Source: a virus. From it: 58,097 nucleotides of DNA. The notes beneath the pieces are model-generated. The model saw only the letters and a list, made by a program, of their open reading frames with translations, did no database searches and was not told the origin of the DNA. Location of the stretch: IMG/VR virus record IMGVR_UViG_3300030508_000030, positions 1 through 58,097 of that record. One strand, written 5' to 3'. Each line of letters opens with the position of its first letter. Position 1 is the stretch's first letter. The translations under genes and the position numbers were made by a program. Below, piece after piece: positions 1-58,097 of the stretch.

Positions 1-23
1 TAACTACATACATTAATAAAATT

Positions 24-63
24 AAAAAAACCCAAACATCAGTCCAATTCCGATGAGGTTGGG
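24..63 (-). terminator. Intrinsic terminator
   Basis: On the minus strand an imperfect hairpin (31-63, arms CCCAA..CATC and GATG..TTGGG) is followed by seven T. It lies just past the stop of the 71-319 gene and would end the leftmost minus-strand unit. Confidence 0.6.
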
Positions 64-70
64 CTTCAAA

Positions 71-319
71 TTAAAAATTTCCTTTTCGCTTGCCGGTTAT
101 CAGATTGTCCTGGACTTCTCCTTCCTGGCCCGGCCAGTGTGTTAGAGTAGCAGTGTCAACCATAACGCCGTGGTGCTGTAAGATCAAAACAATCGACTTT
201 GCAATCGCATCTGGAGTAGTACTTCCCTCCTTAAAGAAGTTTACAATTTCTCCATCCTTTACATCCCTATCGACACCATGACCACCGACTGCATTAATCT
301 CAATCCTGAAACTACCCAT
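71..319 (-). CDS. Small hypothetical protein (82 aa)
   Basis: I do not recognise this protein. It is an 82-residue soluble protein with mixed polar composition and no signal peptide, membrane segment or clear motif. It starts at an ATG four bases past the stop of the upstream GIY-YIG gene, so the two are probably co-transcribed, and a terminator follows its stop. The close packing and the terminator are the main evidence that it is real. Confidence 0.55.
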   Translation of the reverse strand: MGSFRIEINAVGGHGVDRDVKDGEIVNFFKEGSTTPDAIAKSIVLILQHHGVMVDTATLTHWPGQEGEVQDNLITGKRKGNF

Positions 320-323
320 AATC

Positions 324-1247
324 TCAAATATTTTCGTATAAAAACTTAAAACCTTTATGACTTATTTGTTTACCTTTCAAACACTGAACAATGCTTGTGG
401 CAGTTAAGTTATTTTTATTCGCATATTGATTTATTCCAAATTCTTGCGAAATAAAATTGCCATCAGTATCAAATACAAAAAAACTTTTACCCATCTTATC
501 AAGCCGTTTATCGTTAGATTCTTTTGTTTGCTTTTTACCAAACATTGAATTACCACTTCCACTTTGAGCTAAAGAATTTTTCTTTCCGATCTTGGCTTTT
601 GTTTCTTCTGAATGTTTTTTACCACTGAACGCACAATTGCCATGTAAACCAGCAGTTAATCCAACCAACTCTCCAGATAACCACCTTATATCTTTATTAC
701 TGATTTGATAAACATTACCGTCTTTATCCTTGGCGTTAAAAATTCCTTTTGCAGAACTAACTAATTCACCAGACAAATAACGTGGGTCATCTTTAGCAAC
801 TTGTAAAAAATTTCCTTCAACATCTTTTACTGGAACAAAACCATTAGTACAACCAACAAATTCTCCGGAAAGATAACGCGGATCATCATTATACACTTTC
901 AAATAGTTTCCATCCTTATCTCGAACCGAAACCATATTATTCCATAACATTTCTGTTATCCCGCCAATCATACGATTGTAAGTATCAGTTCGATGACAGA
1001 ACTCTTGATCAACAATTTCTGCCTCTTTTGCCATCATGTCTTCTTTATTGTCAAAGACATGTAAAATCTCCTTCGCAAAATTCTGTCGGCCTAACTCTTT
1101 AATATCTTTTTTGAGGTGTTTGGAGCTACCCATGTACTTATCATTCACATCATAAGTACAATGTGCACCGACATAAATCTTACCATTCAATAAATTGGTA
1201 ATCTGATAGATCACAAAAAATTTCTGTTTACCTAAATTCAAATTCAT
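324..1247 (-). CDS. GIY-YIG homing endonuclease, freestanding
   Basis: The N-terminus has the GIY-YIG nuclease signature: VIYQITN (residues 12-18), KIYVGAH (23-29), Arg54 in ELGRQNF, the likely catalytic Glu75 in AKEAEIV and a conserved Asn in YNRMIGG. The middle (about 106-200) holds three diverged copies of a 37-40 residue unit ending in (R/W)YLSGE-type sequence. Next come NUMOD3-like segments (SGKKHSEETKAKIG, MFGKKQTKESN), then a NUMOD1-like C-terminus; both are DNA-binding modules of phage homing endonucleases. The gene is not inside an intron. It sits directly 3' of the tmRNA gene, whose locus may be what it cuts or protects (inference). Confidence 0.88.
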   Translation of the reverse strand: MNLNLGKQKFFVIYQITNLLNGKIYVGAHCTYDVNDKYMGSSKHLKKDIKELGRQNFAKEILHVFDNKEDMMAKEAEIVDQEFCHRTDTYNRMIGGITEMLWNNMVSVRDKDGNYLKVYNDDPRYLSGEFVGCTNGFVPVKDVEGNFLQVAKDDPRYLSGELVSSAKGIFNAKDKDGNVYQISNKDIRWLSGELVGLTAGLHGNCAFSGKKHSEETKAKIGKKNSLAQSGSGNSMFGKKQTKESNDKRLDKMGKSFFVFDTDGNFISQEFGINQYANKNNLTATSIVQCLKGKQISHKGFKFLYENI

Positions 1248-1261
1248 TCAAAACTTTACAC

Positions 1262-1269
1262 TTTAAATA
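1262..1269 (-). promoter_or_regulatory. TATTTAAA box
   Basis: Minus-strand TATTTAAA, 14 nt upstream of the GIY-YIG start codon and just past the tmRNA 3' end. Confidence 0.45.
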
Positions 1270-1286
1270 CTATTAAATTTAGGTTC

Positions 1287-1701
1287 GGTGGAGCCAGAGG
1301 GAGTCGAACCCTCGTGTTTAACGTTTACGTTCTGTAGGAACTCACATGCTTATCGCTGGTTTCTTCCAGGAGAATATCAGATTGCATTTATATCTCGGTA
1401 TAACAGCATTTTGCTAAGTGCTGCAGTTACGCTCAATGGCAGAAAAGCGAAACCACATTTACCCGACCACACTTGGCAAACACTTAGTAGTTTGCGCACT
1501 CTCCAGCAAGCTTATTAGGCTGCGATAGCACAAGGTGCTTCGGACTTGCTGAAAATGTTTCTTAGAATTGCGCCGCCTTCAGCGATTCTTTTGTTTTTTG
1601 CGTTTATAGCATCGAATGTATTTATTAGAGGAACTCAATTCGAATTGTCCCTGCATGACTACTGACTCATACACCGTTAAGTCGATAACCTGTTTGGCCC
1701 C
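1287..1701 (-). ncRNA. ssrA: Transfer-messenger RNA (tmRNA)
   Basis: tmRNA rescues stalled ribosomes and adds a degradation tag. The 5' GGGGCCA (1701-1695) pairs with the 3' TGGCTCC (1296-1290) in a 7-bp acceptor stem with one G-U pair, followed by discriminator A. The T arm is perfect: GAGGG, loop TTCGACT, CCCTC. CC follows the discriminator but the final A of CCA is not encoded. Upstream of the T arm, AAGCATGTGAGTTCC resembles the same region of bacterial tmRNA. The tag frame ends ...GCTATCGCAGCC-TAATAA, closely like the E. coli tag end. The length of about 413 nt is normal and the gene is not permuted. A TATTTAAA box lies 21 nt upstream of the 5' end. Confidence 0.93.
1512..1601 (-). other. 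tmRNA tag reading frame (28 codons plus two stops)
   Basis: The likely resume codon is GCA at 1601-1599. The bases before it, ATAAAC, keep the A, U, A and C at positions -6, -5, -4 and -1 seen before the E. coli resume codon (ATAGUC). Reading on gives a 28-residue tag that begins AKNKRIAEGG and ends SEAPCAIAA, followed by TAATAA. The ending matches the usual x-A-A degron, with Ile in place of Leu. The tag is unusually long; most bacterial tags are about 8-15 residues. A shorter tag is possible if the resume codon lies further downstream. Confidence 0.7.
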
Positions 1702-1722
1702 ATAATGTAAAAGAACTAATAC

Positions 1723-1730
1723 TTTAAATA
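1723..1730 (-). promoter_or_regulatory. TATTTAAA box upstream of tmRNA
   Basis: Minus-strand TATTTAAA, 21 nt before the tmRNA 5' end. Because the downstream gene is non-coding, this copy favours a role in transcription rather than translation. Confidence 0.5.
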
Positions 1731-1775
1731 CCCAATTAGAAGACAAAGATATGGGTAATTCCGAAATAAAAAAAT

Positions 1776-1985
1776 TTATTTTTCGTTTTCAGTAAGAATT
1801 ATGCTCAGGTCTGCACACTCTCGCCCGATCCAGATCAAACTGAATAGCCAAATGACAATGCCGAACACGGGGTATTCCTGTACGCGCCAAGTGCCGAAAG
1901 CGAGCCGACAAAAAAAATCTTCCAATAAAATACAAACGAGCATTAACGCTACGAAAATCAAGTATGTTTTGCTATTCCTTTTCAT
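1776..1985 (-). CDS. Small membrane protein, two TM segments
   Basis: A 69-residue protein starting at MKRNSKTY; an in-frame ATG 57 bases upstream exists but adds an unconvincing Cys-rich extension. Two hydrophobic segments are visible (TYLIFVALMLVCILLEDFF and FGIVIWLFSLIWIG), separated by a short charged loop with FGTWRVQEY, and the tail is acidic. It is the first gene on the minus strand left of the 57-bp repeat and precedes the tmRNA gene. I do not recognise a family. A role in membrane functions is suggested only by topology. Confidence 0.5.
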   Translation of the reverse strand: MKRNSKTYLIFVALMLVCILLEDFFCRLAFGTWRVQEYPVFGIVIWLFSLIWIGRECADLSIILTENEK

Positions 1986-2055
1986 AGAGCAAATATGTAC
2001 ATAAGTTTCAAAAAGCACAAATAAGATAGAAGAACACACCACAGCTCCATATTTT

Positions 2056-2112
2056 CTGGAACTTTCTATTATAATATATACAATATATCCGTATATAGTG
2101 CGCGGATTTCAC
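2056..2112 (+). repeat. 57-bp element, copy 1 (inverted copy at 20816-20872)
   Basis: This 57-bp sequence begins CTGGAACTTTC and ends GCGGATTTCAC. It is repeated without a mismatch, in inverted orientation, at 20816-20872. It contains an A/T-rich core (TATAATATATACAATATAT) and a dyad ATCCG-N11-CGGAT. It lies 49 bp upstream of the first gene of the plus-strand baseplate block. Position and orientation at both sites suggest a strong late promoter or activator site. Confidence 0.75.
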
Positions 2113-2140
2113 AAAAACGTAAAAAACGAGCCTTCTGTCT

Positions 2141-2148
2141 TATTTAAA
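2141..2148 (+). promoter_or_regulatory. TATTTAAA box
   Basis: Plus-strand TATTTAAA followed by ATAAAAATAG, 13 nt before the start codon at 2162 and 28 nt downstream of the 57-bp element. Confidence 0.5.
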
Positions 2149-2161
2149 ATAAAAATAGTTA

Positions 2162-4627
2162 ATGCCTATAAACATTCCAGGTCTTCCCTTATCGATACCA
2201 GTCAGTGTGCCTTCGGTCGTGACGAACGCCCTATTGCCGGTGACGGATGCAGTTACGGGAGTTGACCCGACTTATGGAGCATTGCTCGCGCTCATAAACC
2301 AGACGAGCGCGAGCCTGTTCAGCCCTACCGATACGATGGACGAGAACTACATTAAGGTTCTGACAGAAATAGAGGCCACAACTCTCGCATACTACGCCGA
2401 CAGCAGAATTCAAATAGCGGTACAAGACGTCGAAATCGCTGGTGTGGCCGGCCAGATGCTTGCTGACAGCCAGTACTCGAACGTATTTGATGCGATGAAC
2501 TCTCAGAATAGTGACATAAGTAACTACCTGGCAAACACCAGCGACATTTCTGATGATGTGCTCGTATACAACATTGATAGCATAACACAGGCTCCAGACC
2601 CGTCGGTTCAGAACCCGTTAAAGTACGACAAGACGATTGATACGAGCCAGTACATAAACACAGACTTCAACAACGGTGACATCCAGCCGCTTTGGCTCGC
2701 GGTGTCCGATCACGTACATACTGAACTTATAAATAGAAACACAACTGATAGTTATAACATAAACAAAGACGCAGCCACTACATCACAACAAGACAACAAA
2801 AAAATATACATTAACACTCCAGGCGTCACCAACGTTGGCTTTGACCTTGAGCAGACGCCAGGGTCCATGGACATATCTCATTCTGGGACCAATAAAACGG
2901 TCGATACATTTCAACCGCTCGACAACTATCCCATACATGGTAAAGATTACGTGTATAACAATCTGATGCAGAACATATCGGATTTCAACGCTAATAATCA
3001 GGACTTCAACCCGCAACACGTACAGTTTTACGGCGCATCAAGCACTCAAAACGACCCAACGCTATTCAAGGGTTGGGCCAGCAGGACGACGCCTAAGGGC
3101 AAGAAATTTATACCAGACGCGGCCAAGATGAGCACGAAGGACACGCCATTCAGCCAGGAGATAAACGATTCCATACAGCAAATGTACGGCAAGGCAAGCA
3201 TCGACACCCCTCCAGGAGCCTACAGATTTTTTATAGAAAAACTGCACGGAAGGTACGACAATGGTGACCCTTATAAGAAGAACCCTATTGCGTCACAGCT
3301 CGGCATAACAGGCAACAACAACTTGAGCAACAGGATGGTTTTCTCCGCCTACATAGATGGGTTTTCTGACCAGTTTTCTTCTCAGAAGTCTGAGTACAAT
3401 TTCCTTGGAAGGGGGGAGAGTGTTTCCATGTATAAGAACACTACGAGGTCAATGAGCATATCCTTTTCTATAATCGCAGACTTCTCGCTCGACTACTTCG
3501 CTGCTATGCAGCAATTGAATCAAGCGATCGCCAACTCGACGAATGTTGTCGATCAAATACAAGCAATACAGGACGCAAAGCTCGACTGGGGAAACGGCTA
3601 CATGATACCACCAATACAGAAATATGATGGCCAGGTAGGAAACCACATACCCGGCAAGTATTCGGACACACCTAACACGTTGTGGCTCAAGTTGAACTTC
3701 TTGGCCCAGTGCGTGTATCCTTACTACAGAACTGACGGCAAAATGAAAGAGCAGCCGCTGATCAGACTGAGGGTAACCGACATGTTCGACCTCGTTTGCA
3801 CCATAAAAGACTATACACTCGACTTCAACGATTTCAGCAACATGATCGACTTGAATCCATCGTATATAGGCCACGTACCAATGGCCGTTAAAGTCAATAT
3901 GAACCTCCAGGTAATACACGACGACGAGCCTTCGTCGAACTATTTCGGTTTCTATAACAGAAGGGAGTTCGACAACGGCGAAATAAGCAGGCAGACTGGT
4001 GTGGGGTTGTTGAGTATAGACAACAACAACTCTTCCGGGTCCTCTACGACGAATCCGGTTAACGGCACCAGCGCGAACCCTTCTGTGTTGCAGAACGGCA
4101 CGGCTAATTACAATAACCAATTGAGCTCATATAAAAGCTCTTACAACAACTTAACGACTGTGACGCAAAATACAACGAGCTCTTTGGCCGCAAAACAGGC
4201 GGCGCAGGATGCTATGAACGCATACATAAGGGTGGCTTACGTGGCCAACCAGATAGCCGCGCAAATGGGCATCGGTAGCAACAGTGTTTCCGTCATAGGC
4301 GGCGCGTCCATCCCTCAGAACAGCAACAGTACTACCACGCAGAGCAAACAATACAGCAGCAGCGCGAGTAACCAAGATATAACGAACACGGACTTGATAA
4401 TAAATGGAAGCCCGGTGGTGATACCTAAGTCTGCGAACAACATATCGACTACCGCCCCTCTCGTATCCCAGCCTCAAACACTGCAGGACATAATAAACAA
4501 GAGCGTCAAGACAACGCCTTCGGCACCGAGCACGCAGTTAACACCTATAAGCAACGCCATTCCGCCTGCGAGTCAGGCAGGCGATATTGTTAACACTGGT
4601 AGTTATATTGGGAGTAACGTTGGTTAA
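2162..4627 (+). CDS. Baseplate / tail-tube-associated structural protein (821 aa)
   Basis: First gene of the plus-strand tail block. The middle (about residues 360-620) has a pattern I associate with myovirus tail-tube and baseplate junction proteins: MVFSAYIDGFSDQF, then YNFLGRGESVSMY and TRSMSISFSIIADF, ending near HVPMAVKVNMNLQVI. The last 190 residues are low-complexity, rich in Ser, Thr, Asn and Gln, and resemble a disordered virion tail. There is no signal peptide. The gene is followed by a gp53/LysM-like gene and the hub hydrolase gene, which fits a baseplate module. The exact subunit identity is not established. Confidence 0.7.
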   Translation: MPINIPGLPLSIPVSVPSVVTNALLPVTDAVTGVDPTYGALLALINQTSASLFSPTDTMDENYIKVLTEIEATTLAYYADSRIQIAVQDVEIAGVAGQMLADSQYSNVFDAMNSQNSDISNYLANTSDISDDVLVYNIDSITQAPDPSVQNPLKYDKTIDTSQYINTDFNNGDIQPLWLAVSDHVHTELINRNTTDSYNINKDAATTSQQDNKKIYINTPGVTNVGFDLEQTPGSMDISHSGTNKTVDTFQPLDNYPIHGKDYVYNNLMQNISDFNANNQDFNPQHVQFYGASSTQNDPTLFKGWASRTTPKGKKFIPDAAKMSTKDTPFSQEINDSIQQMYGKASIDTPPGAYRFFIEKLHGRYDNGDPYKKNPIASQLGITGNNNLSNRMVFSAYIDGFSDQFSSQKSEYNFLGRGESVSMYKNTTRSMSISFSIIADFSLDYFAAMQQLNQAIANSTNVVDQIQAIQDAKLDWGNGYMIPPIQKYDGQVGNHIPGKYSDTPNTLWLKLNFLAQCVYPYYRTDGKMKEQPLIRLRVTDMFDLVCTIKDYTLDFNDFSNMIDLNPSYIGHVPMAVKVNMNLQVIHDDEPSSNYFGFYNRREFDNGEISRQTGVGLLSIDNNNSSGSSTTNPVNGTSANPSVLQNGTANYNNQLSSYKSSYNNLTTVTQNTTSSLAAKQAAQDAMNAYIRVAYVANQIAAQMGIGSNSVSVIGGASIPQNSNSTTTQSKQYSSSASNQDITNTDLIINGSPVVIPKSANNISTTAPLVSQPQTLQDIINKSVKTTPSAPSTQLTPISNAIPPASQAGDIVNTGSYIGSNVG

Positions 4628-4657
4628 TTTTTTTACGTATTTTTAATCTTAACAACA

Positions 4658-4930
4658 ATGATTAATAGATATGACTTAAGTACAGACGTGCCGCAGCCGA
4701 TCAGGCAGATATTGCCGGCGAACACGGACCTATTTCATACGCTCAAGATGGGCGAGAGGCTTGATAATCTTGCTAATGTGTATTACCTCGACCCTGGTTT
4801 GTCGTGGATAATAATGTACGGCAACCCTCAGTTCGACAACGAGTTCGAGGTACCGATAAACGCAGTTTTAAGGATACCGTACCCTCTAACGAGAGTGACA
4901 TCGACATGGTTAATCAATAAAGACATATAA
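4658..4930 (+). CDS. LysM-like baseplate protein (gp53 / tail protein X type)
   Basis: A 90-residue protein with one LysM-like or gp53-like fold pattern: LFHTLKMGERLDNLANVYYLDPGLSWIIMYGNP, followed by the hydrophobic segment VPINAVLRIPYP. In T4-like phages, gp53 and tail protein X have this layout (a short disordered start, D-x-L-A-xx-Y-Y-xDP-xx-WW-like, then N) and join wedge or hub parts of the baseplate. It lies between two large baseplate genes, five bases before the next start, consistent with co-assembly. Confidence 0.72.
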   Translation: MINRYDLSTDVPQPIRQILPANTDLFHTLKMGERLDNLANVYYLDPGLSWIIMYGNPQFDNEFEVPINAVLRIPYPLTRVTSTWLINKDI

Positions 4931-4935
4931 CAGGA

Positions 4936-7662
4936 ATGCCAGACTACGGTAATCAGATATACAATGGCGTATATTCACAATTAGCGCCGCCATTCGGACC
5001 ATACACAACAGATCAGGCGACCCTGCTCGCTAACCTTGCCGTGGCACAATCGCAGCAAGAGAGCGGACAGAACTGGAATTCGATAGAGGCCACCTCGAGT
5101 GATAACAACGTGTTCGGTTATAACTATGTGGGTCAGACGACTGGCGGTATAACACAAGGGCGGCCGCAGCCTGGTGGCGGTTATTATGCCGCTTATCCGA
5201 ACGTTACTGACTCAGGGGCGGAAATAGGTAGATACTTGAATCGCCATTACTCGGATTTTTCTACCGTTACAGATCCGACAAGTTATGTAAACGCACTCGC
5301 TAAGAATTCTTATTTCTTGAATGGCACACCTGGGGAAGATGTGGCAGGGAAGACTGCCGACTACTTGAGTGGTGTAAGTTCTAACTATTACAGGAATAAA
5401 GGGCTGGGACCGTTATCTAACACTGCATCGGATGTAACGAATGTAAACTATGCTTCAGATTTCTTAAAACCTTACAGTGCGCCTTCGATTGCTCCACCGA
5501 ACGACTTGTCGTTGTTAAACGAACTGGCAAACCTCAATGCAAACATTAGTAACATAGAGAACGATAATTCTTATGTTACATGGGGCTCGCGGTCCGATAA
5601 GGGCGAAAGTTCTGACTGGATTGGTTTGAGGCAGTTCATAATGTATCTTGCGTCAAGGTATTACCCGCAATCGTTTATACCGTTTGTGGAGTTGATACCT
5701 GTGTTTTTCATAGACCAGCCACAGGCGTCTAACGCCGGGATGAGTGCTCTTGAAACAGATCTAAATACAAATGACATTAGCAGGTTTAATGCAATGAGGA
5801 CTTCTTTGATAGGCGCTGACGGAAGTAGTGGTATACAGGCTAACGGCGGCATAGATTTAATGACGCTCGACCCGTTTCAAGATTACTCTACCGGGTTATA
5901 CATGGACAACGCCGCGAACACGGCATTAAAGAGCACGTCAACAGGCAGAGGGTTCGGCTATAGAATTTTAGGCAGCTTGGTCATGAGCCCTTCGGCAAAC
6001 GTCGGCTCTACATCTAAAGCTGGAGCTATTGGCTTTAAGTCGATAGAGGTACAAGCCGGCTTGCAGCTCGGCAAGGGCCTCTCTTTAATAACCCTAAAAC
6101 TTCTTGACGTACAGGGAAACAAATTCTTTGACATAGCTTCACCGTGGTCTTTCCTTATAAACCCGCCGAAGCAGGCCGGCGATTTCTATTTCAGGTACGG
6201 ATGGCAGCTAAGGATACCGAAGGATGATAAGGACATAAACAGCTCTGCCTATAAGTTCTGGAATCACCCTGGCTGGATACTTTTTGACAATGGCACCTTG
6301 AAGCAAGACATAATGAACAAGGCGGCGGCTAACGATTATACAATATCGCTTACGCAGTCAAATTCCATAAACTCGCTTTGGTACCCCGGGTATACGATTA
6401 AAACTGTTGACGACATAGCCGTCTTTCAGATAGATAGGCAATTGACTATAGAACACTATGGATTGATTTCTATACTGTCTTCAGACATAACGGTTAATTC
6501 ACAAGATGGATCGCTTAGCGCAGACGTCCACTATCGTTACAATAATACTTTTGCAAACTGCTTCTGCCCTATAAATCTTGCAATGAACATGCATAAGCTT
6601 GCAAATGATAAAAACGGTCTGACTACAAACTTGCTCGACTTTATAAGTGCATTCCTAAACGATAACTTTGCATTTTTAAAGCAAGACCAAAACTATAGTC
6701 AGTACTCTAACAACGCTATAAATCCAAATTCATCTGCCTACACTAATCCTAATGGCATCAATACGAGTTATGCTCACAATCAAAGGCCGACAGCTGTTTA
6801 TGATTCGTCGTGGTTACAGGTTAGGAGGGTGAACCACCAAAATATAACAACGCCGCCGCACGACATACACATAAATATAACTGGCGATGATGTGAAGTTT
6901 TTGACAACTAACATAAATGCCAAAAACAGCGACACACTTCTGTTGACTTGGGTGCAAACAGTGTTGTCTAACAACCACATGACAGTAAGCGGGCCTGGCG
7001 ACTCTGACCTGGCAAATCCTAACGGAAGGTTCTTTATTATATGGGACGACCCTGTCCAGCTAACAGACGAATCCGTTATAAAACAAAGCAGCATATTATC
7101 CACTTCACAAACACAGTTTATAGGTGTCACCGGCACCAACAGGCTCGTCATACCGGACGATGTGTTTTCATTCAGATTTATGGGGTCGCTTGTGGAGGAT
7201 ATAAAAATAAAAGGCAATCCGACTCCTACTGGTCCAGGGATACAGGGCGCGCAGAACGCGGCGAACAACATAAACAAAGACGTGATTAACCCGCCGGATG
7301 TGCCGACTACAGGCGCTATAACGTTCGAACAGAAAAGAACAGAACAGAATTATTATTTAACTACTCTTAGAAACGCTGACATAAAAGCAATTGCCCACCC
7401 TTGGCTGAGTGTTGGGGATCCTGCCTTTATGAAAGGGACCGGATTATTCGACGGACAGTATGTGATCTCTACGGTTAAACACATACTAAGTGAAGATGGA
7501 AAATTTATTTCCGAAATAAGCTGCGTGAAATCAATAGGTACAGAAGATTACAATTCACTGCTGAACAGCCAGAAGAAGGCAGCATACTATGCGCAAGAAA
7601 ACGCAAACACAAACATCGCTCAACCGATTAGCGATTACAATGATTTCCAGCCAGCCTTCTAA
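4936..7662 (+). CDS. Baseplate hub protein with N-terminal glucosaminidase-like domain
   Basis: A 908-residue hub candidate. Residues about 25-160 resemble a glucosaminidase or lysozyme-like domain: QSQQESGQNW (probable catalytic Glu), DNNVFGYNYVG, YYAAYPNVTDSGAEIGRYLN, then ALAKNSYF. This would locally open peptidoglycan during DNA injection. The middle contains SPWSFLINPPKQAGDFYFRYGWQ, which looks like a hub barrel. The C-terminus (GLFDGQYVISTVKHILSEDG) is typical of gp27 or gpD hub proteins. It ends the plus-strand block and converges on the minus-strand head block with only about 20 bp between stops. Confidence 0.78.
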   Translation: MPDYGNQIYNGVYSQLAPPFGPYTTDQATLLANLAVAQSQQESGQNWNSIEATSSDNNVFGYNYVGQTTGGITQGRPQPGGGYYAAYPNVTDSGAEIGRYLNRHYSDFSTVTDPTSYVNALAKNSYFLNGTPGEDVAGKTADYLSGVSSNYYRNKGLGPLSNTASDVTNVNYASDFLKPYSAPSIAPPNDLSLLNELANLNANISNIENDNSYVTWGSRSDKGESSDWIGLRQFIMYLASRYYPQSFIPFVELIPVFFIDQPQASNAGMSALETDLNTNDISRFNAMRTSLIGADGSSGIQANGGIDLMTLDPFQDYSTGLYMDNAANTALKSTSTGRGFGYRILGSLVMSPSANVGSTSKAGAIGFKSIEVQAGLQLGKGLSLITLKLLDVQGNKFFDIASPWSFLINPPKQAGDFYFRYGWQLRIPKDDKDINSSAYKFWNHPGWILFDNGTLKQDIMNKAAANDYTISLTQSNSINSLWYPGYTIKTVDDIAVFQIDRQLTIEHYGLISILSSDITVNSQDGSLSADVHYRYNNTFANCFCPINLAMNMHKLANDKNGLTTNLLDFISAFLNDNFAFLKQDQNYSQYSNNAINPNSSAYTNPNGINTSYAHNQRPTAVYDSSWLQVRRVNHQNITTPPHDIHINITGDDVKFLTTNINAKNSDTLLLTWVQTVLSNNHMTVSGPGDSDLANPNGRFFIIWDDPVQLTDESVIKQSSILSTSQTQFIGVTGTNRLVIPDDVFSFRFMGSLVEDIKIKGNPTPTGPGIQGAQNAANNINKDVINPPDVPTTGAITFEQKRTEQNYYLTTLRNADIKAIAHPWLSVGDPAFMKGTGLFDGQYVISTVKHILSEDGKFISEISCVKSIGTEDYNSLLNSQKKAAYYAQENANTNIAQPISDYNDFQPAF

Positions 7663-7682
7663 GATTATAATTGTGGCGACAA

Positions 7683-8138
7683 CTAATTAAGCTTCCTTTG
7701 ATAGAAGTCGAGGAACATGACCCACTGTATTGACATAGAGGACAATATTATCTTCAGGTTTGTGTCCTCTGCTGGGCTCTCGAGCAGGTCGTAGAAGAAA
7801 ACCTTCACGACCGGGTTCTCGAGCCTGTGGGCTATCGGTATTTTGTTTATCTGCTTTAGTATCTTATCGTAGCTGTCTATGAGGTATTCATCCTTGAAGC
7901 TGAATTTATTATTGCCAATGTTCTCTATGACCTTACCGGCGGCATCCTGAAAGTAGTTGGTGTAGTAGTCGTCTTGGTCGTCGACGCTCTTTATCTCCAG
8001 CATAGAGTCTATAAGACCGCTCCTGTTGTTGTTGTAATACTTGGCGAGACCATCCGCTTCCCGCCTTATCTCGGCCGCAAACTGCTGTGAGAATATGATA
8101 ACCTGGTCTACCACCTCAAACATATACTGGTTCACCAT
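7683..8138 (-). CDS. Hypothetical virion-block protein (151 aa)
   Basis: Not recognised. A 151-residue, mostly helical and acidic protein with no signal peptide or membrane segment. Its start overlaps the previous stop in a TAATG junction, so it is translationally coupled to the 8138-8500 gene. As the last gene of the minus-strand head block it could be a neck, completion or assembly protein, but only its position supports that. The convergent hub gene ends about 20 bp away. Confidence 0.65.
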   Translation of the reverse strand: MVNQYMFEVVDQVIIFSQQFAAEIRREADGLAKYYNNNRSGLIDSMLEIKSVDDQDDYYTNYFQDAAGKVIENIGNNKFSFKDEYLIDSYDKILKQINKIPIAHRLENPVVKVFFYDLLESPAEDTNLKIILSSMSIQWVMFLDFYQRKLN

Positions 8139-8500
8139 TACTTAGCTTTTTTCTTAGTTAATCTTGTATGCGCCGCGACGAGTTCGTTGATTGCATCGTC
8201 GCTCATCTCGCTCTTACCAGGCTCCTTTACGAGCTCCAGATCAAGCACCTTAGTTATTATTTCAATAAGCTCTTTCTTAGTAGTTATAAATTCAATATCC
8301 TCGTAGAATTTCCTCTTCTTGACAAGAAGTGAGTGAAGCAAGAAGTCCTTTATTAGCACGTTAAACTTAAGCGCCGTACCTATAGGTATTATGGAATATA
8401 TTGACGAATCGTCAGTCTCCATAAAATTTTGTTTCTTCCTAAACGATACAAAATAATCCAGCATCTTCTTCTTCTTTGCCTTTTGTTTTATCATTATCAT
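8138..8500 (-). CDS. Hypothetical basic/helical protein (120 aa)
   Basis: Not recognised. The N-terminus is strongly basic (KQKAKKKKML) and the C-terminus ends in a second basic patch (LTKKKAK). The middle is predicted helical with an acidic stretch around SEMSDDAINEL. The start overlaps the previous stop (ATGA). A second ATG two codons on is an alternative start. It forms a tightly coupled run with the genes on both sides. The basic ends could bind nucleic acid, but this is speculative. Confidence 0.62.
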   Translation of the reverse strand: MIMIKQKAKKKKMLDYFVSFRKKQNFMETDDSSIYSIIPIGTALKFNVLIKDFLLHSLLVKKRKFYEDIEFITTKKELIEIITKVLDLELVKEPGKSEMSDDAINELVAAHTRLTKKKAK

Positions 8501-8715
8501 TTTATATCGTTTATTTTCTTTATGATCTGATTAGAATCAAGAGCGGCAAGGTCCTGCCTGGCTATCACAGTAAGCTCGACCAATCGCATCGCGGCTATTT
8601 TCGCCTCCACCTCCGCAAGCAGTGTTACGCCAGGGTTGTCAGGTATCATCGCGCACACTTCTGCGAGCAGCTCGCATATATCAAGTATCTTCTCTATCTC
8701 CGTTTCACGAGTCAT
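8497..8715 (-). CDS. Small helical protein (72 aa)
   Basis: Not recognised. A 72-residue, mainly helical, acidic protein with repeated hydrophobic spacing (ILDICELLAEVCAM, VEAKIAAMRLVELTVI), which suggests a helical bundle or coiled coil. Its start overlaps the stop of the upstream gene (TAATG) and its stop overlaps the next start (ATGA), so expression is tied to its neighbours. It may be a chaperone-like or scaffolding factor for the head block, an inference from size and position only. Confidence 0.6.
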   Translation of the reverse strand: MTRETEIEKILDICELLAEVCAMIPDNPGVTLLAEVEAKIAAMRLVELTVIARQDLAALDSNQIIKKINDIK

Positions 8716-9245
8716 TAAAGTTCTATTAGGTTGCTCTGCTGCCTTTGTTTTACGTTATTGTGTGCCGGCTGGCTCTCGAGGTTTGTTATCCTCTGAATCA
8801 GATTGGGGACGATCGCTTGGTACTTCTCTATAACCTTCGCTTGCAGACTCTGATTCGCCGTCACGACCGTGTTGTTTAGCCAATATATACTGTCGATCTC
8901 GTATGCCTGCATGAATATGCCGAAGTCGAGACTCATTTTCATGTCCTCGTCATCTGGCCAGTCGCAATAGTACTCCTCTATGTTCTCGTTAAGTATCTTC
9001 TGAGATATGACACCCTTTTTGAAGTATTCGTGCACTATTAGCTCGCCGTCGGCGAACGTTGGCAGGTTGAACGAGTAATACTCGCCTTCATCCTTGCCGG
9101 ACATGATGGAATATATTTTATTCTGCTTGTTGACAACCTCGAGTTCTGCGCCAGCGAAGGCACCCTGTTGTATGGGTGCCTTCATTTCCGGCGCTATTGT
9201 TCTTTCTGGTATGTTTTCGAATACCGATTCTTTTTTGTTAGACAT
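8715..9245 (-). CDS. Hypothetical head-block protein (about 176 aa)
   Basis: Not recognised. I prefer the start at MSNKKESV (9245) because the bases before it read GGAGAAAGAAAAA, which could serve as a ribosome site. An in-frame ATG at 9260 gives five more residues. The protein has a disordered N-terminus, a central segment with aromatic and acidic residues (EEYYCDWPDDEDMKM) and a Gln/Asn-rich C-terminus. It follows the ClpP-like protease in the same direction, so a head-assembly or substrate role is possible. Confidence 0.6.
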   Translation of the reverse strand: MSNKKESVFENIPERTIAPEMKAPIQQGAFAGAELEVVNKQNKIYSIMSGKDEGEYYSFNLPTFADGELIVHEYFKKGVISQKILNENIEEYYCDWPDDEDMKMSLDFGIFMQAYEIDSIYWLNNTVVTANQSLQAKVIEKYQAIVPNLIQRITNLESQPAHNNVKQRQQSNLIEL

Positions 9246-9286
9246 TTTTTCTTTCTCCATAAATACAAATATGATACATAGTTATA

Positions 9287-9922
9287 TTAAACTAAAATCT
9301 TATCTATAAGATTCAGACCGAGTACTTCCTCCGCGCTGACGTAATGATCGAACCCGTCTTTGGTGTACTGCTTGAGCCATTTCTTCGCCTCTTTTACGAG
9401 TTCCTTTTCGGAAAGGTCCTCTTGGCCCTTTCGCGAGTAGTGAGCGTACAGCGCAAACAACTCGAGCTGCTCGTCAGATATGTTTTTTACAGTGTTCTGT
9501 ACCTGATTCGCTGTGCCGCCGACACCCTCAATCTGCATGTCGTGTAACATGAACTTACACCTCTTTGTAGCGGACCTCACACCCGTTCCGCCGGCGAGCA
9601 ATATAGTGGCCGCGCTCATGCATATACCCTGCGCTTTAGTGTTAACTATTACACCGTCCTCCCTCTTCAGCTCGTCGTAAAAATCAAGCGCGGCCGATAT
9701 AGAATATATCGAGCCGCCGCAGCTCGATATGTCGAGCGTTATGTCGTTAAAATCTTTGTTCTCTACTACTTTCCACCACTGTTTTATTAGTTCATACTTT
9801 ATCCTGAGTATCGAGCCTATGTCCTCTGTGAGCTCACCGAACACATGTATAACCCTGCTGTCGAACCTAACGCCGAATTCCGAAGAATACTTCAACTTCT
9901 CCGCAAAAAACTTTTCGCTCAT
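9287..9922 (-). CDS. ClpP-like serine protease (putative prohead protease)
   Basis: A ClpP/crotonase-fold peptidase of 211 residues. The triad can be placed by alignment to ClpP: Ser103 in GICMSAAT, His127 in FMLHDM and Asp192 in FDHYVSAEEV, with LNLIDKI at the end. The oxyanion-forming GG (69-70, SSCGGS) is also present. In many phages such proteases cleave scaffold or capsid precursors; the setting among head and portal genes favours that role over general proteolysis. No capsid gene is adjacent in this window. The start overlaps the stop of the glycosyltransferase gene (ATGA). Confidence 0.85.
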   Translation of the reverse strand: MSEKFFAEKLKYSSEFGVRFDSRVIHVFGELTEDIGSILRIKYELIKQWWKVVENKDFNDITLDISSCGGSIYSISAALDFYDELKREDGVIVNTKAQGICMSAATILLAGGTGVRSATKRCKFMLHDMQIEGVGGTANQVQNTVKNISDEQLELFALYAHYSRKGQEDLSEKELVKEAKKWLKQYTKDGFDHYVSAEEVLGLNLIDKILV

Positions 9923-11007
9923 TTAATTTTTTTTGATTTTATAAGACTTTTCAATGTGCTGACGTACATATTGCAAACATTCTCGAAGCTGAATCTATAA
10001 ACTTCCTTACTTGTTTTTATGTAGTCTACTTCCTTTAAAGAACTATAGATTTTTTCGAATCCTGATACGCAATCGTCTATGTTCGGGACGGACCACTTGG
10101 TGTCTTCCTTGTAAAGCCACATGAACTCCTCCTTCGCAACGACGTCTTTTGTTGGGACGAGTATCGCGTTATCATTGTTTAAATAATCCATATATCCGTT
10201 ATTTTCGCTATTGAGCGTTATAATGGGTTTTCCCATCACCATCATCCTCATCAACGGGATGCCAAACCCCTCCATCTTCGAGAAGGAGGCGTATATATCG
10301 CACCGGTCCCACAGGTATGCGAGCTCGTCTTCTTCCAGGTTGCAGGAAATCTTCAATATCTTCGCCGGGTGTTTGTACTTCCTCTGTAGTCTCACCGCAT
10401 TCATCTTCATGCTCTCGTTGTTTAGAATCGTCCCAGGGCTTAGCTTGGAGTCTTTGAGCAGCAGTACGACGTCTTTGGTATACACCTTGTCTGAAAACGC
10501 CTTTATGTAAGACTCGTAAAGTATTTCTATCCCCTTTCTTGGGTGAAACGTCGACTCGTGGTATATGACGGTTCTATCGCCTACCTCACGGTCGACATAG
10601 GACTTGAATTCTTGGCTTGTTTCCGCACGCAGTATGTTAGGCTTAAAAAAGTTTGGTATGACCACAATGGGCTTTAAAACTCCGTTCTGGAGCATTATGG
10701 ACCTACCTGCGGTGCCTGGTGTGATTATCAGGTCGAACATGTTGAGCATGTCTACCACATCATCCTTTATTGAGGTGCCGTCGATCGGCTGAATGATCAC
10801 TTTGACGTCATAGCCTTGGAAGTCTTCGCTCTTGACAAACTCTGGCTGTATAAAATGACAAAACAGCAGTTCTTTATTCGAAGGCTGCTGTTTTTCCCAT
10901 TCTTTTGTAAGCTCGAATTCCTTTTCGAAACACTCGGACAGATCACCGGTTACTTCTCCTATGGATCCAGCCATCTCTGATACGAAGTGCATGCTTGTTT
11001 TACTCAT
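9919..11007 (-). CDS. GT-B (GT4-like) glycosyltransferase
   Basis: A 362-residue glycosyltransferase of the GT-B fold. The C-terminal half has the donor-binding pattern: HESTFHPRKGIE (with RKG at 157-159), ILKISCNLEEDELAYLW, DIYASFSKMEGFGIPLM and GKPIITLNSENNGYMDYL. The EX7E motif is incomplete: Glu246 is present but position 254 is Arg. Substrate unknown; it could glycosylate a virion protein, a host surface polymer or DNA. Its place within head genes, overlapping the genes on both sides, favours a virion or structural target (inference). Confidence 0.85.
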   Translation of the reverse strand: MSKTSMHFVSEMAGSIGEVTGDLSECFEKEFELTKEWEKQQPSNKELLFCHFIQPEFVKSEDFQGYDVKVIIQPIDGTSIKDDVVDMLNMFDLIITPGTAGRSIMLQNGVLKPIVVIPNFFKPNILRAETSQEFKSYVDREVGDRTVIYHESTFHPRKGIEILYESYIKAFSDKVYTKDVVLLLKDSKLSPGTILNNESMKMNAVRLQRKYKHPAKILKISCNLEEDELAYLWDRCDIYASFSKMEGFGIPLMRMMVMGKPIITLNSENNGYMDYLNNDNAILVPTKDVVAKEEFMWLYKEDTKWSVPNIDDCVSGFEKIYSSLKEVDYIKTSKEVYRFSFENVCNMYVSTLKSLIKSKKIK

Positions 11008-11194
11008 CGTCCTTTTTTACTATAGACTTAATTTTATTCTGGAGATCCGTCAGTTGGCACAACAGAAGCCCTAATTGCATACCTATGTAAGCCGTGTTGC
11101 CGTCAAAACACTTCACGGTATTTATTATGAATGATTTACTGCTCTGTAACTCGTCGAACACTTCCGCCAACTCAGTATTAATATCTTTATCCAT
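11000..11194 (-). CDS. Small helical protein (64 aa)
   Basis: Not recognised. A 64-residue, acidic and probably helical protein (INTELAEVFDELQSSKSF; QLGLLLCQLTDLQNKIKSIVKK). I use the ATG at 11194; a TTG two codons earlier is also possible. Its start overlaps the end of the 44-residue gene upstream and its stop overlaps the glycosyltransferase start by eight bases. The tight overlaps support it being real. Confidence 0.55.
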   Translation of the reverse strand: MDKDINTELAEVFDELQSSKSFIINTVKCFDGNTAYIGMQLGLLLCQLTDLQNKIKSIVKKDDE

Positions 11195-11321
11195 TACCAA
11201 CTTCAGTTTTGTGTTTGTACCTTAACTCCTTGAAGTTATCGTCAGAGTACAAGTAGAAAAGGTTGGACTTAAATATAAGGTTTACGGTCCTTATAAATAA
11301 CTTTATTAATGCTTGTTTCAT
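11187..11321 (-). CDS. Very small basic protein (44 aa)
   Basis: A short gene fills the only gap in this coupled run. It starts MKQALIKLFIRTVNLIFKS and ends HKTEVGNG. The start codon overlaps the previous stop in a TAATG junction and its end overlaps the next start. The N-terminal 20 residues are amphipathic, basic and hydrophobic; the rest contains Tyr, Asp and Lys. No family is recognised. The evidence is the overlap pattern, which matches the other junctions in this operon. Confidence 0.5.
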   Translation of the reverse strand: MKQALIKLFIRTVNLIFKSNLFYLYSDDNFKELRYKHKTEVGNG

Positions 11322-11764
11322 TAGCATGTTTGTAGTAGTGTGTTGCTCGCGTCGTAATATGTCAATACGAGAGTGTACAGACTCGCGTTAGACAGCCCGG
11401 TAAACGAACCCGAAAAGTAGTTGTTCGTCATAGGCATTGTAAAGTCAACCGAGTATGTAGGGTGACCTGATGCGGTTATCGTAGCGGTTATCTTCGCTAT
11501 ATTAGAGTTTGTAAACGTCGTGCTGTTGAGTGAGAACTCAAAATTGAACACGGTAGTGCTCGACGTATTCGTCACATACACAGGAATAGGGCAATCGGTA
11601 GTTGGCGATGACAGAGGGCACTCGGTCAGGTTCTGGTACGGCGGGATATAATCGCTACCCGCGACGTCTACCGTGTTCGCCTCCGTTAGTCCGGTAGGCG
11701 TGTCCCCGTGATTACTGTCGACCTGCTTAAGCAATAAGACTATTTTATTTCCTGTGTTTGCCAT
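11321..11764 (-). CDS. Putative virion decoration/adhesin protein (147 aa)
   Basis: I use the start MANTGNK at 11764, which overlaps the preceding stop (TAATG); a longer frame exists but its extension is a shadow of the upstream gene. The protein is beta-rich with many Thr, Ser and Asn, and it carries a CPLSSPTTDCPIPV segment followed by Ig-like beta strands (FEFSLNSTTF, YFSGSFTGLSNASLYTLVLTYYDA). This suggests an Ig-like decoration or fibre protein. Its neighbours are fibronectin-III proteins, which fits. Confidence 0.62.
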   Translation of the reverse strand: MANTGNKIVLLLKQVDSNHGDTPTGLTEANTVDVAGSDYIPPYQNLTECPLSSPTTDCPIPVYVTNTSSTTVFNFEFSLNSTTFTNSNIAKITATITASGHPTYSVDFTMPMTNNYFSGSFTGLSNASLYTLVLTYYDASNTLLQTC

Positions 11765-13218
11765 TATCTCGAATATTGTGATATTTGACCGTCGGTCGAC
11801 CACACCGATGAGGAGGCAGTATCTACTGTTCCCCAGCTCGTTGCGTATGACCACTTTGGTGCCCCTGGTGCAGCGCCGAAAAGCGTGTTCGTACCACCAA
11901 CCTGGGTCAATGTGGAAAAAACAGTGTTAGCATATAATTCCTGTATTTTGTAAGCGTCCGGTGCGGACGGATCTCGCTGTATTTTGTACGTAACGGATAT
12001 TGGTGATCCGTCCGCACCAGGATTGCCTTCAGAGTAATTGCCAGATACAAATAGCTCTCCGGTTATAGGGTCCTGGATTATGCCAAACGATATGTTGCTT
12101 TTTCCCTGCCTGTTGTTAAAGGTATAACTGTATACAACCGTCTGGTATGTACCAGACGTGGAGTCGGTATCAACAACAAACATCATGTTAGAACCGAAGT
12201 CGAATATGTAAAGCTTTTGGTAATAGCTGTCAAAAAAACCAGAACACCAATACTGAGAGCCGTAAAAAGCAACTGCTCTATATGCACCGATGTTAATAGT
12301 CGAAGGGGTCCCGGAGAAGTCGAGGTTGTATATGGCGATGTAATCATGACCGGCCGCAGAAGATTCATTCACCAAAACCCATGCCTTTCCGTTTACCTCG
12401 AAATACAGAGTGCCGCCGTCTATATAGGATGAGCCATCTGTTATGGTCGATATTGCAACATTATCAAGCGTCTTAGTAAGCGACACCCTGTCAAATACCG
12501 TTAAGGTAACAGAATAATCGTCGTATGCTATTATTTGGGTGCTGAACAAAGACAAGCTTAATCTGTTAAACCCATTGCCGGTTGAGGTGTGTGTGTTCAC
12601 ATCCCAACCATAGGCGAGATTTGCATTTGAGGAGGGCAGAATAAAAGAATCCGAATTGATGTCGTACACAGCCAAGCCGCCGGTATTTTTACCAACCATA
12701 TAAAGCCTTCTATTGTCAGGATCAATTTTGGCGGCGTATATATAATCCGTCAGGCCTATCCTATGAGTCACGCTGCTGAATCCACCGGAGTGGGAGCTAA
12801 TCGCAGATAGAACGGCCGGGTCGAAACTAAACACGTTACTCGTCGCGTCATCCTCATCAATGCAATATATCAAGCCGCTCGTGCTATCATAAAAAAGATA
12901 TGCCGGCGAACTAAAGCCTGTCCAATAGTTAATCAGATCGAACACCTCTTCCTGCTCGCAGACGTAGGTGTCTTCTATCCACACGTAGTTTGGCGTTATG
13001 ACACTGCCAATGACCGTTCCGGTAGAAGTACCGGATGCACAAATAGTTATGACCCTAAAGTCGTAATCCGTATTGTCAGTTAGGCCTGAAATACTCCAAG
13101 TAGTGTTCGGCTCGTTTGGAGTGGAGTTTGTCCAGGCGCCAGCACCGGTTATCCGGTAGTCAACCTGGTAGCCTACCGCTCCGCTTGCCGCGTCCCAAGA
13201 TAAGTTTACAGTTGACAT
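11764..13218 (-). CDS. Fibronectin-III plus propeller-like virion protein (484 aa)
   Basis: Residues 1-75 form a fibronectin type III domain (NLSWDAASGAVGYQVDYR, then ISGLTDNTDYDFRVITICASG). The rest has repeated beta-strand blocks with short turns that mix Tyr, Asp and Gly (YIYAAKIDPDNRRLYMVG, YQKLYIFDFGSNMMFVVD, GELFVSGNYSEG), resembling a beta-propeller. This would be a surface protein of the virion that binds carbohydrate or protein. The first domain is close in sequence to that of the 13503-14051 protein, so the two share an ancestor. Confidence 0.72.
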   Translation of the reverse strand: MSTVNLSWDAASGAVGYQVDYRITGAGAWTNSTPNEPNTTWSISGLTDNTDYDFRVITICASGTSTGTVIGSVITPNYVWIEDTYVCEQEEVFDLINYWTGFSSPAYLFYDSTSGLIYCIDEDDATSNVFSFDPAVLSAISSHSGGFSSVTHRIGLTDYIYAAKIDPDNRRLYMVGKNTGGLAVYDINSDSFILPSSNANLAYGWDVNTHTSTGNGFNRLSLSLFSTQIIAYDDYSVTLTVFDRVSLTKTLDNVAISTITDGSSYIDGGTLYFEVNGKAWVLVNESSAAGHDYIAIYNLDFSGTPSTINIGAYRAVAFYGSQYWCSGFFDSYYQKLYIFDFGSNMMFVVDTDSTSGTYQTVVYSYTFNNRQGKSNISFGIIQDPITGELFVSGNYSEGNPGADGSPISVTYKIQRDPSAPDAYKIQELYANTVFSTLTQVGGTNTLFGAAPGAPKWSYATSWGTVDTASSSVWSTDGQISQYSR

Positions 13219-13221
13219 TTG

Positions 13222-13485
13222 TTATGGTGTGAATTTTGGATCCTCGTAATCTGTTAAGTAATTGTAAAAGCTATCCGCCTCATAGAAATAAGCTTGCCCA
13301 CAAGCACACTCCCTCTCCATCTTCTTCATTTTAGATGGATCGTAGTCTGGTTTGGCGTGTATGAACGATCTCACCCTATAAGGCAGGAAGTCGAATTTTA
13401 TGTAAAGCACCTCTTCTTCAGCTTTGAATTCTATGGGAACACCCATGGTCTTCCTGAGGTAAAGGTTCACCATTTCTTTTGTCAT
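13222..13485 (-). CDS. Small hypothetical protein (87 aa)
   Basis: Not recognised. An 87-residue protein with a strand-rich middle (VLYIKFDFLPYRVRSFI) and a Cys pair (ERECACGQAYFYEAD) that might hold a metal or a disulfide. It lies between two fibronectin-III genes with short gaps and no overlap. No signal peptide or membrane segment is present. It is likely a minor virion or assembly protein, inferred from location alone. Confidence 0.58.
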   Translation of the reverse strand: MTKEMVNLYLRKTMGVPIEFKAEEEVLYIKFDFLPYRVRSFIHAKPDYDPSKMKKMERECACGQAYFYEADSFYNYLTDYEDPKFTP

Positions 13486-13502
13486 CTATTCTTATTTAGC
13501 TA

Positions 13503-14051
13503 TTAAGAAAAAGTAGCCGTTAAGGTAGTAACATTCGGACAAGTAGATGTGGCGGACACAACCTCTCCAGCAGATGATGCGCTGTCTATACAGTTTACAA
13601 CGACCATGAAGTCATAGGCGGCGCCTGATGTCAGCCCGCTTATCGAGAAAAGGACCGGGTCTGGCGCACCTGTGTTTGACAGTGGCGAGCCGGATGCAGT
13701 CGTGTAGACCGAATCCGAGTGCAGCTTGTAACTTATGGCGTAAGATATTGCCGTCGGTTTTTTGTCCCACTGCAAATTGGCCGTAGTGCCAGAGAAAGAT
13801 GCTACGTAATCGGTAACGTCGAGACAAGGTGTTGATGCCGTGTATACGACCCCAGACGCGCTTCCTGATGAACAGTTCGTCGTCACCCTGAAGTCATAGG
13901 AATTACCCTCCGACAAGCCTGTGATTACACAAGACGTAGTCGAATTGTGAGCATTGAACAACGTGTATGAGGAATCGGAGCTTAGCTTATACTCAACTTT
14001 ATAATCGACCGCTCCACTGGCTGGATCCCAAGATAGGTTTGCTGTAGACAT
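13503..14051 (-). CDS. Tandem fibronectin-III protein (182 aa)
   Basis: Two fibronectin type III domains in tandem: residues 1-76 (NLSWDPASGAVDYKVEYKL; ITGLSEGNSYDFRVTTNC) and about 77-172 (ANLQWDKKPTAISYAISYKL; ISGLTSGAAYDFMVVVNC). Each shows the W, Y-x-V-x-Y and G-L...Y-D-F-x-V pattern. Phage Ig and Fn3 domains commonly decorate capsids and tails and bind surface polymers. Here they form one small protein beside the related 484-residue protein, which suggests domain duplication. Confidence 0.75.
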   Translation of the reverse strand: MSTANLSWDPASGAVDYKVEYKLSSDSSYTLFNAHNSTTSCVITGLSEGNSYDFRVTTNCSSGSASGVVYTASTPCLDVTDYVASFSGTTANLQWDKKPTAISYAISYKLHSDSVYTTASGSPLSNTGAPDPVLFSISGLTSGAAYDFMVVVNCIDSASSAGEVVSATSTCPNVTTLTATFS

Positions 14052-14061
14052 TTATTGTTTA

Positions 14062-14409
14062 TTATGTGAACAGAATGGCCTCGACCGTTTCCGTCCCGCT
14101 GTTATTTATTGGGTTTGTTAATACAAATCTCGGGTTGTTAAATCCATCCGCCACGGTGACTGTAAAATCCACGGTATCTATTAGTTTCAAGCCGTTCCTG
14201 AAAAGAAAATAATATGCCGGTGTGCCACCACCATATATGACATCCACGTTAACCTGGCCCACAGTTAGCTGTGCTGCCGACTGCAAGAAGTAAGCAGAAT
14301 ACTGGCTGTAGTTGTACATATTCCTAAGCGTTTGGGAATCTTGAACAGCCGCTCCAATACCATTGGACACGTCACTAATATCTAACTGTTTAGCCTTGTA
14401 TCCTGCCAT
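14062..14409 (-). CDS. Hypothetical structural protein (115 aa)
   Basis: I place the start at MAGYKAK (14409), which overlaps the previous stop (TAATG); the longer reading adds a shadow extension. The protein has a helical N-terminal half (LRNMYNYSQYSAYFLQSAAQL) and a beta-rich C-terminal half (PAYYFLFRNGLKLIDTVDFTV). I do not recognise it. Its place between portal-linked and fibronectin-III genes suggests a virion part. Confidence 0.6.
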   Translation of the reverse strand: MAGYKAKQLDISDVSNGIGAAVQDSQTLRNMYNYSQYSAYFLQSAAQLTVGQVNVDVIYGGGTPAYYFLFRNGLKLIDTVDFTVTVADGFNNPRFVLTNPINNSGTETVEAILFT

Positions 14410-15122
14410 TAAATGTAGTATTGTGCGTAAACAATATCCGTCGTCTCGAGATTGTACCCGGCGTTGGATGAGTTCCAAGTTATCGTAGTAGAGGCGACGC
14501 CGAACGAAGGGCCCGACCCAACAGCAAACTCCGTCTTCCCATTAACGATAAGAGTAACATTGGCTGCGTTGTTAGGTGTCAGAGAGAGGTTGGACACAAC
14601 ATTTAGAGCCGTCACGGTCAACAATTCCGTCTTTGGTATAGAACTCGCCCCGACCGGATCCTGGTTTATGTTTCTCGAAACGGAAGAGACCAGTGCATCT
14701 GTCGGTAGCGTCGCGAAAGTAAACCTGTAGACGAAATCGAAATCAACGTTCTGCGTGGCGGAAAACGTGTAAGTCTGCTCTATGCCAGAACTGTCGAGGT
14801 AATAGAAACTAAGCACGTAGCCCGATGAGTAGGTTATTCTACCGTACACTTCATTGTTCGTATTAGTAGACAGTTTCTCCTTGCTCGTGGAATCGAATAC
14901 CTCGGCCTTGTTGAGAGGCGAAGACGTGATGATGCCAGTAGTAAACACGTCAGTGCTTACCTGCACGGGCACTGATACACCGTTGTTTCCGGCTATAGCC
15001 AGTGCGGACGTAAGGGCGGAGGTGACAGACACACTCAGCGAACCGGAGCCCACCGAAAGGTTTGTTATTTTAATAGGCGCGGTGATTATTTTATTAATCT
15101 GTTTCGCTGAATATAAGCTCAT
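14409..15122 (-). CDS. Beta-rich virion protein (237 aa)
   Basis: Not recognised, but clearly beta-rich, with alternating Ser, Thr, Val and Ile throughout, as in decoration, collar or fibre proteins. There is no Cys or signal peptide. The C-terminus reads TTITWNSSNAGYNLETTDIVY. It is preceded by a TATTTAAA box and coupled to the next gene by a TAATG overlap. Likely a structural component of head or neck. Confidence 0.62.
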   Translation of the reverse strand: MSLYSAKQINKIITAPIKITNLSVGSGSLSVSVTSALTSALAIAGNNGVSVPVQVSTDVFTTGIITSSPLNKAEVFDSTSKEKLSTNTNNEVYGRITYSSGYVLSFYYLDSSGIEQTYTFSATQNVDFDFVYRFTFATLPTDALVSSVSRNINQDPVGASSIPKTELLTVTALNVVSNLSLTPNNAANVTLIVNGKTEFAVGSGPSFGVASTTITWNSSNAGYNLETTDIVYAQYYI

Positions 15123-15137
15123 TTATTAATTTGTTTT

Positions 15138-15145
15138 TTAAATAT
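15138..15145 (-). promoter_or_regulatory. TATTTAAA box
   Basis: Minus-strand ATATTTAAAA, 15 nt before the start at 15122. Confidence 0.45.
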
Positions 15146-15151
15146 TAACTA

Positions 15152-15517
15152 TTATGCACAACCTGGATCAAATTCGCCATTCATCATCGCGGTTATTCTC
15201 GTCAATGCCGAATTCATATTGGCGGAGTCAACGAACACCATGACGTACGGCACGTTGTCCATCGTATTTACCGTCAGCATGGACCCCTGTACCTGTATGA
15301 CGTTTATCTGCGCCCTCTCCACGAATATGAACTGTGTGTTTTTATTAACAGTGAAACAAGCCGTGTTGCTGTCCACCTCCACGTCGTTACACACGAGCCC
15401 CTCCAGGACGTTGTTCTGGCCCTGCGAAACGGGAATTATTGTAACCGCCTTTGAGCTGTTGTACACCGGGCTCCACATCGGGCTGCCATCCGAGAAAAAA
15501 TCTGATCCTGTAAGCAT
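15152..15517 (-). CDS. Structural protein, paralogue A (121 aa)
   Basis: Not recognised. It resembles its upstream neighbour (15517-15939) along most of its length: MWSPVYNSSK...NVLEGLVCNDVEVDSNTACFTVNKNTQFIFVERAQINVIQV in this copy against KWVDKTNNTP...LIGCDVKTDIVNVSMKIEKNGTIL in the other. Both share the closing pattern PY-x-x-x-F-V/I..A. A tandem duplication is likely. The start overlaps the previous stop (TAATG). A structural role is inferred from the setting. Confidence 0.6.
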   Translation of the reverse strand: MLTGSDFFSDGSPMWSPVYNSSKAVTIIPVSQGQNNVLEGLVCNDVEVDSNTACFTVNKNTQFIFVERAQINVIQVQGSMLTVNTMDNVPYVMVFVDSANMNSALTRITAMMNGEFDPGCA

Positions 15518-15939
15518 TATTCAAATATTGCGTTTAAGTTTCCAATAGAGCCACAAACGTAAGCCTGGTCATCGTCGCAGCCTTGTATGTCGTTCCCGTT
15601 TGTAATGAGATACATCCTCAGGTCCGCCTTCACGGCTTGCGCAACCGATATGAACAGAAGTGAATAAGGAGCCGAAGACTTCATAAACAGCTTTATTATG
15701 TTGTTGTCAATCTGCCAAGAAACTATATCAGCTATGTTGAAAAGCTTCAGTATGGTGCCATTCTTTTCTATCTTCATGGACACGTTTACGATGTCCGTCT
15801 TAACATCACAGCCTATCAGGTTCTGCGTTAATATGTCGTTGTACGAAGGCACCACGGCAGCTTGTGCAGGCGTGTTGTTGGTCTTGTCGACCCACTTAAC
15901 CTGGCCGTTGTTCCAAAAGTTTGTTTGGCCTCTTGACAT
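15517..15939 (-). CDS. Structural protein, paralogue B (140 aa)
   Basis: A 140-residue partner of the downstream 15152 gene. The second half is strand-rich (ADIVSWQIDNNIIKLFMKSSAPYSLLFISVAQAVKADLRMYLITNGN) and aligns with the same region of the paralogue. Two Cys lie near the C-terminus (GCDDDQAYVCG). Its start overlaps the stop of the 15939 gene (TAATG). I infer a small structural subunit of head or neck. Confidence 0.6.
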   Translation of the reverse strand: MSRGQTNFWNNGQVKWVDKTNNTPAQAAVVPSYNDILTQNLIGCDVKTDIVNVSMKIEKNGTILKLFNIADIVSWQIDNNIIKLFMKSSAPYSLLFISVAQAVKADLRMYLITNGNDIQGCDDDQAYVCGSIGNLNAIFE

Positions 15940-16394
15940 TACTCTCTTACTATTATTTCATACTTAATATGCGTGTCCGGCAGCGTAAATATCATCCCGT
16001 TAGGGTCTGTGAATTCCACTTCGGCGTAATAAACACCAGCGCAAGAGAAGTCCAGGTGCGTCATCTGATAGCCAAGCTCACCCAACGAAAGATTAACTAT
16101 ATTCATCCTGCCCTTGAATATTATGTTGTCGCTGTAGTTAAATACATTCAAGTATATAACGTACTGGTCCAAGTTCGGCAACGTTATTGGGTCGCCGAAT
16201 TGCTCCCCAAGTTTCTTTACGAAGCATCTGAAACAAGGCATCGTGTCGCCGAGCTTTAAGTTAAACTTATAATTCGGCACAACAAGGAAAGGCTTCTCAT
16301 CGTAAGTCTTCTTGTACGCCCAAGTGTTTATGTCTATAAGATCAACCTTGTCGTAATCAGTAGTAAAAGTATTAAAACCGGATGGCTGACTCAT
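15939..16394 (-). CDS. Putative baseplate/receptor-binding-like structural protein (151 aa)
   Basis: Not firmly recognised. The strand-rich body (ITLPNLDQYVIYLNVFNYSDNIIFKGRMNIVN, then FSCAGVYYAEVEFTDPNG) resembles the BppU or baseplate-upper-protein N-terminal domain found in some phages. It follows the 16463 gene after a terminator and is preceded by a TATTTAAA box 11 nt from the start. The gene is coupled to the next (TAATG). Its place near the portal suggests a neck or connector-linked role; a fibre-base role is the alternative. Confidence 0.55.
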   Translation of the reverse strand: MSQPSGFNTFTTDYDKVDLIDINTWAYKKTYDEKPFLVVPNYKFNLKLGDTMPCFRCFVKKLGEQFGDPITLPNLDQYVIYLNVFNYSDNIIFKGRMNIVNLSLGELGYQMTHLDFSCAGVYYAEVEFTDPNGMIFTLPDTHIKYEIIVRE

Positions 16395-16405
16395 TGCATT
16401 TTAAT

Positions 16406-16413
16406 TTTAAATA
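16406..16413 (-). promoter_or_regulatory. TATTTAAA box
   Basis: Minus-strand TATTTAAAATTAAA, 11 nt before the 16394 start and immediately after the 16432-16453 terminator, which requires a fresh promoter here. Confidence 0.5.
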
Positions 16414-16431
16414 CTAATTAGAGTAAACAAA

Positions 16432-16453
16432 GAGGCCACCATAAGGTGGCCTC
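16432..16453 (-). terminator. Intrinsic terminator hairpin
   Basis: A perfect 9-bp stem GAGGCCACC / GGTGGCCTC with loop ATAA, just past the 16463 stop; on the minus strand it is followed by T-rich TTTGTTTACTC. Confidence 0.75.
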
Positions 16454-16462
16454 GTATTTATA

Positions 16463-16837
16463 TTAATTTTCAATTTCATCTTCAATCATGTTCCGAACCT
16501 TCCTGGCGCCCTTGACGCCAAGCTGTTCCTTTAGTATGTAGAGAACAGCCTTTAATTCCCTTATGGCCGCCGTATTTTCTATCAGCGAGTTGGTCGTCTC
16601 CTTGTTAAGCTGCTTGAACTCTAATATGTCTTTTTGCAGTTCCGCTATCTTGTTCTCGAGCAACTGATACTTCCCGTCGATGTACTCTGACATAGCGTTG
16701 GTTTTCAACTCGTTCTTCAGGATCCTCTCCCTGATAAGTATGTAACCGCCAATCAATGAAGCAGCGGCAGCACCTATGGATACCAAAATATCATTACCAA
16801 GGCCTTGTATAATACCCGTGTCCAGTAAGATGCTCAT
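16463..16837 (-). CDS. Membrane-anchored coiled-coil protein (124 aa)
   Basis: Residues about 15-35 form a transmembrane helix (VSIGAAAASLIGGYILI), followed by basic residues and a long coiled coil (about 45-115) rich in Leu, Ile, Glu and Lys. It ends with an acidic tail. It resembles phage holin-like or accessory lysis proteins, but its place beside the portal could indicate a head or injection role. A terminator lies right after it and a TATTTAAA box 17 nt before it, so it may be an independent unit. Confidence 0.6.
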   Translation of the reverse strand: MSILLDTGIIQGLGNDILVSIGAAAASLIGGYILIRERILKNELKTNAMSEYIDGKYQLLENKIAELQKDILEFKQLNKETTNSLIENTAAIRELKAVLYILKEQLGVKGARKVRNMIEDEIEN

Positions 16838-16854
16838 TACTAATAATTTTCTTT

Positions 16855-16862
16855 TTTAAATA
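16855..16862 (-). promoter_or_regulatory. TATTTAAA box
   Basis: Minus-strand TATTTAAAAAAGAAAA, 17 nt before the 16837 start. Confidence 0.45.
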
Positions 16863-16897
16863 GTATTCTCGTTGTTTTTTAAACTACGCGAACACAC

Positions 16898-19552
16898 TTA
16901 ATCGAGACCCAATTCCTTCTTGACACGTATTGCGTTCCTCCTCGTCTTGCTAAGCTTGCTCGTATAATTATAATTCTCGCTTATAACAGACTCTATCATC
17001 TTCAAGGACGGGGACGCAGTCACCTTGTGCAGCAACGCATTTATTTCCATATTGAGCTTCTCTGTTAGTATTCTCTTAATATCTGGTGTACTATCAACAC
17101 CCTCGAAGTTAAGGTTTGAAAACACGTTGTTCTCACTGCTCATACCAAGCAGCGATGCTTTCCTTTGCTCGCTTGCAGGCTCCTCGTAGAACCCATTCTC
17201 ATTCAACTGTGAAAGTCTCCAGTTTATCTTTTTCTCTATCATCTGGTCCTTGAAAGTCTTCTCAATCTCCTCGTCGGTGTAGTGAAGCAACTCCTTCAAA
17301 CTATCAGTGTAAGACATAACATTTAGACCAGGATTAGAAGGATCCCAAGCACTCTTAACAAGGTCTATTCTCTGCTGCAACAGTTCATTCTTAGTCTTCT
17401 CGGCAAGGGTTGAGTTTATGTTCATCTGTATCTGGAACGACCCGAGTTCCTCTTGCGAACAGCCATTCATGTGTAGATGGACAAGTGCTATGTGCAGCAA
17501 CCCCTCTATGTAGTTGCCCTGATACTGCCTAATCGCACCAGCGAAACGCAAATCCTCTTGCGCGAGGGCGGCTTTGTTACTATTGTGAACAAATACACCA
17601 CTCTCAAGAGCAAAGTTGTGATACTCATCAACCTCAAGGTCATACACGTATTCTTCGACATCGAGATTCAAAACCTCTATGTCTGAAACGTAATAGTCCT
17701 CATCAAATATGTTTTTTAACCTATCACCGATCTTAAGCTCATCCGCCCTCCTGTAGCTCAAGTTTTCGAGCATGAATGGGTGGTTATCCGTCGATTCAAC
17801 TATGTGCTTACCATTTATGGTTATCCTATAAAGCATATCCACGACTTTTGTCTTTTTACACCAAAGTATCTTGCCGCTAAGTATGATGCCATACTTGTTT
17901 GAAGATAAAGAGTATATCTTCTTCGGCTCGTCGCTCTCCAGGAGCCTCGAAATCTCGCCTATAGTTAGGACGCCGTCTGTGGTAAGTATCTTTGTGTTCT
18001 CCCTAAGGCACAAATCCTCCTCAAACGTCAAGTAACTCTTAGGTATCAATAGGCCGGCAAACAAATCGTCCTTTATTATCTTGTAGTCCTCGAGGTCGCC
18101 CATATTAGTTGCACCTTCGAGCACCCTAACGTCAGACGTATCACCCTCAACAGTTGGCATGTAAAGGTTCTCCATAATAGAGATCGGATTATGCTTGTAG
18201 TCAAGCTCACCTGTCATTGGATTAACAAGCGGCCTCTTCATCATCTGCTTCTTCAACTCTGCAGCATACCTAAGCGCATCGTCAGCACCAAGACCAGTAG
18301 TATCTATTTTGAAAAGGAGCCTCTGTGGTGCACGAGTAATCCTGTATATTATCATAGCCTCCCTCATCAGTATTATCCTTCTGTAGGTGTCTACTATAGA
18401 CCTCAAGATCGACTGGCCGTACGGCTCAGTTTCAAGATCCTCTATGTTCTTCCAGTGAACTATCTCCCAAGGCTCGAACTCAAGACCATGACCGTACCAA
18501 GTGTACTTGAAATCATCGAGGCTCGCTGAATTGTCAAGAAGTTGTATCCTTATCGACTCTGGTGGCAGATGGATTAGATCAAGTACACCTACACCCTGCC
18601 TCGTGTCCAAGAAGGAATAGTGGTTGCCGAATTTCAGCAGGCTCCTTACGTGGTAATACGATGTTGAATTTATTTTTAGGTTTTTGTAGAAGCAGTCTTC
18701 GAGCAGTTTCTTTATCCTCTTGTCCTCCGTTATGATCTTGATAACGTTACCATCCGTGTCCTTCGTACAGTTATGCACGCTAACATAGAAGCTATCAGTC
18801 AACTTAATCATAAAGTGGTGGTTAGGGACCACGTGTACGAGATCGAATACTTCCTCCTCGCCGGCCGATTCTATACTCTCTATCACAGTAGTGTTGAAGT
18901 TTGCCACCTTACAACTACATGCGGGGTCTACAGAGTAATACATAGACCATATCTTGTCGCCCACCCTAAGGTCCTTGAGTTGCTTGAACAACCCAGGCCC
19001 GACCATTATCTCGTGGTTGTCGGTGCACTTGAACGACGCCTCGAGCTTGTTGTCCCACTCCGCGGAGTCGTAGCTTATGTTCCTCGCGACGGTAACCTTG
19101 AATACCGGCTTGACACCATTGTTCTGTATGTTGGTCGCCTCATTCCACTCTACCCTGTTGAACATCTTGTCAAATGACTTCACGTAGAATGAGTCCTTCT
19201 TAGTATTGTATAACTCCCTTATGGTCTTGTCACCGCCAGGCGTGGTAACTATCGTATCCCCAGTCAAACATACCTCTTGGCCGTACAACCTTATAGCTGC
19301 ATTTATTATAGGGAACGTGTTGTCCATCCTCCTGTATTCGTCATACAACTCTATGTGCTTCTGGGTCCAGTTCTTCGACTGGAGGTACTGCCTGAACACC
19401 TGGAGTTCCCTTTTCTTATCGAGTTCTCTCCTTGAGATAGGCGTATCGAACGTCTTAATGCCGTTGTCTGTAAACTTCATCAGATCGCTGCCGTCGACCT
19501 TTTTGAAGAAATTACTCATATTGTTGAAGAAATTACTCTTTTTATTTGCCAT
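16898..19552 (-). CDS. gp20: Portal protein (T4 gp20-like) carrying two inteins
   Basis: The mature portal forms the dodecameric vertex through which DNA passes. The precursor is 884 residues. After removal of the two inteins (residues 95-261 and 515-657) the portal is 574 residues, near the usual T4-type size. Extein landmarks are TEPYGQSILRSIVDTYRRIILMREAM in two parts, YRITRAPQRLLFKID, NPMTGELDYKHNPISIMENLYMP, GDTSDVRVLEGATNMGDLEDY and the rejoined segment FEEDL/SNKAALAQEDLRFAG. The insertions lie at conserved extein segments, as usual for inteins. There is no nuclease domain in either intein. The upstream terminator at 19622-19646 implies its own transcription start. Confidence 0.92.
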   Translation of the reverse strand: MANKKSNFFNNMSNFFKKVDGSDLMKFTDNGIKTFDTPISRRELDKKRELQVFRQYLQSKNWTQKHIELYDEYRRMDNTFPIINAAIRLYGQEVCLTGDTIVTTPGGDKTIRELYNTKKDSFYVKSFDKMFNRVEWNEATNIQNNGVKPVFKVTVARNISYDSAEWDNKLEASFKCTDNHEIMVGPGLFKQLKDLRVGDKIWSMYYSVDPACSCKVANFNTTVIESIESAGEEEVFDLVHVVPNHHFMIKLTDSFYVSVHNCTKDTDGNVIKIITEDKRIKKLLEDCFYKNLKINSTSYYHVRSLLKFGNHYSFLDTRQGVGVLDLIHLPPESIRIQLLDNSASLDDFKYTWYGHGLEFEPWEIVHWKNIEDLETEPYGQSILRSIVDTYRRIILMREAMIIYRITRAPQRLLFKIDTTGLGADDALRYAAELKKQMMKRPLVNPMTGELDYKHNPISIMENLYMPTVEGDTSDVRVLEGATNMGDLEDYKIIKDDLFAGLLIPKSYLTFEEDLCLRENTKILTTDGVLTIGEISRLLESDEPKKIYSLSSNKYGIILSGKILWCKKTKVVDMLYRITINGKHIVESTDNHPFMLENLSYRRADELKIGDRLKNIFDEDYYVSDIEVLNLDVEEYVYDLEVDEYHNFALESGVFVHNSNKAALAQEDLRFAGAIRQYQGNYIEGLLHIALVHLHMNGCSQEELGSFQIQMNINSTLAEKTKNELLQQRIDLVKSAWDPSNPGLNVMSYTDSLKELLHYTDEEIEKTFKDQMIEKKINWRLSQLNENGFYEEPASEQRKASLLGMSSENNVFSNLNFEGVDSTPDIKRILTEKLNMEINALLHKVTASPSLKMIESVISENYNYTSKLSKTRRNAIRVKKELGLD
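17582..18010 (-). other. Mini-intein 2 in the portal gene
   Basis: Portal residues 515-657 (143 aa). Block A begins at Cys515 (CLRENTKILTTDG). Block B contains TDNH in IVESTDNHPFM. Block F reads EEYVYDLEVDEYHNFAL. Block G ends FVHN with His656-Asn657, followed by Ser658 as the first C-extein residue. These are the residues needed for self-splicing. No LAGLIDADG or other nuclease block fits between blocks B and F. Confidence 0.93.
18770..19270 (-). other. Mini-intein 1 in the portal gene
   Basis: Portal residues 95-261 (167 aa). Block A starts at Cys95 (CLTGDTIVTTPGG). Block B has TDNH in FKCTDNHEIMV. Block F reads EEVFDLVHVVPNHHFM. Block G is FYVSVHN with His260-Asn261, followed by Cys262 of the C-extein. 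The short length shows there is no homing endonuclease domain, so it is probably a splicing-only element. It differs enough from intein 2 that the two are not recent copies. Confidence 0.93.
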
Positions 19553-19621
19553 TTATTTATATCCGGTTATATATGCTATTTTTTAATTATTTTGAATTTA
19601 TTTTATTTCATCATAAATAAA

Positions 19622-19646
19622 AAATGACGACTAATTGTCGTCATTT
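19622..19646 (-). terminator. Intrinsic terminator hairpin
   Basis: A perfect 10-bp stem AAATGACGAC / GTCGTCATTT with loop TAATT, downstream of the 19667 stop and followed on the minus strand by TTTTTATTTATG. Confidence 0.8.
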
Positions 19647-19666
19647 ATAATCATTTTTATCAGTAT

Positions 19667-20320
19667 TTATTTCTTTTCCACAGAGTCCTGTATAACCAAG
19701 GCGGTCAGCATCTCGTTTGTCCCCTCGAAAGCCATGTCAAGGTCCCTCATGAACGCCGCTACAGTTATGCCTTGCTTCTCGCAAATGTTGTATATGTTGT
19801 ATATCGAGTCGAGCGCGGTCTTGGCCTGCTTGATGAGCTCCCTCTTCGTATTCGACGTGATCTTAAGGTTCATCTTCGCCTCGACGAGCTCACCGTCTAC
19901 GAGCTTGCCTTGCGCTGCGAGCTTAGCTTTGTTTTTCACTTTAGCCGCCTCCCTCTTGTAGCCGTTCTTGGCGAGGGCCTTTGCTTCCTTCTCGTAATAC
20001 GCGGCATCGTCAGCCTTCACGTCCTCGTCGAGTTCCTCCTTGTTCTTCTTCTTCTTATCGTCGATGGTTTCCACCTCGATGCTCTTTATGTATGCTCCAC
20101 CGTCGCCATCCCAACCGAAAATTTCCCCGCCATCATCATCATCTTTGTCCATTTCCACAGAGAATGAGTGACCAGTGTTTCCTCTCGTTTGTAATGCCTT
20201 CATTATACTCTCAAGCGAACCGTCAGGATCTTTCGCGAGTATCATGAACTTTTTGGTTTCTATGCTCTCTTTAAGATCTTTTTTGCAACCGCAAGAACAG
20301 CTTTTGTTTATATCACACAT
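19667..20320 (-). CDS. Hypothetical protein with Cys-rich N-terminus (217 aa)
   Basis: Not recognised. The N-terminus has a cluster of four Cys (CDINKSCSCGCKK), which could bind a metal. Then comes an acidic run (DKDDDDGGEIFGWDGDGG), a highly charged helical middle (DDKKKKNKEELDEDVKADD) and a C-terminal helical bundle. It lies directly upstream of the portal gene but is separated from it by a terminator. Charged helical proteins beside a portal can act as scaffold or internal proteins; this is inference. It is preceded by a TATTTAAA box. Confidence 0.62.
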   Translation of the reverse strand: MCDINKSCSCGCKKDLKESIETKKFMILAKDPDGSLESIMKALQTRGNTGHSFSVEMDKDDDDGGEIFGWDGDGGAYIKSIEVETIDDKKKKNKEELDEDVKADDAAYYEKEAKALAKNGYKREAAKVKNKAKLAAQGKLVDGELVEAKMNLKITSNTKRELIKQAKTALDSIYNIYNICEKQGITVAAFMRDLDMAFEGTNEMLTALVIQDSVEKK

Positions 20321-20331
20321 TGATTTTTTAT

Positions 20332-20339
20332 TTTAAATA
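20332..20339 (-). promoter_or_regulatory. TATTTAAA box
   Basis: Minus-strand ATATTTAAAATAAAAAATC, 11 nt before the 20320 start. Confidence 0.5.
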
Positions 20340-20795
20340 TTACTTATTTTTCTTCTTCTCATGATACTTTTCGAGCTTTTTAAGTAACAGTTCTTTAACC
20401 ATGTCTTGGTTGTCTTTGAAGTCTTTTTCCCATATTCTTACTAAGTCGTAGCCGGCCACTTCCGCCAAGTGATTTTTAAGCTTGTCGTTTTTTTTTGCCT
20501 TCTTTTGTTGGCTGTTTATTGGACCATTTTTGTAAACCGCAGGGTTGCAGTGCCAGAAGTCACCATCCATTTCTACAACTATATTGGTGTCCTTTATGAT
20601 GAAGTCGTAGAATTTCCACGAAAGCTGAAACTGTGTATCAAACTCAATCCCGATGCTATTCATGAATTCCCCGAATTTTTTTTCGAGTTTAGAAGTTCCT
20701 ACTGTTTCCTTCGTTATTGGCCTCTTTTTCCTCTTTTTTTTGATCTTTGCAATGGTTTTCAGCGGCTTAAGAGGTTTTAGTTTCTTTGCTTTCAT
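20340..20795 (-). CDS. Vsr-like (EDxHD/PD-(D/E)XK-type) endonuclease
   Basis: A 151-residue nuclease starting at MKAKKLK. An in-frame ATG at 20909 would run through the 57-bp repeat, so I reject that start. The core resembles Vsr and related homing endonucleases: WKFYDFIIKDTNIVVEMDGD, FWHCNP, then an N..K helix (KKNDKLKNHLAEVAGYDL) and VRIWEKDF. The positions match the D, FWH and WE blocks of the Vsr fold. It may be a repair nuclease or, more likely here, a freestanding homing endonuclease. It sits about 1.1 kb from the intein-bearing portal gene. Confidence 0.82.
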   Translation of the reverse strand: MKAKKLKPLKPLKTIAKIKKKRKKRPITKETVGTSKLEKKFGEFMNSIGIEFDTQFQLSWKFYDFIIKDTNIVVEMDGDFWHCNPAVYKNGPINSQQKKAKKNDKLKNHLAEVAGYDLVRIWEKDFKDNQDMVKELLLKKLEKYHEKKKNK

Positions 20796-20801
20796 CTTAT
20801 T

Positions 20802-20809
20802 TTTAAATA
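20802..20809 (-). promoter_or_regulatory. TATTTAAA box
   Basis: Minus-strand GTATTTAAAAATAAG, 6 nt before the 20795 start and 6 nt downstream of the 57-bp element. Confidence 0.5.
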
Positions 20810-20815
20810 CTGGCC

Positions 20816-20872
20816 GTGAAATCCGCGCACTATATACGGATATATTGTATATATTATAATAGAAAGTTCCAG
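20816..20872 (-). repeat. 57-bp element, copy 2 (inverted copy of 2056-2112)
   Basis: Perfect reverse complement of 2056-2112, facing the minus-strand head block. The two copies bracket and point into the convergent late regions. Identity stops sharply outside the 57 bp on both sides, so selection on this sequence is a better explanation than recent segmental copying. Confidence 0.75.
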
Positions 20873-20906
20873 GTGTGGTGTTATGTAACTCCAGTTTTGA
20901 CATATT

Positions 20907-20928
20907 CAAGGATTTTGTACTACATTTG
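20907..20928 (+). promoter_or_regulatory. Promoter with Bacteroidota-type -7 box
   Basis: CAAGGATTT, five bases (TGTAC), then TACATTTG at 20921-20928. It matches the family described for the plus-strand operons. It ends 13 bases before the nuclease start codon, so the transcript would have a very short leader. Confidence 0.68.
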
Positions 20929-20941
20929 TAAAAATTTATGA

Positions 20942-21598
20942 ATGAAGAGGATTATTGGTTTATTGACTTGTGTGTATCTCTTTGTGGTCTGCTTGATGTT
21001 GTCTTTCGACGATGGCGGTTCGCCTTCGGTGGTTTTGAGGAAGCATTTTTACGTTAGCGATTTCGACACGACGAGGTTCGTTCCACTTTACACCGAGTAT
21101 TGGTTGACTAAGGCTCACGAAGTAGGCACTTACGACAGGACGCCGTTCAAGATGGATACTTCACTGCCTAAGAGGCTGCAGAGCAACGGCAGTGAGTACA
21201 ACGACATTTACGATCGCGGTCACCTCGCACCAGACGACGACTTTAGGTTTGACAGCATCGCACAGGCCGAGTCTATGCTTTACACGAACGCCGCACCGCA
21301 GGTGAAGAGTTTTAACCGCGGTTTGTGGAGGATGGTGGAGAACTACACCAGGAAGGTCGCTTTACAGTACGATAGCGTCTTCGTTACGACTGGCTGTATC
21401 TACTCTGACAAGAAGCTCGGCAAGTTGAGCATACCGGACTACTACTACAAGATACTCGTCTACAAGGGCCACAAGGAGGAGTTCCTCGCGGCCAACAAGA
21501 TTTACGCCAAGAACGACATCAGCCTGATAAGGCTCGACCTTACTAAAGATAGCGTCGAAGGGCGTCTCGGTTACAAGCTAATCAACTTCTACAACTAA
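20942..21598 (+). CDS. Secreted DNA/RNA non-specific endonuclease (NUC1 type)
   Basis: The N-terminus is a signal peptide or anchor (KRIIGLLTCVYLFVVCLML). The nuclease core has the ββα-metal motif DRGH (residues 91-94, His94 general base), TNAAPQ (Asn116), FNRGLW (Asn125) and Glu133 in MVEN, matching Serratia-type nucleases. It probably degrades nucleic acid outside the cytoplasm, for nucleotide scavenging or competitor exclusion. It opens the plus-strand accessory operon just downstream of a promoter, and its stop overlaps the next start (TAATG). Confidence 0.88.
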   Translation: MKRIIGLLTCVYLFVVCLMLSFDDGGSPSVVLRKHFYVSDFDTTRFVPLYTEYWLTKAHEVGTYDRTPFKMDTSLPKRLQSNGSEYNDIYDRGHLAPDDDFRFDSIAQAESMLYTNAAPQVKSFNRGLWRMVENYTRKVALQYDSVFVTTGCIYSDKKLGKLSIPDYYYKILVYKGHKEEFLAANKIYAKNDISLIRLDLTKDSVEGRLGYKLINFYN

Positions 21599-21903
21599 TG
21601 AGGTTCATACGTGATATTCTTATACTTATCGCTTTCATCTGGCTGTTTATGTTTATTCTCATAACAGAGGATAAAATGAGCTACAAGGCAGGCGAGATAC
21701 ACTACTGCGTCGAGATGGTGGACGGCAGTAAAATATATTGCTATAATGCCTTCTACTCGAGCCACTACAACTACAACACCGATCAGTACGACAAGGATCA
21801 GATTCTCGTGGTCGAGCAGGCAGTAGGTGTGTATCCAGATAACGATATAGTTTCCGCGTATTACAGTCCGAATCAATTTGTAAGGTTCTATAAAGTAAAA
21901 TGA
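21598..21903 (+). CDS. Small membrane-anchored protein (101 aa)
   Basis: Not recognised. One N-terminal transmembrane helix (DILILIAFIWLFMFILIT) is followed by a 75-residue domain outside the membrane with many Tyr and a Cys pair (HYCVEMVDGSKIYCYNAFY). It is coupled to the nuclease gene before it (TAATG) and overlaps the next start, so the three are one operon. It may be an envelope factor working with the secreted nuclease, inferred from the operon only. Confidence 0.65.
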   Translation: MRFIRDILILIAFIWLFMFILITEDKMSYKAGEIHYCVEMVDGSKIYCYNAFYSSHYNYNTDQYDKDQILVVEQAVGVYPDNDIVSAYYSPNQFVRFYKVK

Positions 21904-22265
21904 TACGAAAAGGCGCAACAAGGTGGGTTATTTGCTTAGGTAGGTACGCGTTTAAGCTGCCATCCCTTCATAGTTATACCGACTTCCTCGGAGGCCTACG
22001 TTCAAACGTATTCGAGTATAAGACTTATGAGTATGCTAAAGAAGGTGCGTTTCCGATCGATAAATTCTGCCAGATCGTATTCAGTCTGCCACTCGGCTTG
22101 CTGAACGTCATGAGGAGGGCCGCGGTGATGAAAAACGAAGAGTTTAAGCACTTCAAAGTTGAGAAGTTCTGCAATATGGGCGATTATGTAATTCCGGTCG
22201 AGCACAAGAGCGACAGCTTCGGATGGCTAAACGGCCGAATAGTTGCAATTGATTACGGTTCGTAA
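21900..22265 (+). CDS. Conserved phage-type hypothetical (121 aa)
   Basis: Starts with an ATGA overlap. The protein has a pattern seen in many uncharacterised phage proteins: RWVICLGRYAFKLPSLHSY, FLGGLRSNVFEYKTYEYA, then CQIVFSLPLGLLNVMRRA, ending GWLNGRIVAIDYGS. I know of no function for this type. No membrane segment or signal peptide is evident. It is the last gene of the nuclease operon, followed by a promoter and terminator structure. Confidence 0.65.
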   Translation: MIRKGATRWVICLGRYAFKLPSLHSYTDFLGGLRSNVFEYKTYEYAKEGAFPIDKFCQIVFSLPLGLLNVMRRAAVMKNEEFKHFKVEKFCNMGDYVIPVEHKSDSFGWLNGRIVAIDYGS

Positions 22266-22276
22266 GCGGCTGTACA

Positions 22277-22299
22277 CCAGGGATTTGTTTGTATATTTG
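22277..22299 (+). promoter_or_regulatory. Promoter with Bacteroidota-type -7 box
   Basis: CCAGGGATTT, five bases (GTTTG), then TATATTTG (22292-22299). The terminator hairpin begins at its last base, so a transcript started here would meet the terminator almost at once. Confidence 0.62.
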
Positions 22300-22330
22300 T
22301 CTCGTATTCGTAAGATACGAGACATTTTTT
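22299..22330 (+). terminator. Intrinsic terminator / 5' hairpin
   Basis: A 9-bp stem GTCTCGTAT / ATACGAGAC with a 7-nt loop, then ATTTTTT. It ends the nuclease operon or acts as a 5' hairpin or attenuator for the next transcript. Confidence 0.75.
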
Positions 22331-22337
22331 ATTTAAA
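22330..22337 (+). promoter_or_regulatory. TATTTAAA box (plus strand)
   Basis: Plus-strand TATTTAAAGTTTT directly after the terminator, 58 nt before the 22396 start. Confidence 0.4.
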
Positions 22338-22395
22338 GTTTTAAACCGGAAAGAAAGACGAAGTTCACATACATAGAAGGAGTAAAAATTTAGTT

Positions 22396-22770
22396 ATGAA
22401 CACTAAGAGAGATTTTTTATCATTTGAGGAGGCGAGGGAGTTTGTCCATGGGCTTAAACTAAAGACGCACAACGACTGGATAGATTACGTGGAGTCTGGG
22501 AAACGCCCTGCTAACGTGCCGGCTAACCCTTACTTATTCTACAAAGGTCGTGGCTGGGTAAACTGGAACGACTGGATAAACAATAAGAAGACGTTTTTGC
22601 CATTCGTTGAAGCGAGGTCGTTCATACACGATGTCAACATAAAGAGCTTCAACGAATGGCGTAGATATTATAAGTCTTGCAAGCGGCCTGACAACATACC
22701 GACGGCGCCAAACAAGGTGTACGAGGGTAATGGTTGGGTTAGTTGGAACGACTGGTTCGGCAAAAAGTAA
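22396..22770 (+). CDS. Phage-integrase-repeat protein, two units
   Basis: A 124-residue protein made of two copies of a repeat of about 57 residues: FLSFEEAREFVHGLKLKT..W..Y..SGKRP..VP..P..FY...GWVNWNDW and FLPFVEARSFIHDVNIKS..EW..YY.SCKRP..IP..P..VY..NGWVSWNDW. This matches the phage-integrase repeat unit (PHINT_rpt). No integrase catalytic domain is present. Such proteins are common beside homing endonucleases or in large phages, and a DNA-binding role is likely. Confidence 0.85.
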   Translation: MNTKRDFLSFEEAREFVHGLKLKTHNDWIDYVESGKRPANVPANPYLFYKGRGWVNWNDWINNKKTFLPFVEARSFIHDVNIKSFNEWRRYYKSCKRPDNIPTAPNKVYEGNGWVSWNDWFGKK

Positions 22771-22794
22771 AGGGAGCAAATGCTCCCTTTTTTA
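22771..22794. terminator. Bidirectional intrinsic terminator
   Basis: Stem AGGGAGCA / TGCTCCCT with two-base loop, T run on the plus side and A-rich bases on the other, between convergent genes at 22770 and 22792. Confidence 0.85.
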
Positions 22795-23529
22795 TTTCGT
22801 TATTACTGTTACCGACTTGTTGTAGACCTCCACGATGTCGTTTAGGTCGCTTGCAGAAGGCGTCGCCGTTCCGTCTCCCTCCACCCATTCGCGGTAGTAA
22901 GCGAGGCCGAACGACGTGGGATCGGTGACGTTCATGTTTGCGTAGGGGTGCGCGTAGCCGCCTATGTAAAGGCCCCTTCCTGATACCCTGTTTATAAGGT
23001 AGTCGAGAGGGTCGGACCAGTTGGCGAAGACGCAGAACCTTCTCGGGTTGCCGGTCATCGTCTCGGGCTCTACGATCGTAGCTATTACGAGATCGTCCCA
23101 CGGTTCCCCGAGCTTATCGCCGTCCGCCTGAATCCCTTCGTAGTTGTTATTCAAGCCGTCCTTGCCGTCAGCGCTCTCTATGTAGAATATTGTGTACGCG
23201 GCTCTCTTTACGTTAAGTGGTTGGTTTAGGCCGAGCATGTACGCCACCGTGTCAGCGTCAGATACGGAAGTTTTCTGGTATTGTATGACGGGTACGTTTG
23301 GGTATGCGTTTTTTATTTTAGGGTTGTCGTAGTTTACAGCCGGCGCGACGACAAGGGTAGGCGCGACCGCGACAGGCGTCGTAACTGCGGGAGATTCTAC
23401 GACAGGTGCGGCAGGGACGCTCGCGGTTGGCGTTACGGGCTCCGTTACGGGCGTTTGTTGTGTTTGGCTTGTGTTTGCCTTATTCGAGCCGAAGAGGCCC
23501 AAAATGAAGCTGATAATTGAGTTCCACAT
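22792..23529 (-). CDS. Membrane-anchored lysozyme-like cell-wall hydrolase (endolysin candidate)
   Basis: Residues 1-15 are a hydrophobic anchor or signal (MWNSIISFILGLFGS). Residues about 20-70 are a Pro/Thr/Val linker. The C-terminal domain has AAYTIFYIESADGKDG with a candidate catalytic Glu118, then LNNNYEGIQAD (127-136), a layout I associate with lysozyme- or transglycosylase-like phage enzymes. It is the last gene of the tail and fibre block and converges with the integrase-repeat gene. It may be the lysis enzyme, exported through its N-terminal anchor. A virion hydrolase is the alternative. Confidence 0.65.
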   Translation of the reverse strand: MWNSIISFILGLFGSNKANTSQTQQTPVTEPVTPTASVPAAPVVESPAVTTPVAVAPTLVVAPAVNYDNPKIKNAYPNVPVIQYQKTSVSDADTVAYMLGLNQPLNVKRAAYTIFYIESADGKDGLNNNYEGIQADGDKLGEPWDDLVIATIVEPETMTGNPRRFCVFANWSDPLDYLINRVSGRGLYIGGYAHPYANMNVTDPTSFGLAYYREWVEGDGTATPSASDLNDIVEVYNKSVTVITK

Positions 23530-23549
23530 TGTTTTATTTATTTATATAC

Positions 23550-24839
23550 TTAGACTGTTCTGTAAACCCAGCTGTGTTTGTACTGATTCGTCATGACCCA
23601 TATCATCTCCAGGCTCGATGCCGGCGATCCGTTTGATGAGCCGAGTATGTAACCAGTTGGCTGTTGGAAGGTGCCGCTTGGTATCTCGGTGCCGTCTCCG
23701 ATATAGTAAGGGGAGATGTTGAATGACATGTTCCTGAAGGGGTCCGTGCTTACGCCAGTTATCGGTGCGTTCGTCGTCACGAAAGAATAGATGTTTCCGA
23801 CGAACGTGTCAAGCGCGCCAGGTATCGTGCTGCCTACTGCAAGCCAATTCCAGCTTTTTAATTTTATGAGGCTGTTGAGCCAAGAAGGAAGCGTAACTGA
23901 AAGGTTTGGGGTAGAAGCGGTGCTTAGGGCCGTAAGGTTTGTAAGGGCCGAAAAGTCGCCAAAACCAGTAAGGTGGCCGGTATAAGCCATATTGAGGCTT
24001 GTTAGCCAGGTCATGCTGTTTATAACGGCTGGAAATGTCGTGTGTAGGGTCCCGTATATACCGAGGCTGCGCAGGTTAACTAAATCGACAAAGTTGGCGG
24101 GCAGGGCGCCTTCGCCATGATCGTCGTCTCCTATGTTGGCCCCCTGTATTATTAGAGTTTGTAATGTGGCGGCGCAATTTACGATGCTTGCCATATTGTT
24201 AGTTTCGAAATTTGATGCACCGAACCCCTCAGTGCCAACGCCAAGCGAGATGAGTGGCATGTTAAGCAATTCCAATGGTATGTAGTTGTAATACGGAGAC
24301 GTCGATGTAAAAGTATTGTTTATATATATACTTGTTAACTGGCTCGACAATGACGCGTTTAAAAGATTCAAATTTACTACAGAAGAGACCTGCTGAAAAT
24401 TGAAGGTTTTCAAGTTTGAGTAATTAGCGAACTCGAAGTCCAGGTCTCCATGCGAAAGTATCATGAGCGCTACGGTTATGCCTGTTAATAGGTTGTTGTC
24501 GAAGTTAAACGAAATTATCCTTGGCGAAGACGTTTCGTCCGCATAGACGTGTACCGCCGTAGCGTACGGTGGCAGGGTTTGGGTGGAATTAATTCCTTTA
24601 TCACCCATGTAGAAGACGTTATTACCCCCAAACGACGTAGTGTTATACGTAGTCGAGTTGCCGTCTCCAAAGTCAACATACACGCTCGTAGGGGCGCTGA
24701 ATGTCAAAGATATAGCCCCCACGACGCTTGTGGAAGCAGTTTGCGGGAATCTTAGACCTACCATTCGCAGCACGAATGACCCGTCTATGTATGGTATGAG
24801 ATTCCCGGCTGAAAAAACGAACGACGTGCAAGGTATCAT
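23550..24839 (-). CDS. Leucine-rich-repeat fibre-like protein (429 aa)
   Basis: The middle holds leucine-rich repeats of about 22-25 residues (VDLVNLRSLGIYGTLHTTFP, INSMTWLTSLNMAYTGHLTG, FSALTNLTALSTASTPNLSV, LNSLIKLKSWNWLAVG). The N-terminus has a PKD- or Ig-like pattern (YVDFGDGNSTTYNT). LRRs in phage tail proteins usually bind receptors. It overlaps the previous fibre gene (TAATG), so the two are co-expressed. No adaptor module of the type in 24839-26542 is present, so it may attach to another fibre. Confidence 0.72.
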   Translation of the reverse strand: MIPCTSFVFSAGNLIPYIDGSFVLRMVGLRFPQTASTSVVGAISLTFSAPTSVYVDFGDGNSTTYNTTSFGGNNVFYMGDKGINSTQTLPPYATAVHVYADETSSPRIISFNFDNNLLTGITVALMILSHGDLDFEFANYSNLKTFNFQQVSSVVNLNLLNASLSSQLTSIYINNTFTSTSPYYNYIPLELLNMPLISLGVGTEGFGASNFETNNMASIVNCAATLQTLIIQGANIGDDDHGEGALPANFVDLVNLRSLGIYGTLHTTFPAVINSMTWLTSLNMAYTGHLTGFGDFSALTNLTALSTASTPNLSVTLPSWLNSLIKLKSWNWLAVGSTIPGALDTFVGNIYSFVTTNAPITGVSTDPFRNMSFNISPYYIGDGTEIPSGTFQQPTGYILGSSNGSPASSLEMIWVMTNQYKHSWVYRTV

Positions 24840-26542
24840 TAGCTGCCTGTTATTCTGAATGAAGCGTTGTTTGCTACGGCATAGTAAAGGAACGCTGACG
24901 CCGGGTCTTTGTACCAGAATCCCTGGTTGAACACCTTAAGACTTGCTGGTGTTATCGCTGCTGTAAAATTGTTTCCAGAGTTGTAAGTCGCCCCAGTTAT
25001 TGCTGCAACAATGTCAGCGTCCGTTACGAACATGTTGGATAACTGCTGTGTTGCAGTTAGGTTTCCTGACGCGTCGGCTACTACAACCCTCGAGCCTGAG
25101 CCTGCGAGGTTGGGGATCTGTATAGCCCCTCCGGTGCCACCTATCCAAGTCGTCCCTCCGCTGCCTATTGCAAGCTGGTTGTTTCCGTTAGGGTCCGCTA
25201 CGTCTATGTTGTTGCCTATGATTATGTTGCTCTGGCCGCTTATTAGGTTCGCGCCGGCGTTAAAGCCAAGCGCTGTATTTAATGTTGCGCCAGCCCCTAT
25301 TATGCTCAGCGCGAAAGCTCCGACTCCGGTGTTGTTGTCGCCGGGCAACTGCGGCACGCCTATTGTTGCTGCGCCTATGGCTGAGTATCCCAATGCTGTG
25401 TTGTACGAGCCCGCTCCAATGCTGAAGCCGCCGTGGTCGCCTACGGCTGTGTTGTATGATCCAGAATCGTGACCCAGAATCGAACCAAAGCCTACGGCGG
25501 TGTTGTACGAGCCGCTGTTTAAAGTGCCAGATTGTACGCCAAGAAATATGTTCCTCGTACCAGCCGACGAGTTGCCTTGTCCGAAAGTTATACTGTTGTT
25601 CGCGGTGTAAAGTATGCTCCCGTTTATTTTTAGGTAGCCCGATTGTATATCGATGCCAACGGCTGATACGCCGTTGAACCCGACTGCTGGTACGCTCACA
25701 ACGATTGATAGCGTTCCGCCGTAAGATCCAACCAACGTTAGCACGTCACCTACTTGATAGCCGTCACCACCGTTTGTAACGAATATGTTGCTTATGGTGT
25801 GGTCGCTCGCTATCGAGACGCTGAATGTAGCGCCGGTACCTGTTCCGCCTGTTGCCGTGCAGCCGTTGTGAGAGCCAGTGGTGTAGTCGTTGCTCGTAGT
25901 GATTATAGTTACCCCTTCGCTTGTGTTTATTGGCGTTGGCATATTAAACGTCGGGTTAACAACGATACCGGCCAGAGACTCACCTGCACCTACGTTTGTA
26001 AGAGTGGGATCTATTTTCAATCCCTGTTTGTTGCCGGCGCTGTTGAAGCTACCGTTTAACTCCATGCCAGCAAAAAGCGGCGATGAGGTTTCCGCTATAT
26101 CCTGGGGTAAGTATATGATAACGGAACCTGTCGGGGCCGACACGCTCACTTGATTAGTGATACCTGTTAAGCGTGTTACCGCGCTCGTTATGTAACCAGA
26201 ATCGTTTGTAAATGCGGATACATCGGTTGGTACATTCGGTATAGTAGGCAGCCCGAGAAGGTCTGAGTATTCTCCGCTCGTAGCTACGGTGGCGAGCGAT
26301 TGTGATACGCTTTTGGCCACGAGTGACTCGTCTGTAACGTCGGCATGGTACCAATACTCTTCCGCGTTTTCGCCTTGTATGAGTACAGTCAAGCCGATGT
26401 ATCTATAGTTTATGTTGATAGCCGCGTTAGCTTCCGTTGTAGATGCGTAAGGTACAGTTTTACCACCAACTATTTTGCCATATTTGTCGTCGACTGATTT
26501 GCCGGCTTTTATGTCAAAATTATCATTTATTTGCTGACTCAT
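24839..26542 (-). CDS. Tail fibre with shared adaptor and Hep/Hag-like repeats (567 aa)
   Basis: Residues 1-75 are the adaptor module shared by three other fibres here (NDNFDIKAG..SVDDKYGKIVGG, YASTTEANAAININYRYIG, EEYWYHADVTDES). The middle contains Hep/Hag (YadA-head-like) repeats: SYNTAVGFGSILG, SYNTAVGDHGGFS, SYNTALGYSAIG, NNTGVGAFALS and TLNTALGFNAGA. These form left-handed beta-rolls in trimeric adhesins. The end is a short C-terminal domain after a Gly-rich linker. It is preceded by a TATTTAAA box and starts a two-gene unit with the LRR protein. Confidence 0.82.
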   Translation of the reverse strand: MSQQINDNFDIKAGKSVDDKYGKIVGGKTVPYASTTEANAAININYRYIGLTVLIQGENAEEYWYHADVTDESLVAKSVSQSLATVATSGEYSDLLGLPTIPNVPTDVSAFTNDSGYITSAVTRLTGITNQVSVSAPTGSVIIYLPQDIAETSSPLFAGMELNGSFNSAGNKQGLKIDPTLTNVGAGESLAGIVVNPTFNMPTPINTSEGVTIITTSNDYTTGSHNGCTATGGTGTGATFSVSIASDHTISNIFVTNGGDGYQVGDVLTLVGSYGGTLSIVVSVPAVGFNGVSAVGIDIQSGYLKINGSILYTANNSITFGQGNSSAGTRNIFLGVQSGTLNSGSYNTAVGFGSILGHDSGSYNTAVGDHGGFSIGAGSYNTALGYSAIGAATIGVPQLPGDNNTGVGAFALSIIGAGATLNTALGFNAGANLISGQSNIIIGNNIDVADPNGNNQLAIGSGGTTWIGGTGGAIQIPNLAGSGSRVVVADASGNLTATQQLSNMFVTDADIVAAITGATYNSGNNFTAAITPASLKVFNQGFWYKDPASAFLYYAVANNASFRITGS

Positions 26543-26555
26543 TAACGCTTTATAT

Positions 26556-26563
26556 TTTAAATA
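26556..26563 (-). promoter_or_regulatory. TATTTAAA box
   Basis: Minus-strand ATATTTAAAATATAAAG, 13 nt before the 26542 start. Confidence 0.5.
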
Positions 26564-26836
26564 TTAAGAAGTTATTGTCAGCAAATATCTATTTGCGACA
26601 TAGATATAAGGATAATCGTTGTCGCCGCCCCAGTTCTGATAGTCTACGCCTGTTATGCTCATGTTGCCATAGTATAAGCAATTACTGTTTCCGTTTTGTA
26701 GCTCGAAATATATTTGGCATGTGTCTATGAGATTGTCTGATGTTATTGAAACGACGAGCTGTGTTGCTTGGATGGTATTTTGAATACCGATCGGAGGCCC
26801 AGGCTGATTAATGTTGACCGCTTGTATGTTTTTCAT
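26564..26836 (-). CDS. Small tail-associated hypothetical protein (90 aa)
   Basis: Not recognised. A beta-rich 90-residue protein with no signal peptide (QLVVSITSDNLIDTCQIYFEL; NSNCLYYGNMSITGVDY). It lies between two fibre genes on the same strand, with about 20-bp gaps on both sides. It may be a fibre-tip, chaperone or capping protein for the 2670-residue fibre, which is inference from position. Its two Cys could pair. Confidence 0.6.
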   Translation of the reverse strand: MKNIQAVNINQPGPPIGIQNTIQATQLVVSITSDNLIDTCQIYFELQNGNSNCLYYGNMSITGVDYQNWGGDNDYPYIYVANRYLLTITS

Positions 26837-26857
26837 TTATGTTTATTAAATAATTGA

Positions 26858-29800
26858 TTAGTTTACTATCCACCAGTTTATGATACTTGTGTCAGTTGAA
26901 CTTGTAGAATTTATAGTGAAAGAGGTTCCTGCAACTATAGTAGAAGAATGGAAACCAGGCGTTCCACCGATCGTACTTATGGTAAGGAATATCAAGCTTG
27001 ATGCGGTAACAGAAGTCGTTGAAACGGTCACGGTGCCAGCAACCAAAGTGACCTGGCCTATGATTGCGTTTGTGCCGGTTGCTATTTTAACCTTCTGTGC
27101 TACCGGAATTGTCAGCCCACCGCCAAGGTATGAGTTACCACTGTTTATGTATAAGCTATAAGGGTTTGTTATTGCCGTAACGTTCGTGCCGGCAGTCGGC
27201 GCACCGTCTATATACAAAGAAGCAGCAGTCGTGTAGGTGACGCCGCTTGCAGAAGCAGCAAGCGCCGATGAAAGTATGCTGCTAAGTCCGTATATAGTAG
27301 ACACAGTACCTGTGGATGTTGTATCTGTTATCACACCTGTCGGTACTGCAATGTTGACACCGCTTATGCCAGCAAAGCCGGTACTTTGTATGCCGCCAGC
27401 TGTTATCCTTGTCGTTGTGATACGTGCAGTAGAGGTAAGTGTCCCAACAGTCGTCGTGCCACTTCCTAAGTTGTTTGCGGTTGCACCTGAAACATATATA
27501 CCGTAGTTACTTGTACCACCAGTACCTGCACCGTTCACGTACAGGCTTGCAGTCAATGTTACTGTGGCACCACCAGAGGTTACAGTACCAAGTGGGTTGA
27601 CGACAAGATTAGCGAGTACGCTATGTGTGCCTGACGTGAAAGTTGTTATAGGAGAAGAGCCTACAAGTAAGTTAGCATATACACTGTTTGCGTTAAGTAC
27701 TGCTGTTGTAGTACCATTTATTATTGTTCTAAATCCTGCTACTGTAGAACTTGCGAACTGTGCCGTTGTAGTACCAGTGGCACCTGGAGTAGCTCCACCT
27801 GCTGCATAGAAGTTTGATGTTGTACTTACTGCGCTTGTAGCTATACCGCCCAAGAAAGCTGCCTGACCTCCAGCGACATACAAAGCATAAGGGTTTGTTA
27901 TTGTAGCATTTGCACCGGCTGTCGGAGCACCTAATATCAATACTGTAGCGGCATTAGTGTAAGTTACGCCAGTGTTTGTAGAGTTGAATATAGGTACGCC
28001 AAATGAAGATTGAACTGCCCATGTAGCTGTCCCAGATACAGCGGTTGAATTGTCTGTGTAAGTGTTTCCACTGACTGCGAGATGGACTCCAGTAGTTGTT
28101 GTATTGGCACCAGTCGGCCCAGCAGAAATAGATAACCTCGCGTTGCCTTGAATTGCGCCGTTGCCTATCAACGTATTGCCACCAAGCTGAGTATTACCAG
28201 CATTAACATAGAACGCCCAAGCTGTACCTGACAGGGTTACGTTCGACCCTATAGTAGGTGCGCCACTTATATAGACTGTTGACACTGCTCCAGAGTATAT
28301 AACTCCAGTGTTAGCAGCCGCTAAGGTAGGGACCTGAAACGAGTTAAACGTAGTATTAGTACTCACAGTACCACTTGCGGCTGTGCTGTTATCTGTTATA
28401 GCTGAACCTGACACGTTAAGTATAGAACCTGTAGTTCCCCAAGCAGCAGTATTGTAAGAACTCACTCCAAGAGTAAGCTTACCACCGATAGAAGACTGTG
28501 CTGTGCCGTTTACATAGATAGCATACTTGTTAGTACCAGCGGTCATAGTGTTGTAGTAGCCATACACGTTACCAGTCGCACCAACGACATCCCCTTGTAA
28601 AAGTCCTACATATCCTCCGAGCGCAGAGTTAGTAACAGTAATTGCTGGGTTATAGAAACCGTACATAGTAGTGAGTGTACCAGTAGACAGACTGTTGACA
28701 CCTGAACCATATCCTATCCAAGTGTTCACTGTAGTAGAGCTAGCAGCAGGGACATAGTTAGTAAGGAAAGTGGTATAGTTATAAGTACCACTACCTGTAG
28801 TAGGTTGATGACGTATAGTTATGTCACATCCATATAACAGGTCTCCTACTGTACCGTTGTTAATTATATCAATGTGTTGTAGGCTTGTACCACCTGTAGG
28901 GATACTCGAGTTATTTACTGTAAAGGACTTTTGGTTACGGTAGAAGAAAGTACCACCTGCAGTACCACTCAGGTTTATGGTAGCATTTTCGTATGTGTCT
29001 GTCGTCGAACCTGTGCCAGTTATGTTTCTCGTATAATTTGAGAATATCTGGCCTCCAGCATACAATGCAACAGGGTTTCCTGTGAACGTAACATTTGTAC
29101 CTGCGGTTGGTGGACCAGCTATATAGACATTTGCAACGTTGCCTGAATAAGTGACACTCGTATTTGTGGCAGCAAGTGTTGGTGTCTGGAAAGAGTTGAA
29201 AGCGGTTGTTGCAGAAACTGTTCCTGATGCAGCGGTGCTATTATCGGTTATCGTAGATGTTGCTGAATTAAAAATAGCACCAAGCGTACCCCAAGTTGTT
29301 TGTGAAAGGTTACTATATCCCACAGATAAAATAGAACTACCTATGCTTGGATTGGTTCCTACACCAAGTCTACCACCAAGAAAGCTTGTACCAGATGAGA
29401 ATAGTGCATAGTTAGAAGTACCACCAGAACCAGAACCGTTGACATATAACGTAGCCGTAGTTGTTACTGTTGCGCCGCCAGACGTTACTGTGCCTATCGG
29501 GTTGACGACCATGTTCGCAAGGACCGAGTGTGTTCCTGAGGTGAAAGTCGTTATAGGCGAGGAACCGACAATAACATTTGAATATGAATTGCCACTTGCA
29601 AGCGTAGTAGAAGTAGAGCCGTTAAAAACTGTTCTAAAAGAAACACTTAAAGATCCTCCAAAAGTTAAGCCTGTAGTGCTTTGAGAAAGTATCGCACCAG
29701 TGCCACCCTCTACAAACAAGTTAGATGTAAGCTTGGATCCAGTATGGATGCCGCCAATTGCGTTGACGTAACCGCCGAAATAAGCGTCTCCGGAGTTTAT

Positions 29801-32800
29801 GTAAGAGGCATACAAGTTTCCCGTCGAAGTAATGTTTGTGCCTACTGTCGGTGCACCTGCTACATACCAAGTAGCTATATCGCCTGAGTAAGTTACGCTC
29901 GTGTTTGTGGCAGCAAGCGTCGGTGTTTGAATAGTGTTAAATGCGGTAGTGCCAGACACTGTTCCAGATGCGGCAGTTGAGTTGTCAGTAAAAGTTGAAG
30001 CGCCTACATTGAACTTTACACCTGTTGTACCCCAAGCAGCTAAGGTCATATTACCACTTAATACTGTTGCACCTCCAACAGTTAATCCAAGTCCTATGGT
30101 AGTACTACCTCCAAGATAGTTGTTACCAGAAGGCGAGAATATCGAATAGTTACTTGAACCACCAGAACCGGCACCGTTGACATATAACGTAGCCGTAGTT
30201 GTTACCGTTGCGCCACTAGATGTTACTGTGCCGAGAGGGTTGACAACAAGATTAGCGAGGACCGAGTGTGTGCCAGAAGCTGCCGTTGTTATAGGTGATG
30301 AACCGACTATCACGTTCGAGTAGGATGAACCAACGCTTATAGCACCACCAGATGCGTTGTCACCGTTGAATATTCCACGGAAGTTCACTGTTGTCGCACC
30401 ACCAAACAGTAGTTTACTGTCTGTGGCTGATACACTCGTACGTCCACCACTAGCTAAAAAGTTTGCATTACCTGAAGAGTTTGTTGAACCAAATACTATA
30501 GTAGAAAACACTACACTCGTACCGCTAGCAAAAAGTGTGTTACCACCAGCGACATACAAACTGTACGGATTCGTAATCGCCACGTTCGTTCCAGTCGTTG
30601 GAGCACCGGCGATATAGAATGTTGCAGCGTTGGTATACGTGATTGCAGTATTTGAAGCTGCAAGCGTTGAAGCACCTATCCCACTTACGGCATAGTTTGC
30701 AACAGTACCTGAAGCTGCTGTAAAAGTATCAGTAATAGTCCCCGCTGAAACCGACAAAAGATTTCCTGCAGTACCGATAATACCTGTAGAGTATGAATTT
30801 CCTGGTAAGTTTATTCTATTTACTGTAAGTGTTGTACTCGAATTACCAAAATAAACATTACTTGCACCAACATACAACGCATAAGCTGTACCTGACAGGG
30901 TTACGTTCGACCCTATAGTAGGTGCGCCACCTATATAGACTGTTGACACTGCTCCAGAGTATATAACTCCAGTGTTAGTAGCTGCCAGCGTCGGTATTCC
31001 AAACGAGTTGAAAGCAGTTGTCGCAGACACAGTACCACTTGCTGCGGTTGAGTTGTCTGTTATGGTTGATGCAACAACGTTAAAGATTGAACCTGTAGTT
31101 CCCCACGGTGCTATACCGCCAGTGCCACCTACCGTAAGCCATGAGTTACCTATAGAAGTTGACTGAATACCTACTCTTCCTCCGAAATAAGTATTTCCAC
31201 TTGGACTATAATATGCGTAGTTACTTGAACCACCACTACCTGCTCCATTGACGTATAAAGATGCAGTTGTTGTAACTGTCGCACCACCACTTGTTACACT
31301 GTTTAAAGGGTTTATTGCTACATTCGCAAGCATCGCATGAGTGCCTGTAGCTGCTGTGGTAACTGAAGAGTAACCAAATATGTTCTGTGCATAGTTATCG
31401 TTTGCAGTGAGTGTGTATTGTGCTGTAGTTGCTGTATAAGCGTTTCTAAATCCTACGAATCCTGATGCAGGGCTGGCAAAAGACAAGTTCGTAGGGTTAT
31501 ATCTTACACCTGTACTTACACCTGCTACTATAAGGTTTCCACTACTTGGTGCAGTATTTGCGCTTCCCACGAGCAGGCCACCACCGAGATATGTGTTGCC
31601 AGTGTTTACTATCAAAGCGTAAGGGTTTGTTATAGTAACATTCGTTCCGGCAGCAGGAGCTGCGTTTATGTATACAGTACTTGCAGTGGTATAAGTCACA
31701 CCAGTGTTAGTCGCGATTATAGTTGGTGTGCCAAAAGTGTTCATCATTGCACTGGAGACAGTCGCAGAGGCAGCAGTCGAAGTATCCGTGTAGTTAGAAC
31801 CAATCACTTGTAAACCTGGACCGTTGATGCCCCAAGCAGAGGTGTTCCCGCCTGCGCCTACTGTAAGGCCGTGAGTTACGTATGCACCACTACCAGCTAT
31901 ATACAAAGCGTACTGGCTTCCGGTAAACGTTACGTTGGTTCCAGCGATAGGTGCGCCAGTCAAATACAAAGAAGCAACTGTACCTGAGTATGTGACGTTT
32001 GTGTTAGTAGCTGCAATAACTGGAGTGGCTATAGTATATATGCCAGTTGTTGCAGCTACCGTTCCTGATGCGGCGGTAGAACTGTCTGTAAAGGTGGCGT
32101 TTTGAAAAGCAAATCCTGGTCCGTTCGTGCCCCACTGTGGTATTGTCAAACCACTACCTACAGAGAACCTTGAAACTGTAGAAAGCGAAGAGCCTACCGA
32201 TAGGTTATTTACTATTCCAACGTTTCCGCTGGCAGCATAGAGTGCATATAAAGTACCTGTTGCAGTTACGTTTGTGCCCGCTATCGGTGCGCTTGCGATA
32301 TAAACATTTGCTAAAATGCCGCTGTAAGTGACACCCGTATTCGTTGCAGCAAGTGTCGGTGTTGCAAAAGAGTTGAAAACTGTTGTTGTAGATACTGTAC
32401 CGCTTGCAGCAGTTATATTGTCTGTATAAGTAGCAGATTGGAATCTTGACTGTATGCCATTGGCACCCCACAAAGTAGATGAAGCAAAGTTACCTGCTAC
32501 TGCTAATTTTGCACCACCTGTTGTAGTGCCTATCGCAAGTGTTAAGCCTGTCTGTAGGTTGGCAGAAGCTACTACGTTTCCTTGAAACTGGCTTGTTCCT
32601 GCCGCTACATACATAGCATAAAGGTTAGGTATAGTAACGTTTGAACCAGCTATCGGTGTGCCTGCTATGTATACGTTTGTAACCACACCATTGTAAGTCA
32701 CAGCAGTATTTGTTGTGGCAAGTGTCGGTGTTGCAAAAGAACTAAACGCAGTAGTTGTTGATACTGTACCGCTTGCTGCTGTAGAGGTATCTGTGTAAAT

Positions 32801-34870
32801 AGCAGTATTAACAGCGAACCCTACACCAGTAGCGCCCCAAGCTGCTTTACTAACGTTACCTCCTAAAGTCAGACCACCGTTGATACTCGCGCCTCCTGTT
32901 AAGATACTTAAAGCATACTGATTACCCGTAAAAGTAACATTTGTTCCGGCAGTCGGTGCAGAGCTTATGACCACAGTACCCAAGTTACCGCTATAAGTCG
33001 CTGCATTTGTTGCCGACACTGTACCGCCGTTTAAGTAGATACCTGTAGCAAAAATATTAGCACTTGTTCCCAAAGTAGATGTGTCTACCACACTTTGGTT
33101 TACGTAGATAGGAGAAGTCTGGGAATCCAAGCTTGTAGGAGAGTTGAACGTACCTATCGATGTTAACTGACTGTTGTTTACGAACACAGTGTTGTCAAAA
33201 GTGTGTACCCCTGTCCACGTCGGTGCAATTGTTTGGTCTAAAGCTGGAGCAGAATCACTGGTCATGAAAGTGGTAGCTGTTCCGTTCACAGCAGTCAGCC
33301 CTACAGAAGCAGATGGGTTTGCAGATATTGGCAGCGCGGCCGAAGTTATAAAACCAGAGGGGTTACCAATAAGAGGGTACGCGTCTGTTATACCGTAACC
33401 GGCCAAAGTAGTGGCTGCAAGAGCCAGTGTTCCGTTAGCATCTGGTAGCGTGTAGACACGGCTTGCTGTTAGTCCTGATCCTGAGAACGTTTTCGAGAAA
33501 CCGGAAGCACCCATCCAAGTAAGACCAGTAGATAAGTGGTATAAGTTGTCACCACCTATAGGCGTTGTAGGGGCTACTGTCTGTGTAGGTAAAAATATAT
33601 AGCCACTACCCGTTGTGCCGGTCACTATGTAATTTTGTGCAGATATGGCGGTTGTAGTGGCGTTTCCATTGTTGGATATAGTCTGTAGAGTCGCACTGCC
33701 ATTCATAGGGGTGAATCCCAAAGCTCCCGTTACGTCGCCTGAAGATAGTGTTACCGCCCCTGCCCTTGTATTAAAAGAGCTAACGCCAGTGACAAGGCCG
33801 CCAATGTTTCCGTCTAACTTTTGAATGGCCGAGATTATGGAGTCTGTAGATGAAACTATGCCTGCGCCAGCGGCATAAGCGGTCAGGGTGGCACCGATAG
33901 CCCTACTGTTAAGGAAATATAAGTTTCCGTTTTCTGTTACAAGAGAAGTGTCGTAGTCGCCGTCAGTCGCTGCGACGTTGCCGGTCCTCCCTAAAACACT
34001 TGTGACCGGTACCGGTACTGCTGATACTGTGCCGTCAGCACTGGTTTGAAGAAATGATGTCGAGCTACTGTTCGCAAGCTGTGGTAGTTTTAATGCTGAA
34101 GACCAGTCTATAGATATTAGCGCCCCTATTTTTAATTGCCTGTTCGCGAAGTCTGCCGCGGCTGATGCGCTAACGTCATTTATGACGACGCCGCCCTTTA
34201 TAGTAGGTGTCGTCACAGTTCCGGCGAGATCTCCAGACGAGAAAGTTTTCTGTGTAGCCCATCCGCCGAGGGTGAAAGGCGTTACAAAGTTGGTGTTGTT
34301 GGCTTCCGCGTTCGTGTCCGATTGTGTCGCCTGGTACGCGAACTCGCCCATGTATATCCATTGGGTGCCGTCGCTGTAATAAATGCCTACCGGGTAGTAC
34401 GTACCACCGAGCGACCCTGGGAGCCATTTTGTGCCTTGCGAATTTAGAACGAAGTATGTTTGATTAGCTACAGTTGTCGGGTCTGGCAGCGCGCTATAGT
34501 TAGTGACGTGGTGAGGTATTATCATGTCAGGCAACTGATTAGACGGCACTATTCCATCCACCAGATCGGCCTTGGCCGTCAGCAAGGTGTCCACTTGTGT
34601 TTTCTCGTAGTAGTTTACCTTCTCCGCCTCCCAGACTGGATCCTCTTCAACAGTCACCGTCCCAGGCGCGGAAAGAATTTTAGGGATCAGGCCACCGTCG
34701 CTTATGTCGTCCTTGTACCAGTACTCGGTGAGTATGTTTGATGTGTCTATTATGTATACGCTCATGCCGGGATACCTCGACTGCATAACTATGTCAGCAT
34801 TAGCCTCATCGACCGAAGTGTAGTAATCAGGCTTGTATGGGCCCGGGATGTACGTATTTTGATAGAACAT
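26858..34870 (-). CDS. Giant repetitive tail fibre (2670 aa)
   Basis: The N-terminus carries a short form of the shared adaptor (YYTSVDEANADIVMQSRYPG, EYWYKDDISDGGL), then a linker with LGRTGNVAATDGDYD-type fibre motifs. From about residue 600 on there are at least eleven copies of a module of about 100 residues: DNSTAASGTVSATTAFNSF, PTLAATNTGVTYSG, VYIAGAPTAGTNVTFTG, YALYV, then a Gly/Asn linker. A second type (THSVLANLVVNPLGTVTSGG, ATLYVNGAGSGG) occurs about five times. This is a long trimeric fibre shaft with no enzyme domain seen. The C-terminus is a short beta-rich domain. There is no signal peptide. Confidence 0.85.
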   Translation of the reverse strand: MFYQNTYIPGPYKPDYYTSVDEANADIVMQSRYPGMSVYIIDTSNILTEYWYKDDISDGGLIPKILSAPGTVTVEEDPVWEAEKVNYYEKTQVDTLLTAKADLVDGIVPSNQLPDMIIPHHVTNYSALPDPTTVANQTYFVLNSQGTKWLPGSLGGTYYPVGIYYSDGTQWIYMGEFAYQATQSDTNAEANNTNFVTPFTLGGWATQKTFSSGDLAGTVTTPTIKGGVVINDVSASAAADFANRQLKIGALISIDWSSALKLPQLANSSSTSFLQTSADGTVSAVPVPVTSVLGRTGNVAATDGDYDTSLVTENGNLYFLNSRAIGATLTAYAAGAGIVSSTDSIISAIQKLDGNIGGLVTGVSSFNTRAGAVTLSSGDVTGALGFTPMNGSATLQTISNNGNATTTAISAQNYIVTGTTGSGYIFLPTQTVAPTTPIGGDNLYHLSTGLTWMGASGFSKTFSGSGLTASRVYTLPDANGTLALAATTLAGYGITDAYPLIGNPSGFITSAALPISANPSASVGLTAVNGTATTFMTSDSAPALDQTIAPTWTGVHTFDNTVFVNNSQLTSIGTFNSPTSLDSQTSPIYVNQSVVDTSTLGTSANIFATGIYLNGGTVSATNAATYSGNLGTVVISSAPTAGTNVTFTGNQYALSILTGGASINGGLTLGGNVSKAAWGATGVGFAVNTAIYTDTSTAASGTVSTTTAFSSFATPTLATTNTAVTYNGVVTNVYIAGTPIAGSNVTIPNLYAMYVAAGTSQFQGNVVASANLQTGLTLAIGTTTGGAKLAVAGNFASSTLWGANGIQSRFQSATYTDNITAASGTVSTTTVFNSFATPTLAATNTGVTYSGILANVYIASAPIAGTNVTATGTLYALYAASGNVGIVNNLSVGSSLSTVSRFSVGSGLTIPQWGTNGPGFAFQNATFTDSSTAASGTVAATTGIYTIATPVIAATNTNVTYSGTVASLYLTGAPIAGTNVTFTGSQYALYIAGSGAYVTHGLTVGAGGNTSAWGINGPGLQVIGSNYTDTSTAASATVSSAMMNTFGTPTIIATNTGVTYTTASTVYINAAPAAGTNVTITNPYALIVNTGNTYLGGGLLVGSANTAPSSGNLIVAGVSTGVRYNPTNLSFASPASGFVGFRNAYTATTAQYTLTANDNYAQNIFGYSSVTTAATGTHAMLANVAINPLNSVTSGGATVTTTASLYVNGAGSGGSSNYAYYSPSGNTYFGGRVGIQSTSIGNSWLTVGGTGGIAPWGTTGSIFNVVASTITDNSTAASGTVSATTAFNSFGIPTLAATNTGVIYSGAVSTVYIGGAPTIGSNVTLSGTAYALYVGASNVYFGNSSTTLTVNRINLPGNSYSTGIIGTAGNLLSVSAGTITDTFTAASGTVANYAVSGIGASTLAASNTAITYTNAATFYIAGAPTTGTNVAITNPYSLYVAGGNTLFASGTSVVFSTIVFGSTNSSGNANFLASGGRTSVSATDSKLLFGGATTVNFRGIFNGDNASGGAISVGSSYSNVIVGSSPITTAASGTHSVLANLVVNPLGTVTSSGATVTTTATLYVNGAGSGGSSNYSIFSPSGNNYLGGSTTIGLGLTVGGATVLSGNMTLAAWGTTGVKFNVGASTFTDNSTAASGTVSGTTAFNTIQTPTLAATNTSVTYSGDIATWYVAGAPTVGTNITSTGNLYASYINSGDAYFGGYVNAIGGIHTGSKLTSNLFVEGGTGAILSQSTTGLTFGGSLSVSFRTVFNGSTSTTLASGNSYSNVIVGSSPITTFTSGTHSVLANMVVNPIGTVTSGGATVTTTATLYVNGSGSGGTSNYALFSSGTSFLGGRLGVGTNPSIGSSILSVGYSNLSQTTWGTLGAIFNSATSTITDNSTAASGTVSATTAFNSFQTPTLAATNTSVTYSGNVANVYIAGPPTAGTNVTFTGNPVALYAGGQIFSNYTRNITGTGSTTDTYENATINLSGTAGGTFFYRNQKSFTVNNSSIPTGGTSLQHIDIINNGTVGDLLYGCDITIRHQPTTGSGTYNYTTFLTNYVPAASSTTVNTWIGYGSGVNSLSTGTLTTMYGFYNPAITVTNSALGGYVGLLQGDVVGATGNVYGYYNTMTAGTNKYAIYVNGTAQSSIGGKLTLGVSSYNTAAWGTTGSILNVSGSAITDNSTAASGTVSTNTTFNSFQVPTLAAANTGVIYSGAVSTVYISGAPTIGSNVTLSGTAWAFYVNAGNTQLGGNTLIGNGAIQGNARLSISAGPTGANTTTTGVHLAVSGNTYTDNSTAVSGTATWAVQSSFGVPIFNSTNTGVTYTNAATVLILGAPTAGANATITNPYALYVAGGQAAFLGGIATSAVSTTSNFYAAGGATPGATGTTTAQFASSTVAGFRTIINGTTTAVLNANSVYANLLVGSSPITTFTSGTHSVLANLVVNPLGTVTSGGATVTLTASLYVNGAGTGGTSNYGIYVSGATANNLGSGTTTVGTLTSTARITTTRITAGGIQSTGFAGISGVNIAVPTGVITDTTSTGTVSTIYGLSSILSSALAASASGVTYTTAASLYIDGAPTAGTNVTAITNPYSLYINSGNSYLGGGLTIPVAQKVKIATGTNAIIGQVTLVAGTVTVSTTSVTASSLIFLTISTIGGTPGFHSSTIVAGTSFTINSTSSTDTSIINWWIVN
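28220..28312 (-). repeat. About 93-bp near-identical patch, copy 1
   Basis: A stretch inside the giant fibre gene (GCTGTACCTGACAGGG... to ...ATATAACTCCAGTG) recurs at about 30884-30976 with one difference (CTTAT against CCTAT). The neighbouring repeats differ much more, which suggests gene conversion or recent recombination. Confidence 0.7.
30884..30976 (-). repeat. About 93-bp near-identical patch, copy 2
   Basis: Second copy of the patch at 28220-28312, in the same orientation and about 2.66 kb away, within another fibre repeat. Confidence 0.7.
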
Positions 34871-34881
34871 CTATTTTTATT

Positions 34882-34889
34882 TTTAAATA
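34882..34889 (-). promoter_or_regulatory. TATTTAAA box
   Basis: Minus-strand GTATTTAAAAATAAAAATAG, 11 nt before the giant fibre start and directly after the terminator at 34903-34928. Confidence 0.55.
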
Positions 34890-34902
34890 CCTTTTGTACA
34901 AA

Positions 34903-34928
34903 TAAAAAAGGACACCATTTGGTGTCCT
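34903..34928 (-). terminator. Intrinsic terminator hairpin
   Basis: An 8-bp stem AGGACACC / GGTGTCCT with loop ATTT, followed on the minus strand by TTTTTA, after the tail tube stop. Confidence 0.85.
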
Positions 34929-34952
34929 CCAGAATATAGTCTCGATCGAAAA

Positions 34953-35447
34953 TTAATAGTTCAAAATCGCTGAATCGTAGGAAACATTAAGGGATACCTC
35001 AGCAATGTCGCCGTCGTTGTTCATGTCAAGCTCACCGCCGTCGAGCTCCGTGATAAACGCGCCGTTTAGCGTCCAGCTCTGAACAGGGTTTCCGCAGTCG
35101 TCTTCCATGAGAAGCGTAAGCGTCTTCTTGTAGATCGATGGGTAGCCGCCGCAGCCGGTTGCCGGGTCGTAGTGCTCTCTCTGCCACTGCCATAGCTTCT
35201 GCATAACAGAGGGCCCGACGACGTCGCGGAAGACGATTGTCATAGGTTCGAACTTGCTTGAGCCCGCGTACTTCGTGTACCCGAGCTTGTATTTTACTTC
35301 CTTCAACGAGTTGGTCACCTTAGGCCTCGCAGCTTTCACCTGGAACCTTTCTGATATACCCATCTCAGGAGGAAATATGATGGACCACATGTCCTTACGG
35401 AGCATTGGAAATTCATTTGGAATCCCGCTAAAGAGAGATGTTGGCAT
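34953..35447 (-). CDS. gp19: Tail tube protein (T4 gp19-like)
   Basis: A 164-residue tube subunit of the gp19 family. Diagnostic segments are FPMLRKDMWSIIFPPEMG, ERFQVKAARPKVTNSLKE, KYKLGYTKYAGSSKFEPMTI, FRDVVGPSVMQKLWQWQR, YKKTLTLLMEDDCGNPVQSW, LNGAFITELDGGELDM and the closing strand DIAEVSLNVSYDSA. Size and layout match T4 gp19 (163 aa). A terminator follows the gene and an upstream TATTTAAA box lies 45 nt away, so it can be made in excess, as expected for a tube protein. Confidence 0.9.
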   Translation of the reverse strand: MPTSLFSGIPNEFPMLRKDMWSIIFPPEMGISERFQVKAARPKVTNSLKEVKYKLGYTKYAGSSKFEPMTIVFRDVVGPSVMQKLWQWQREHYDPATGCGGYPSIYKKTLTLLMEDDCGNPVQSWTLNGAFITELDGGELDMNNDGDIAEVSLNVSYDSAILNY

Positions 35448-35492
35448 TTTTTAAGTTTTAATTTTTTTGGATGATTAATAATCCATTTAATT

Positions 35493-35500
35493 TTTAAATA
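35493..35500 (-). promoter_or_regulatory. TATTTAAA box
   Basis: Minus-strand ATATTTAAAAATTAAA, 45 nt before the tail tube start; a weak dyad GGAT-N8-ATCC lies between. Confidence 0.42.
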
Positions 35501-35536
35501 TTGTATATTGTTTTGTTTTTAATATACAAAATTGAA

Positions 35537-36991
35537 TTACACGTTGTGGTTCCTCTTGCCCTCTACTTTTCTCTCATCTTTCGTGTTTTCTTCTATATTT
35601 TTTTGTCCATTCATCCATGGCGTTCTTTCTTTTAGAGACGGTCCTTTTGGTAGAGATGCGACATACTGTTTGAATTTTGTTTGATCTACCCACGTTGAAT
35701 CGTGTTCAAAATTGTTTCCCTTTACATCTTTGTGCAACAAGGCGTTCCCAGTATCACTTGTTGGATCCATTTCAACAACGTCGATTTCACCATTTAATTT
35801 TGTCATCGAGAAGTGTTGGCCATCATTGTAATTTGACGAATCGTCTAAGTTAGTAATGTGGCCATTGTGGTAACCAGCTATTGCTATTTTCAAATAATTA
35901 TCAAGTGTTGGATATTCATCAGACTGGTGTAAATCAACGTCTTCCATAATTGGAGCGGCTGTTTGTTTTGGAAGTTTAGAGACGTACCTCTTGAACTCAT
36001 CGATCGACATGATGTCGTGGTCCTTGCCGCCTATTGCTCCTTCGATGTCGTAAAACACAGCGATCGCTCCGTTGCCACGGTCAAGCTCAACCATGTCATA
36101 CGTGCCGTCGTTCTTTTCGATGGTGAAGTAAGGGTCTTCGCCTTTGTATGCGGTGCCGTCCATTATGTTCTTTACGTGCCCGTTTCTCTGGCCAGCCTTT
36201 GCAACAGCGAGATAGTTTGTCAGCCCGGAGTTGGAAATGTTCGGGTTCTTGATGGAGCCCTCAGATAAAGCTGCGGGAGCTGAATCTGCTTCTGGTGCGC
36301 CTTCACTCTCGTCGCAGTCGTGAGACGATATGTTGACCTGTTTCGCGCCGCAGTCTCCACAATCGCCCATTCTGACGCCGTTTATGAAGCCTATGCCTGA
36401 GTAGTTATGGCGTTTCTTTTTTTTTGATTCGCCCATCATAACCTTTTCCCAGTTGATTGGTTCCTTGCCCATTTCCGCGCGCTTTGCATCCACCCTTGCC
36501 CTTTCGTCAGGTGTGAGTAATTTCAGGCTGCGCTTGTTTCCTATCTGGTCGTTAGTCTTATTCACCTCGGCCTTGTTCTGGTTGTTAACGAAAGCTTGTA
36601 AGGCAAGGTTGCTCAGTTGCGCCGCGCTCATGCCTTTGACCTTTTCGATGAACTCGGTTCCTTTTGGCCAACCGTCGCCGGCTTCGAGGTCGCCGTTCAG
36701 GTAGGCCTTCATCTTCTGCCCGTTCAAGGCGAAAGTGCTTCCCTTTATGCCGGCCTCTCTTGCGATCTGTCCGCGTCCGAGAGAGTTGTAAGGCTTGGGT
36801 AACGAGCTCCTGCCGAATTTGTTTATGATGTATAGAACAGCGTATTGGCTCTCGCTAAGGTCGTCGAATCCTTTTTTTATAAGGGCTTGTTTAGCGCCGA
36901 GCCTCCTTGCTGAAAGCACAGGCTCATCTTCTTTGATCAGGATCACTTTTTTGCCCGTTGTTTTTTCCAGCAGGATTATATTGTTTTGCAT
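35537..36991 (-). CDS. Hypothetical protein with duplicated C-terminal domain (484 aa)
   Basis: Not recognised. The N-terminal 190 residues are helical and basic (RRLGAKQALIKKGFDDLSES; LGRGQIAREAGIKG). Then comes a possible Zn site (Cys211, Cys214, His224, Cys226 in GDCGDCGAK...SSHDC). The C-terminal part is two related domains, about 259-345 and 365-450: NYLAVAKAGQRNGHVKNI...KRYVSKLPK and NYLKIAIAGYHNGHITNL...KQYVASLPK. It has a TATTTAAA box 12 nt upstream and lies just upstream of the tail tube gene. A virion or tail-assembly role is possible; a DNA-binding protein is equally possible. Confidence 0.6.
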   Translation of the reverse strand: MQNNIILLEKTTGKKVILIKEDEPVLSARRLGAKQALIKKGFDDLSESQYAVLYIINKFGRSSLPKPYNSLGRGQIAREAGIKGSTFALNGQKMKAYLNGDLEAGDGWPKGTEFIEKVKGMSAAQLSNLALQAFVNNQNKAEVNKTNDQIGNKRSLKLLTPDERARVDAKRAEMGKEPINWEKVMMGESKKKKRHNYSGIGFINGVRMGDCGDCGAKQVNISSHDCDESEGAPEADSAPAALSEGSIKNPNISNSGLTNYLAVAKAGQRNGHVKNIMDGTAYKGEDPYFTIEKNDGTYDMVELDRGNGAIAVFYDIEGAIGGKDHDIMSIDEFKRYVSKLPKQTAAPIMEDVDLHQSDEYPTLDNYLKIAIAGYHNGHITNLDDSSNYNDGQHFSMTKLNGEIDVVEMDPTSDTGNALLHKDVKGNNFEHDSTWVDQTKFKQYVASLPKGPSLKERTPWMNGQKNIEENTKDERKVEGKRNHNV

Positions 36992-37003
36992 TTATTTTTT
37001 AGT

Positions 37004-37011
37004 TTTAAATA
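37004..37011 (-). promoter_or_regulatory. TATTTAAA box
   Basis: Minus-strand ATATTTAAAACTAAAAAA, 12 nt before the 36991 start. Confidence 0.48.
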
Positions 37012-37015
37012 TTGA

Positions 37016-39967
37016 TTAATACCAGTTTCCGTCAGCAACATTGTACACTATCTTGTAATGGACACCGGTAACAAAAGTTGTAGGGCAATTTACGCATAAG
37101 TTGCCTCCGCTCCCCCCGGCAACGTAATAGGACACTCCGCTAATAGTATTCTCTGCAACAAATTCAACAACGTCATTATCCTTTGCGTAAGAGCCTGTAA
37201 ATAATTGCATTGTCATGCTTGATAAAGAAGATGCAGGGTTAAGTATAGTAAATGTGTTCGGGTAACAAACGGCAGTACTTGCCGCTGCTGGTGTAAGTAT
37301 GCTCTTAGCTAAAACATTAGAAGTGTTATTGCTTCCATTGTACCAATAAGGAGTATGCTTTGTGTTATCATAAAAAAACGTGCCTTCGGAAGTGCCGCCA
37401 ACCGTGTTGCCGCCAATTTTTATGCCGCCCATAACCTCTAATGTTGCGCCAGCGGAAAACGCGGTACTATTTGCCGGGTTTAACCCTATCCTCATCTGCC
37501 CCGTATTGAAAGAGCCGTAAACTAAATCATTAGGGTTTGAAGAGCCGTCAAGGCCGCCGCCAATTATTAGGCTACTGTTTACGGTTGAAGTTTGAAACCC
37601 AGCCTTGTTTCCTAAGAATATATTATGACTACCGTTTGAGGTTATACTTGTACCGGAGTAGTTCCCTAAAAACAAATTATCAGTTGCGGTATATGTTGGG
37701 GGATATAGTGCATTTTGCCCAGCGTGGTCCCCTAAAAAAATACTATATGTAGAACCTTCATTTTGCCACCCCGCAAAATTGCCTATGTATATATTTGAGT
37801 TGCCGGTATTTTCGCTTTTACCGGCACCGGTACCCCATGCATAATTATGCAGTCCCGAAGATATGCCGCTTAATGCACCAGGTCCCCACGCATAATTATC
37901 TGTTGCTCCTTGTGTACTTGTGTCGTTTCCACTGCCGCCTATAAACTGGTTCGCGCCAAAATTATCAAGCTTTAAAACCGTTGGCGGCACGTTCATCCTT
38001 ACCATTGAACGAAAGTCAGATGTGGTAGGTATTTTTCTTGACTGTATTACCGTGTTGTAAACAATATCATGCTCACTCTGTATGGGGTGTATTTGGTCAC
38101 TCCAGTTGCCTGTGACACCAAGCTGCTGCGTAGGCGTGTATGTGTCAATGTAGGAGGTTGGGTAATTTGTAGAAATCCAGTTTGACAAAGTGGATAGTGA
38201 TATTCCGTAATTTTCCCAAATTTGGTTCATATTCACCACGGTAATGCCAGCAGCAGTGAGCGTACTTACAATGGTGCCATAATCTGTATACAAGTTTGAA
38301 TAAGAATATGCAACGTCATTCCTACCTATACACAGCAATACGTATTTTGGTGCCAAAGAAATAATTTCGGGAAGCCTGTTTACCACGTCTCTTACCCCTT
38401 CGCTGCCGCCTATGGCCACTACGGAGGGGTAAAAGAAGTTTGCTAACTTTTGCGGCCACCTGCTGTTAAAACCATTGGCTACGTATGTACCCTTGCTGTC
38501 GCATGTAACATACATATTTGCCCCGATCAGTTCGTTGCTTGATATGCCCATGCTGTCTACCGTAAAAGCTCCTGTATTGGCAACAAAGCCAAAACGCCCA
38601 GTGTTAGGTGTTCCTTGGTTAGTTCCGTTTGTGTTATAAGCGAATGCGCATTTAACCCAACCTGCTGCCGTTGTGGCATCAAGCGCGTAACAATATATGC
38701 TGTCAATATCCCGTTCCAAATCAATAACAATCTTGTCGTTTGTGCTAATAGTCAGATGTCCTGCACTTGTTGCCTGCACGCTTGGTGTATATGTGCCGCC
38801 GGACAGGTCTGTTGAGGTCAAGGTAAGGTAACCCGTTGAGGCATCCACTTGCGCATACAATGAAAACCCTTCATACACGTTCGTGCTGTGTATGCCAATC
38901 CCAATTTTTGCGCTTGTGTTGGTTGCTATTATTCTTGCAAAGAAATTCCATTTTTCCAGCATGGAATAATAATTATAATCCGCGCTTGGCAAATTGCCAC
39001 TGCTGTACGTAACAACCAATTTGCCGCCGCTTATAGTTGGCGTGGCACCGTTGGCAGTCCAATTTGTAGTATTAACCCAAGTGTTGGTAGCGAATATAGT
39101 ACCCAAGCCATGCGCTGCCGCACTGCCGCCACCGCTTGCCGCTGCCCAACTGGTGGCCGTACCGTTAGTGGTTAAAAACTTTCCACTGTTGCCAGTTTGG
39201 CTTGGCACGGCGGTATTTACCGCATTGGTTACATCGCTTTTTACCGCCAAGGTATCACCGGGCTTGCTTGGCCAATACATTGTAGTGGCTGTGCTTAAAG
39301 GGGTTGGGTTGGGGTAAACAAAAAAGTTATTTGCGCCTGCTATCTGCCCAAACACCCCTGTTGTAACAAGTCCGTTGGCTGTTATGCTGTTTGTTGTTGT
39401 GCCGCTAACACCTGTTATTGCCTGCAATGTGGCATCCGTTATACCGTACCCGCTTAAGGTAGTTGGTGTGCCTGTAATTTTGCTCCAAGAAAATGTAGTA
39501 ATCCAACTTGGGTTTGTATAGCTACCCGACAATTGCGGGTAACGGGCATCGTTATTTGATTGTGTTGTATAACCGCTTGGGTTTGTTGAATTGTAAGGCG
39601 TATAACCCAAAGCAGTGGTTACATTGCTGCTGGTAATACCTGTAAGGAAATTAGACGGGTTACCGCTCAACGGGTAAGCATCTGTAATACCATAACCCGA
39701 AAGTGTCGTTGGCTTGCCTGTTATCGCGCTCCACGCAGTAGAGCCACCAGACATGTGGTTATGTATGTAATTGTATATAGCGTAAGACGTAGGCACGGTC
39801 GTATGATCATTACCAGCGAGCGAGGAATCGTCCAGCACGCCGCTCAAGCTGAAACCGTTTATGATCAGTGTTTGCTTCGCGTTCACAATATTACCTTGTA
39901 CGACGTTCTGTGCACCAACTTTTATTATAGAGAATGCAATTAATAATGACAGTAATAATTTTTTCAT
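37016..39967 (-). CDS. Fibre-like protein with signal peptide and SGNH hydrolase domain (983 aa)
   Basis: The N-terminus is a Sec signal peptide (KKLLLSLLIAFSIIKVGA, then Gln). Fibre-like SGYGITDAYPLSGNP and TALGYTPYN repeats follow. An SGNH (GDSL) hydrolase domain spans about residues 485-640: Ser491 in TCDSKG, Asn550 in GRND and the pair Asp624/His627 in DQIHP. It probably deacetylates a surface glycan. The C-terminal part has Hep/Hag-like repeats (NYAWGPGALSG, NYAWGTGAGKS, IYIGNFAGW, IFLGDHAGQ) and a Cys-containing cap. Its first ~125 residues closely match the 41959-44325 protein. A signal peptide on a fibre protein is unusual. Confidence 0.82.
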   Translation of the reverse strand: MKKLLLSLLIAFSIIKVGAQNVVQGNIVNAKQTLIINGFSLSGVLDDSSLAGNDHTTVPTSYAIYNYIHNHMSGGSTAWSAITGKPTTLSGYGITDAYPLSGNPSNFLTGITSSNVTTALGYTPYNSTNPSGYTTQSNNDARYPQLSGSYTNPSWITTFSWSKITGTPTTLSGYGITDATLQAITGVSGTTTNSITANGLVTTGVFGQIAGANNFFVYPNPTPLSTATTMYWPSKPGDTLAVKSDVTNAVNTAVPSQTGNSGKFLTTNGTATSWAAASGGGSAAAHGLGTIFATNTWVNTTNWTANGATPTISGGKLVVTYSSGNLPSADYNYYSMLEKWNFFARIIATNTSAKIGIGIHSTNVYEGFSLYAQVDASTGYLTLTSTDLSGGTYTPSVQATSAGHLTISTNDKIVIDLERDIDSIYCYALDATTAAGWVKCAFAYNTNGTNQGTPNTGRFGFVANTGAFTVDSMGISSNELIGANMYVTCDSKGTYVANGFNSRWPQKLANFFYPSVVAIGGSEGVRDVVNRLPEIISLAPKYVLLCIGRNDVAYSYSNLYTDYGTIVSTLTAAGITVVNMNQIWENYGISLSTLSNWISTNYPTSYIDTYTPTQQLGVTGNWSDQIHPIQSEHDIVYNTVIQSRKIPTTSDFRSMVRMNVPPTVLKLDNFGANQFIGGSGNDTSTQGATDNYAWGPGALSGISSGLHNYAWGTGAGKSENTGNSNIYIGNFAGWQNEGSTYSIFLGDHAGQNALYPPTYTATDNLFLGNYSGTSITSNGSHNIFLGNKAGFQTSTVNSSLIIGGGLDGSSNPNDLVYGSFNTGQMRIGLNPANSTAFSAGATLEVMGGIKIGGNTVGGTSEGTFFYDNTKHTPYWYNGSNNTSNVLAKSILTPAAASTAVCYPNTFTILNPASSLSSMTMQLFTGSYAKDNDVVEFVAENTISGVSYYVAGGSGGNLCVNCPTTFVTGVHYKIVYNVADGNWY
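39752..39967 (-). repeat. 216-bp duplicated 5' gene segment, copy 1
   Basis: The first 216 bp of the SGNH fibre gene align without gaps to 44110-44325, the first 216 bp of another signal-peptide fibre gene. The start-codon end is identical over more than 40 bp. This indicates fairly recent copying of the secretion and adaptor segment. Confidence 0.8.
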
Positions 39968-39971
39968 TAAT

Positions 39972-41948
39972 TTATTTTTTTAAATACAAGTATCTTCCTA
40001 TAGCCGAATTTGTATTGTTCTTTTTGATATAGTTTCTAACTCTTACCAGTTGGCCTACAGAGTTAACGCCGTATATTATCCCATTGTGTTCGTAACCTAT
40101 GCTTATATCTTGGAAAGTTGCCTGATAAGGGTAGAATGATCTCGGGATACCTGAGCCGAGAAGTCTGCCATCGGAAAGTATGTAATAGCCAGATTGATTT
40201 TGGTATGACACGGTGTCAATTATTTTTCTCGTCAATAGATTCATCTTATATTCCTTAGTCGAGTTGATTCCATATAGGTTATCGCCAACGACGAATATGT
40301 TGCCATAGTCTGTAAAGCCAGGTATGTTTATGCTGTCTTCTATCGTGTTGTTTTGGGCATTATAGAAAAATATAAAAGGTTTCTCAACCGTGGTGTCGGC
40401 GGACCCTGATGTCATCAGTGTCCACTTTTTATATGAGGCGAGGCCTCCGTCATACAACAAGTTTGGCCTAATAGTATAATCTATGCCGAGAGCGAGGTTT
40501 TGATTTACGTTATAACAGCCGAGACCGATTGTGTTAGCTATCCTTATCACTTCTCCGGTGGCGACTATAATGGTGTCGCTGTAATCATAATTCAAGGTGT
40601 ACGTGTGGTGGAAACCGGCCGGCGGAGTACTCGACGTCTTGAAGTAAGTTATTAGGCTCGGGTTGCTCGATGTGGTTAACGGGACGACCTGTGCTTGAAT
40701 TAGTTTGTCCGTCGTCCATGGCTGTGTGAAATCGTAATACATGACGGCGCCAGACGGGTAGCCTCCGAGGTACACGCCTTTGTGTCCTGGTCTGTTGTCT
40801 ATTAACGCGGAGTACAAATTGGTAGGTGTGTTACCGAGAGGGTGTACAACGCCGGTGTATATATTGTAGCTGTATTCCGGGCCGTATTGTATGTTCGCTT
40901 TATAATATATGGTCGTGTCGTCAATTGTGAATATCGGGCCGCTGATGGTCAGCAGTAAACTATCTGCAGGTACAACTACACTATCTATCGTTGCCGATCC
41001 GGTGCCGAAACCGTGGGTCATAAAGACATAGTTCGTTATAGGGTCATATATTGATGTGTTATAATAATATCCGGCGACCGGTGTGTTGTATATTTCATAA
41101 TAGTTTATTTGATCGCCTGCGGTTGGATCCCCTACCGTCCATGGTGGTTGCGTTGTGTGCATTGCGCCTCCATACAAATAGTAAAAACCGGCTGGAAGTC
41201 CACCGCCGGCATAGTCTTGTTGTACCATACAATACCCCTTTTCTGTCGTTAGGTTGTAACGAGTTGATACAGGATTACTTGACAGCTCGAAATGCACGCC
41301 ATCAGATTTCCTTGTCGCATATAGAAAAATGCTATCGGTCTGTCCGACTTGAGAATAAACCCAATCGGTATCTCCTGTTACCGATAGGATGTAGTTTTCG
41401 AGATAGTTTATTGTCGAATAAGTTGTAAATGTTTTTGTAACCGGATCGTAAAAGCCAGGCTTGCTATCTCCTTCCTCGCCCATATATATTTTGCCATCCC
41501 TGCCTAATGCCATTGAGTATACAGTAGTGCCTGAAAATGGTGCGCCAAGGTCATGAAGGCCTATGGTATCTGGGTCCTTCAAGTCAAGTCTGTAAACGTG
41601 TCCAGCGCCTGGCCCGTAAATTGCCGATATATAGACGGTGCCAGTTGAATCGTAAGTAGAGGCCCAAAGCTGTCCAGCGTAATACTGTGAGCTGTCTATC
41701 CTCTTGGTTACGACTTGTTGTGTTAGAATATCTATCCTTACTACCTCAATCGGCTTTGAAGGTTCTGGATAATTGACATTAAAACCAACAACGTACGGGT
41801 CCCCATTGGTCATCACACCTTGTATGTTAGAAGATATTGTGAACTGTTTAGTTGAGCCTACTGCGGCCGGAAATGTGTCTATTATTGCTTGGCTGTTAGC
41901 TTTAAAAAACACCATAGCTATGACTAAAAATGAAATTATTTTTTTCAT
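39972..41948 (-). CDS. Exported beta-propeller-like protein (658 aa)
   Basis: Signal peptide KKIISFLVIAMVFFKANS, then Gln. The rest contains propeller-like blades with short Gly/Asp turns (VYRLDLKDPDTIGLHDLG, YSMALGRDGKIYMGEEGD, YILSVTGDTDWVYSQVGQ, LIDNRPGHKGVYLGGYPSG, GNIFVVGDNLYGINSTKEY). No enzyme motif is seen. Proteins of this layout are common as host surface proteins in Bacteroidota. It lies between two exported fibre genes on the same strand, five and ten bases from its neighbours. It may be a receptor-binding subunit or a secreted accessory factor. Confidence 0.72.
   Translation of the reverse strand: MKKIISFLVIAMVFFKANSQAIIDTFPAAVGSTKQFTISSNIQGVMTNGDPYVVGFNVNYPEPSKPIEVVRIDILTQQVVTKRIDSSQYYAGQLWASTYDSTGTVYISAIYGPGAGHVYRLDLKDPDTIGLHDLGAPFSGTTVYSMALGRDGKIYMGEEGDSKPGFYDPVTKTFTTYSTINYLENYILSVTGDTDWVYSQVGQTDSIFLYATRKSDGVHFELSSNPVSTRYNLTTEKGYCMVQQDYAGGGLPAGFYYLYGGAMHTTQPPWTVGDPTAGDQINYYEIYNTPVAGYYYNTSIYDPITNYVFMTHGFGTGSATIDSVVVPADSLLLTISGPIFTIDDTTIYYKANIQYGPEYSYNIYTGVVHPLGNTPTNLYSALIDNRPGHKGVYLGGYPSGAVMYYDFTQPWTTDKLIQAQVVPLTTSSNPSLITYFKTSSTPPAGFHHTYTLNYDYSDTIIVATGEVIRIANTIGLGCYNVNQNLALGIDYTIRPNLLYDGGLASYKKWTLMTSGSADTTVEKPFIFFYNAQNNTIEDSINIPGFTDYGNIFVVGDNLYGINSTKEYKMNLLTRKIIDTVSYQNQSGYYILSDGRLLGSGIPRSFYPYQATFQDISIGYEHNGIIYGVNSVGQLVRVRNYIKKNNTNSAIGRYLYLKK
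39979..39986 (-). promoter_or_regulatory. TATTTAAA box
   Basis: Minus-strand GTATTTAAAAAAATAAATT, 11 nt before the 39967 start. The box overlaps the end of the 39972 gene, so transcription may restart inside the cluster. Confidence 0.45.
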
Positions 41949-41958
41949 AAATTAATTA

Positions 41959-44325
41959 TTAATAGTAAGAAGATGTACCCGCATCCCAGGTAAGCGTTAT
42001 TTCTTGTCCTTGCGAAGCGGTTGTTAGGGCGCCTTTAACGGTTGCGCCAGAAAAGCTCAAGCTTGCTATGCTTTGTGTAAACTTGAATTTAACTTCGTCA
42101 CCATCCAATGGTGACAGTGGAAGGTTTATGGTTAAGGTGGCGAGCGCTCCTGTAGGGCTTATTAAGTTAAGATACCTGTTTAAAGCCGTTATGGTACTGC
42201 CTGTTGTTGGAGTGAATATTGTTTTGTTTATTATGCCACCCATGATAGTCTGGCTGCTATCATCGATCCAATGAGCATATACAATAGCGGCCGCGGCCGT
42301 GTCATTGGTGGTTACTTCCAACATTATCTCCCTGCCTGGTGCAACGGCCGTAGGTTTACGCCCGTCCCATCTCCATGTGGTAGGAAAATTAACTTGGGTG
42401 GCGGTCGGAACGCTTGCCGGAGCATAAGTATTAGTTAATACAAATTTTATTTTATTCCCCTGTAATAAAGTTGTGTTTCCACCTCTGTTAAAATAAATAT
42501 AAGTCGTTGCTTGAGATAGATTTCCATAGAATGTGCTACCCTCGAGCGGAGATATTGTAAGCGTATCAGAAATATTTATATTGTCTACAGAACTGGTCAT
42601 TACGCTTCCTACCTGGTTGTAGCTCTCAATTGAATATCTCGCAAAAATATTCCTTAAATCGTATAAGCCGTTTAGACGGCTATATGCGTATTGTAACAAG
42701 TACATCCTTCTTGATGAAGCGCTGTCAACATAATCTACCGTATTAAACCATGTGCCATATCCGCCAGCACCAAATCCGGCTGTTGCATGACCAGAAGTAG
42801 TAAGGAAAAGATCTCCCAAATTGGTTTGAGCGGTTTGGCCTAATTGCGGGAAGGACACGCCTTTAGTTTTCGATAGAAACGAACCCATATAAGCAGTCGT
42901 TGAGCTTGGCACGAATGCGAAACCAAAATCACCAGAAGTGAATGCGAAACCTGATTGATTAATCAAATCATTTTTATTCCCAGCCGACCCAGGAGTGTTA
43001 AATAATATAGTTCCGTTGGCTTGTAGATTTACACTTGGTGTTGATGCACCTTCTGACCATGAAAATATTTGAGTTCCATAGTGGTTAGTAAAATTCTCTT
43101 GACTTGAAGAGATACCAAGTCCATTATTGCCATTTTGAAAATAAGTTGTTCCATTTGGGAAAATACTAAACCCACTATTATTAAATGATATATAAGGTGT
43201 ACTGCCACCGTGTGTTTTAAAGAGTTCTACACCTGTAGAACTATAGTTACCCATTTCTACAGTACCGTTAGCAGCATCATCGCCAATAAAAAAACTGCTT
43301 TGATTTATCAAACTCGTCACATTGAGGACGTTTTTTATTGCGGTGCCTGGAACTACCGCGTTAATGAACGAGGTGCCGCTAATGAATGAGGTTTGAGCAT
43401 CGAAGTATAAATCGTTCTTTAAATGTGTATCGCCGTAAACGTCTGTTTCTGTACTGTCCCTAACATACACACCGTGGAAAACACCTGAATAATCAAGCCA
43501 TCCAAGTCTTGATTTTATTTGACCGAAGTAGTCAGCTGTTTGTCCCTTGCCAAGGATATAGTTTCCGCCGAGCGTAAAAACGCTATCTCCAGCATTAAGC
43601 GTAGCTATGTGTGTAGCCCCAAGTGCGGCTATAGAGTTTGCGGAAATGTTTACTGTGTCATCATTGAAGACGACGAAATTGTAGTTTAAACCATTTGATA
43701 AGCCGTTGTGGACGAATCCACCAATGTTTGCAAAACCATTTGCCACGAGCGAATCGCCAGGCGTCACCAACGAAACTATATTACCGCTCTTAGTGAAGTA
43801 GTTTGTTCCACCCCCGCCACCAGAGATTGTCCAACTCCTGTTTGTACTTAAGTCATAGGTGATTCCGTTTATTGTTATCGTCGTTGTAGTAGGCACATAA
43901 GAAGACAACGCGGATGAAGTTATATATCCAGAAGGGTTTGTAGCATTATATGGCGTAAATCCCAATGCGGTTGTTACGTTGCTGCTTGTTATTGAAGTAA
44001 GGAAATTAGATGGGTTTCCGCTCAACGGGTAAGCATCAGTGATTCCGTAGCCAACTATATTGTTAGGCTTGCCAGTTATAGAACTCCAATCCACACTACC
44101 GCCACCAGACATGTGGTTATGTATGTAATTATAGATCGCATACGTTGTAGGCACGGTCGTATGGCTGTTACCAGCGAGTGAAGAATCGTCCAATACACCG
44201 TTCAAGCTGAAACTGTTTAAGATCAATGTCTGCTTTGCGTTCACAATATTGGCTTGCACGACGTTCTGTGCACCGACCTTTATTATAGAGAATGCAATTA
44301 ATAATGACAGTAATAATTTTTTCAT
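41959..44325 (-). CDS. Exported fibre-like protein (788 aa)
   Basis: The N-terminal 125 residues nearly repeat those of the SGNH fibre: signal peptide KKLLLSLLIAFSIIKVGA, then Gln and the same fibre linker (GYGITDAYPLSGNPSN, TALGFTPYN). After a Gly-rich hinge the middle is long and beta-rich without an obvious enzyme motif (YFTKSGNIVSLVTPGDSLV; NQSSFFIGDDAANGTVEMG). The C-terminus (NRYLNLISPTGALATLTINL; GQEITLTWDAGTSSYY) resembles C-terminal domains of fibre proteins. It probably differs from the SGNH fibre in receptor specificity (inference). Confidence 0.75.
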   Translation of the reverse strand: MKKLLLSLLIAFSIIKVGAQNVVQANIVNAKQTLILNSFSLNGVLDDSSLAGNSHTTVPTTYAIYNYIHNHMSGGGSVDWSSITGKPNNIVGYGITDAYPLSGNPSNFLTSITSSNVTTALGFTPYNATNPSGYITSSALSSYVPTTTTITINGITYDLSTNRSWTISGGGGGTNYFTKSGNIVSLVTPGDSLVANGFANIGGFVHNGLSNGLNYNFVVFNDDTVNISANSIAALGATHIATLNAGDSVFTLGGNYILGKGQTADYFGQIKSRLGWLDYSGVFHGVYVRDSTETDVYGDTHLKNDLYFDAQTSFISGTSFINAVVPGTAIKNVLNVTSLINQSSFFIGDDAANGTVEMGNYSSTGVELFKTHGGSTPYISFNNSGFSIFPNGTTYFQNGNNGLGISSSQENFTNHYGTQIFSWSEGASTPSVNLQANGTILFNTPGSAGNKNDLINQSGFAFTSGDFGFAFVPSSTTAYMGSFLSKTKGVSFPQLGQTAQTNLGDLFLTTSGHATAGFGAGGYGTWFNTVDYVDSASSRRMYLLQYAYSRLNGLYDLRNIFARYSIESYNQVGSVMTSSVDNINISDTLTISPLEGSTFYGNLSQATTYIYFNRGGNTTLLQGNKIKFVLTNTYAPASVPTATQVNFPTTWRWDGRKPTAVAPGREIMLEVTTNDTAAAAIVYAHWIDDSSQTIMGGIINKTIFTPTTGSTITALNRYLNLISPTGALATLTINLPLSPLDGDEVKFKFTQSIASLSFSGATVKGALTTASQGQEITLTWDAGTSSYY
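44110..44325 (-). repeat. 216-bp duplicated 5' gene segment, copy 2
   Basis: Second copy of the segment at 39752-39967, spanning the signal peptide and first linker of the 41959-44325 gene. Confidence 0.8.
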
Positions 44326-44328
44326 AAT

Positions 44329-45546
44329 TTATCTTTTAAATATTTTAACGAGACTTGTATTTGGGGTTACACCATTTATATATATGGTGGCGCTGTTAGC
44401 AAAGTATACATCACCAGCGAGTATTAACTGGCCTCCAGTCATTTGGACAGGGTCGTAAATGTCCGAGCCGCCATTGGTGGTGCCTACGCTTACAATTGGA
44501 TTATTGGAGTCTACTACCAATACTTTTTCAAGCATCTCCCCGTCGTCTATGGTCTGTGTACTTACGTTAAAAGGCAAAGTTACATCCCTATCTGCTATAC
44601 CCAATGAGTCCCCATCGAAGTTGGTTGGGTTGGCCGAGCCGGTGCTATCAAAGCCCTGGAATGTGCCGATTTGTACTAATATTTCTTTTACGTTGTATGG
44701 GAGGTTTGTATAATTTGTTATGTATGGCAGTGGCTGTGATCCACCGATCGAATATATGGCGGGGTATAAACCGTCGTTATTCCAGGTGCCGCTGTGGTAG
44801 TAAAAATAGCCGCCGTATATCGTAATACTATCGCTGTTTGGGGAACCATCAAGTCCGTTTATCTGGCCGTAGGCTATTTGGCCTTCAGTGCCGGTGGAGT
44901 TGGTGGAAGGGTCGAGTGTTACTATGTCGCCCACTAATGTGGCCTCGAATACGTAGTTAGGCATAGATGTGTTTGTTATGCCTGCTGCTTCACCTATTTT
45001 TGCGGACGTCCAGCTAACCGGCACTGGAATTTGTGTCGTCTGCGTAAGCGAGATGAGAGCATTCGTGTTTGGATCTTTGTAACACAGAACGTCGCCTAAT
45101 TTTATAGGTACATTGTTAGGTGTTATGGTTATGTCGGTATCCGTTACGCTAAAGTCATATCCTAAACATATATCGCCGAAAGGGTCATTGTTTATAATTA
45201 TAAAGCTTGGAATGCTGTTGTCTACATAACTCTTCGTACCGCCAGACGTAACCGCATTTGTACTGTCCGCAGTTGGAGTACTGTCGAATATTACTCCGCC
45301 GCCGCCAGTTTCTTTAAGTACGAGATCCTCATCAGCCGTACCTGTCGAATACCAATATTCACCGAGTACATCATCGACCGTTATCAATACAGTTAAACCT
45401 AAATATCTATCGTTTATATTTACGGCTGCGTTAGCCTCCGTTGTGGAAGCGTAGGCTGTGGTGGCACCTTCTGATATTTTTCCATACCTGCTGTCTATAG
45501 ATTTCGGTGCGTTTAATAAAAAATTATCGTTTATATTTTGCGACAT
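44329..45546 (-). CDS. Tail fibre with shared adaptor (405 aa)
   Basis: Residues 1-75 are the shared adaptor (NDNFLLNAPKSIDSRYGKI, YASTTEANAAVNINDRYLG, GEYWYSTGTADED). The rest is a beta-rich fibre with no enzyme motif; the end (QLILAGDVYFANSATIYING) could be a knob. There is no signal peptide, unlike its downstream neighbour. A terminator lies upstream of its start, so it has its own promoter. It starts three bases before the 41959 gene in the read direction. Confidence 0.78.
   Translation of the reverse strand: MSQNINDNFLLNAPKSIDSRYGKISEGATTAYASTTEANAAVNINDRYLGLTVLITVDDVLGEYWYSTGTADEDLVLKETGGGGVIFDSTPTADSTNAVTSGGTKSYVDNSIPSFIIINNDPFGDICLGYDFSVTDTDITITPNNVPIKLGDVLCYKDPNTNALISLTQTTQIPVPVSWTSAKIGEAAGITNTSMPNYVFEATLVGDIVTLDPSTNSTGTEGQIAYGQINGLDGSPNSDSITIYGGYFYYHSGTWNNDGLYPAIYSIGGSQPLPYITNYTNLPYNVKEILVQIGTFQGFDSTGSANPTNFDGDSLGIADRDVTLPFNVSTQTIDDGEMLEKVLVVDSNNPIVSVGTTNGGSDIYDPVQMTGGQLILAGDVYFANSATIYINGVTPNTSLVKIFKR
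44335..44342 (-). promoter_or_regulatory. TATTTAAA box
   Basis: Minus-strand ATATTTAAAAGATAAA, 9 nt before the 44325 start and overlapping the end of the 44329 gene. Confidence 0.42.
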
Positions 45547-45565
45547 TTATTTTGTTTAACTTATT

Positions 45566-45617
45566 AAAAAAATTGCTCTTGTGCTGATGTATCTACATGA
45601 CAAGCACAAGAGCAATT
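45566..45617 (-). terminator. Intrinsic terminator hairpin
   Basis: A 15-bp perfect stem AATTGCTCTTGTGCT / AGCACAAGAGCAATT with a 17-nt loop, followed on the minus strand by TTTTT, after the 45635 stop. Confidence 0.85.
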
Positions 45618-45634
45618 AAATTAAGAACTCTTGA

Positions 45635-45874
45635 TTAATTTGTTGGGCCGTTCTTGCTGTCGGTTGTGGTATCAGGCGTGCTTAAACTTGTACTTATCTT
45701 TTTCAAAATATCAGTAAAAGCCAATATAGCGGCTCCTGCAAACGACATCTTAACAGCTGTCCAATTTATTTGTCCTGCGGTTATAGTGGTTATTAATCCG
45801 GTCAATACAGGTACGAAGGCACCTATTATAGTGGATACCCAGTCCTTCCATACGTTAGATAATTTAAAGCTCAT
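45635..45874 (-). CDS. Holin-like protein (79 aa)
   Basis: Two hydrophobic segments (WVSTIIGAFVPVLTGLITTI, about 12-33, and VKMSFAGAAILAFTDILKKI, about 41-60) with a short turn, a basic N-terminus and a charged, Ser/Thr-rich C-terminus. The layout is like small phage holins that open the membrane for lysis. It lies in the fibre block among two other small membrane proteins; the putative endolysin at 22792-23529 is not adjacent. Independent evidence is lacking, so holin is a working name. Confidence 0.6.
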   Translation of the reverse strand: MSFKLSNVWKDWVSTIIGAFVPVLTGLITTITAGQINWTAVKMSFAGAAILAFTDILKKISTSLSTPDTTTDSKNGPTN

Positions 45875-45891
45875 TGTTGTTTGATTTTTAT

Positions 45892-45899
45892 TTTAAATA
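45892..45899 (-). promoter_or_regulatory. TATTTAAA box
   Basis: Minus-strand ATATTTAAAATAAAAATC, 17 nt before the 45874 start. Confidence 0.48.
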
Positions 45900-45934
45900 T
45901 TATAAAACTACAATAATTGAACTATAAATTATAG

Positions 45935-46105
45935 CTATGATATGAATCTATATATCAGCCCGGCGGCCAGCAAGACAACACATATTCCTATCCACACATA
46001 GTCTATTAACGTAAGCTTTAAGTTTTCGTTCCATTTTTGAAACGTTATGAAACCGGTGTATCCGGCCGCGATCCAGAATAGCCATCCTATTATTTCCCCT
46101 AACAT
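45935..46105 (-). CDS. Small membrane protein (56 aa)
   Basis: A short gene, starting MLGEIIGWLFWIAAGYTGF and ending AAGLIYRFIS. Two transmembrane helices (4-20 and about 36-53) flank a basic loop (QKWNENLK). Its start overlaps the stop of the 46105-46449 gene in a TAATG junction, the same type of overlap seen elsewhere. It is followed by the holin-like gene, so it may be part of a lysis set. Confidence 0.62.
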   Translation of the reverse strand: MLGEIIGWLFWIAAGYTGFITFQKWNENLKLTLIDYVWIGICVVLLAAGLIYRFIS

Positions 46106-46449
46106 TAAACCAATATTTTAGAGTAGAACAGATTAAACGCCAATGACCAAGAGCAGAACAATGCTGAAAAGCTTACCAGGTAGTTGGCGGCAGCGGACGC
46201 AAAAAAAATTATTGGGCTGAAACAAACTGTTGATAAAACAAAGAACAATACCATAATCAATTTCGCGAAATGCCATGCGTCATTCCTGAACCCAATAAAA
46301 TTGTTCTGGTTATTTTCCGCCGAGACGGTTTCACTCCAAAACAACGGGTTCAAGTTTTTAAAAACGGATGTGCTGTAGTGAAAAGCGGAAACGTCCATTA
46401 CCGCGTTCATGAAGCCAGCTAAAAATGTAAAAGTTAATGATAGTATCAT
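46105..46449 (-). CDS. Small membrane protein (114 aa)
   Basis: Three to four hydrophobic segments: MILSLTFTFLAGFMNAVMDV, LIMVLFFVLSTVCFSPIIFF and ANYLVSFSALFCSWSLAFNL. A polar stretch between the first two reads SVFKNLNPLFWSETVSAENN, with NDAWHFAK just before the second. I do not recognise a family with certainty. It is coupled (TAATG) to the 56-residue membrane gene. Possible roles are antiholin, superinfection exclusion or envelope modification; the sequence does not decide. Confidence 0.6.
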   Translation of the reverse strand: MILSLTFTFLAGFMNAVMDVSAFHYSTSVFKNLNPLFWSETVSAENNQNNFIGFRNDAWHFAKLIMVLFFVLSTVCFSPIIFFASAAANYLVSFSALFCSWSLAFNLFYSKILV

Positions 46450-46468
46450 TTAAAGTATTAAATCGTTA

Positions 46469-47545
46469 TTAGTTTAACAACATGGTTCCAGAAACAGTAG
46501 TGACGTAGTTACTTACGTAAATGTCATACGACTGAGTCCACCCAAGCGTGGATGTGATGGACAACGAGACAGGGGACGCGAACAGGTTGCTGCCGCCGCC
46601 TATTGCACCTTGGTTGATTGACGTAACATACCATGTCGTGAACGTCTTAGATCCAGTAGGGACCGCAAACCATATAAAATTGTTAGGCTCGCCAAAGCTC
46701 GATATTGATATTGAACTTGGGACAGCGGCTACAACTTTGTTAGTAGCAACGCCAATGCTTCCAGAATACATGTTCGCCTGTACATCCGAGCTCGATCCGG
46801 TAGCGGACGTACCGTAGAAGTAAGGGTAAACCGGCGTTATCGTAATTATGTTAGACAGTATGTTGCCGGCCTGTATCTGACCGCCTGGCGAAGGGTTGCC
46901 GAGGTTTGTATTTTTTATAGGCCCAGCTCCGTAAAAAGCGTTAGACTGGTAGCTTACAGCAGCGGAGATGGCATAAGACGGATCTGTATAAACGAACGGC
47001 GCCTGGGTAATGTTCTGTATCATGGAGCCGTTCTTGTTGAATTTTATATTAACCAACGAGCCAGCGTCGTTCTGCGTGAATGCAGAAGTAAGGAGTGGAC
47101 TGATGGAGGAAAGCTTTTCAACCACCGCGCCAACGCTCGACGTAAGAGACACCGTAGGTGGCGTGTAAGTAGGAGCTATTTCGTTTATAAGCAAGTTCCT
47201 TATTATGGCTTCGATCGAGGTGCCCACGTTGAATACAGTTCCGGACGGAATGCCTCCGAGATTTCCAACGCCTTGTGATTGCAGACTTTGTGATATTACC
47301 GCACCAACAGTCTTAATTATCAAATTAATGTTAGCCGTACCGTCCCTATACCAGTATTCCGTAAGGCCGCCACCATTATCTACCAATATGGTAAGACCTC
47401 TGTATCTATATGCAATTGATAACAAACCGTTGGCTTCGTCAACAGATGCATAAGGTATAGAAACACCACCAACTGTTTTGCAATATTTGTCATCTACTGC
47501 TTTAGGGGCGGTTATAATAAAGTTATCATTCGTCTGTTGTCCCAT
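46469..47545 (-). CDS. Tail fibre with shared adaptor (358 aa)
   Basis: The N-terminal 75 residues are the adaptor (NDNFIITAPKAVDDKYCKTV, YASVDEANGLLSIAYRYRG, TEYWYRDGTANIN). A domain of about 280 residues follows, with Gly/Ser-rich strands (PPTVSLTSSVGAVVEKLSS; TFTTWYVTSINQGAIGGGSN). No enzyme motif is visible. It has its own TATTTAAA box. It is the fibre gene closest to the plus-strand exported gene pair. Confidence 0.78.
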   Translation of the reverse strand: MGQQTNDNFIITAPKAVDDKYCKTVGGVSIPYASVDEANGLLSIAYRYRGLTILVDNGGGLTEYWYRDGTANINLIIKTVGAVISQSLQSQGVGNLGGIPSGTVFNVGTSIEAIIRNLLINEIAPTYTPPTVSLTSSVGAVVEKLSSISPLLTSAFTQNDAGSLVNIKFNKNGSMIQNITQAPFVYTDPSYAISAAVSYQSNAFYGAGPIKNTNLGNPSPGGQIQAGNILSNIITITPVYPYFYGTSATGSSSDVQANMYSGSIGVATNKVVAAVPSSISISSFGEPNNFIWFAVPTGSKTFTTWYVTSINQGAIGGGSNLFASPVSLSITSTLGWTQSYDIYVSNYVTTVSGTMLLN

Positions 47546-47563
47546 TAACTAATTTGTTTATTC

Positions 47564-47571
47564 TTTAAATA
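47564..47571 (-). promoter_or_regulatory. TATTTAAA box
   Basis: Minus-strand GCTATTTAAAGAATAAAC, 18 nt before the 47545 start. Confidence 0.45.
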
Positions 47572-47651
47572 GCCCTTTTTTAACTCCACATGTCCTATTA
47601 TATAATTATTCCGGATACCCTATTTCGGCGCTTGCGGCGCAAAAAAATTCT

Positions 47652-47674
47652 CCAGGGATTTCGGTTTACATTTG
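47652..47674 (+). promoter_or_regulatory. Promoter with Bacteroidota-type -7 box
   Basis: CCAGGGATTT, five bases (CGGTT), then TACATTTG (47667-47674). It lies 17 bases before the 47692 start and is the best match in the family. Confidence 0.72.
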
Positions 47675-47691
47675 TGTCTAAATAAATAAAC

Positions 47692-48441
47692 ATGAAAAAT
47701 TTAATTTTGTCTTTGATTTTAGCAATGCCGTTAATATCCATGTCCCAGACGACCATCAGGCAGGGTTTCGATCACAGCTCCGGCGAGTGGGTTCTTACCA
47801 ACTTTAGGATTGAGTCCCAGAACGTTATATGCGATATAAATTCGCTGCAAACAACCGGTGGGTTTAGCTCTTACAAAGTGTACAGGCTGTACTCCGACTC
47901 GTTTAAGACCACTTCGACCAGCGCAATAACGGACACCTTTGCATACGTAATATCCATTAAGGACACATCTGCCACATGGAACATTAAAGTGTATGCTCAG
48001 AACGTTAACATTTTTAGCAAGTCTTACGGCGCCAAGTTCCAGTTGGGCGAGGTGGTCGGCAAAGGCCCAGTTTCAGGCGCGAGCTGCAGCGTATCAAACT
48101 ATGCATCCTACGTAAACAACGTGCCGCCGGGAACTTATCGGATAATAACGGACGTAACCACATCTAACGTGGGCACAAATAATGACTACATGCTGATAGA
48201 TAACGAGGTTATAACGTACAACATCAACAAGACGCTCGCCATAACTTTCGGTGGAATATCCGCGGAGAAGGTCGACGAGAACACCGTCAAGGTGTCATTC
48301 AATGTCCTATCAGTGACCGGTAAAAACGTTTACAATATTCAGCTTTCGACGGACGGTAAAAACTTCAAGACCTATGCAGTCGTGTTCCCAGAAGGAACGC
48401 AGCCAAACCAGACTTACACAACAACAATAAAAATAAATTAA
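47692..48441 (+). CDS. Exported protein with C-terminal Fn3/T9SS-like domain (249 aa)
   Basis: Signal peptide MKNLILSLILAMPLISMS, then Gln. The mature part is a beta-rich domain with a Cys pair (VICDINSL; ASCSVSNY). The C-terminal 50 residues (ISAEKVDENTVKVSFNVLS, NVYNIQLSTDGKNFKTYAV) resemble the Ig-like domains that end many Bacteroidota secreted proteins. The gene faces opposite to the surrounding fibre genes and has its own early-type promoter, so it is probably an accessory gene. It may alter the host surface during infection. A structural role is less likely. Confidence 0.78.
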   Translation: MKNLILSLILAMPLISMSQTTIRQGFDHSSGEWVLTNFRIESQNVICDINSLQTTGGFSSYKVYRLYSDSFKTTSTSAITDTFAYVISIKDTSATWNIKVYAQNVNIFSKSYGAKFQLGEVVGKGPVSGASCSVSNYASYVNNVPPGTYRIITDVTTSNVGTNNDYMLIDNEVITYNINKTLAITFGGISAEKVDENTVKVSFNVLSVTGKNVYNIQLSTDGKNFKTYAVVFPEGTQPNQTYTTTIKIN

Positions 48442-48443
48442 GC

Positions 48444-48605
48444 ATGAAAAAGTTTATATTAGCCGCTTTGATATTTTCAGGTTGCGCAAAAGGCGTGGCG
48501 TTGAAGGTCACAAGCCAACCGAGCGTGATTTTCGTTAGGGTACAATCGATAGATAGCAACGCGGATTCTACGTACTCCAGCGTTGTGTCGATAAAAATGA
48601 ATTGA
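48444..48605 (+). CDS. Small lipoprotein (53 aa)
   Basis: Starts MKKFILAALIFSGCAKG with a lipobox-like FSGC (Cys14), so it should be a lipid-anchored envelope protein. The mature part has 40 residues with many Ser and Val (VTSQPSVIFVRVQSIDSN). The start lies two bases after the stop of the exported-protein gene, forming an operon; the terminator follows directly. It could be a spanin-like partner or a surface factor paired with its neighbour. The lipobox is the main evidence. Confidence 0.7.
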   Translation: MKKFILAALIFSGCAKGVALKVTSQPSVIFVRVQSIDSNADSTYSSVVSIKMN

Positions 48606-48634
48606 AAAAACGCCAGCAACATTGCTGGCGTTTT
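48605..48634. terminator. Bidirectional intrinsic terminator
   Basis: Stem AACGCCAGCAA / TTGCTGGCGTT with a two-base loop, A run on the left and TTTTGTTTT on the right, between convergent genes at 48605 and 48638. Confidence 0.85.
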
Positions 48635-48637
48635 GTT

Positions 48638-49678
48638 TTATGAGGACATGATCATGACTCTGTAGTTTTGCTGAGTTAGGTAGTTCGTGTAGTATACCCT
48701 GTAACTGCCTATTGTTATCGGTGTACCGAACAGGTCCTTGTTGTTGTCGCCTATGTTTCCCTGGTTGAACACGTCGCAGTACCATTTTGTCTTGACTGTT
48801 TCGCTCAGCGGTTCCGCCATTACGAGAATTTGCGGAGCCTCGTTTGCTCTGAAATCGGCAGGTATGCTCGCGCCAAATGTCGCATTACCAGTAAATGGAA
48901 GCGCCTCTATCGCTTCGTTACCACCGGATATTAGCGATTCTATGGAGTCTACCCATCCGCAATAGAATGTAAATTGATTTACCTCTATAAACGTAGTGTC
49001 AGTAGCGATGAAGTTGTTACTGTCTATTACTTGTATCCTGTATACGTACGTCCCGCTTTGCAACCCGTTTATTATCGTGTTGGCGCTCGTAGGCGTAAGT
49101 ATGTTTGAAGCGGTCGGGCCGGATAGTTGTACCCATGCGTAACTAATCACAGTGCCTGTTCCTGGCGTAACCGTTGCAGCCAAAGTCGTCTGCATATTAG
49201 ATATAAACTGTGGAGCGCCGGCGTCCACAACTGGCGCCGTAAAGCCACCTGTGTTATTTATTAAACTCGTGGCTATCGTGGTGTTACACTTGTCAGATAT
49301 TATCACCAAGCTAAAGTTGTCCGTTCCAACCGGTATGTTGATCGATATGTTTGACGGGAAGGGGTAATTTACAGTTGTGCTGTAAACTATCTGGCTTGTG
49401 GTAATGCTGATGAGGTGTATCGTATAACCGCTGTGGTAGTTGCTGTCCGTCATGAAGTTTACAGAGACTACATCGTTAGCTACGGAGGTAGTAAGATTGA
49501 ACACAGCCCCACACACATCGTTAGATGCGCCATTTAATAACGCCTTTTGCAAAAATTTATCAGGACCTTGATAGTTCCAAGCGGCCACATACGCATCATC
49601 AGAACCCTGCTGTGGGTTGTTAACGTTGAAGTCGTATGAGGTTGATGAGAGTATGTTCGTGTTGGTAGTGTCAGCCAT
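48638..49678 (-). CDS. PKD-domain fibre-like protein (346 aa)
   Basis: A beta-rich protein with a PKD domain at about residues 152-236: VDAGAPQFISNMQTTLAATV, VISYAWVQLSGPTAS and SGTYVYRIQVIDSNNFIATD. The N-terminal part (FNLTTSVANDVVSVNFMTDS) and a C-terminal part (NEAPQILVMAEPLSETVKTK) flank it. PKD domains bind polysaccharide or protein. There is no signal peptide. It follows the sheath gene and a terminator, with its own TATTTAAA box 8 nt upstream, so it may be expressed separately. Confidence 0.75.
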   Translation of the reverse strand: MADTTNTNILSSTSYDFNVNNPQQGSDDAYVAAWNYQGPDKFLQKALLNGASNDVCGAVFNLTTSVANDVVSVNFMTDSNYHSGYTIHLISITTSQIVYSTTVNYPFPSNISINIPVGTDNFSLVIISDKCNTTIATSLINNTGGFTAPVVDAGAPQFISNMQTTLAATVTPGTGTVISYAWVQLSGPTASNILTPTSANTIINGLQSGTYVYRIQVIDSNNFIATDTTFIEVNQFTFYCGWVDSIESLISGGNEAIEALPFTGNATFGASIPADFRANEAPQILVMAEPLSETVKTKWYCDVFNQGNIGDNNKDLFGTPITIGSYRVYYTNYLTQQNYRVMIMSS

Positions 49679-49686
49679 TTTTATTT

Positions 49687-49694
49687 TTTAAATA
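49687..49694 (-). promoter_or_regulatory. TATTTAAA box
   Basis: Minus-strand ATATTTAAAAAATAAAA, 8 nt before the 49678 start and immediately after the terminator at 49699-49730. Confidence 0.55.
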
Positions 49695-49698
49695 TCAA

Positions 49699-49730
49699 AT
49701 AAAAAAGGTTCGTAAAAAATTACGAACCTT
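49699..49730 (-). terminator. Intrinsic terminator hairpin
   Basis: An 11-bp stem AAGGTTCGTAA / TTACGAACCTT with loop AAAA, followed on the minus strand by TTTTTTAT, after the sheath stop. Confidence 0.85.
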
Positions 49731-49752
49731 CTTGTGTTTATTTTACAACTTA

Positions 49753-52572
49753 TTAATTGCTGAAAGTGATCGCGCCGTCCTGAAGAACGAAGTCGATGAT
49801 TATCCTTTCTACCGGGTAAAGAGGGACGATCGTAATCTGGCCATACAACGTTGTCTTGTCGGCTATCGTGTTCGCTGTAGGCGAGCTTGAATTATCGACG
49901 ATGGATACGCTGAAATCGTCTATACCGTTCAACTTCTTGATGCGATCAAATATAGGCGTAACCGTGTTTATGAACGCAGTCTGTGTGACATTGTTGTTCA
50001 AGCTGAACAATAAAGGCCTAAGTATCTGGTTTAGCACCTTCTTCGCATAGCAAAGAAGTAACCTGTTGTGTATGAAAGACAATGCTGAGAAAACGGACTG
50101 CGTTGTCCTAACACCGGATATTTCATAGCCGGAGCCTGGGAACGAAGTGATAGGGTTTATGTTTGCCGTGAACAATATTTCCCTGTCGTCTATTTTAAGC
50201 CTTCTCCTCGACCTGATCAGGTTGTTCGTAACCGTTCTAAGCGACCCGCCTGGTGGCTGCCACACGTTCTCGTTTGTGGAGACGTATGTTATAGTTCCAA
50301 GCGCGAGCAAAGAAGGCGGAACCCAAGGGTTAACCCCATTTATGGTATCGGAGATCTGAAGCCAAGGGAAGTAAACCGCGACGTTATTGCTCTGCATGTT
50401 GGAGTTGGTTAGTGCATCAACGGCCGCATTACAATCCGCGAGCGAATCGTAAGAAAAGTCTGGTATGTACAAACAGTCACCCCTCGTGTTAATCATATCA
50501 AGAACGTAATCGCACGCAACCTCATGGTCCTCGAAGTTTATATCAGGAGTCGTTAGTATAGTGAAGTCGGCATCGATAGACTCCTTGTCGCTCAATACGT
50601 CGACAGCCATGGTCCAAGCCTGGTAGTCAAGAGAGGTAGGGTCTGCCCAGTTCCTCGTGTTGTAAACGTTCCAGCCATCAAATCCGCCGGCGAAATCAAC
50701 AACGAACTTGTTCCTTATAACTTGATTCGCTGGAGTAACCACATTGCCGTTTATATCGGTGTATATAGTAGGCCTTGCAAACGTGAACACATTGCTCTGC
50801 ACGGAGGCGAAAGTAGTGTTGTTGGTTGGGTTCAAGTGGAAGCCCTTGCCGAGAATGGTAGCTCCACTCTTGTAAGTAAGCTGAGAAGGTGCAACCGCTT
50901 GGTTCATGTTTATAGAGTTGTTCGCAAGTCCAAGCGTCTGCTTGGTAATAGACTTGGTCTTGTCGTAATCTATCGTCCAGGCAAGGTCAGGCACTTTAAG
51001 TCCGGTTATGTTAGGGTAACCAAGGCAGCCCCAAGGCAACGCGTTGTAAGGCAGCTCCTCGTCGGTGTTCATTTCTATGAATATGAACCTCGATCTAAGT
51101 TGGAACTCCTCACCATCACCTATTCTCCTTAGAACATAGTTCTGAGAAGTAGGGTCAAGGTTCATGTTAGCGAATGTCTCATACCTGCTTGGAGACTGGT
51201 CCTCAAAATCGCCCCAGCCCCTTACCGACAAATCAAACGAGCCGCCGCCGTTATTAGTGGCGATGTTTATGTTGGTAATCTCGATTTTTATGTCGGTGTT
51301 CGCCGAAACGCCATCCGTTATAGCCCAGAACCTAAACAACCTCTTGTAGTGGCCGTTAGAATCTGTATCGGACACATACCAAGGTGTGTATGGCGTTTGG
51401 TATTGTGTGTTAGAAAAATCAAGTATTTCATTCTCCCATGTAGGCATGATATATTTTGCCACAACTGGCGTAGCACTTATGCTAAGCGTTGATGCAGGCA
51501 ATACAGATGACAATGGGGTATTCGTTGTTACATCGAGCAAGTCGAAAGTGGTGCTGCCGGCGCTGAACGCCACGTTAGTAACAGCCCATGTGCCGTTAAC
51601 GATCGCTATGTTGCCGGTACCGCTAACGCCGGACACTTCTACATCGGAACTGTTAGACAGCCATGCTGTTATATCAGATCCAACGGTTAACGTTGTACTG
51701 TTAGTGGTCGCAGTTACATTAGTTATAACCGCGTTTTGAAAAGTAAATGTAGTTCCGAATGCAGTTTCACCAGCGGTCAAATCAAGATAGTTCAACGCCT
51801 GAGTGCTTCCAGGTAGGTAATAAGCGGTGGTAAGCTCAGGCACTGGGTGCGATTGAACAGAAGGTATGATGAAATCTACCCAAAGCGGCGCGATCTTGTC
51901 GTTCATGTAAGGCACGGCGAGAGGGTCGGTACCAAATTTCTTCACGATGTACTGAGGCGAGCTTGGCCTTAGAGAAACCGTTATCGAATCAGGAGATATG
52001 GAGCCGGTAAGTGGCTGTACATACGATATTATTAAAGTGAAAAGATAATCAGTAGCCCTTGTTACAGGTGAGCTCGTTAGAGGGTCCGTATAAGTTGCGT
52101 TTGCTACCACAACGGAGTTAACCTGAGCGCCACCAGTTATTAAAGTGTTCCTCTGTTTCAATACGCAGACGAGGCCCTGTGGACCAGGAGCCAAAGCCGT
52201 AGGATTAGATGGATCAGTTATATTCGCAGGGGAAGAACCGGTGCCAGCGAGTGTGATACCATAGCCAACCGTATCTTTGTAACCCTCAAGACCTAACACT
52301 CTAACTTCTTTGTAATTGTTAGCTTGTTCGAGGTATTGCTTTGCAAAGTATGAGGTTGGAAAATCTGGGTTCAAATCACCAAGCCTAAAAGCCCTGTCGG
52401 TGTAAGTAGCAGAATTTGTTATTTCAAAAGCCGGACCTTTCTCAGTAAGACCAATAGCTGCTGCACTAAAGCCACCTGTAGCCTGAGTTACAACAGTCAA
52501 ATCAACCTCCCTGAAGTATACACCAGGAGAGTTGTAAGGAACCTGAGAAGCGGTCGTAATGTTAGTAGCCAT
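49753..52572 (-). CDS. gp18: Tail sheath protein (T4 gp18-like, long form)
   Basis: Contractile sheath subunit. The N-terminus reads NSPGVYFREVDLTVV with YFAKQYLEQANNYKEVRVLG. The C-terminal domain shows the sheath signature: ISGVRTTQSVFSALSFIHNR, YAKKVLNQILRPLLFSLNNN, FINTVTPIFDRIKKLNGIDD and YPVERIIIDFVLQDGAI. At 939 residues it is much longer than T4 gp18 (659 aa), so extra surface domains are likely in the middle. It is the first gene of the long minus-strand tail block. Confidence 0.92.
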   Translation of the reverse strand: MATNITTASQVPYNSPGVYFREVDLTVVTQATGGFSAAAIGLTEKGPAFEITNSATYTDRAFRLGDLNPDFPTSYFAKQYLEQANNYKEVRVLGLEGYKDTVGYGITLAGTGSSPANITDPSNPTALAPGPQGLVCVLKQRNTLITGGAQVNSVVVANATYTDPLTSSPVTRATDYLFTLIISYVQPLTGSISPDSITVSLRPSSPQYIVKKFGTDPLAVPYMNDKIAPLWVDFIIPSVQSHPVPELTTAYYLPGSTQALNYLDLTAGETAFGTTFTFQNAVITNVTATTNSTTLTVGSDITAWLSNSSDVEVSGVSGTGNIAIVNGTWAVTNVAFSAGSTTFDLLDVTTNTPLSSVLPASTLSISATPVVAKYIMPTWENEILDFSNTQYQTPYTPWYVSDTDSNGHYKRLFRFWAITDGVSANTDIKIEITNINIATNNGGGSFDLSVRGWGDFEDQSPSRYETFANMNLDPTSQNYVLRRIGDGEEFQLRSRFIFIEMNTDEELPYNALPWGCLGYPNITGLKVPDLAWTIDYDKTKSITKQTLGLANNSINMNQAVAPSQLTYKSGATILGKGFHLNPTNNTTFASVQSNVFTFARPTIYTDINGNVVTPANQVIRNKFVVDFAGGFDGWNVYNTRNWADPTSLDYQAWTMAVDVLSDKESIDADFTILTTPDINFEDHEVACDYVLDMINTRGDCLYIPDFSYDSLADCNAAVDALTNSNMQSNNVAVYFPWLQISDTINGVNPWVPPSLLALGTITYVSTNENVWQPPGGSLRTVTNNLIRSRRRLKIDDREILFTANINPITSFPGSGYEISGVRTTQSVFSALSFIHNRLLLCYAKKVLNQILRPLLFSLNNNVTQTAFINTVTPIFDRIKKLNGIDDFSVSIVDNSSSPTANTIADKTTLYGQITIVPLYPVERIIIDFVLQDGAITFSN

Positions 52573-52606
52573 TTATATTAACTTTTATTAATTCCAATAT
52601 TTTTAT

Positions 52607-52614
52607 TTTAAATA
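52607..52614 (-). promoter_or_regulatory. TATTTAAA box
   Basis: Minus-strand ATATTTAAAATAAAAATATT, 34 nt before the sheath start; this is the first box of the block. Confidence 0.45.
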
Positions 52615-52649
52615 TTTACTTTTTATTTTTTATCCAGTATTATTATTCT

Positions 52650-52672
52650 CTGGGAATTTTGTACTACTTTTA
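52650..52672 (+). promoter_or_regulatory. Promoter with Bacteroidota-type -7 box
   Basis: CTGGGAATTT, five bases (TGTAC, identical to the 20907 copy), then TACTTTTA (52665-52672), a weaker -7 box. It lies 21 bases before the 52694 start. Confidence 0.55.
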
Positions 52673-52693
52673 CGCCATACACAAACTTTTACT

Positions 52694-53020
52694 ATGAATT
52701 TTCTATCTTTTTTGTCCTTCGGATTGCCTAACATATTGATTATTATTGCGATGTTTGCAATAAAACTAAAGGGTAAAATGAACCGTAAAGGGGTCTTGTT
52801 TTTCTGTTATCCTTGGATCAGCGCAATCTTTTACATACTGACACTTGTGAATGTTTTTACCATGAAATGGTACGAAGCCGGAATACAAGCCGCTTGGTTA
52901 ATAGTGTTTTTCGCAATAGTGGGAATCGGCAAATCAGGAGATCAGACGTCCGGAATTATTAAATTTTTTATTGCCATATCGGCTTTATTCTCGGTTTCCT
53001 TTACAATAGCATTAATTTAA
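52694..53020 (+). CDS. Small membrane protein (108 aa)
   Basis: Not recognised. Three to four hydrophobic segments are visible (FLSFLSFGLPNILIIIAMFA, GVLFFCYPWISAIFYILTLV, GIQAAWLIVFFAIVGI, IIKFFIAISALFSVSFTIAL), with basic residues between the first two. It is the first gene of the right-hand plus-strand operon. A role in membrane exclusion or host takeover is possible but untested. Confidence 0.65.
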   Translation: MNFLSFLSFGLPNILIIIAMFAIKLKGKMNRKGVLFFCYPWISAIFYILTLVNVFTMKWYEAGIQAAWLIVFFAIVGIGKSGDQTSGIIKFFIAISALFSVSFTIALI

Positions 53021-53024
53021 ACTT

Positions 53025-53235
53025 ATGTACATAATACTTGATACCTCGAGAAAAAATGTTTTGGAAGCCGGGACGACACGGATACACTGATAACATTCAG
53101 TAGGCGGGCACCTACTCCATAGAAGATGCGTTAAAGATAACGTCTTGCGTGAACGTGAACGAGAAGGACAATTTTTTCTTCTCTCTTGACGTCATAAACG
53201 AAATAATAAAGGACAGCATAATAAAAAAAATATAG
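53025..53235 (+). pseudogene. Broken small gene: frameshift plus in-frame TAG
   Basis: The start codon at 53025 gives MYIILDTSRKN and then a wrong frame. In frame +1 from an A6 run the text reads MFWKPGRHGYTDNIQ, a TAG at 53101, then AGTYSIEDALKITSCVNVN and onward to the TAG at 53233. This resembles a small phage protein with W-x-P-x-x-x-G-Y-T and A-G-x-Y-S. Two separate lesions interrupt it. Sequencing error in the A run could explain the frameshift but not the TAG. TAG is an ordinary stop in neighbouring genes, so recoding is unlikely. Confidence 0.6.
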
Positions 53236-53236
53236 C

Positions 53237-53779
53237 ATGAAAACCTACTTTGTAAAGACCTTCGAACAACACCCGTTTACGGTTGACCTTCATGACCTGC
53301 CCATCTTATGCGACGTGGAAACGAACGAGCCATTCGCCCAGATTGAAAACGACCTCGGCTGGATAAGGGATGGCGAAGTTTTTACGGAAGAAGAGATGAC
53401 AATAAGCTCATATTCCAAAAGACACAAGTTTATACAAGTGGGTGATTATGTTGTTTTAGGTCTGTTCGATAGCCTTGTGGGAAAGGTTGACGAGATAATA
53501 TATGAGGATCAAGAGGGTTACTCTTATGAGGATAAATTGAAAATTATCGACATAAAAATGTTATCATCCCGGCCGGGATGGGAATATAACGGCCCCGCCG
53601 AAGAGACCATAATGCGAAAAGACTGTATTGCCAAACCATACAATATCGCGAGCATCATAATAACCGAGGATAGATTCAAAAAAGACTATTGTGATTTTAT
53701 AAAGACCGGTACAGTTTCCATCGATGAACAGTTCGAATGGCTTATGAAGAGGGTAAAAATAAAAAAATATGGAGAATAA
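53237..53779 (+). CDS. Hypothetical protein (180 aa)
   Basis: Not recognised. A 180-residue, acidic, soluble protein with strand-rich N-terminal part (TYFVKTFEQHPFTVDLHDLP) and a basic C-terminal tail (KRVKIKKYGE). It overlaps the next start by 11 bases. No catalytic motif is apparent. It starts one base past the TAG of the broken gene. Confidence 0.6.
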   Translation: MKTYFVKTFEQHPFTVDLHDLPILCDVETNEPFAQIENDLGWIRDGEVFTEEEMTISSYSKRHKFIQVGDYVVLGLFDSLVGKVDEIIYEDQEGYSYEDKLKIIDIKMLSSRPGWEYNGPAEETIMRKDCIAKPYNIASIIITEDRFKKDYCDFIKTGTVSIDEQFEWLMKRVKIKKYGE

Positions 53780-54299
53780 ATTGAATTTGAGAGTTTACTT
53801 GGATTTTATTGATGCGCCGAACGGTACTTGCTGCCGCTCGTTTTATAAATTCTTTCAAAATGAAATGGGCCAGGCTCCCGGATCGAAATCGAAACACCAG
53901 GCGTGGCGCGGAGGATATGTGGATCATCTGGAGGAGACAATGTCATTCGCCGTGGATATTTATTACTTGATGGAAAGGGAAAGAAAAATGAGCTTTTCAT
54001 TGTCCGACGCAATCCTCGTTTTATTTTTGCACGACATAGAGAAGATATTCAAGTACACGAGGCACTTCACGTATAGATTTGACAACCGCAAAGACGAGGA
54101 GGCGTATAAGGCTGAGCTCATCTCTCTTTTCGGCTTTGAGCTGACTGACGATCATAAGAACGCGTTGAAGTATGTACATGGCGAGGGCGAGGACTACTCG
54201 AGTACGGAAAGGGTGCAAGGACCTCTGGCGGCTTTTGTGCACATCTGCGACGTAGCAAGTGCGAGGATATGGTTTGATTACCCTAAAAAATATAGATAG
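53769..54299 (+). CDS. HD-domain protein (predicted phosphohydrolase)
   Basis: The pattern of an HD-domain metal phosphohydrolase is visible: GGYVDHLEET (His53), ILVLFLHDIEKIFKY (His88-Asp89), then a later His in YVHGEGED and a final Asp in HICDVASAR. These are the usual H..HD..D ligands. Substrates of such enzymes include nucleotides and second messengers; the substrate is unknown here. The C-terminus ends abruptly after YPKKYR. It lies in the accessory operon with an RNA ligase and nucleotidyltransferase. Confidence 0.8.
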   Translation: MENKLNLRVYLDFIDAPNGTCCRSFYKFFQNEMGQAPGSKSKHQAWRGGYVDHLEETMSFAVDIYYLMERERKMSFSLSDAILVLFLHDIEKIFKYTRHFTYRFDNRKDEEAYKAELISLFGFELTDDHKNALKYVHGEGEDYSSTERVQGPLAAFVHICDVASARIWFDYPKKYR

Positions 54300-54300
54300 T

Positions 54301-54648
54301 ATGAGAGCTGGCGATTTACTCGACGAAATCTACAAGGAGGATAAAAACACGGTTAGCTCATTCATGCCCAGCGGTCTCCCACACAACGATAGGGAGACCG
54401 CTATAAGGGCAATGGAGATATGGGCAGCGTGGCAGGCGAAGTTCTTTGCTATATTCCTGGAGCACCATTGTGTCCGTGCAAGCCAGGATGAGTGGACGTA
54501 TAGTGAAGATAATTATAGAAACCGCCACAAGATAGAGCAGATATACGACTTTTTTCTTGCAAAGCAGGAGAGAATGGAACAGGACTCATTAGACGCCACG
54601 AAGCACAAGTTTACGAGAAACCCGAACTATTTTCTGGGGTTGCAATGA
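54301..54648 (+). CDS. Hypothetical protein (115 aa)
   Basis: Not recognised. The start at MRAGDLLDEIY follows the HD gene's stop by one base (TAGT-ATG); a longer reading only reads into the HD gene. The protein is acidic and helical, with many Trp, Tyr and Phe in the middle (AMEIWAAWQAKFFAIFLEHH). It ends in NPNYFLGLQ. It may act with the HD protein, judged only by adjacency. Confidence 0.6.
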   Translation: MRAGDLLDEIYKEDKNTVSSFMPSGLPHNDRETAIRAMEIWAAWQAKFFAIFLEHHCVRASQDEWTYSEDNYRNRHKIEQIYDFFLAKQERMEQDSLDATKHKFTRNPNYFLGLQ

Positions 54649-54712
54649 AATTAGATCTGAAGTATTCAGAATGGCAAAATAAGCCTCATCTTTGACTTCA
54701 AATTTAATTTTA

Positions 54713-54961
54713 ATGATAACTATAAGCCATGTAAAAGATCGTTTTAAATCGACCAGGAAGCGCCTTCCGATCGACTTCCGCTGGTTTTCAAAAGATTGGT
54801 GGGCTTACCTGCTTACAAAACCTCGTGCCAAAAACTTTTGTAGTTGGTTTACGAGACTTTGGTGTAGGGCTTGTATGCACCCGGACGGACCTGTTTACTA
54901 CAATTGTACCGGTGTTGAGCCAAATTGGCATTGTAAATGTTGTAACGATTATCTTGGATAA
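54713..54961 (+). CDS. Small Cys/Trp-rich protein, zinc-ribbon-like (82 aa)
   Basis: I start at MITISHVKD (54713); TTG at 54692 gives seven more residues. The C-terminal part (CRACMHPDGPVYYNCTGVEP, then HCKCCNDYLG) has Cys and His pairs that could form a zinc site. Similar Cys-rich ends (H-P-x-G..Y-N...E-P-x-x-x-C..C...L-G) occur in uncharacterised phage proteins. The N-terminal half is basic and aromatic. A nucleic-acid-binding role is possible. Confidence 0.6.
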   Translation: MITISHVKDRFKSTRKRLPIDFRWFSKDWWAYLLTKPRAKNFCSWFTRLWCRACMHPDGPVYYNCTGVEPNWHCKCCNDYLG

Positions 54962-55129
54962 ATGAAGAGATTAGTTTGGATTGTCGTATTCGACAATGTG
55001 AGGCGCGTTTTTAAGACCGAAAAAATACTCGAGGCAGATGCGATAAAATTATCGTTGAAGTATTTCTACAACGAAGCGGATGCTTGCAACAGTACTATTG
55101 GAATTTACATTGATGAACCATATTCATGA
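54962..55129 (+). CDS. Very small protein (55 aa)
   Basis: A short gene that starts MKRLVWIVVFDNVRRVFKTE immediately after the previous stop and ends NSTIGIYIDEPYS. It is mixed alpha/beta with an amphipathic middle. It has no signal peptide, although the first 10 residues are hydrophobic. The tight junction with the gene before it supports it being translated. No function recognised. Confidence 0.5.
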   Translation: MKRLVWIVVFDNVRRVFKTEKILEADAIKLSLKYFYNEADACNSTIGIYIDEPYS

Positions 55130-55191
55130 ATAATGACGGGATTAATAGAGATATTCGCAACATGCAAGAAATTGAATTAATTCTTAAATAA
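55126..55191 (+). CDS. Possible micro-ORF (21 aa)
   Basis: MNNDGINRDIRNMQEIELIL plus Lys, overlapping the 55-residue gene by ATGA. It is short enough to be chance. The overlap and the A/T-rich gap before the next gene are the only support. Confidence 0.2.
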   Translation: MNNDGINRDIRNMQEIELILK

Positions 55192-55197
55192 TAATAT

Positions 55198-55629
55198 ATG
55201 TATCAGGAAAAAGCGAGCTGGTCTACTTTCGGGATATTTGGCTCAATATCCGGCGGCGTTCTATTGTTAATAGGTATAATAGTGCTTGGCATGTGGGGTT
55301 GCCCAAGGTATTCCGTTTATTCCGCACAGAAATCTGGCGAGGCAGAGCTTGCCCAGGCGCAGTATTCTAAGGAGGTGGCAGTAGCCCAGGCGAAAGCAAA
55401 GATGGAAAGTGCAACCTACGAGGCCAACGCGGATACCGTAAGGGCACACGGCATAGCCAGGTCGAACCAGATCATTGGTTCTTCGCTGAAGGACAACCCG
55501 GATTATCTCAAATGGCTTTGGATCGACGAGATAAACAAGCAGCAGAACATCATATATGTTCCTACTGAGGCTAACATACCCATCCTCGAGGCTAACAGAT
55601 TAAAAGACAAAACGATTACAACCAAATAG
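55198..55629 (+). CDS. Membrane protein resembling the C-terminal part of band-7/SPFH proteins (143 aa)
   Basis: One N-terminal transmembrane helix (SISGGVLLLIGIIVLGMW). A helical, Ala/Glu/Lys-rich part follows (SGEAELAQAQYSKEVAVAQA; TYEANADTVRAHGIARSN), then QIIGSSLKDNPDYLKWLWID and the end IIYVPTEANIPIL. This looks like the tail region of prohibitin or SPFH proteins, though the SPFH core is missing. Phage proteins of this layout are known but poorly understood. It may form oligomers at the membrane. Confidence 0.68.
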   Translation: MYQEKASWSTFGIFGSISGGVLLLIGIIVLGMWGCPRYSVYSAQKSGEAELAQAQYSKEVAVAQAKAKMESATYEANADTVRAHGIARSNQIIGSSLKDNPDYLKWLWIDEINKQQNIIYVPTEANIPILEANRLKDKTITTK

Positions 55630-55630
55630 T

Positions 55631-55825
55631 ATGAGAACCTTAACTAAACTTGAGAGATATTCATTAATACTGTTCTTCACGGGTATTACTATGGGCTTGC
55701 TCGTACTTCCAATAATATCAGATTATTGGGTTCGTTGCTTCGACTTGGTTTTTGCAATCATATCATCGTGTGTCGGAGGCATAGGCATTATTTGCGTGAT
55801 GTGTGACTGCGATAATACGGAATAA
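55631..55825 (+). CDS. Small membrane protein (64 aa)
   Basis: Two hydrophobic helices (YSLILFFTGITMGLLVLPII and DLVFAIISSCVGGIGIICVM) with a short loop and a Cys-rich tail (CVMCDCDNTE). It starts one base after the stop of the previous membrane protein, so the two are co-translated. Its function is unknown. The Cys pair near the C-terminus might bind a metal. Confidence 0.62.
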   Translation: MRTLTKLERYSLILFFTGITMGLLVLPIISDYWVRCFDLVFAIISSCVGGIGIICVMCDCDNTE

Positions 55826-55829
55826 GTTA

Positions 55830-55851
55830 TACCAGGTATTATTTCATACAT
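55830..55851 (+). promoter_or_regulatory. Promoter with Bacteroidota-type -7 box
   Basis: CCAGGTATTA, five bases (TTTCA), then TACATTTG, ending just before the RNA ligase start codon at 55859. The near-absence of a leader is notable. Coordinates are approximate by one or two bases. Confidence 0.58.
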
Positions 55852-55858
55852 TTGCCAC

Positions 55859-56494
55859 ATGAGTGATAAATATAAATATCCGCGCACACCACACCTCCCC
55901 TACAGCCCTGGTGCAACGAATGACGACAAGGTGCTTAAAAGCCTTGCGCATTTCGAAGGTATGGTTATTGCCGCAACGGAGAAAATGGACGGTGAGTGCT
56001 CTACGATCGCCGCCGAGTACACACATGCCAGGTCGCTCGACTCGAAGGATCACCCCTCCAGGCATTGGCTTAAGGGCCTGTGGGCCACGATAAGGCATGA
56101 CATACCGACAGGATATAGGATTTGTGGTGAGAACTTGTATGCAAAGCACTCGATAGAATATTCAAGTCTCGATAGTTATTTTTATGTATTTTCGGTGTGG
56201 GATGAGAACAACTTCTGCCTTAGTTGGGAGGACACAAAACTTATATGTGGGGAGCTCGGCTTAATAACGGTGCCGGAGCTTTATATTGGTAAGTTTGATT
56301 CTAATATTGTAGAGAATTTACAAGACAAGCTTTCGCCGATTACCCAGGAGGGTTTTGTGATAAGGAACGTGGGCTCGTTTCACTATGATGATTTCGATAA
56401 GAATTTGGCGAAATGGGTCAGGAAGAACCACGTTCAGACAGATTCCCACTGGATGCAAAGTAAAATTGTGCCAAATAAATTAAAAGAAAAGTAG
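55859..56494 (+). CDS. RNA ligase (Rnl2-like nucleotidyltransferase superfamily)
   Basis: The five nucleotidyltransferase motifs can be seen: I, EKMDG with Lys42 as adenylation site; III, GENLYAKHS (Glu91); IIIa, YVFSVWD (109-115); IV, EGFVIRN (Glu164); V, KWVRKNHV (Lys185). The 211-residue length and wording fit a small RNA ligase rather than a DNA ligase. It joins or repairs RNA, for instance tRNA cleaved by host defences. It opens the operon that also carries the nucleotidyltransferase and leucyl-tRNA synthetase. Confidence 0.85.
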   Translation: MSDKYKYPRTPHLPYSPGATNDDKVLKSLAHFEGMVIAATEKMDGECSTIAAEYTHARSLDSKDHPSRHWLKGLWATIRHDIPTGYRICGENLYAKHSIEYSSLDSYFYVFSVWDENNFCLSWEDTKLICGELGLITVPELYIGKFDSNIVENLQDKLSPITQEGFVIRNVGSFHYDDFDKNLAKWVRKNHVQTDSHWMQSKIVPNKLKEK

Positions 56495-56495
56495 A

Positions 56496-56726
56496 ATGTT
56501 TACAAAAGAAGATGTAGAGATGATCTTAAGGAAGATCAACAACCAAACAACTTTTAGGGACGCAAAGGAGATTATCGCCGACTATGCAGAGAAGCACGAT
56601 CTCGATTTGTCACCGGAAGACGAGAAAGAGGAAGAAGACTTCAATGACTTCATCGAGGAGGATCTTGACGATGCGTATAGTTCAAAACTGTTCTTAGATA
56701 GCGATGATGAATACGATGATTTTTAA
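56496..56726 (+). CDS. Very acidic small protein (76 aa)
   Basis: Not recognised. Of 76 residues, 28 are Asp or Glu, with a C-terminal run (EDEKEEEDFNDFIEEDLDD, ending DSDDEYDDF). The N-terminal half is helical and more balanced. Such composition suits a DNA- or RNA-mimic, an inhibitor of host nucleic-acid-binding proteins, or a partner of the basic ligase. It starts one base after the ligase stop, so it is coupled to it. Confidence 0.68.
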   Translation: MFTKEDVEMILRKINNQTTFRDAKEIIADYAEKHDLDLSPEDEKEEEDFNDFIEEDLDDAYSSKLFLDSDDEYDDF

Positions 56727-56734
56727 ATCATGTT

Positions 56735-57349
56735 ATGAAAAATATCGATTACAAAGAACTGCTAAAGAGAACCGGGTTGGAGGACAATCAGGTTCTTTCT
56801 GCTTATATGTATGGTTCGAGAGTGTATGGGAACTATACGGACAAGTCTGACTGGGATTTCATCTTGGTCACAAGAGACGGCGAGCCGTCTTGGCAGTTTT
56901 CGGACAACATGATAAACGTGAACTTGTTCCGCAAGGACGTGCACCAGCAGAGGATCGACGAGCACGAGATTTCGGCCCTGGAATGCATCTGGCTACGACC
57001 AGAGTTCATACTAAAGGAAACGCAGAAATACAAGTTCAAACTTGACTTGGCTAAACTGCGGCACTCGATTTCCGCCAAGAGCTCCAACTCGTGGGTTAAG
57101 GCAAAAAAGAAGCTGACCGTGGAGAAAGACTACAACGACTCTGTAGGCAAGAAGTCCTTGTGGCACTCGATCAGGATAGTCATGTTTGGCACCCAGATCG
57201 CCAAGTGCGGTGAGATAAAGTCGTACGACTGTTTTAACTATGAGTACAACAATATATTACATTGTTACGACTGGACAGAAATGTTCGAAAACTACAAACA
57301 ATTTTATAATCAAGGCTTGACCGCGTTCAGAGCGCTCGCCCCAAAGTAA
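56735..57349 (+). CDS. Nucleotidyltransferase (MNT fold)
   Basis: The N-terminal part has the MNT fold motif: MYGSRVYGNYTDKSDWDF, with Gly27-Ser28 and Asp39/Asp41 as metal ligands. The remaining helices (HEISALECIWLRPEFIL; SIRIVMFGTQIAKCGEI) are typical of small substrate-binding domains. Substrates in the family range from RNA and proteins to antibiotics. With an RNA ligase two genes away, an RNA-modifying role is plausible. A toxin-antitoxin MNT is less likely because no HEPN partner is seen. Confidence 0.82.
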   Translation: MKNIDYKELLKRTGLEDNQVLSAYMYGSRVYGNYTDKSDWDFILVTRDGEPSWQFSDNMINVNLFRKDVHQQRIDEHEISALECIWLRPEFILKETQKYKFKLDLAKLRHSISAKSSNSWVKAKKKLTVEKDYNDSVGKKSLWHSIRIVMFGTQIAKCGEIKSYDCFNYEYNNILHCYDWTEMFENYKQFYNQGLTAFRALAPK

Positions 57350-57355
57350 ATAATT

Positions 57356-57718
57356 ATGACTCATCTTGATGAAGCTGACTGGACCGCAGTAAAGAAGGAC
57401 TGGTTTAAATTGTTCGTGCTTGTAAATTACAAGACAAAAGAAAGATATTTATGTTCTTTTGATGAAAACCTACCTCCACTGTTTGGGCAAAAAATACATT
57501 ATATTGGTATTACAAACGGGCTTGGGGGTTTCAGAAGCATGTTGAGCAAAGGTTTTGTGGTAAGGAAGTTTCAAAAACTTTTAACAATGGAACAAGCGGC
57601 TTATAAAAGGTTTGCTGAGACACTTGAGAAAAAGTATTTTAATTCTGATGATTGGTTGGTTAAGATTAATACTCTTGAAAGGATAGAAAAATTGTTTAAA
57701 AAAATAGAAGGTATATAA
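57356..57718 (+). CDS. Hypothetical protein (120 aa)
   Basis: Not recognised. A basic, mixed protein (ADWTAVKKDWFKLFVLVNYK; YKRFAETLEKKYFNSDDWLV) ending in a lysine-rich helix (IEKLFKKIEGI). No signal peptide or metal motif is present. It follows the nucleotidyltransferase gene and precedes a frameshifted small gene. The setting suggests an accessory RNA-related role but nothing in the sequence proves it. Confidence 0.6.
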   Translation: MTHLDEADWTAVKKDWFKLFVLVNYKTKERYLCSFDENLPPLFGQKIHYIGITNGLGGFRSMLSKGFVVRKFQKLLTMEQAAYKRFAETLEKKYFNSDDWLVKINTLERIEKLFKKIEGI

Positions 57719-57855
57719 ATGGGACTACGAAAAGACTCTATAAAGTCAGCATTATTCGGGCTGGACAGTGGGAAATGGCACAGGACATAGAAAATCTCAT
57801 CGGCAGGATGGAGGAAAAATACATTCCTTTGATGGAACCGTTAATTGAAAAATAA
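57719..57855 (+). pseudogene. Possible frameshifted small gene (about 45 codons)
   Basis: From ATG at 57719 the frame gives MGLRKDSIKSALFG and a TAG at 57788. From just after ATGGG, another frame reads TTKRLYKVSIIRAGQWEMAQ, then DIENLIGRMEEKYIPLMEPL and on to the TAA at 57855, a normal-looking composition. One extra base after ATGGG would join them into one 45-residue protein. It may be a real frameshift, a sequencing error, or an unrelated start at the inner ATG (57775). It lies just before the leucyl-tRNA synthetase gene. Confidence 0.4.
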
Positions 57856-57860
57856 AATAT

Positions 57861-58097
57861 ATGGATGATTTTAAGTACATAACCGTAATGTTTCCTTACC
57901 CTTCCGGCAGTGGCCTGCACTGCGGGCACTGGTACAACTATGCGGTCATGGATAGCTACTGTAGGTATCAGCGCTTTATAGGCCACAAGGTTTTCCAGCC
58001 TTTCGGTTATGATGCGTTCGGTTTGCCGGCCGAAAACTATGCACGTAAAATTGGCGGCGATCCGAGGGATATAACCTACCAGAACATAGAAAAGTTC
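57861..58097 (+). CDS. leuS: Leucyl-tRNA synthetase, N-terminal part (truncated by window end)
   Basis: Class I aminoacyl-tRNA synthetase charging tRNA-Leu. The 79 visible residues match the N-terminus of LeuRS: FPYPSGSGLHCGHWYNYAVM with the HIGH-type motif HCGH (20-23), then RYQRFIGHKVFQPFGYDAFG and LPAENYARKIGGDP. The catalytic KMSKS motif, editing domain and C-terminal domains lie beyond the window. The start is an ATG five bases after the previous stop. The gene continues the RNA-handling operon. Phage-encoded synthetases are known in very large phages, which supports a large genome here. Confidence 0.93.
   Translation, partial: MDDFKYITVMFPYPSGSGLHCGHWYNYAVMDSYCRYQRFIGHKVFQPFGYDAFGLPAENYARKIGGDPRDITYQNIEKF

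Follow-up and report, generated by a model that had tools for sequence, protein, structure and literature searches.

ORF1 and ORF2, two adjacent plus-strand genes carried by a virus of Bacteroidota, look like two halves of one FN3-type domain. We propose that their products form a two-chain envelope complex in which ORF2 completes the half domain of ORF1 and tethers its passenger to the envelope early in infection, a reading to which we give a probability of roughly 0.68. The unit, its promoter class, the homology of both halves and the recurrence of split pairs in other genomes were all seen in sequence comparisons. A sequence-only reading of the same DNA had described a protein plus a lipoprotein and missed the likeness of the two ORFs to halves of one domain; with this likeness, the mechanism would become that of one lipid-tethered two-chain complex.

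The cassette, its promoter class and its phage setting

The window is the whole stretch of DNA analysed, a 58,097-base IMG/VR virus record of a T4-like myophage. The compact plus-strand unit claimed earlier was borne out, with a promoter, a signal-peptide ORF, a lipoprotein ORF and a terminator between minus-strand genes on both sides. The features are as follows.

46469-47545, minus strand: left neighbour gene
47564-47571, minus strand: TATTTAAA, late-class motif belonging to gene 46469-47545
47643-47674, plus strand: early-class promoter, AAAAATTCTCCAGGGATTTCGGTT-TACATTTG (phage-specific motif AGGGATTTCGGTT-TACATTTG), from the held-out profile score
47692-48441, plus strand: ORF1, 249 aa, exported (ORF call, codon score 0.36 bits/codon)
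47692-47748, plus strand: ORF1 signal peptide, residues 1-19, MKNLILSLILAMPLISMSQ (crude prediction from sequence)
48214-48438, plus strand: ORF1 residues 175-249, FN3-type strands A-E, a half domain (profile of cellular N-halves)
48444-48605, plus strand: ORF2, 53-aa lipoprotein with the MKKFILAALIFSGC lipobox and Cys14
48528-48596, plus strand: ORF2 residues 29-51 (IFVRVQSIDSNADSTYSSVVSIK region), strands F-G (alignments A6 and A8; profile positions 71-92)
48607-48634, both strands: bidirectional intrinsic terminator, 12-bp stem
48638-49678, minus strand: right neighbour gene
49687-49694, minus strand: TATTTAAA, late-class motif belonging to gene 48638-49678

The gap between ORF1 and ORF2 was 2 nt. 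In-frame codon scores were respectively 0.36 and 0.26 bits/codon (mean of the long phage genes, 0.30), and the other frames across the pair scored lower, most of them below zero, indicating that both ORFs look coding. ORF2 has the n-region, hydrophobic stretch and lipobox Cys of a Bacteroidota lipoprotein, with a less usual F at position -3 of the lipobox. The terminator hairpin had an energy of -19.2 kcal/mol (z -5.0) on the plus strand and -18.7 kcal/mol (z -6.0) on the minus strand, and a T-rich tail was present on both. The earlier view of a self-contained cassette with exported products is supported. The cassette is not the sole source of exported products in the block; three large minus-strand fibre-like proteins (983, 658 and 788 aa; 37016-44325) also start with signal peptides, which is odd for virion proteins, and two of them share a near-identical N-terminus and have fibre-like repeats.

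The promoter had also been called early-type and its neighbours late. The distinction between two motif classes held, as judged from the profile score of the cassette promoter and from the presence of TATTTAAA at both neighbours, 8-18 nt before the ATG. This motif lies just upstream of many minus-strand structural genes, and 21 of its 34 copies were within 40 nt of a start. The cassette promoter is not sigma-70-like, since a sigma-70 scan returned no match at its site. It carries TACATTTG with GGnATT about 13 nt upstream, an arrangement common to other plus-island and early-region genes. When a profile was trained on four sites of this class (20942, 55859 and two G001 genes) and the cassette was left out, the cassette promoter scored 22.3 bits, more than any other site outside the training set on the two strands of 97 kb; sites at 52672 before gene 52694 (20.2 bits) and at 22299 before gene 22396 (16.9 bits) came next. 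The name 'early' was less secure; we infer it from gene content (the RNA ligase region) and because TACATTTG resembles the Bacteroidota -7 box, TAnnTTTG. The -33 TTTG element is absent from the cassette promoter class.

The same promoter class precedes a gene for an exported DNA/RNA non-specific endonuclease (20942-21598; PF01223, E 1.8e-33, DRGH motif), a gene for a multi-TM protein (52694-53020) and, at G001 site 66537 (L089, 66537-67382), three tandem, mutually similar lipoproteins of 87, 91 and 98 aa. Several early-class promoters therefore serve envelope proteins, which fits early envelope remodelling and indirectly favours an envelope role for the pair. At positions 20942-22770 (plus strand) the minus-strand block contains another plus-strand island, which has the promoter class of the cassette; its exported nuclease is a candidate for degrading incoming DNA while it is in the periplasm.

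G001, a near-identical contig of 83,900 bases, covers window positions 1-45085 with few internal differences; it stops before the cassette and contributes 39 kb beyond the far side. The tail sheath gene was located at 49753-52572 (PHROG 23, E 3e-32), and a putative tail tube gene at 34953-35447 was assigned from gene order in relatives, where it follows the sheath. The two genes are approximately 0.8 to 7 kb apart in relatives, with small genes between them; here the distance is 14 kb and includes the fibre genes and the cassette. Comparison of related phages, proposed earlier as a check, showed that the pair is absent from the short sheath-tube interval of syntenic relatives, and ORF1 was found in none of the phage relatives searched. 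Two relatives, L003 (5410-6129) and L019 (4265-5179), have an unrelated exported-protein gene immediately upstream of the neck gene, and the L003 protein contains a full FN3 domain. A tmRNA gene with the tag AKNKRIAEGGAILRNIFSKSEAPCAIAA was predicted by ARAGORN at 1287-1701 (minus strand) of the window.

Half domains in ORF1 and ORF2 and their cellular counterparts

Searches with whole ORF1 and ORF2 against viral contigs, genome contigs and phage records gave nothing significant, and sequence searches of Pfam, PHROGs, NCBIfam and PDB returned noise only. The ORF1 passenger (residues 20-172) had no family match. The single-sequence AlphaFold model of ORF1 was poor (pLDDT 41; about 55-74 across the C-terminal part), and fold searches with it found nothing significant. 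In a scan of 395 Bacteroidota genomes there was one good match, a 411-aa secreted protein of G279 (E 1.4e-5 per genome). Its C-terminus consists of an ORF1-like segment, two TM helices around RR, and finally CTRNDQTIISNKKNVFVRIIQVDIDGTTTASKVIKATIQD; mature ORF2 aligns to this last part over the full length.

Approximately 40 secreted cellular proteins from three Bacteroidota genomes combined the two parts in a single chain, with TM-RR-TM-[SAG]C[STN]K between them, a TM hairpin whose end bears a lipobox-like Cys. This 160-residue module was present in 12 to about 20 proteins each in G279, G423 and G514 (L142, L180-L215); it was almost always C-terminal, and most carriers had a visible signal peptide. 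Its invariant residues include Trp31, Cys121, Arg138 and Ser151 (P0001 numbering), and ORF2 Cys14 aligns with the invariant Cys (alignment A6). The C-terminus of ORF1 and ORF2 align to the two halves of the module, invariant Cys, Arg and Ser included; however, the phage form is divided into two ORFs, and TM1 and the RR stretch are missing from it. For the module, no model of Pfam or NCBIfam exceeded its cut-off in the proteins tested, and no family name was found. Two of the cellular module proteins (L187, L194) also match the NCBIfam 'choice-of-anchor Q' domain. Weak matches on the hairpin of some cellular modules were obtained with NF058595 invert_tail (lipo-invert putative C-terminal anchoring domain), a model whose name suggests an inverted lipoprotein-type C-terminal anchor. 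It had no match in the phage window (G000), and no match reached its curated cut-off of 37 bits, the cellular module genomes giving at most 18.8 bits; these weak matches were discarded because all 14 control genomes also gave matches at the threshold that admitted them.

When the profile of cellular N-halves was used, ORF1 residues 175-232 matched with an E-value of 2e-9 (best shuffle, 0.16). ORF1, which begins with a signal peptide, stops at residue 249, after strands A-E. The mature part of ORF2, the small lipoprotein encoded immediately downstream, matched the tail profile, which covers strands F-G missing from ORF1, with an E-value of 6e-7, above all 2000 shuffles. Each of the two half-domain matches was unique among the ORFs of the 97 kb. 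The strong ORF2 match is to the module tail profile with the TM-Cys stretch included; against the ordinary FN3 profile alone it was weak (E 0.034, 12-sequence set). Similarly, ORF1 was the best match in the window to an ordinary T9SS-type FN3 profile at an E-value of 0.04, and the module-specific profiles alone were decisive. The post-Cys tail profile matched strands F-G of ordinary Bacteroidota FN3 domains, at up to about 1e-8. An AlphaFold model of an ordinary FN3 domain from the L003 phage protein (pLDDT 91), which matches FN3 structures, has strand E at 66-72 and strand F at 78-88, indicating that the phage split point lies in the E-F loop.

Tail alignments were used to search for short open frames with a Cys, and the genes upstream were then inspected. 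Split pairs of the same layout were found in G310, G574, G503, G549 and G472 and on a contig with a viral label, L224. The genes upstream of the tails in the five genomes encode secreted proteins ending in an A-E half. On L224, an 8.5-kb contig that may be cellular, an esterase-like protein is followed 4 nt away by a 57-aa lipoprotein. In the split pairs tested, the first protein fell within profile positions of about 1-65 and the second within about 63-92. Some pairs are apparent orthologues (G310/G574, G549/G472), which makes the number of independent cases smaller than the number of pairs. A circularly permuted pair was present in G043 (L261 1072-2864), where the secreted protein ends with LPVKFKSFKATNIK (strand A, a match below significance by itself) and the overlapping lipoprotein has F-G first and then B-E. 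Without assembly of the two chains, such a permuted and divided domain would be difficult to account for.

Proposed envelope complex and alternative readings

We infer physical assembly, membrane and timing. ORF1 would be exported by Sec, with an all-beta passenger in front of an FN3-type domain whose last strand is E. ORF2 would be exported as a lipoprotein and lipidated at Cys14, and its 39-residue mature part (after the Cys) would contribute strands F and G, which ORF1 lacks. Once in the periplasm, the proteins would form a single complete FN3 fold through strand complementation, and the lipid anchor of ORF2 would thereby keep ORF1 attached to a membrane, probably the outer membrane. ORF2 is without the acidic residues of known Bacteroidota surface-export signals, which slightly favours a periplasm-facing outer-membrane location. 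As the promoter class is not the late one, the host envelope is the likely target of the cassette at a time before virion production or while it proceeds. In cellular proteins of the one-chain type, TM1 would bring the polypeptide back to the cytoplasm and RR-TM2-SC(S/T)K would act as an internal lipoprotein signal; signal peptidase II may therefore cut this form into the same two pieces.

A moron-type superinfection-exclusion pair, in which an exported protein and a lipoprotein act separately and share no domain, would account for the exported products, the distinct promoter class and the other envelope genes under that class. However, ORF1 and ORF2 match neighbouring portions of a single domain, and such halves lie side by side in other genomes too; we consider separate action unlikely. 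The cassette might instead be a functionless remnant of a captured cellular module gene that was split by loss of the TM hairpin, since one-chain versions exist in cells and no phage relative searched has kept the cassette. Such a remnant is improbable when the coding signal is intact, both ORFs have their own starts and export signals, the promoter is scored, a terminator is present and the same split layout recurs in cells.

The position of the cassette in the fibre block, next to fibre-like proteins that also have signal peptides, could mean that ORF1, like its neighbours, is a virion component, with an accessory role in fibre or tail. This is very doubtful, as ORF1 lies on the opposite strand under a promoter of a non-late class, has a lipoprotein partner and has no fibre repeats that could be seen. 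A -1 frameshift that fuses ORF1 and ORF2, giving a single chain like the cellular one, seems scarcely credible: the ORF2 frame is open just upstream of its ATG beside an A-rich stretch (read by eye), but the fused chain would have one TM and no hairpin, so that its tail would end up on the wrong side. Moreover, ORF2 starts with an ATG and an MKK n-region of its own, and the other pairs are clearly separate ORFs.

The two-chain complex was compared with known systems. Cryophage, a Bacteroidota phage, encodes T9SS cargo for which superinfection exclusion or strain competition was proposed (PMC7468147). It likewise encodes exported host-type proteins for the cell surface; that cargo, however, is one chain with a T9SS type A sorting domain, whereas the cassette has a lipoprotein partner instead. 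ORF1 had no NCBIfam or Pfam match to the T9SS C-terminal sorting domain (TIGR04183). By analogy, the cassette may reach a similar end via a different anchor. Several large Bacteroidota-type viral contigs (L225-L239) encode exported FN3 proteins, and the T9SS type A sorting domain was over its cut-off on two FN3-protein viral contigs, L226 and L227. The superinfection exclusion lipoprotein Cor (PHROG 1119) is, like ORF2, a small phage lipoprotein; identity with Cor was rejected because the match (E 0.051) covered residues 1-17 only and reflected signal-peptide similarity. Superinfection exclusion as the purpose of the cassette is plausible because the second early-promoter island encodes an exported nuclease; we propose it tentatively as the likeliest purpose, with the odds somewhat against it.

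Implications for anchoring in Bacteroidota and their phages

No description of such an FN3/lipoprotein anchor was found in the literature searched, which takes in a minority of subscription journals. Two-piece anchoring, in which a secreted passenger bears an FN3 domain short of its last two strands and a very small lipoprotein donates them, may be used by Bacteroidota and their phages, a possibility that we place a little short of even odds. Assembly of the halves, if it occurs, would provide a non-covalent and genetically modular way to place a soluble protein on a bacterial membrane, and an anchor scheme present in cells would have been borrowed by a phage. The proposal offers a concrete mechanism for an exported phage pair otherwise without an assigned function. 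It also predicts that some small orphan lipoproteins encoded downstream of Bacteroidota secreted proteins would be anchors for their neighbours.
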